Positions 1 through 21,264 of a DNA stretch of 21,264 nt are shown piece by piece. The DNA comes from a virus. The position numbers were made by a program, and so were the translations under genes. Below the pieces are notes generated by a model. It had not been told where the DNA came from. It saw nothing but the letters and a program-made list of their open reading frames with translations, and made no database searches. Location of the stretch: IMG/VR virus record IMGVR_UViG_3300021376_003594, positions 1-21,264 of that record. The stretch is one strand, 5' to 3'. Each line of letters starts with the position of its first letter. Position 1 is the first letter of the stretch.

Positions 1-2
1 TG

Positions 3-134
3 ACCACCAGCCACACACCTGGAGTGGCTCAAGCCATCAAAGGCACAGCTGAGTTGGGCACTGTGATAGGTAAGAGTTTGGAGCATTATGATTCAGACCA
101 AGTGGGCATAATTGAAATAGCGATAGGCAGATAA
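3..134 (+). CDS. C-terminal end of a virion structural (tail-fibre-like) protein, partial
   Basis: An open frame enters from the left edge and stops with TAA at 132-134, leaving 43 visible residues. The tail reads ...GTAELGTVIGKSLE...VGIIEIAIGR. The pattern 'G.VIGKALE....G.IEV.VGR' is one I associate with the C-terminal ends of phage tail-fibre and repeat surface proteins, where it closes a terminal domain. The next gene begins at the base after the stop and is also structural-looking, which supports a tail or baseplate module. The rest of the protein lies outside the window, so the family cannot be named with confidence. Confidence 0.6.
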   Translation, partial: TTSHTPGVAQAIKGTAELGTVIGKSLEHYDSDQVGIIEIAIGR

Positions 135-386
135 ATGGCAAAATTAACAGTTAACATTGGCAGCAGTGCAAACAAAGGTGATGGTGATCCATTACGCACA
201 GCATTCACTAAGATCAATGCAAACTTTACAGAATTGTACGTGCAGGATGTGCCAGCCTCCAGTGCTGGAAAAACAGGTGACGTCAAAGGCATGCTGGCTG
301 TAGACGCATCTTATCTTTATGTGTGTTTTAAGAATTATGACGGAGCCGGAGCAATTTGGAAACGTATTGCTCTAACAAGTTTTTAA
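135..386 (+). CDS. Small virion protein with N-terminal phage anchor motif
   Basis: 83 aa. Residues 4-32 carry the signature NIGSSANKGDGDPLRTAF followed by KINANFTELY, which recurs in the next gene (429-1130) and, more divergently, at 3533. This N-terminal motif is common in structural proteins of marine T4-like phages. The C-terminal half (...YLYVCFKNYDGAGAIWKRIAL) resembles the short beta-rich ends of phage fibre proteins. The ATG directly follows the upstream stop, so translation is probably coupled. Likely a fibre or baseplate accessory; the exact role is unknown. Confidence 0.65.
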   Translation: MAKLTVNIGSSANKGDGDPLRTAFTKINANFTELYVQDVPASSAGKTGDVKGMLAVDASYLYVCFKNYDGAGAIWKRIALTSF

Positions 387-397
387 TTTATACTACT

Positions 398-405
398 GAT
401 AAATA
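398..405 (+). promoter_or_regulatory. Late-type promoter octamer GATAAATA
   Basis: GATAAATA closely matches the T4 late promoter core TATAAATA. It lies in the 42-base gap before the 429 gene, giving a predicted start near 411 and a leader of about 18 nt. A second, weaker copy (TGTAAATA, 408-415) follows. The flank ACTACTGATAAATA is almost identical to that at 1131-1144. Confidence 0.55.
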
Positions 406-416
406 TGTGTAAATAA

Positions 417-1130
<714 letters not shown>

Positions 1131-1136
1131 ACCACT

Positions 1137-1144
1137 GATAAATA
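1137..1144 (+). promoter_or_regulatory. Late-type promoter octamer GATAAATA
   Basis: GATAAATA lies in the 20-base gap before the 1151 ATG. T4 late spacing would put the transcription start at about 1150, so the mRNA would start essentially at the initiation codon. No Shine-Dalgarno sequence is visible. Confidence 0.6.
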
Positions 1145-1150
1145 CTGCAT

Positions 1151-3502
1151 ATGAGCAATCTGTGGAGTCAACCTACTGGATATTCTCTTGGCACTCTGCC
1201 AGAAAGAACCATCACATCTATCAATTTGCCAGTGGACAACACTGCCACAGTGAGCCTCATAGCAGGTGCACTGCCCAACGGACTTAGACTGCAGAATTAT
1301 GCCATAGTGGGCACCACACTGGAGGTGCCTAGAACTACTCAAAGCAGATTTGTGTTGCGAGCTTCATTGTCGGGGCTGATACAGGACAGAACCTACACAA
1401 TCACAGTGTCAGGTCCTGATGCACCAGTGTGGCTCACACCAGCAGGTGATTTGCCACTGGGAGTGAACAATAATCTTTTTATTTTGGACAGTTCTTTTGT
1501 GGATTATCAATTGGAAGCCACAGACACAGATCTATCAGCAGGTGATGAATTAGAATATTATATTGCTAGAGGAGATGGCACTCTGCCACCCGGCATCAGA
1601 TTGACCAAAACAGGCAAGCTCACAGGTGTGATTGATCCCATATTAGCACTGGATGCCACTGCCTCCACAGGAGCCTATGACACCAGCAGTTATGGTGATT
1701 TTCCCTATGATTTTGGTTTGCGCAGTGCCAATGGATTTTCCAGTTTTTACTATGATGTGGATTTCTATGACTTTTCTATTCCCACACGCAGTCCTAGAAA
1801 ATTAAACAGATATTATGAATTCACAGTGAGCGTGAGTGATGGTGACACAATCACCAAGAGAACATTTAGAATATTTGTGGTGGGTGATGATTTTTTACGT
1901 GCAGACAACACCATACTGCAGGTAGGCAGTGGAGTTTTCACGTCAGACGGCACATACATTCGCACACCACAATGGTTGACTCCAAGAGATCTAGGATATA
2001 GAAGAGCCAACAACTATTTGACATTATATCTGGAATTGTATGATCCCAACAAATTGACTGGTTTTGTGGCCTACACACAGAGACCCACCAATGATGACAG
2101 CAGCCCAAGCATCCTGCCACCAGGCACTGCTCTAGACAGCACTTCTGGTGAAGTGGCTGGCAGAGTGCCCTATCAACCAGCAGTGACCAAATCATACAAA
2201 TTTACAATTAGAGCCACAAGATTTGGACCCAGCAACGAAACTCTAGCAATCAAAGACAAAACATTTGAAGTAAAAATACTGGGCGAAGTAGACAGTGTGA
2301 TCACATTCAACACAGAAGAAAATCTAGGAGTGATCAATGCTAATTTTATCAGCACGCTGGCTGTGCAGGCTGTGACCACTGTGCCTAATGCCAAACTGAG
2401 ATATGTGGTCACTGCAGGATCATTGCCTAATGGTTTGGTGTTGGCTTTGGATGGAGAAATTATTGGCAAAGTAAGACAGTTTGTGCAGGGAAATTTATTA
2501 GGATTGACTGTGTTTGACAGTAGAAATTTCACGTTGGATAACAATGACACCAGCATAGACAGATTGTTTGAATTTACTGTGGAGGCAAGAGATCAATTTG
2601 GATACAGTGCCACAACAAAAACATTTAGATTGTCTGTCACAGCCACCAGTGACTTGTTGTACAGCAATCTTTTTGTGAGACCCTTGCTGAAACAAACACA
2701 GCGTGTGTTGTATTTGGGACTGGTAGGCAATCCAGAAATATTCACTCCTTCCAGTATCTATAGACCCAACGACTTACAGTTCGGCATACAGAAACAATTG
2801 AGCATGTTGATATATGCAGGCATAGAGACCAAGACTATCAATCATTATGTGGCAGCCACCACCAAGAATCATCGTAGAAAAAGATACTTTTTTGGAGAAC
2901 TCAAAACTGCAGTGGCCAAAACTCCAGGATCCAATGACATTGTGTATGAAGTTTTGTATGTGGATATGATAGATCCCATGGATGATGCCAAAGATCAAAT
3001 TGTGAGTGAATTCACCATACAGAATACTCAAACAGTCAAAATTAATCAGGCAAATTTAGAACAAAAAGACAACAGCAATTATGATTCCACTCAAGCAGGT
3101 AATCCTGCAGATCCTTTTGCACTGCGTCCAAATCAAGCAGTGATCAAAGTGGACAGTAATGCAATCAGTGTGAGCAATAACAGCAGCAATAAAAGATACA
3201 TCAGCAGCACCAGCAACATGCGAAAAAATTTAGCAGCAGTTGGTGAAACGGAAAATGAATTTTTGCCGCTGTGGATGCGTACTCCGCAAACAAGTTCAAC
3301 ACAGCCTTTGGGTTATGTGAAAGCTGTGCCCATTTGTTACTGTCAGCCCGGAACCAGCGCAGCCATACTGGCGGCGTTGAAGAACAGCGATTTTGATTTC
3401 AAAAATATTGATTTTGAAATAGATAGATATGTGATAGACAGCACCACCGAAAGTGGCACAGAACAATATGTGCTGTTTTCCAATTATCAATATAACATTT
3501 AG
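1151..3502 (+). CDS. Large Ig/cadherin-like adhesin, tail or baseplate structural protein
   Basis: 783 aa, one of the largest genes here. The N-terminal ~500 residues contain repeated putative-Ig (He_PIG-like) signatures, LPxGxxLxxxGxIxGxV: around residues 41 (LPNGLRL), 145 (LPPGIRL..GKLTGVI), 322 (LPPGTAL..GEVAGRV) and 425 (LPNGLVL..GEIIGKV). Each is followed by a strand such as FEFTVEARDQ or YEFTVSVSDG, as in dystroglycan/cadherin-like domains. The C-terminal ~280 residues (from about DLLYSNLFVR) lack these repeats and are probably the virion attachment or structural part. No signal peptide is present. The likely role is host-surface contact or a baseplate/fibre component, inferred from domains and neighbours. 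Confidence 0.7.
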   Translation: MSNLWSQPTGYSLGTLPERTITSINLPVDNTATVSLIAGALPNGLRLQNYAIVGTTLEVPRTTQSRFVLRASLSGLIQDRTYTITVSGPDAPVWLTPAGDLPLGVNNNLFILDSSFVDYQLEATDTDLSAGDELEYYIARGDGTLPPGIRLTKTGKLTGVIDPILALDATASTGAYDTSSYGDFPYDFGLRSANGFSSFYYDVDFYDFSIPTRSPRKLNRYYEFTVSVSDGDTITKRTFRIFVVGDDFLRADNTILQVGSGVFTSDGTYIRTPQWLTPRDLGYRRANNYLTLYLELYDPNKLTGFVAYTQRPTNDDSSPSILPPGTALDSTSGEVAGRVPYQPAVTKSYKFTIRATRFGPSNETLAIKDKTFEVKILGEVDSVITFNTEENLGVINANFISTLAVQAVTTVPNAKLRYVVTAGSLPNGLVLALDGEIIGKVRQFVQGNLLGLTVFDSRNFTLDNNDTSIDRLFEFTVEARDQFGYSATTKTFRLSVTATSDLLYSNLFVRPLLKQTQRVLYLGLVGNPEIFTPSSIYRPNDLQFGIQKQLSMLIYAGIETKTINHYVAATTKNHRRKRYFFGELKTAVAKTPGSNDIVYEVLYVDMIDPMDDAKDQIVSEFTIQNTQTVKINQANLEQKDNSNYDSTQAGNPADPFALRPNQAVIKVDSNAISVSNNSSNKRYISSTSNMRKNLAAVGETENEFLPLWMRTPQTSSTQPLGYVKAVPICYCQPGTSAAILAALKNSDFDFKNIDFEIDRYVIDSTTESGTEQYVLFSNYQYNI

Positions 3503-3515
3503 GACAACACACAAG

Positions 3516-3523
3516 ACTAAATA
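3516..3523 (+). promoter_or_regulatory. Late-type promoter octamer ACTAAATA
   Basis: ACTAAATA lies in the 30-base gap before the ATG at 3533. The predicted start is near 3529, leaving a leader of about 4 nt. The same octamer occurs at 16321-16328. Confidence 0.5.
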
Positions 3524-3532
3524 ACTATACAT

Positions 3533-4096
3533 ATGCCAAGCAATATCAACGTATCAAACATTGACGAAACATATCCTGTAGCAGGGCAGGACAACAACAG
3601 TCAAGGATTCAGAGACAATTTCAATTCAATCAAAACCAATCTTTCCACTGCTAAAACTGAAATAGAAACATTACAAACCAACACTGCCAAACTGAACGCC
3701 ACCAACAACTTCGGCAACAACATTATCACTGAAGCAAAATTCAAATACAACAGCACTGTGATTTATTCAGGAGGATCCATAGCTACACCACAAGATATCA
3801 ACATAGAGAATGGAAATTTCCAAACATTTGTTGTGGGCAACAACATCACACTCACATTAACAGATTGGCCCACAGTGGCAAATGTGATGAGTTCAATCAT
3901 TGTGGAAGTTCGCAGCGATGGAGTAGCACGCACAGTGACTTGGAGCACAGAGAATGCTGGTTTGATTTTGAAAGACACAGCATTTCCCACACCATTTGTG
4001 TTGCCTGCAGACGAAGATCCACTGTATGTGGAATTCTGGAGCTACAATCAAGGTGCCACAGTATTTGCTAGATACGCGGGCAGATTTACCACATAA
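3533..4096 (+). CDS. Virion structural protein with divergent anchor motif
   Basis: 187 aa. The N-terminus (INVSNIDETYPVAGQDNNSQ then GFRDNFNSIKTNL, residues 4-36) is a longer variant of the 'INVG...GDxLRxAFxKINxNFTEL' signature seen at 135 and 429. It is followed by a predicted coiled-coil stretch (TAKTEIETLQTNTAKLNA). The C-terminal part (from about residue 70) is beta-rich and resembles the final domains of marine phage fibre proteins (NGNFQTFVVGNNITLTLTDW). It is preceded by a near-leaderless late-type promoter. Probably a tail-fibre or baseplate component; exact position unknown. Confidence 0.65.
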   Translation: MPSNINVSNIDETYPVAGQDNNSQGFRDNFNSIKTNLSTAKTEIETLQTNTAKLNATNNFGNNIITEAKFKYNSTVIYSGGSIATPQDINIENGNFQTFVVGNNITLTLTDWPTVANVMSSIIVEVRSDGVARTVTWSTENAGLILKDTAFPTPFVLPADEDPLYVEFWSYNQGATVFARYAGRFTT

Positions 4097-4103
4097 TTTT
4101 TTT

Positions 4104-4337
4104 ATGTTGCATCCACTGGGCGAAGATCTTAGCGGATACAGTATATCGCAATTGGAATCCAAGTTGATTGAACTGAGAAAAAAATATTTCCAAACTGTCA
4201 ATCCTGAACTAAAACAACAAGTTGCCCTGTTCATAGATATGTACAATGAGGAACTCAAATCCAAATTAGCCCAAGAACAAATTAAAATGGCAAAAGAGAC
4301 CGGAAAAGATCTTGACAATTTGATCAATATTGATTAA
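4104..4337 (+). CDS. Small conserved phage protein, helical
   Basis: 77 aa from ATG 4104, just after the preceding stop. A longer frame opens at 3996, but that start lies inside the previous gene, and MLHPLGEDLSGYSISQLESK is the natural N-terminus. The protein is almost entirely charged helix (LESKLIELRKKYFQT...QVALFIDMYNEELKSKLAQEQIKMAKE). Short 'HPLG.D......QLE.K...L..KY' proteins sit near structural genes in marine T4-like phages, in my recollection. No function can be assigned; a small chaperone or virion assembly role is possible. Confidence 0.6.
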   Translation: MLHPLGEDLSGYSISQLESKLIELRKKYFQTVNPELKQQVALFIDMYNEELKSKLAQEQIKMAKETGKDLDNLINID

Positions 4338-4340
4338 AAT
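4312..4340 (+). promoter_or_regulatory. Strong sigma70-like promoter, near-leaderless for the 4350 gene
   Basis: TTGACA (4312-4317), a 17-base spacer and TAAAAT (4335-4340) form an almost perfect sigma70 promoter. The predicted start is about 4347, three bases before ATG 4350. It lies inside the last codons of the 4104 gene. The spacer holds a perfect 12-bp palindrome directly next to the -10 element. Confidence 0.65.
4323..4334 (+). repeat. 12-bp palindrome ATCAATATTGAT within promoter spacer
   Basis: ATCAATATTGAT equals its own reverse complement and occupies the -35/-10 spacer of the promoter at 4312-4340, abutting the -10 element. This is a classic position for an operator. It also encodes the end of the upstream protein (..INID), so chance is possible. 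Confidence 0.4.
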
Positions 4341-4349
4341 AGTGTGTAA

Positions 4350-4871
4350 ATGCGCACAGATTCTTTGGGTATTCCTATATTCGATTATGACGATGCTGTG
4401 AACCTCATCTACAGAGGTCAATCATCACTGCTGCCACACTTGCTCTTTGAAAAACATCAGGTGATAGATCAATTCAATAGATCGGCTGAAGATTTGTCTG
4501 CCGATGTAGAATTAAAAAGCTACACACCTTTAGATGTCAATCAAAAAGAATTTGATTCATTGCTGCAACAAACTTGGTTTATGCCAGACAGGGCAAAAAT
4601 ATTTGATATTGAAACTTATGTGAAACAAATCACTCCAAAAAATGCAACAGCACAGCAGAGAGTGAATGAAGAACTGGCAGCATTTCGCCAACACAACATG
4701 ATAGATGTGTTGAAGTTTCTACATTATCTGGTGGAAACACTGAGAAAACATCAAATCACTTGGGGAGTGGGCAGGGGCAGTTCTGTGGCCAGCTATGTGC
4801 TGTATCTTTTGGGGGTACACAGAATAGATTCCATTCAATATCAGCTGGATTGGCGAGAGTTCCTAAGATAA
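4350..4871 (+). CDS. DNA polymerase III alpha-like fragment lacking the catalytic aspartates
   Basis: 173 aa. Residues ~105-173 resemble the palm-entry segment of bacterial DnaE/PolC: RVNEELAAFRQHNMIDVLKF, then ITWGVGRGSSVASYVLYLLG, then HRIDSIQYQLDWREFLR. Bacterial DnaE has '(V)GPGRGS..GSLVAYALGITDLDP..[23 protein letters not shown]' at this point. The glycine-serine motif, which contacts the incoming nucleotide in C-family polymerases, is intact. The protein ends exactly before the segment with the metal-binding Asp pair, so it cannot be a polymerase alone. The first ~100 residues are not recognisable. It has its own sigma70-like promoter and lies upstream of the clamp loader, which suggests a replication-linked early gene. 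It could be a decoy, nucleotide sensor or regulator. Confidence 0.6.
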   Translation: MRTDSLGIPIFDYDDAVNLIYRGQSSLLPHLLFEKHQVIDQFNRSAEDLSADVELKSYTPLDVNQKEFDSLLQQTWFMPDRAKIFDIETYVKQITPKNATAQQRVNEELAAFRQHNMIDVLKFLHYLVETLRKHQITWGVGRGSSVASYVLYLLGVHRIDSIQYQLDWREFLR

Positions 4872-4874
4872 ATA
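4867..4874 (+). promoter_or_regulatory. Late-type promoter octamer GATAAATA
   Basis: GATAAATA overlaps the TAA stop of the preceding gene. The predicted start is near 4880. The leader contains TAGGAGACAA, a clear Shine-Dalgarno sequence before ATG 4899. The combination TAAATACT...TAGGAGACAA is repeated at 20752-20776. Confidence 0.6.
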
Positions 4875-4898
4875 CTCGCATAATAGGAGACAATAATT

Positions 4899-5192
4899 AT
4901 GGCTATCAAACAAAGTGGCACTAAAACATACACCACCATGCAGGGCAAACAAATAGATATAGATTTGCTGCGACAGCGCAATGAACTCACACAGGCTGTG
5001 GGTAATGCCAAAGTAAATGCACGAGGTGATGAATTAGGTCCAGGTGGAGTTATTATCCGCAAGAGAGAAGAAGTATTGGCTGATTACTACAGAGATCATC
5101 CTAAAAATGTTCCAACCACAAGAGGCAAGCAGGCCAAGAAAGAAGATGAGTGGGTGGAAGATGCGCAAGGCAATTTCGTAAAGAAAAAGTAA
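4899..5192 (+). CDS. Conserved T4-like marine phage protein, unknown function
   Basis: 97 aa, starting MAIKQSGTKTYTTMQGKQID, then an RxRNELTQAVGNAKVNARGDELGPGG core and a Lys/Glu-rich C-terminus ending KKK. I recall very similar proteins (with TMQGK.ID..LLR.RNEL..AVGN..VNARGD.LGPGG) in T4-like cyanophages, but their function is not known to me. The start is supported by AGGAG nine to ten bases upstream. The stop is one base before the GroES-like gene, so the two are probably co-translated. The charged, Gly-rich, probably disordered make-up would fit a virion or nucleic-acid-associated protein; this is inference only. Confidence 0.65.
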   Translation: MAIKQSGTKTYTTMQGKQIDIDLLRQRNELTQAVGNAKVNARGDELGPGGVIIRKREEVLADYYRDHPKNVPTTRGKQAKKEDEWVEDAQGNFVKKK

Positions 5193-5193
5193 C

Positions 5194-5562
5194 ATGATAC
5201 TCTACAAGACCCTTGAAACAGATATTATACCTGTGGGTGATAGAGTATTGGTGTCTGACATGAACTTTGGTGAAGTGCAGACAAAAGGTGGCATCTTGCT
5301 TTTAGATGATAACATGCAGAATCACGGTATCAAACCTAGATGGGCCAAAGTGTATGCCAAAGGACCTCGCAACAAAGAGGATTATCAAGTGGGAGATTGG
5401 ATCTACATCGAACACGCTAGATGGACCAGAGCAGTCAACATCAAAAAAGGTGATCAAATATTGGCCATTAGAATGGTGGATCCGGAATTCATATTGATGA
5501 TGGGCAAAGAGAAGCCAAAAGATTGGTACTACAACAAGTTGGCCATGGTGAATAAGTCTTGA
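5194..5562 (+). CDS. GroES/Cpn10-like co-chaperonin
   Basis: 122 aa, longer than bacterial GroES (about 95) and close to T4 gp31 (111). Visible family features are the N-terminal strand IIPVGDRVLVSDMN, the mobile-loop/roof region EVQTKGGILLLDDN (compare GroES ..SAGGIVL), then WAKVYAKGP and YQVGDWIYIEHARWTRAVNI, and KKGDQILAIRMVDPEFILMM (the GroES 'D...I' C-terminal strand). It should cap the host GroEL ring to fold phage proteins, as gp31 does for the major capsid protein in T4. No GroEL gene is in the window. The C-terminal ~20 residues (PKDWYYNKLAMVNKS) are an extension of unknown role. The TGA stop lies inside the -35 element of the next promoter. Confidence 0.8.
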   Translation: MILYKTLETDIIPVGDRVLVSDMNFGEVQTKGGILLLDDNMQNHGIKPRWAKVYAKGPRNKEDYQVGDWIYIEHARWTRAVNIKKGDQILAIRMVDPEFILMMGKEKPKDWYYNKLAMVNKS

Positions 5563-5587
5563 CTTTCGGCGTGCTTTGTCATATACT
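5559..5587 (+). promoter_or_regulatory. Sigma70-like promoter, leaderless for the 5594 gene
   Basis: TTGACT (5559-5564), a 17-base spacer and TATACT (5582-5587). The predicted start is about 5594, the A of the next ATG. No Shine-Dalgarno sequence is present. It probably also drives the clamp loader and downstream genes. Confidence 0.65.
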
Positions 5588-5593
5588 GACAGC

Positions 5594-5761
5594 ATGAAAT
5601 TTCCTGAAAACAGAATTAAAGGAGTTAATAACACAGGATTGGTAGGAATAGCGCTGATGCTGTGTCACATCACAGGATATCTCAATCATTGGACATGGGC
5701 TTTGTTGTATGTGCCACTCATATTGAGTGCCATAGGACAAGAATATCTCCACAGAGACTAG
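5594..5761 (+). CDS. Small two-helix membrane protein
   Basis: 55 aa from ATG 5594. A TTG 18 bases upstream is possible, but it lies within the promoter and would not be transcribed from it. Two hydrophobic segments (about NTGLVGIALMLCHITGYL and WTWALLYVPLILSAIGQEYL) are linked by a short N/H turn, typical of a small inner-membrane protein. The N-terminus (MKFPENRIKGV) is basic and probably cytoplasmic. Its own promoter and place at the head of the clamp-loader operon suggest early expression. Function unknown: host-membrane modification, superinfection exclusion or a holin-like role are possible but unsupported. Confidence 0.6.
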   Translation: MKFPENRIKGVNNTGLVGIALMLCHITGYLNHWTWALLYVPLILSAIGQEYLHRD

Positions 5762-5770
5762 CGATTGCAT

Positions 5771-6685
5771 ATGCAAGAATTATGGACAGAAAAGTATAGA
5801 CCCCGCACACTGGATCAGTATGTGTTTAGAGATGAACATCAACGCAGACAGATTGAAAAATGGGTCAAAGAAAGAAGCATACCACATCTGTTATTCAGCG
5901 GTAATGCAGGCATAGGCAAGACCACGTTGGCCAAAATATTATTGAATGAATTGCAAGTGAATGATTTGGACGTGTTGGAAATCAACGCCAGCAGAACAAA
6001 TTCTGTGGATGATGTGAGAGCTAAGATCATTAATTTTGTGCAGATGATTCCATTTGGAGATTTCAAAGTGGTGTTGTTGGATGAAGCTGACTTTCTATCT
6101 CCCAATGCACAAGCAGCACTGCGAGGAGTGATGGAAGAATACCATACCACATCCAGATTCATATTGACTTGCAACTATCCCAATAGAGTGATTCCAGCAC
6201 TGCACAGCAGATGTCAAGGCTTTCATATAGAGCGTGTGGATCAAACAGAATTTACAGCAAGAGTAGCTGAAATATTGATGAAAGAAAACATACAGATGGA
6301 TCTAGACACATTGGACACATATGTGAAAGCCACATATCCTGATCTTAGAAAGTGCATCAATATGGTGCAGATGAATTCGCAGGATGGCCAATTAAATGCC
6401 CCACAAAAAGCGGACATGGGTACCAGTGATTACAAAATACAGATGGTAGAATTGTTTAAACAAGGCAAAATCACAGAAGCAAGAAAATTAGTGTGCAGTC
6501 AAGTAAGACCTGATGAGGTGGAGGACATATTTAAATGGATGTATGACAACATCACACTGTTTGGTGATGAAGCAAAACAAGAAAAGGCCATACTGATAAT
6601 CAAACAAGGTTTGGTCGATCACACTTTGATATCAGATCCTGAAATTAATCTCACAGCCACTATGATTAAACTACAGCACATTTAA
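5771..6685 (+). CDS. 44: DNA polymerase clamp loader large subunit (T4 gp44-like AAA+ ATPase)
   Basis: 304 aa from ATG 5771 (an upstream TTG is less likely). It begins MQELWTEKYRPRTLDQYV, the classic start of RFC/gp44 clamp loaders. Walker A is GNAGIGKT (44-51), Walker B is VVLLDEAD (100-107) and the SRC motif is HSRCQGF (145-151), which supplies the arginine finger in trans. The C-terminal ~130 residues are the helical collar. It opens and loads the sliding clamp on primed DNA with ATP hydrolysis. In T4 the partner gp62 follows gene 44; here the next gene is a parvulin, and neither gp62 nor gp45 is recognisable in the window. The stop and the next ATG share one base (TAATG). Confidence 0.92.
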   Translation: MQELWTEKYRPRTLDQYVFRDEHQRRQIEKWVKERSIPHLLFSGNAGIGKTTLAKILLNELQVNDLDVLEINASRTNSVDDVRAKIINFVQMIPFGDFKVVLLDEADFLSPNAQAALRGVMEEYHTTSRFILTCNYPNRVIPALHSRCQGFHIERVDQTEFTARVAEILMKENIQMDLDTLDTYVKATYPDLRKCINMVQMNSQDGQLNAPQKADMGTSDYKIQMVELFKQGKITEARKLVCSQVRPDEVEDIFKWMYDNITLFGDEAKQEKAILIIKQGLVDHTLISDPEINLTATMIKLQHI

Positions 6686-6996
6686 TGTACGCAGCCAGTC
6701 ATATATTGATCAGTTATGCAGATGCTGTGCGCAGCACACAATCACGCACACAGGAGGAGGCATTGTTTTTGGCTTGCGAACTGCGAGAAAAAATACGACA
6801 AAATATTATCAGCTTTGAACAAGCAGCACAAACACACAGCGATTGTCCTAGCAAAGTCAATCAAGGCAATTTAGGCAGTTTTAAAGTGACCACAATGGAA
6901 CAAGATTTCATCGCCTATCTGGATCAGTTGCAACCTGGTGAAATCAGTGGGGTAAGTCCCACAGTGTACGGATATCATATTATTAGAAGGAATTAA
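6685..6996 (+). CDS. Parvulin-type peptidyl-prolyl cis-trans isomerase
   Basis: 103 aa, a single stand-alone rotamase domain. It opens YAASHILISYADAV (parvulin '.A.HIL...'), continues ISFEQAAQTHSDCPSKVNQG then NLGSFKVTTMEQDFIAYLDQ ('F..lA...S.CPS...GGdLG.f..g.m...F'), and ends LQPGEISGVSPTVYGYHIIR ('l..GeiSgPV.T.fGyHIi'). It has no signal peptide, so it should act in the cytoplasm, accelerating proline isomerisation during folding. It is translationally coupled to the clamp loader by a TAATG overlap. Together with the GroES-like and DnaJ genes it suggests a phage folding toolkit. Family assignment is secure; the substrate is unknown. Confidence 0.85.
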   Translation: MYAASHILISYADAVRSTQSRTQEEALFLACELREKIRQNIISFEQAAQTHSDCPSKVNQGNLGSFKVTTMEQDFIAYLDQLQPGEISGVSPTVYGYHIIRRN

Positions 6997-6997
6997 C

Positions 6998-7666
6998 ATG
7001 CAGATAAAATTTCTGTGTGAAGATCCTGCAGTGCTGCAATTATACCCACCTAAGCCTGCTAATAAATTTTTACCCAATTGGTACAAGGATCTTCCCAGCT
7101 GGAAAAAAGATCACACATTGGGAATTGACGCACCCACTATCAAAAACTGTATTCCAGCACAAGACTTGATGCTGAGCGGATATATCATATTCAACACATA
7201 TGAAATTGCTCTTTCAACACTGAATAAAGATATGTATGAGCACATAGAAGCTGTGTGTCCGCATAAGGCTCACATAAGTTCACATCATCACGAGCAAATG
7301 CCAGTGCAGATTAACACTCGCAAAAAAAATTATTTTAAAATTGCTCAACCTTGGATGATTAAAACACCTCCAGGATACAGTTGTTTGTTTCAACAACCAT
7401 TCTATCATTTTGAACACAGATATCAGTTGTTGCCTGCAATTGTAGACACTGATATTCATGATTTAAATGTGGAAATACCAGGATATCTACTGACAGATGA
7501 TGTTGTAAAAATAGAATCCGGAGCACCACTAGTGCAGGTAATACCTTTCAAAAGAGATGATTGGCAAAGCAGTATGTCAGCGGAAAAATTTAAACAAAGC
7601 AAGTTGACTGATTATGCCAGCAAAGGTTATAAGACTGAATTCCATTCAAAAAAAAATTACAAATAA
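6998..7666 (+). CDS. Conserved phage protein, unknown function
   Basis: 222 aa. It begins MQIKFLCEDPAVLQLYPPKP and contains FLPNWYKDLPSW, IKNCIPAQDLMLSGYIIFNT, then WMIKTPPGYSCLFQQPFYHF, LLPAIVDTDIHDLNVEIPGY and GAPLVQVIPFKRDDW. I associate this pattern (W(W/Y)K.LP...IK.C.....GY.I.......PPGYS.LF..P......LP.IVDTD......G.PL.QVIPF+R) with a widespread phage family of unknown function; the PPGYS and VIPFKR segments look like a compact beta-fold. There is an SD (AGAAGGA) ten bases before the ATG. It is the last gene of the plus-strand run and converges on the minus-strand membrane protein with one base between stops. Confidence 0.7.
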   Translation: MQIKFLCEDPAVLQLYPPKPANKFLPNWYKDLPSWKKDHTLGIDAPTIKNCIPAQDLMLSGYIIFNTYEIALSTLNKDMYEHIEAVCPHKAHISSHHHEQMPVQINTRKKNYFKIAQPWMIKTPPGYSCLFQQPFYHFEHRYQLLPAIVDTDIHDLNVEIPGYLLTDDVVKIESGAPLVQVIPFKRDDWQSSMSAEKFKQSKLTDYASKGYKTEFHSKKNYK

Positions 7667-7667
7667 A

Positions 7668-7958
7668 TTATTTTTTAAAAATTTTATCCCAGAACACTGT
7701 GAGATAAAACACTCCCACGAAAATCCAAAAGCCCAATATCCAAGTGAGATATGTTTTCCATTTGTGCAAATCTAAAATAAATGCCAGTGCAATCAACACC
7801 ACCCATAGAATATCTAGTATGCTGTGAGTGATCTGCCATTTGCTGCCGTATCTTTGTATTAATTTTAATCTCAACTCTGCTAGATAAGGCACTGCATGAC
7901 GCAGTATCACAAAACCTTCATTCAACACCATCAGTGTGAAACCAATAAAGAACAACAT
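7668..7958 (-). CDS. Small multi-pass membrane protein
   Basis: 96 aa. Three hydrophobic segments are visible: MLFFIGFTLMVLNEGFVIL, then ILDILWVVLIALAFIL, and LTWILGFWIFVGVFYLTVFW, with basic loops (RLKLIQRYGSK) between. There is no recognised family. It follows PhoH on the minus strand with a 22-base gap. A late-type octamer in that gap would start the mRNA at about 7959, next to the ATG, with no Shine-Dalgarno sequence. A membrane effector such as a holin-like or superinfection-immunity protein is possible but cannot be shown. Confidence 0.6.
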   Translation of the reverse strand: MLFFIGFTLMVLNEGFVILRHAVPYLAELRLKLIQRYGSKWQITHSILDILWVVLIALAFILDLHKWKTYLTWILGFWIFVGVFYLTVFWDKIFKK

Positions 7959-7964
7959 ATAAAT

Positions 7965-7972
7965 TATTTAAC
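7965..7972 (-). promoter_or_regulatory. Late-type promoter octamer GTTAAATA (minus strand)
   Basis: Read on the minus strand, GTTAAATA is followed six bases later by the ATG of the 7668-7958 membrane protein. The predicted start is about 7959, making the transcript effectively leaderless. It lies between the PhoH stop and this gene. Confidence 0.5.
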
Positions 7973-7980
7973 GTGTATTA

Positions 7981-8694
7981 TCAGTCACCATACACATCTA
8001 GAACTTCCTTCACTGCAGGATGTCTTTCTATGTCTTCTTTACCAAAAAATGTTGCTGCAATTCGGTTACTTTTGTGTTTGTTCAATTTCTGTATGAAATC
8101 CAACAATCCATTGTTGTTGATTCTGTCTGTCTGATTTAGATCACCTGTCACAGCCATTTTGGAACCATTGCCCAGTCTGGTCAACAGCATTTTCATTTGA
8201 CTGTGAGTGGTATTTTGACATTCGTCAGCCACAATGAAACTGTGGTTGAAATTTCTTCCTCTCATAAAAGCCAAAGGAGCTATTTCTATGATCTGATCCG
8301 CCAGCATGTGTCTTAGATCATTCATTCTAAAATATTCTTTCAGCACGTCAAATATAGGTCTAGTCCACGGAGCCATTTTTTCTTCCATTGTGCCTGGTAA
8401 AAAACCTAACTCTTCATCCACACTCACAGCAGGTCGCGTGATCACAATGCGATCCACTTCACTCTGTTTGAATGCTTGTATTGCCACTTGCACTGCCAGC
8501 AGTGTCTTGCCTGTGCCAGCTGGTCCAACACCGAACACAATGTCTAATTTTTTATTCAGCAACTGCAGTAGATATGATTCCTGATTGCGATTGCGAGGAA
8601 TTATGTGTATATCATTTGATTTTTGTGCAGAGTATTGATTGATTTTAAGTACGTTGGGCGGGTAATTATGCTTGTTGGCCTTTTTTGATCCCAT
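7981..8694 (-). CDS. phoH: PhoH-like ATPase
   Basis: 237 aa from the ATG whose first base is 8694. This start has a strong SD (AAGGAGAG) with five to six bases spacing, so it is preferred over a TTG 27 bases further upstream. Walker A is GPAGTGKT (57-64), followed by VITRPAVSVDEELGFLPGTM and EEKMAPW, hallmark PhoH motifs, and RGRNFNHSFIVADECQN (146-161) with the Walker B D-E pair, then AVTGDLNQTD (sensor-like). PhoH proteins are P-loop NTPases frequent in marine phages and in E. coli belong to the phosphate-starvation regulon; the biochemical role in phage is unsettled (an RNA-helicase-like or RNase-linked role has been proposed). It is on the opposite strand to its neighbours and has its own late-type promoter. 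Confidence 0.9.
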   Translation of the reverse strand: MGSKKANKHNYPPNVLKINQYSAQKSNDIHIIPRNRNQESYLLQLLNKKLDIVFGVGPAGTGKTLLAVQVAIQAFKQSEVDRIVITRPAVSVDEELGFLPGTMEEKMAPWTRPIFDVLKEYFRMNDLRHMLADQIIEIAPLAFMRGRNFNHSFIVADECQNTTHSQMKMLLTRLGNGSKMAVTGDLNQTDRINNNGLLDFIQKLNKHKSNRIAATFFGKEDIERHPAVKEVLDVYGD

Positions 8695-8723
8695 TGACTC
8701 TCCTTGGTTAATGGTTGGCAATG

Positions 8724-8731
8724 TATTTAAC
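8724..8731 (-). promoter_or_regulatory. Late-type promoter octamer GTTAAATA for phoH
   Basis: On the minus strand GTTAAATA gives a predicted start at about 8718 and a leader of about 24 nt carrying the phoH Shine-Dalgarno sequence. The same octamer precedes the next minus-strand gene. Confidence 0.5.
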
Positions 8732-8777
8732 TGTGATTAACTGGCATTAAAACTGCTCAGTTATCACAAGTGGTATG

Positions 8778-8785
8778 GCTAAATA
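8778..8785 (+). promoter_or_regulatory. Late-type promoter octamer GCTAAATA
   Basis: GCTAAATA gives a predicted start near 8791 and a 13-nt leader with TAGGAA before ATG 8804. It probably drives the 8804, 9324 and lysis genes. Confidence 0.5.
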
Positions 8786-8803
8786 ACGCTGTAGGAACGT
8801 GAA

Positions 8804-9319
8804 ATGTACGACACAGCAGACATATTAAAAAATATCGAATCCATATACAGCAATGATAATGCTTTCTCCATCATCAAGGATTTTGAAAGAGTGCTGGATG
8901 AATTGGATCTGTATGTGTACAAACATTGGGATTTGGGAGAATTGATTGAAGGACCCACTATGACCAAGCACTATGTGAGCTGCAAATTCATGTGGCCCAG
9001 AATGCAAATGCCAGACCCTATGGGCGGCAAAAGATTATTGGATTATGACTGCCACGTAACCTATCAAAAAAATCAATTGATTACTCCGAGAAAAATCACA
9101 GAACCAGACGATGTGAGACCTGGCACCAAAAAAGGAAAGCTGGATACACTGCCTATTTGGATAGTGGAGATCACCATGCCTATCAATCTGATGAAAAACA
9201 TTTATGATGGCTACAAAAATCAATTGCAATTCAATCAAGAACCAGTGAAAAATACATCAGTCACAGATGTGCAGACAACACAATTAGCTCCTGCTGAACC
9301 TACAACACCAGTCACTTAA
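8804..9319 (+). CDS. Conserved marine T4-like phage protein, unknown function
   Basis: 171 aa. It begins MYDTADILKNIESIYSNDNA then FSIIKDFERVLDELDLYVYK, continues MWPRMQMPDPMGGKRLLDYD and RPGTKKGKLDTLPIWIVEIT, and has a Thr/Pro-rich tail of about 25 residues. I recall close relatives in T4-like cyanophages, always unannotated (MYDT.DI..., FERVLDELD.YVY..W, MPDP.G.KRLLDYDC, PGTKKGKLD..PIW.VEITMP). No catalytic motif is evident. It sits four bases before the next gene, which has the same phylogenetic spread. A virion or assembly role is plausible given the late-type promoter, but not shown. Confidence 0.7.
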   Translation: MYDTADILKNIESIYSNDNAFSIIKDFERVLDELDLYVYKHWDLGELIEGPTMTKHYVSCKFMWPRMQMPDPMGGKRLLDYDCHVTYQKNQLITPRKITEPDDVRPGTKKGKLDTLPIWIVEITMPINLMKNIYDGYKNQLQFNQEPVKNTSVTDVQTTQLAPAEPTTPVT

Positions 9320-9323
9320 ACTT

Positions 9324-10049
9324 ATGTCACTGAGAACCAATGATCTAAAACACTGCGTGGATGAAATCTTCGAAATAGATTCATATCAATCCAAAATGGG
9401 TGCTGATGACAAAATAGTGGTGCTCAGTTTCAAAGTGAAACCAATGCAGGCTGCAGAAGATTTAGTGAATTTCATAGAAAAAGGTTATGCATATGTGTTG
9501 GATGCTGACAAAACCAGTGGTGAACAGTCGGATGGATTTTATAAAGTGTTTGTGGAGATAGATAGAAACAAAAATATTGCTGCCCAAATCACAGAAATAT
9601 TGGATGGAGTAAAAAAACTCACAGGTTTAGAAAATTTTAAATTCAGATATTATAAAAACTTTAGAAGTCAACCAGCAGATCAGACCACTCTCGAACAAAT
9701 AGTGCCCAAAGACAGCAACGAATACGGCATTAAAAAACAAGAAACAGCTCTTGAGAATTTTAAGAATTTCTTCAGCAACAGTTATTTGGATGAAATAGTA
9801 ATGGAAGGTGACCACATTAAATTTGTTAAGAAGTATGCTGAACCTCTTGTGTTTCGCTTTGTGGATCACGGCGTTACCATAAACAAACTGCAAGAAATCA
9901 AAGAAAACTACGACTATAATTGCTTTCCTGAAATAATCTATCTGACCAAATACATCGGTGACTACAACATAAGTATATACGGCAACAAATACGTATTTGA
10001 AAATGGAAACAGATGTGTGATATTGGAGAAGATAGATGCAATTGAGTAA
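9324..10049 (+). CDS. Conserved marine T4-like phage protein, unknown function
   Basis: 241 aa. It opens MSLRTNDLKHCVDEIFEIDS then YQSKMGADDKIVVLSFKVKP and DLVNFIEKGYAYVLDADKTS, GEQSDGFYKVFVEIDRNKNI, with a central LEN-FKFRYYKNFRS. These strings match my memory of a conserved T4-like marine phage family with no known function. The N-terminal half looks like an alpha/beta domain; the C-terminal half (from about residue 145) is Tyr/Asn-rich. It follows the 8804 gene by four bases and overlaps the endolysin start by 14 bases, so it sits in the same operon. No active site can be named. Confidence 0.7.
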   Translation: MSLRTNDLKHCVDEIFEIDSYQSKMGADDKIVVLSFKVKPMQAAEDLVNFIEKGYAYVLDADKTSGEQSDGFYKVFVEIDRNKNIAAQITEILDGVKKLTGLENFKFRYYKNFRSQPADQTTLEQIVPKDSNEYGIKKQETALENFKNFFSNSYLDEIVMEGDHIKFVKKYAEPLVFRFVDHGVTINKLQEIKENYDYNCFPEIIYLTKYIGDYNISIYGNKYVFENGNRCVILEKIDAIE

Positions 10050-10506
10050 AAATTTTACTCTCACAGAATTTACCAAAAGTCAAACTGCTGAGAGAATGGG
10101 CATTGATAACACTCCCAACGAAGAACATTTAAGCAACGCTGTGGCACTGTTTGAAAACATTGTGCAGCCTGTGAGAGATCATTTTGGCGTGACCACTATT
10201 AATTCAGGCTACAGAGGACCAGAACTGAACAAAGCAGTGGGTGGTTCTGCCACCAGTCAACACTGCAATGGCGAGGCTGTGGACATAGAAGTGCCAGGAT
10301 TGGCCAACTATGATTTGGCCAAATGGATTGAAAGCAATCTTGCATATGATCAATTAATATTAGAAGCTGCTAAAAAAGATGACCCTGCTGCAGGTTGGGT
10401 ACACGTGAGTTTCAAAAAAGACGGCAACAATCGTGGTCAAAGTTTGACTGCAGTGTTTGTGAATGGCAAGCCAATTTTCAGCACTGGTTTAGGAGTACCT
10501 GAATAA
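10036..10506 (+). CDS. M15-type peptidase, probable endolysin
   Basis: 156 aa. It is a Peptidase_M15_3/D-Ala-D-Ala carboxypeptidase-like domain. It begins MQLSKNFTLTEFTKSQTAER (typical 'L..nFtl.Ef..S..A.r.gi.N.p'), then VTTINSGYRGPELNKAVGGS and the zinc site: H76 (SQHCNGEAVD), D83 and H123 (WVHVS). It should cut peptide cross-links of peptidoglycan at the end of infection. It has no signal peptide, so it needs a holin or membrane protein for export. GGAGA precedes the ATG. The genes directly after it look like inner and outer spanins, which supports a lysis role. Confidence 0.85.
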   Translation: MQLSKNFTLTEFTKSQTAERMGIDNTPNEEHLSNAVALFENIVQPVRDHFGVTTINSGYRGPELNKAVGGSATSQHCNGEAVDIEVPGLANYDLAKWIESNLAYDQLILEAAKKDDPAAGWVHVSFKKDGNNRGQSLTAVFVNGKPIFSTGLGVPE

Positions 10507-10991
10507 TGTTTGGCATGTTTGGAGGAGTAAAATTGATAATGACCATGGTGATGGTGATAGTACTGTCGGGTGGTTTGACATATGTGTTCAAATTGAAAGC
10601 AGATAATGCCACGCTCAAGGCCAATCAGTTCAAGATGGAACAGGCCCTGGAGGCACAGGCCAAGTACATAGAGCAGCAAAAGAAGGATTTTGAAGCCATC
10701 ATGAAGGCCAACCAAGAAGTCAACAAACTGGTGGGCAATCTCAAGAAGGACATAGACGACCTGGATAAGAGATTCAACAAGGGCACACGTGATCTGGGCA
10801 AGACTGCCATGGAGAGACCCGATGCCATGGAGAGGATCGTGAACAAGGCCTCAGACAGGGCTTTGAGATGTGTGGAGATAGCAGGTGGATCACCATTAAC
10901 AGAACAAGAAAAAAAAGCCACCAAGAAATCAGAGATCAATTCCGAATGCCCTGCCATAGCCAACCCCAACTACAAGCCATACAATGAGTAA
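10506..10991 (+). CDS. Putative inner-membrane spanin (Rz-like)
   Basis: 161 aa. There is a single N-terminal membrane segment (about residues 8-27, VKLIMTMVMVIVLSGGLTYV), then a long charged coiled coil (KADNATLKANQFKMEQALEA, KYIEQQKKDFEAIMKANQEV, NLKKDIDDLDKRF) and a C-terminal tail with two Cys (ALRCVEIAGGSPLTEQ; NSECPAIANP). This is the layout of phage i-spanins, which span the periplasm and fuse the membranes together with a lipoprotein partner. It overlaps the endolysin stop (TAATG) and the next gene by eight bases. Base composition shifts to richer G/C and AAG/GAG/CTG codons from about 10590, unlike the neighbouring genes. Confidence 0.7.
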   Translation: MFGMFGGVKLIMTMVMVIVLSGGLTYVFKLKADNATLKANQFKMEQALEAQAKYIEQQKKDFEAIMKANQEVNKLVGNLKKDIDDLDKRFNKGTRDLGKTAMERPDAMERIVNKASDRALRCVEIAGGSPLTEQEKKATKKSEINSECPAIANPNYKPYNE

Positions 10992-11367
10992 ACTATTGGT
11001 TGCAATGACCCTGTGCCTGTTTCTCAACGGCTGCGGCCTGCTGGGAGAGAAAGCCATCAAGATATTCACACAGGAACAGCCCAGAGAGAAACTGAACCTC
11101 AAGACACCAACGCTGGAAGAGATGGAGAAACTGAGATGGATCGTGATCACCAGCAACAACGCCCAGGAAGTGTTCGCCAAGATGAAGGCAGAGGGATTGG
11201 ATCCTGTGCTGTTTGGTCTCAGCGACGAGGACTATGAGCTGCTGGCCAAGAACTTCGCACAGATTCGCAGCACTCTAAAACAAACGCAGGACATACTGGA
11301 GCGCTACAAGGAATACTATGAAGGAACTGTCAAAAAAGATAATCAACCAGCTGACGGAAAAAAGTAA
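10984..11367 (+). CDS. Putative outer-membrane spanin lipoprotein (Rz1-like)
   Basis: 127 aa. The N-terminus MSKLLVAMTLCLFLNGC is a short lipoprotein signal peptide with lipobox LNGC (Cys17); no other Cys follows except within the signal. The mature part is polar and helical (LEEMEKLRWIVITSN.., KNFAQIRSTLKQTQDILERY). Position directly after a TM-plus-coiled-coil gene, with overlap, is the canonical i-spanin/o-spanin order. It is larger than typical Rz1 (about 40-60 aa mature), so it may be a variant or have another envelope role. Its codon usage is noticeably G/C-richer than that of surrounding genes, suggesting separate acquisition of this cassette. Confidence 0.65.
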   Translation: MSKLLVAMTLCLFLNGCGLLGEKAIKIFTQEQPREKLNLKTPTLEEMEKLRWIVITSNNAQEVFAKMKAEGLDPVLFGLSDEDYELLAKNFAQIRSTLKQTQDILERYKEYYEGTVKKDNQPADGKK

Positions 11368-11719
11368 GTCCACGCTTGCGGGACTGCGCTGGTTCAGCGA
11401 GCTCGCGATTGATCTCCTGGTCTCCATGTTCACCTGGATCATTTTATTCACCTGGAATGTGCTGATTAAGATCATACTTTGGGGCAGTGCCAAGTGGATA
11501 TATAGAGGTGTCAAATGGTTGTGCATCACAATCTACGATATGTTTAAAAAAACACCAGCACAATTGACCTATTGGCAGGACGGTGAAATGAATGTGGTAC
11601 AGGTGGATGACTTTGTGGAATTAGCACCCAATCTCATACAGTATGAAGATATAATCACCAAAAAAAGAGTAAAAATCAAAGCAGAATATCCTATCAAATA
11701 CATACTGAAAGAGCAATAG
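11318..11719 (+). CDS. Membrane protein in the lysis cassette, holin candidate
   Basis: 133 aa. ATG 11318 lies within the end of the o-spanin gene (50-base overlap); internal starts exist but shorten the protein to the membrane part. Residues ~25-75 are hydrophobic and Trp-rich (ELAIDLLVSMFTWIILFTWN, VLIKIILWGSAKWIYRGVKW), enough for one or two membrane passes. The last ~55 residues form a soluble domain (YWQDGEMNVVQVDDFVELAP..). It follows endolysin and spanins, and no other holin is recognisable nearby. A holin or pinholin-like role is therefore an inference from context. The N-terminal codons share the G/C-rich style of the spanins; the rest is AT-rich like the main genome. Confidence 0.55.
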   Translation: MKELSKKIINQLTEKSKSTLAGLRWFSELAIDLLVSMFTWIILFTWNVLIKIILWGSAKWIYRGVKWLCITIYDMFKKTPAQLTYWQDGEMNVVQVDDFVELAPNLIQYEDIITKKRVKIKAEYPIKYILKEQ

Positions 11720-11723
11720 ACTC

Positions 11724-11753
11724 TTGACTAATTCTGAATAATTATTATATATT
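11724..11753 (+). promoter_or_regulatory. Sigma70-like promoter, leaderless for dnaJ
   Basis: TTGACT (11724-11729) is followed at 16 bp by TATATA or at 18 bp by TATATT (11748-11753). Either choice places the start within a base of ATG 11759. There is no Shine-Dalgarno sequence. The promoter sits in the 39-base gap after the membrane-protein stop and probably opens the dnaJ-deformylase operon. Confidence 0.6.
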
Positions 11754-11758
11754 ACTAT

Positions 11759-12610
11759 ATGGATCCATATAAAGTCCTAGGCGTGCCAAAAAACGCAGAT
11801 GAAAAAGAGCTCAAGAAGGCTTTTAAAACAAAGGCTATGAAATATCATCCTGACAGGGGTGGTGATGAAAGTAAATTCAAAGAAATTAATGAAGCCTATG
11901 ACATATTGAAAGATCCTCAAAAAAAAGCTGCCTATGATAGATATGGCACTGCTAATCCGAACATGGGTGGAGGGCCAGGCTTTGATTTTAATTTTAATGG
12001 CGATATCAATGACATATTCAACAACTTCTTTGGAGGTGGTCCATTTCAAAGAAACACATACAGATCAAAGCCTCGAAATGCAGATATTAACATAGAGACC
12101 ACTCTGGATCTTGAAGATGTGCAGAGCGGCAAGTCTCTTATTGCCAGCTATAGACTGCCCAACGGTCGTCAAGAAAGTGTGAACATAGATATTCCACCTG
12201 GGGTAGAGCATAACAATATAATAAAATTTTCAGGATTAGGCAGTGACTCAGTGCATAATGCACCTAGAGGAGATCTATTGCTGAAAGTTAAAATATTAAA
12301 ACACAAATTATGGGACAGAGATGGAGCTAATTTATACACCACTGTGCGTGTGAGTGTATTGGATCTTATGTTAGGTTGCAAAGCGGAAATTAAAACATTG
12401 TCAGGTAAAAATCTATCCATCACAGTGCCCAAAGGCACGCAATCCGGCACAGTGTTCAATCTACCTGAGCAGGGATTACCATATGTGCATAATAGAAATA
12501 TGTTTGGCAGTATCTTTATCACTGTGGCAGGCGTCACTCCTAAACTGCAGGATCAAAAAATTCTTGCACGCATAGAAAGTATCAAAAATGAAATTGATAA
12601 TGCATCCTAA
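11759..12610 (+). CDS. dnaJ: DnaJ/CbpA-type J-domain co-chaperone
   Basis: 283 aa. The J domain (about 1-62) has the HPD motif at 30-32 (KYHPDRGG) and the helix EINEAYDILKDPQKKAAYDR. A Gly/Phe-rich linker follows (about 66-95, MGGGPGFDFNFNGDINDIFN, FFGGGPF). Then two C-terminal client-binding beta domains follow (about 105-280: LDLEDVQSGKSLIASYRLPN, IDIPPGVEHNNIIKF, GDLLLKVKILKHKLWDRDGA). There is no CxxCxGxG zinc region, so it is a class B (CbpA-like) J protein. It would recruit and stimulate host DnaK; no dnaK is in the window. A leaderless promoter precedes it. It overlaps the deformylase gene by 23 bases. Confidence 0.9.
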   Translation: MDPYKVLGVPKNADEKELKKAFKTKAMKYHPDRGGDESKFKEINEAYDILKDPQKKAAYDRYGTANPNMGGGPGFDFNFNGDINDIFNNFFGGGPFQRNTYRSKPRNADINIETTLDLEDVQSGKSLIASYRLPNGRQESVNIDIPPGVEHNNIIKFSGLGSDSVHNAPRGDLLLKVKILKHKLWDRDGANLYTTVRVSVLDLMLGCKAEIKTLSGKNLSITVPKGTQSGTVFNLPEQGLPYVHNRNMFGSIFITVAGVTPKLQDQKILARIESIKNEIDNAS

Positions 12611-13076
12611 CCATTGGCTGGATCAGCCCGTGGCGGATTTTGATTTCACCAAATTAGATGCAAAACACATCTCACAGCAGATGATACAGGTGATGCTGAA
12701 AGAAAATGGCATAGGACTCAGTGCCAATCAGGTCGAATTGGATGCTAAAATTTTTGTAATGCAACCACAGAATAGTAACCAAAAACCAATCACTTGCATT
12801 AATCCTTGCATATTATCTGTGAGTGATGAGAGTGTTCTGATGCAGGAGGGTTGTTTGAGTTTTCCAAATCTGTTGTTGAAAATCACACGCCCGTATGCAA
12901 TCACAGTTAAATATATTGACACAGATCAAAAAGAATGTATAATAAAATTAGACGACATTGATGCTAGGATTTTTTTACATGAATTTGATCATTTGCTTGG
13001 CATCACATTTGTTAATAGAGTGAGCAAAATGAAACTGGAAATGGCCAAAAAAAAACAAAGGAAAAAATATGCCTAA
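12588..13076 (+). CDS. def: Peptide deformylase
   Basis: 162 aa from ATG 12588 (an internal ATG at 12600, giving MHPNHWLDQP, is also plausible). All three family motifs are present: GIGLSANQ (41-48), EGCLS (87-91, metal ligand Cys89) and HEFDH (131-135, two metal-binding His and the catalytic Glu). It removes the formyl group from nascent proteins. Phage-encoded deformylases are known in marine T4-like phages and some are shorter than the bacterial enzyme; this one keeps a basic C-terminal tail (KMKLEMAKKKQRKKYA). It overlaps dnaJ upstream and the next gene (8 bases), so these are co-translated. Confidence 0.93.
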   Translation: MKLIMHPNHWLDQPVADFDFTKLDAKHISQQMIQVMLKENGIGLSANQVELDAKIFVMQPQNSNQKPITCINPCILSVSDESVLMQEGCLSFPNLLLKITRPYAITVKYIDTDQKECIIKLDDIDARIFLHEFDHLLGITFVNRVSKMKLEMAKKKQRKKYA

Positions 13077-14007
13077 AGTAAGCAGTAAAAAGAAAAAAGA
13101 GTTAGTAGATAGAATCAAACACGGTATAAAAAAATACAGATTCAGCATTCAGCGATACGGCGGCGAGACGACGATGGGCATCATCACTCCCTATCAATAT
13201 CACTATTGGAAAAATCATCAGGAGGAGCTCACGGAGTATCTCATGGGTGGCGAGAGATCCGAATATGAGGTTGCAAACAACGTGCCTGAAGAAGCTAGAT
13301 TCAAAAGTGACTGGTACGAGTTCGACGATGTGGCACACTGCTGTGGAGCGCTCATCGAGGGCAATTTTCTAAACATAGACGAATATGACCAGCACGGCAA
13401 CGCCATCAAGGATGAAAAGGGACACTATGTGTTCCATGAGCCCATCGAGCTCATCTTTGACAACATAGACAAGTTAGGCATACAGTTTGAGGATCAAGAG
13501 TGCATAGACCTAGATCATGACGCTGTGGAGAATCAATACTATCTATGGGGCGACACCGGCAACAAGGGCAGCTGGAGCGTGGAAGAGGACATAGCGATCG
13601 AGGGCGAGCTGGATTTCAGCAAACTGAAATTGCACACCAAATGCATCGAAGGATCCGACATCTGCTATGCCATCAGCTATGGGGATGGAGCCGCCATCAA
13701 CCTGCAGGAGGACAGCATTGGCAGCAGCCAGGAGTGTCAAGTGCGTGAGGGCTACAGGAACGAAAAGACTATGAGCAAGAAGATGAAGCAAGAGATTGCC
13801 AGGGCAGAGGCAGAGGCATCGCGATCGGACGCGGACACTGAAGAAGAGGATGCTGATGAATTGCCTGCGCCATCTGTTGAGGAGCCCATGACCATGACAA
13901 AGAAGCCCGCTGTCAGCATGAAGTCAGGCAAAAAGAAAAAAGTCAAAGCTAAAAACAAGGCAAAGAAAAAAAAATTATTAGTAAAGGATAAGTGTCATAG
14001 TGATTAA
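13069..14007 (+). CDS. Conserved marine phage protein with acidic then Lys-rich tail
   Basis: 312 aa. Core features are MGIITPYQYHYWKNHQEELT, EYLMGGERSEYEVANNVPEE and WYEFDDVAHCCGALIEGN, then a beta-rich middle. I recall related unannotated proteins in T4-like cyanophages with 'YDYW.....LEEYL....NVPEE....W.E.DD..H..G'. The C-terminus has an acidic stretch (DADTEEEDADELPAPSVEEP) followed by a strongly basic Lys tail. The central ~800 bases are clearly G/C-richer than both ends and the neighbouring genes (codons gag, aag, ctg, cgc), as in the spanin genes. Function unknown. Confidence 0.65.
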   Translation: MPKVSSKKKKELVDRIKHGIKKYRFSIQRYGGETTMGIITPYQYHYWKNHQEELTEYLMGGERSEYEVANNVPEEARFKSDWYEFDDVAHCCGALIEGNFLNIDEYDQHGNAIKDEKGHYVFHEPIELIFDNIDKLGIQFEDQECIDLDHDAVENQYYLWGDTGNKGSWSVEEDIAIEGELDFSKLKLHTKCIEGSDICYAISYGDGAAINLQEDSIGSSQECQVREGYRNEKTMSKKMKQEIARAEAEASRSDADTEEEDADELPAPSVEEPMTMTKKPAVSMKSGKKKKVKAKNKAKKKKLLVKDKCHSD

Positions 14008-14019
14008 TCACACACTTAT
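13988..14019. repeat. Nested inverted repeat at the end of the 13069 gene
   Basis: A perfect 12-bp palindrome (GTGATTAATCAC, 14000-14011, containing the TAA stop) is flanked by 8-bp arms ATAAGTGT (13988-13995) and ACACTTAT (14012-14019). The left arm is separated from the palindrome by CATA. The whole could fold as a two-tier hairpin just before clpA. No T-tract follows, so it looks more like an RNA-processing, operator or attenuator site than a simple terminator. Confidence 0.5.
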
Positions 14020-14049
14020 GATGAACTTGATTATTAAAAAAGGAAAATA

Positions 14050-16296
14050 ATGGTAGAACCAAGTCAAGAACTGCAACGCATATTTGACAAAGCTGTGGAA
14101 GATGCCGGCAAGTTGAAGCATGAATATGTCACCGTGGAGCATTTGTTATTTGCCATGCTGTGTTATGAAAAATTTGTAAAAGTTTTAGAAGAATATGGAG
14201 CAGATATTACCATATTGAAATCAAATCTTGAAAAACATCTAAAAGAAAAATACAATGACATAGTTTTAGCAGCCGCTCCTGCAAAATACAAGCCAAAAAA
14301 AACTGTCAGTGTGGAACGAGTGCTGAACAGAGCATTCACACAAGTGTTGTTTAATGGCAGACAGCAGATAGAACTGGTAGATGTGTTTCTAAGCATAATG
14401 AGCGAAAGAAAAAGTTTTGCATATTACTACATTGCCAAAGCAAAAATAGAAAAAGATAAGTTTGCTGACTATCTCAACAGCGAAATGGAAGAAGAATTTG
14501 AACAGGTGGAAAACAACAGTCTCACTCAGAGAGCATTGAACATGTACACCACCAACCTTAATGCCGAAGCCAAAAAAGAAAAAATTGATCCTGTGATTGG
14601 TCGTCACAAAGAATTGGATCAGATAGCATTGGCTTTAGGCAGAAGAACCAAGAACAATGTTATACTAGTGGGAGACCCTGGAGTAGGAAAAACTGCTATT
14701 GCAGAAGGGTTGGCTTTGAATATTGTGCGCAATCAGGTTCCTGAATTTTTAAAAGAATATCAAGTGTATAATTTAGACATAGGAGCCATGCTGGCGGGCA
14801 GCAAATACAGAGGAGATTTTGAAGAAAGATTCAAACTGGTATTGCAGGCTTTGAAAAAGAAAGGCAAAACAATTGTGTTTATTGACGAAGCACACAACAT
14901 CAGTGGAGCAGGCAGTGGTGGCGGAGAAAGAGGCAGCAATGACCTTGCAAACATGCTAAAGCCTGTGTTGACCAAAGGTACTTTGAAAGTAGTAGCCAGC
15001 ACCACTTGGGAAGAATATAGAAAATATTTCGAAAAAGATAGAGCTTTGATGAGAAGATTTCAACGCATAACTGTGGATGAACCCAGCAAGGAAGTTACAT
15101 TGGACATATTGCGTGGATTGAAAAAATATTATGAAGACTTCCATAAAACTGAAATCACTGATGAGGCGTTGGATTCAGCTGTGAAATTGAGTTGTAAATA
15201 TCAAACAGACAAAAAATTACCAGACAAAGCTATTGATTTGATAGATCTTGCCTGCAGTAGATTCAACATTAAACCAAAGACAAATAGATTGGTAAATGTG
15301 TCTGAAATTGAGTATGAACTGGCACAGATGGTCACTATTCCTGTGGAAACTATTCAACAAAGAGAGAGCAGTAATCTTGCTAATTTAGAAAAAAATATGA
15401 AATCAGAAGTGTATGGTCAAGACGAAGCCATTAACAATATTGTGGATAAAGTGTTGATAGCACAAGCAGGATTAAAACGTGATAATAAGCCTATAGGATC
15501 TTTTATATTCATGGGCCCAACAGGTTGCGGTAAGACAGAAACTGCAAAACAATTGGCCAAACATCTGGGTACTAAAATGGTGCGTTTTGATATGAGTGAG
15601 TATCAAGAAAAACACAGCATTAGTAAGTTGATTGGATCACCACCAGGCTATGTGGGTTATGAAGAAAACGCAGGATCATTAATCACAAAACTGCAAGAGG
15701 CACCCAACTGTGTGCTGTTGTTGGATGAAATAGAAAAAGCTCATCCTGATGTGAGTCAGATACTGTTGCAGATCATGGATGAAGGCACTGTGACTGGCAG
15801 CAATGGTAAAACTGCGGATTGCAAAAATATTATTTTGATATTGACCACTAATCTTGGAGCAGAACAAGCAGAAAAAGGCAACATAGGTTTTAGCAATTAC
15901 ATAGATCAAGGCTATGAAGACACTGCTTTTAGAAAATTCTTTACTCCAGAATTTAGAAACAGACTGGACGGAGTGATCACTTTCAATAAACTGGCTAAAC
16001 CAGTAATGATTAAAATAGTAGGAAAATTTTTACTGGAGTTAAAAGATTATCTCGTGGACAAAGCAGTGCAAGTGGAAATCACTGATGAAGCCATTGACTG
16101 GTTAGTGGACAAAGGATTTGATCCCAAAATGGGAGCGAGACCTATGCAGAGAGTGATTGATCAAGAGATCAAAAAACCGCTAGCAAGGGAGTTGTTGTTT
16201 GGTGAATTAAAGCAGGGTGGCAAGCTGTTGATCAACGTAAAAGACAACAAAATAGTGCTGCAAGTCAACAACAATTTACAATCAGTCAAAGCATAA
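14050..16296 (+). CDS. clpA: ClpA-like AAA+ unfoldase
   Basis: 748 aa, close to E. coli ClpA (758). The N domain starts MVEPSQELQRIFDKAVEDA with EHLLFAML. Ring 1 has Walker A GDPGVGKT (208-215) and Walker B with DEA at 279-281; ring 2 has Walker A GPTGCGKT (489-496), Walker B LLLDE (556-560), arginine finger RNR (636-638) and sensor-2 GARPMQR. There is no ClpB-type middle coiled coil. The ClpP-docking loop is present: IGF at 612-614 (EKGNIGFSNY), matching the IGL/IGF tripeptide of ClpA/ClpX. It should unfold proteins and feed host ClpP, since no clpP is seen here. SD AAGGAA precedes the ATG. Confidence 0.9.
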   Translation: MVEPSQELQRIFDKAVEDAGKLKHEYVTVEHLLFAMLCYEKFVKVLEEYGADITILKSNLEKHLKEKYNDIVLAAAPAKYKPKKTVSVERVLNRAFTQVLFNGRQQIELVDVFLSIMSERKSFAYYYIAKAKIEKDKFADYLNSEMEEEFEQVENNSLTQRALNMYTTNLNAEAKKEKIDPVIGRHKELDQIALALGRRTKNNVILVGDPGVGKTAIAEGLALNIVRNQVPEFLKEYQVYNLDIGAMLAGSKYRGDFEERFKLVLQALKKKGKTIVFIDEAHNISGAGSGGGERGSNDLANMLKPVLTKGTLKVVASTTWEEYRKYFEKDRALMRRFQRITVDEPSKEVTLDILRGLKKYYEDFHKTEITDEALDSAVKLSCKYQTDKKLPDKAIDLIDLACSRFNIKPKTNRLVNVSEIEYELAQMVTIPVETIQQRESSNLANLEKNMKSEVYGQDEAINNIVDKVLIAQAGLKRDNKPIGSFIFMGPTGCGKTETAKQLAKHLGTKMVRFDMSEYQEKHSISKLIGSPPGYVGYEENAGSLITKLQEAPNCVLLLDEIEKAHPDVSQILLQIMDEGTVTGSNGKTADCKNIILILTTNLGAEQAEKGNIGFSNYIDQGYEDTAFRKFFTPEFRNRLDGVITFNKLAKPVMIKIVGKFLLELKDYLVDKAVQVEITDEAIDWLVDKGFDPKMGARPMQRVIDQEIKKPLARELLFGELKQGGKLLINVKDNKIVLQVNNNLQSVKA

Positions 16297-16320
16297 GCTC
16301 ACACGGGCCTACACTGTGTG

Positions 16321-16328
16321 ACTAAATA
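16321..16328 (+). promoter_or_regulatory. Late-type promoter octamer ACTAAATA
   Basis: ACTAAATA is identical to 3516-3523. The predicted start is 16334, exactly the second of two in-frame ATGs, so it favours ATG 16334 as a leaderless start over ATG 16328. The short inverted repeat TCACAC/GTGTGA (16299-16321) lies just upstream. Confidence 0.55.
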
Positions 16329-16333
16329 TGTGT

Positions 16334-16696
16334 ATGCCAGCATCTAGTGAAACATTATTATCAGCAAACAGCCATCCAGACGGCAGCACCTTAACCACAC
16401 TCACAGGAGAAGAGTTTAAAGGTGATGGTTTTTATGGTCGCAGTGACGGATTTCACACTGTGCAGTACAATCTACAAGATTTTGTGGGCACTGTGAAAAT
16501 ACAAGCTTCATTGGCCACAGAACCTGCAGATTCAGATTGGTTCGATGTGGTAGGCACCACCCACACAAGTGCCACACCTGCACATGCCAATGCGGATGGT
16601 AGTTTTTATTACAATTTTTCAGGTAATTTTGTCTATGTGAGAGCAAGAGTGCTTTTCACAGATGGCACAGTGAACTCAATAAGGATGAATCATTAA
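16334..16696 (+). CDS. Small conserved virion structural protein
   Basis: 120 aa from ATG 16334 (an ATG six bases upstream lies within the promoter). Sequence: GEEFKGDGFYGRSDGFHTVQ, then FVGTVKIQASLATEPADSDW and FSGNFVYVRARVLFTDGTVN. The pattern 'GDG(F/Y)YG.SDG.HTVQ...F.GT...Q..LA..P...DWF.......F.GNF..VRA' is one I recall from T4-like marine phage structural proteins of unknown position. All-beta composition, no catalytic motif. The late-type promoter directly ahead agrees with virion expression. Confidence 0.65.
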   Translation: MPASSETLLSANSHPDGSTLTTLTGEEFKGDGFYGRSDGFHTVQYNLQDFVGTVKIQASLATEPADSDWFDVVGTTHTSATPAHANADGSFYYNFSGNFVYVRARVLFTDGTVNSIRMNH

Positions 16697-16697
16697 T

Positions 16698-17285
16698 ATG
16701 CGACATTTTTTCAGTATTATTGGCAAAAATTATAAACCAGAAGATATTTTAGACACTGCTCTACAGGCTTCTGCCATAGGTTTATTTGAAGATCAAACAC
16801 AGTATCAGGTATTCGAAGATGATCAAGGCAACACAGTTTTGCGTGTGGAGCTACACAGATCGTTGGACCAACTGGAAGCAGATGATCTTGTGGATTCACT
16901 GATGGAAGATCTACAGTCACAAGGACTAAAAGATTTTGATGTAGAAGTCAGCATGGAAGATAATGTAGACGAAGAAACTTATGAAGATGATGATTTTCAT
17001 AATGCATATGACGTGATGTGGTTCAATGAAGATGACACATTAGACGAAGCTGAATACAGAGGACGCAAAGTGCCTTTGGGCAAACCTATGAGAGGCGATG
17101 TAAAAAAATTTAAAGTGTATGTGAGAAAGCCTAATGGCAACATTGTAAAAGTGAATTTTGGTGATCCAAACATGCGTATTAAAAAATCTAATCCAGCTAG
17201 ACGCAGAAGTTTTAGAGCTAGACACAATTGTGCTAACCCAGGACCTAGAACCAAAGCTCGCTATTGGTCATGCAGAAAGTGGTAA
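16698..17285 (+). CDS. Conserved phage protein: acidic N-terminus, basic Cys-containing C-terminus
   Basis: 195 aa. The N-terminal ~110 residues are strongly acidic (EADDLVDSLMEDLQSQGLKD, EDNVDEETYEDDDFHNAYDV). The C-terminal ~75 are basic and well conserved in type: GRKVPLGKPMRGDVKKFKVY, VKVNFGDPNMRIKKSNPARR, RSFRARHNCANPGPRTKARY then WSCRKW. I recall this C-terminal domain in many marine phages under a domain-of-unknown-function label. Its two Cys and Arg/Lys cluster may bind nucleic acid or metal. It starts one base after the upstream stop and three bases before the next gene. The bipolar charge resembles scaffold/core proteins, but that is speculation. Confidence 0.65.
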   Translation: MRHFFSIIGKNYKPEDILDTALQASAIGLFEDQTQYQVFEDDQGNTVLRVELHRSLDQLEADDLVDSLMEDLQSQGLKDFDVEVSMEDNVDEETYEDDDFHNAYDVMWFNEDDTLDEAEYRGRKVPLGKPMRGDVKKFKVYVRKPNGNIVKVNFGDPNMRIKKSNPARRRSFRARHNCANPGPRTKARYWSCRKW

Positions 17286-17288
17286 ACC

Positions 17289-17618
17289 ATGAAACAAAAA
17301 GAATTCACTGCACTCACCAAAGAAAAATTAAAATTTGATATTGTAGAAGATATCTATACCTACATGCTAAATGATCAATCATTTTTTAGAAAACATTTCT
17401 TTCCGGTGGCATGCAAATACAACAGTGAAAAAGGAGTGCCTTCTGCACAACATCAAGAAGTATGGAGACCAGTAATAGACACTGCTGTGATTGAATATTT
17501 TGATAAATTTAAAATCAATGCAAGACCTGACAAGTTAATCACTGATGAGGATCGCACTAGATTGGTGTCGCTGATTCAAAAAGGACTTCAACAATTTCCC
17601 ATTAAGAATGATAAATGA
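17289..17618 (+). CDS. Conserved hypothetical phage protein
   Basis: 109 aa. All-helical by composition, with LKFDIVEDIYTYMLNDQSFF, RKHFFPVACKYNSEKG and WRPVIDTAVIEYFDKF. No known motif is recognised. It begins three bases after the preceding stop and overlaps the nucleotidyltransferase (ATGA), so it belongs to one transcription unit with 16334-18172. It may be a small partner of that enzyme, but nothing in the sequence proves this. Confidence 0.6.
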   Translation: MKQKEFTALTKEKLKFDIVEDIYTYMLNDQSFFRKHFFPVACKYNSEKGVPSAQHQEVWRPVIDTAVIEYFDKFKINARPDKLITDEDRTRLVSLIQKGLQQFPIKNDK

Positions 17619-18172
17619 GACTCACAGAATTTACACACAAGATAGCCGCATTCGCTTTTGGTAGGATGAATCCGCCCACCAAAGGGCATGAAAAACTGGT
17701 GAATACTATTTTGCAGCAAACTGGAGATCATTTTTTATTTCTTACTCACACTCAAGACAGCAAAAATAATCCGCTGAGCTTTGAAGACAAACTTAATTTT
17801 GCTAAAAAAATGTTCCCAAATGTCACTGTGGGAGACGCCAGTGTGAAAACCATTATGGATGCAATGAAAAAGTTAGAGCGTGATGGATACACTGACATCA
17901 TATATGTGGCAGGTTCAGACAGAGTGGCTCAATTTGATCAACTATTGAACAAATACAACAACAAGGAATACAAATTCAAAAGCATACGCACAGTTAATGC
18001 TGGAACTAGAGATCCAGATGCAGAAGATGTGGGTGGAGTGAGTGCCAGCAAAGCTAGACAGTATGCTCAAATGGGAGCAAGGCAAAGTTTTATCAATACC
18101 ATACCTACAGACACCAAAACTGCCACAGAACTGTACAAAAAAGTGCGTGACAATCTTAATATAACCGCATAA
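17615..18172 (+). CDS. HxGH-type nucleotidyltransferase (cytidylyl/NMN-adenylyltransferase-like)
   Basis: 185 aa. The first beta strand and nucleotide-binding loop are FAFGRMNPPTKGHEKLV (13-29), where TKGH replaces HxGH. The distal motif is VSASKAR (142-148), the counterpart of (I/V)SxT/SxxR. In between are EDKLNFAKKMFPNVTV and DGYTDIIYVAGSDRV, typical for this Rossmann-like fold. Relatives transfer AMP or CMP to NMN, pantetheine phosphate or glycerol phosphate; the substrate here cannot be told, and NAD salvage (NadM/NatV-like) is one option. The N-terminus MRLTEFTHK belongs to the short tag shared by several downstream genes. Confidence 0.8.
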   Translation: MRLTEFTHKIAAFAFGRMNPPTKGHEKLVNTILQQTGDHFLFLTHTQDSKNNPLSFEDKLNFAKKMFPNVTVGDASVKTIMDAMKKLERDGYTDIIYVAGSDRVAQFDQLLNKYNNKEYKFKSIRTVNAGTRDPDAEDVGGVSASKARQYAQMGARQSFINTIPTDTKTATELYKKVRDNLNITA

Positions 18173-18175
18173 ATA
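18168..18175 (+). promoter_or_regulatory. Late-type promoter octamer CATAAATA
   Basis: CATAAATA overlaps the TAA stop of the nucleotidyltransferase. The predicted start is about 18181, at ATG 18180, with no Shine-Dalgarno sequence; it would give a leaderless mRNA. Confidence 0.55.
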
Positions 18176-18179
18176 TTGT

Positions 18180-18398
18180 ATGGACTCAATTGCAAAACTT
18201 AAAATACTCGCCGGCATAAACAATTACAGCAATAGTATGCCCAGTGTGGAAAATATATCGCACACAGCACAGGCTTTGAAAGACAAAGAAAAAGAATTGG
18301 GTCTAAAGCCTGGTGATCCAGACTGGTTTAAATTATGGTTCAGTCTACCCTACATGACCGGATCAGTGAACAGTAAATTCAGAGGCAGAAAGAAATGA
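18180..18398 (+). CDS. Small conserved phage protein
   Basis: 72 aa. It starts MDSIAKLKILAGINNYSN and ends with KPGDPDWFKLWFSLPYMTGS then FRGRKK. I recall the 'PG...WF.LWFS.P.LTG...F.GRKK' ending from other marine phage proteins of unknown function. Leaderless start after a late-type promoter. It overlaps the next ATG by four bases (ATGA). No enzyme motif. Confidence 0.6.
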   Translation: MDSIAKLKILAGINNYSNSMPSVENISHTAQALKDKEKELGLKPGDPDWFKLWFSLPYMTGSVNSKFRGRKK

Positions 18399-19345
18399 AA
18401 TTAAGAGACATTATTTCGCAGGAAGGTTCACAGATGTCCGGCAGCATGGCTGCCAGGAAGAAGAAACTGGACATGATGAATCCAGATGAGATCAAGGCAT
18501 ATTTTCAAAATAGAGCAGATGTTGCTAAAGCAGCCAGAGGTGGAGTGGTAGCACCAGGATTTTCAGCCAAAGAACTTGCTCAAAGACAAGAATTCAGTTA
18601 TGGCAGAGAGTTTGCCAAGTCGAGACCTTACAGCAGGCATTTCGAAAGCACATTGGACGAAGGATTGAAAGATTGGTTGGCCAAGATGGCTGTGGCTGGT
18701 ATTATTGTGGGCAGCATCGCGGGAGTGGGCACTATCAATAATGCCATCAACAACAGTGTGCCTGTGATACAGGCTATGAACAAGGCTTTGGATGCAGCCA
18801 CTCAACGAGGTGATCAACAATTGATACAAAATATTAAACAGGATTTAGACACAGCAAAATATGTTTTAGATTCAGGCAAAGACCTAAACATGGTGAAACA
18901 AATGCAGGATAGATATGCAAAATTTATGCCAGCAGATTATAAACCCTCTACTCCACCTTTAAAATTTAAAGAAGGATATGGCCGATACTGGTGTTCAACT
19001 GATAAAAAATGGAAAATGCGAAAAGCACCAAAGCAAACTAGAAAAACAGAATCTGAATTGAATCAAGAAATGCAACGTACCCCCTTTAAAACAAAAATCA
19101 TGAAGAAGCTGGGAGAGCCAGTGCGACAGTATCTATCCAATAAGGAAAAGAATCAAGAATTGAAAAAGTTAGATAAACCTGAGAAAGAAGGAATTTTGGG
19201 CGCTGTGGCAGGTGGTGTGGTGGGATCAGCTGCGGGCATACCAGGCACAGTGGCGGGTGCTTATCTTGGACACAAAATTCAACAAGCAGCCAAAAATAGA
19301 AAAAATCAACAAGCCAAAGACAATCAAGTTAAGCAGAAAACTTAA
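18395..19345 (+). CDS. Glycine-zipper membrane protein, candidate internal or ejected virion protein
   Basis: 316 aa. The N-terminus MKLRDIISQEG carries the shared tag, followed by a basic, partly disordered region. At residues 87-90 LDE-G matches the T4 prohead protease rule [LI]xE|[AG]. Directly after lies a membrane segment (LAKMAVAGIIVGSIAGVGTI, about 95-115). The middle is helical and polar, then lysine-rich (KKWKMRKAPKQTRKTE). A glycine zipper sits near the end (about 266-295, GAVAGGVVGSAAGIPGTVAG), a motif of membrane-inserting and pore-forming proteins. No family is recognised. An ejected protein that inserts in the cell membrane is a reasonable hypothesis, not a demonstrated one. Confidence 0.6.
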   Translation: MKLRDIISQEGSQMSGSMAARKKKLDMMNPDEIKAYFQNRADVAKAARGGVVAPGFSAKELAQRQEFSYGREFAKSRPYSRHFESTLDEGLKDWLAKMAVAGIIVGSIAGVGTINNAINNSVPVIQAMNKALDAATQRGDQQLIQNIKQDLDTAKYVLDSGKDLNMVKQMQDRYAKFMPADYKPSTPPLKFKEGYGRYWCSTDKKWKMRKAPKQTRKTESELNQEMQRTPFKTKIMKKLGEPVRQYLSNKEKNQELKKLDKPEKEGILGAVAGGVVGSAAGIPGTVAGAYLGHKIQQAAKNRKNQQAKDNQVKQKT

Positions 19346-19349
19346 TGTT

Positions 19350-19523
19350 ATGAAAAAAAAAGCAGATTATTGTGTAAACTGCGGTCATAACAGTCATTGT
19401 GGCAAACGTCTGGAGCGTTGGGAGTATGAGAAAGTGGGCAACGTAATCAAACATCGTTGGAAAATAGAAGTGTGTAAGATCTGCTCCTGCGACCTATGTG
19501 AAGAAGGTTTCACAGAGGAGTAA
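19350..19523 (+). CDS. Small zinc-ribbon protein
   Basis: 57 aa from ATG 19350, just behind the upstream stop. Cysteine pattern: CVNCGHNSHC (8-17) and CKICSCDLC (42-50), giving two Cys knuckles and a WEYEKVGNVIKHRWKIE linker, consistent with a treble-clef or ribbon-type zinc site. A longer reading from 19212 lies inside the preceding gene in another frame and is rejected. Such small zinc proteins often bind host RNA polymerase or nucleic acid; the target here is unknown. Confidence 0.65.
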   Translation: MKKKADYCVNCGHNSHCGKRLERWEYEKVGNVIKHRWKIEVCKICSCDLCEEGFTEE

Positions 19524-19549
19524 TCCGCCATGTCAACACAGTTGATGCC

Positions 19550-20260
19550 ATGAAAATAATCGAAATAATTACCAAAAAAACATTGGTTGACTTTCACACG
19601 GAAAAGTTGCATAATGTACAGATGAAAGAAAGTAAGAATATGCCCAAAGTTTATTTGGACATGGATGGGGTGATTGCTGATTTTTTTGGTGGAGTTGAAA
19701 GATTGTATGGTGTGGATCACTGGAAACAACTCACATCGGATGTCACCAAGGATCTAAAAAAAGAAGTGATTGATCGCATATCTGGCACAGATTTCTTTGC
19801 ACATCTACCCAAATTCAGCACAGCAGATACTTTGATTGAAATTATAAAAAAATTCACAGGTGGTCAATACAGCATACTGACATCACCATTGAGAGGTGAC
19901 AATGAGAACAGTGGCTATTATAAAAAGATATGGGTGAGCAAAAATATAGTGAAGCCCGACGAAATAATTGTGACTGGTCGCAAAGAAACGTATGCCAAAA
20001 GCAACGGCACAGCCAACATATTGATAGATGACCGACCAGTGAACATTAGCAAATGGCAGGCCAAAGGAGGTTATGGCATATTGTATCAGGCCAACAAGGA
20101 CTCTGTCAGCAAGGTACAAACAGCTTTGGCACAGTATGAAAACAAAGGCAAACAACCTGCAGAAACATTTGGAGTAGGCATAATAACCAAACAAAACACC
20201 ACCAAAGATGTCAAGCCTGGTGAAATTCGCAGACAGGCTAAAAAACTAAAATTGATGTGA
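19550..20260 (+). CDS. HAD-family 5'(3')-deoxyribonucleotidase-like phosphatase, possible dual start
   Basis: Open from ATG 19550 (236 aa, MKIIEIITKK.. tag) with an in-frame ATG at 19622 (212 aa). The catalytic core begins KVYLDMDGVIADFFGG, HAD motif I with two Asp (residues 13 and 15 of the short form). Motif II is SILTSP, the motif III Lys lies in RKETYAK, and motif IV is LIDDRP. This is the NT5C-like layout for dephosphorylating deoxynucleotides, which fits phage nucleotide management. A sigma70-like promoter inside the first 24 codons would start transcription at ATG 19622. The extension would then exist only on read-through transcripts. The ~40-residue C-tail (TTKDVKPGEIRRQAKKLKLM) lies outside the HAD fold. 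Confidence 0.8.
   Translation: MKIIEIITKKTLVDFHTEKLHNVQMKESKNMPKVYLDMDGVIADFFGGVERLYGVDHWKQLTSDVTKDLKKEVIDRISGTDFFAHLPKFSTADTLIEIIKKFTGGQYSILTSPLRGDNENSGYYKKIWVSKNIVKPDEIIVTGRKETYAKSNGTANILIDDRPVNISKWQAKGGYGILYQANKDSVSKVQTALAQYENKGKQPAETFGVGIITKQNTTKDVKPGEIRRQAKKLKLM
19587..19615 (+). promoter_or_regulatory. Sigma70-like promoter inside the nucleotidase N-terminal extension
   Basis: TTGACT (19587-19592), a 17-base spacer and CATAAT (19610-19615). The predicted start is 19622, exactly the internal in-frame ATG. It has the same spacing and leaderless geometry as the promoters at 4312, 5559 and 11724. Confidence 0.55.
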
Positions 20261-20261
20261 T

Positions 20262-20579
20262 ATGAAAATTTTAGAAATTACCGAAGGCAAAAGAATACCT
20301 AGGAAAAAAGGTCAACCAGCTGGATCAAAAAAACACAGTGATTTGTACACAGATGAAAATCCCAAAGGTACCATACATGGTCTAGGTTTTAAAGATGAAG
20401 CAGCAGCACGTGCTTCTGTATCCAAGATTCGTCGCAGTGGCAGATCACATGCACACAAAATACAAGCAGCAGTGGCCATGGAACAGCGAGCAAAGGCAGC
20501 AGGCAAAGCAGCAGCCGCAGCAGTGTACAGACGTTACATAAATAGAATGAAGAAGCGCACAAAAGCAATGAACAAATGA
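20262..20579 (+). CDS. Very basic small protein with T4-like capsid-targeting tag, candidate internal protein
   Basis: 105 aa. The N-terminus MKILEITEGKRIPRKKG: the first eight residues end in ITE followed by G, matching the T4 prohead protease cleavage rule [LI]xE|[AG] and resembling the T4 internal-protein targeting sequence MKTYQEFIAE|A. The rest is strongly basic (KKHSDLYTDENPKGTIHGLG; SKIRRSGRSHAHKIQAAVAM; YRRYINRMKKRTKAMNK), ideal for DNA contact. I recall related 'SDLYTDENPKGTIHGL....SHAHKIQAA.AM.QRA' proteins in cyanophages, function unknown. Overlaps the next gene by four bases (ATGA). Confidence 0.6.
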   Translation: MKILEITEGKRIPRKKGQPAGSKKHSDLYTDENPKGTIHGLGFKDEAAARASVSKIRRSGRSHAHKIQAAVAMEQRAKAAGKAAAAAVYRRYINRMKKRTKAMNK

Positions 20580-20722
20580 AAATCAAAGAAATTTTATACA
20601 CTAAAAAATATGTGCATCCTGATGTGGAGAAGATACTGGATCGCAACGAAAAAAGAGCAAAAGCCCGCAAATCAAAAATGACCATGGGCTTCCCCATGGG
20701 ATATCCTTACAGAGTGAGATAA
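20576..20722 (+). CDS. Small basic protein with shared N-terminal tag
   Basis: 48 aa: MKIKEILYTKKYVHPDVEKI, then LDRNEKRAKARKSKM and TMGFPMGYPYRVR. It overlaps the previous stop (ATGA), so translation is coupled. The tag MKIKEI matches its neighbours. The middle is a basic helix and the end is Gly/Pro/Tyr-rich. No known family; its short length and charge fit a packaged or DNA-associated peptide. Confidence 0.55.
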   Translation: MKIKEILYTKKYVHPDVEKILDRNEKRAKARKSKMTMGFPMGYPYRVR

Positions 20723-20749
20723 CACAGTATAATTCCTTGGTGATATTTT

Positions 20750-20757
20750 GGTAAATA
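20750..20757 (+). promoter_or_regulatory. Late-type promoter octamer GGTAAATA
   Basis: GGTAAATA precedes an SD (TTAGGAG, 20766-20772) and ATG 20782. The stretch TAAATACT..CATA-TTAGGAGACAA mirrors 4869-4892. A TATAAT at 20728-20733 lies upstream but lacks a convincing -35 element. Confidence 0.5.
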
Positions 20758-20781
20758 CTGCCATATTAGGAGACAACTGTG

Positions 20782-20991
20782 ATGTACAAATACAATAAAC
20801 TATGGAGTCCTGTGTTTTTTATTATGGCAGCTGCAAGTTATTATTTCAATTGCAGTGACATCATGTGTCATACCACACACAATCATTCAGGATCTAGTAA
20901 TTTTTTTCATTTTTATGAAATGCCTTTGATGTGGTTCATCATGGGTTTGGCTCATTTAGGTGCTTGGTTCAAAGGTTGCGGCTGTAAATAA
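20782..20991 (+). CDS. Small membrane protein with His/Cys loop
   Basis: 69 aa from ATG 20782 (a GTG three bases upstream is in frame; the SD fits either). Two hydrophobic helices (LWSPVFFIMAAASYYF and MPLMWFIMGLAHLGAWF) flank a loop with CSDIMCHTTHNHSG, and the protein ends CGCK. The four Cys and several His could bind a metal or form disulfides in the periplasmic loop. No family is recognised. Confidence 0.6.
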   Translation: MYKYNKLWSPVFFIMAAASYYFNCSDIMCHTTHNHSGSSNFFHFYEMPLMWFIMGLAHLGAWFKGCGCK

Positions 20992-20995
20992 CTTT

Positions 20996-21264
20996 ATGAA
21001 GATAATTGACGTGGTGTCAGACTGGATCATAATGCCACAAACCATCAAGCCACAGGGTTTGATTCATAAAAAAGGTTATGGTCCCAATAACAGATTCGGA
21101 TTTCGCAACGTGGGCAACAATCGTGCCAATGAAAATTTAACTCTCACAGCCGATCAATTAAAACAATTACAAACAGAATATACACCTTACAAAGATAGAG
21201 CATTGCCTGCTGTGAAAGGTCACGAATTACGTCAATTCTTAAAATCTTTATCAGATGAAGATTT
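20996..21264 (+). CDS. Hypothetical protein with shared N-terminal tag, partial at window end
   Basis: Starts at ATG 20996 four bases after the preceding stop and runs off the right edge with 89 residues visible. N-terminus MKIIDVVSDWIMPQTIKPQG, then GLIHKKGYGPNNRFGFRNVG and LTLTADQLKQLQTEY, ending FLKSLSDED. The tag MKIIDVV matches the M[KR][IL]xx[IVF] start of neighbouring genes. No known motif; the C-terminus is not available. Confidence 0.55.
   Translation, partial: MKIIDVVSDWIIMPQTIKPQGLIHKKGYGPNNRFGFRNVGNNRANENLTLTADQLKQLQTEYTPYKDRALPAVKGHELRQFLKSLSDED

Follow-up and report, generated by a model that had tools for sequence, protein, structure and literature searches.

The nucleotidase gene of an uncultured T4-related phage holds, within its own coding sequence, a conserved sigma70-type promoter followed by an in-frame internal ATG. 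On balance, we read the gene as one that would give two nested products: an early, untagged enzyme translated from a leaderless mRNA, and a late, tagged form that is probably directed to the phage head. The element is conserved in three gene architectures (with the gene's own tag, within a gene fusion and beside an untagged stand-alone gene), and within the gene, conservation of synonymous sites is highest at the element, exceeding protein constraint. Comparison of relatives makes it quite likely that the embedded promoter, with its internal start, is functional.

A probable nested start within a tagged nucleotidase gene

The window analysed here, a 21,264-base virus record from a T4-related phage, shares its gene order around the clamp loader, PhoH, DnaJ and ClpA genes with Pseudomonas phage PA5oct. 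The nucleotidase ORF (Table 1) matches PF06941 NT5C over residues 34-181 (4.4e-6; 27.1 bits against a cut-off of 24.8) and the 5'-3' deoxyribonucleotidase family phrog_2643 (7.1e-27); DMDG, in agreement with the HAD DxDG motif, and DDRP/DDKP are invariant in the alignment. Since the conserved domain starts near residue 34, the first 24-30 residues constitute an extension. All indels in this extension among close relatives are multiples of three, so it is genuinely coding; together with the conserved tag, this pattern ruled out an annotation artefact. In relatives, other ORFs of the tagged cluster carry the nucleotidase's C-terminal tail as a module of its own, and partial matches to it were found in G025, G017, G018, G020, G009, G010 and G026.

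Between ATG 19550 and the in-frame ATG 19622 (codon 25) lie 72 nt, or 24 codons. The embedded promoter, TTGACT-17-CATAAT (19587-19615), spans codons 13-22, with a 17-nt spacer and 10 of 12 hexamer positions matched. Only GTACAG separates its -10 hexamer from ATG 19622, which places the predicted +1 on the A of that ATG; this 6-nt gap coincides with the genome-wide leaderless peak. Both structural claims of the original prediction, namely that the 24-codon extension carries a shared tag and that it contains a promoter with a predicted start exactly at the internal ATG, are borne out. A second ATG at 19640 was ruled out as the main internal start, conservation being limited to the ATG at 19622.

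The window's own -10 is imperfect, with C at the first position, and sigma70-like sites are not enriched in the window (59 found vs 55.1 +/- 7.3 in shuffles). A claim of significance from the window alone, where the promoter is at chance level, was dropped; its significance derives from conservation in relatives.

Table 1. Features of the nucleotidase gene, its surroundings and comparison sites in the window
Feature	Position	Strand	Remarks
Long form: tagged 5'(3')-deoxyribonucleotidase, 236 aa	19550..20260	+	PF06941 and phrog_2643
24-codon coding extension, holding tag and promoter	19550..19621	+	3-nt indels only in close relatives; aligns across relatives
Shared N-terminal tag MKIIEI	19550..19567	+	Pattern in 6/35 window ORFs; kept in relatives
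-35 hexamer TTGACT of embedded promoter	19587..19592	+	TTG (first three bases) kept in 17/17 relatives
-10 hexamer CATAAT of embedded promoter	19610..19615	+	TATAAT in most relatives
Short form: ORF of 212 aa, predicted leaderless, with the whole nucleotidase domain	19622..20260	+	ATG in 17/17 representative relatives
C-terminal tail (..VGIITKQNTTKDVKPGEIRRQAKKLKLM) of nucleotidase	20141..20257	+	Separate module on other ORFs of relatives
GAGGAG and mini-ORF MSTQLMP* (19530-19553), stop overlapping ATG 19550 (ATGA)	19516..19553	+	
CATAAATA, T4-late-type motif 4 nt before ATG 18180	18168..18175	+	Nearest late-type promoter upstream of long form
Tagged cytidylyltransferase (MRLTEFTHK..), fused with the nucleotidase in other phages	17615..18172	+	PF01467 5.3e-5, phrog_3041 1.2e-51
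Tagged ORF MKLRDIISQEG..	18395..19345	+	
Tagged ORF MKILEITEGKR..	20262..20579	+	
Tagged ORF MKIKEILYTKK..	20576..20722	+	
Tagged ORF MKIIDVVSDW..	20996..21264	+	Runs past window end
Comparison: TTGACT-17-TATACT, 6 nt, ATG 5594	5559..5596	+	Leaderless-type early start
Comparison: TTGACT-18-TATATT, 5 nt, ATG 11759	11724..11761	+	DnaJ-like
Comparison: TTGACA-17-TAAAAT, 9 nt, ATG 4350	4312..4352	+	

The element persists through gene fusion and splitting

The own-tag architecture occurs in the window, L002-L011, L018-L022 and L028. Tag, promoter and ATG are kept together in ten tagged relatives at about 75% identity, with 3-nt indels only, while a second group (L018-L022, L028) has MR[IL]xx[LI] tags and, within the ORF, a perfect TTGACA-17-TATAAT. 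The members of a third group (L023-L027, L029-L031, L090) carry the nucleotidase as a C-terminal fusion to a tagged cytidylyltransferase, a homologue of the gene at 17615, giving ORFs of about 394-398 aa; here the fusion linker holds TTGAC[GA]/TTGCA[AG]-17-TATAAT and then ATG. The tag takes the forms MKI[TA]EI and MR[ILV][LS][DE][LI] in relatives. Finally, the homologous nucleotidase of the Methylophilales phage Melnitz is an untagged stand-alone gene, with a strong sigma70 promoter, TTGACT-17-TATAAT, just upstream, ending 8 nt before the first ATG. As read from these sequences, the embedded promoter has survived both fusion and splitting of the gene.

Throughout 17 representative relatives the internal ATG and the 17-nt spacer are invariant, and 9-12 of the 12 hexamer positions match in every case. 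A consensus of the 30-nt element retrieved 32 IMG/VR stretches, all of them nucleotidase ORFs, either tagged or fused, and 31 of these keep an ATG at 6 nt. In L208, a fused relative, the promoter element is kept and the internal ATG is replaced by ATA. The promoter could instead serve downstream genes rather than the short nucleotidase, for in the window the downstream tagged ORFs follow closely and have no promoter of their own; however, the next genes in G018 possess their own ATAAATA promoters, and the placing of the ATG at the predicted +1 in all representatives and nearly all pattern matches speaks against such a role, which we consider exceedingly improbable.

The original prediction named loss of the promoter in relatives with the extension as evidence against it, and the comparison comes out largely in its favour. 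Promoter and ATG are conserved in the tagged and fused groups, whereas L012 and L032 lack both, with the tag-like start alone remaining. When a stand-alone second nucleotidase that might compensate in L012 and L032 was looked for, merely fragmentary C-tail matches were found. The homologous nucleotidase of the Pelagibacter phage HTVC008M, which lies in a cytidyltransferase cluster, likewise has a tag-like start and no embedded promoter. Of the two states brought together in the window's gene, Melnitz and HTVC008M each show one.

Selection on the DNA sequence of the element

In a codon alignment of the 17 representatives, with synonymous analysis scaled to pair divergence, same-residue codon identity was 0.48 over the rest of the gene. 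At the element three codons reached 1.00, namely the Val/Ile/Leu codon ending in TT, Leu TTG (expected 0.23) and Asn AAT; Tyr TAT stood at 0.88 (TTG in 17/17, AAT in 16/17 and TAT in 15/17 sequences). TTG-TAT-AAT is the top 3-codon window for synonymous conservation among the 121 in the gene, and the spacer between -35 and -10 is likewise synonymously conserved. A codon-shuffle null that preserves protein and codon usage gave a summed score of 84 vs 69.9 +/- 2.6 for eight cluster representatives; because this null treats the sequences as independent, the synonymous analysis is the better evidence. Selection on the promoter together with its ATG is, on these comparisons, well supported.

The hexamers might nevertheless be a by-product of the linker peptide [VI]D..NNKKLYNEDM, with no promoter function and the long protein as the sole product. 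Single-sequence codon-shuffle tests, mostly not significant (P 0.015-0.49; mostly above 0.02), are consistent with this, as is the occurrence in the same genomes of promoter look-alikes dictated by protein motifs. Indeed, two such in-gene sequences elsewhere in the clade, in a HAD motif (IDIDNTICYN) and in a deformylase (..KECIIK), are both explained by protein constraint, so hexamers alone are no proof of a promoter. Against a peptide origin, the excess of synonymous conservation falls exactly on the element after correction for relatedness, an Asp -> Ala change in the -35 region of relatives leaves TTG in place, the linker is dispensable, being absent from L012 and L032, and Melnitz has a non-coding counterpart. 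We regard this explanation as improbable and favour a functional promoter.

The look-alikes deserve mention in their own right. The small HAD-type protein (G013:13376-13709, G001:87856-88147) has TTGACA-17-TATAAT running through its catalytic motif and offers a useful negative control. A perfect TTGACA-16-TATAAT lies within the deformylase-like gene at 12916-12943 of the window, and likewise in G001 and G013; it is probably dictated by the protein sequence, or else drives the Clp gene that follows. In Melnitz (W01, ~72010-72050), TTGACA-17-TATACT within a 69-aa ORF precedes an in-frame ATG by 6 nt, a possible second embedded leaderless start.

Many relatives (L002, L018-L022, L024 and others) carry an inverted repeat, ACAAC-N5-GTTGT, in the promoter spacer, which could act as an operator or RNA hairpin. 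Selection for such a structure, rather than for initiation at the ATG, would fit the synonymous conservation of the spacer and the predicted hairpins of L020 and L002 (-8.6 to -10.6 kcal/mol). The palindrome shows no compensatory changes, however, and is broken in three representatives (the window, L023 and L027) where hexamers, spacing and ATG are all kept; it was rejected as a universal selected feature, and we think it highly unlikely that it accounts for the element.

Leaderless-type starts and promoter classes across the clade

Promoters were counted in the window together with G001, G025, G018, G017 and G013, taking sigma70 sites with at least 11 of 12 matches. The first ATG lies 5-8 nt past the -10 in 22 of 72 such sites, at exactly 6 nt in 13 of them (background 0.077; P 1.2e-8 vs -10-like sites without a -35). 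For the late-type motif ATAAATA, 43 of 102 sites have an ATG 5-7 nt further on, against 3-12% for control A+T-rich 7-mers. The clade, by these counts, uses leaderless-type starts with promoters of the sigma70 type as well as the ATAAATA type. HTVC008M has the pattern for ATAAATA (8/18) and Melnitz has it weakly; the leaderless spacing was not seen in segments of PA5oct, T4 and Atu_ph07. Of the comparison sites in Table 1, that at ATG 5594 has a homologue in G001 (TTGACA-17-TATACT, 6 nt, ATG), and the DnaJ-like arrangement recurs in G013, G018, G025 and G017.

Consistent with T4-type late promoters, the ATAAATA class is a TATAAATA-like element, with ATAAATA enriched upstream of ORFs and structural genes downstream. 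Its leaderless genes include baseplate wedge subunits and the tail tube, while the sigma70-leaderless genes of G025 comprise DNA primase, dNMP kinase, NUDIX hydrolase and GTP cyclohydrolase, among others. This division between replication or nucleotide genes and structural genes makes the embedded element early-class by form, and the cluster around it bears, in its sequence, late-type motifs. The original prediction of an early and a late form agrees with these gene classes; the contrasts between tag and promoter class, by comparison, are borderline, ATAAATA standing just upstream of 8/41 tagged vs 63/628 untagged ORFs (P 0.066) and a sigma70 site at the start of 0/41 vs 53/628 (P 0.066). An early/late reading of the nested starts appears reasonable, and we lean towards a corresponding split of the two forms.

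The shared tag and its possible meaning

The tag pattern M[KR..]xx[ED][ILFV..] occurs in 6 of 35 window ORFs, where 0.2 would be expected after shuffling of N-termini, and in related genomes 5-11 times against 0.5-1.5 expected. In the 17.6-21.3 kb cluster the other tagged starts are MRLTEF, MKLRDI, MKILEI, MKIKEI and MKIIDV. The overlap of a mini-ORF stop with ATG 19550 in the window, and of the upstream gene's TAA with the long-form start in close relatives (TAATG), suggests coupled translation, and the long form is probably translated by coupling to the preceding ORF.

A short N-terminal sequence common to several otherwise unrelated proteins is what capsid targeting in T4 looks like. T4 head propeptides are capsid-targeting sequences that are cut after Glu (PMC9026906, PMC5694885), and the starts of T4 gp24 (MAKINELLRE) and Alt.-1 (MELITELF) resemble the clade tag. 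Small tagged proteins of the clade begin MKIRDIIRE-VASVGSTSAGNIA, MRIRDIISE-VASAGATSSGSIA and MKINEIIIRRINNE-QATAGATAAGNIA, and the clade's major head protein (G025; phrog_138, 1.6e-101) has YLSE-QATAGATSAGNVA or YLSE-QATAGATSAGNVATLN close to the N-terminus, at the place expected for a gp23-type cut. The sequence (Q/V/T)A(T/S)AGATSAGNIA, a likely prohead-protease site, is common to a tagged small protein and the N-terminal region of the major head protein (L133:781-1059 (G025), G018:18153-18422, G013:10555-10782, L128:1333-2499). A T4-type prohead protease, PF03420, is present in G025 and Melnitz; the profile search of shorter fragments gave no match, which is uninformative since these are fragments. 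G025 also has a tagged ORF of 80 aa flanked by its portal and protease genes. The T4-like N-termini, the copied head-protein site and this ORF make it most likely that the tag is a head address, although we put the chance that the tag directs its protein to the head as about even.

In several tagged proteins (MKIRDIIRE, MRIRDIISE) the tag ends in an [ILV]xE-type site; the nucleotidase has IIE at residues 3-5 only and no Glu at residues 8-10, the expected position of T4-type cleavage. This want of a clear cleavage Glu past the tag would suit another reading, in which promoter and short enzyme are real and the tag is a docking or regulatory peptide of the late gene cluster, for example of a nucleotide-enzyme complex; so would the fusion of the nucleotidase to, or its position beside, another nucleotide enzyme. 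The resemblance to gp24/Alt-type N-termini, the copying of the head protein's likely cleavage site within the tagged family and the 80-aa ORF in G025 weigh against a docking tag, which is a possible but less likely alternative to a head address.

Discussion

The sequence comparisons are compatible with the following course of events. Early in infection, host sigma70 RNA polymerase would act at the embedded promoter, as suggested by its consensus, spacing and selection, and the transcript would start at or within a few nucleotides of ATG 19622. This leaderless mRNA would give an untagged nucleotidase acting in the cell on deoxynucleotides. Later, the tagged cluster may be transcribed from ATAAATA-type late promoters, and the long ORF read from ATG 19550 to give the tagged enzyme. 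With less certainty, the tag would be a T4-like capsid-targeting propeptide that brings the long form into the prohead, from which it might perhaps be ejected into the next host. The original interpretation is supported in part, and the contrast that it drew between cytoplasmic and tagged forms is better put as one between an untagged early form and a probably head-directed late form. It is tempting to speculate, and we do so tentatively, that two leaderless promoter classes set the fate of the enzyme: a free nucleotidase now, or a head-addressed copy that is packaged for ejection into the next host.

Partial precedents exist. In Shigella, VirF21 is made from the leaderless mRNA of a gene-internal promoter (PMC5101355), and the VirF30/VirF21 pair resembles the arrangement proposed here in that such a promoter yields a shorter product without the N-terminus; the mRNA 5' end 1-2 nt from the internal in-frame ATG (PMC5101355) recalls the start predicted here. 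Unlike here, VirF is a regulator encoded by a single bacterial gene, with neither early/late phage timing nor a tag, and differential translation also yields both forms. In T4, gp17', gp21' and gp26' (annotated, AF158101) are N-terminally shortened proteins arising from internal transcription or in-frame starts, as predicted here; they are not described as leaderless in AF158101, the removed N-terminus is no shared tag and, unlike the nucleotidase gene, they form no fused, tagged and stand-alone series. The T4 internal-protein capsid targeting sequence and the gp24 and Alt propeptides (PMC9026906, PMC3012670) provide a short MK../K-I-x-E-[LI]-like address on otherwise unrelated proteins, and a T4-type protease is encoded in the clade as well. 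The clade differs in that its tagged candidates include metabolic enzymes and in that the nucleotidase is without an obvious site past the tag. We found no description of such an architecture in the open-access literature on leaderless early/late phage transcripts. What sets the present gene apart is the combination of a predicted early leaderless start with a putative address tag lying upstream of it, kept through gene fusion and splitting.

The gene offers a concrete example of how the placing of a promoter within a coding sequence would determine if a protein is made with an address tag. In this group of uncultured T4-related phages, moreover, the findings point to leaderless mRNAs as the usual product of early and late promoters alike, an architecture that affects start-codon annotation in the clade. 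Furthermore, the tag together with the protease-site motif provides a marker for finding proteins that are possibly packaged in phage heads.
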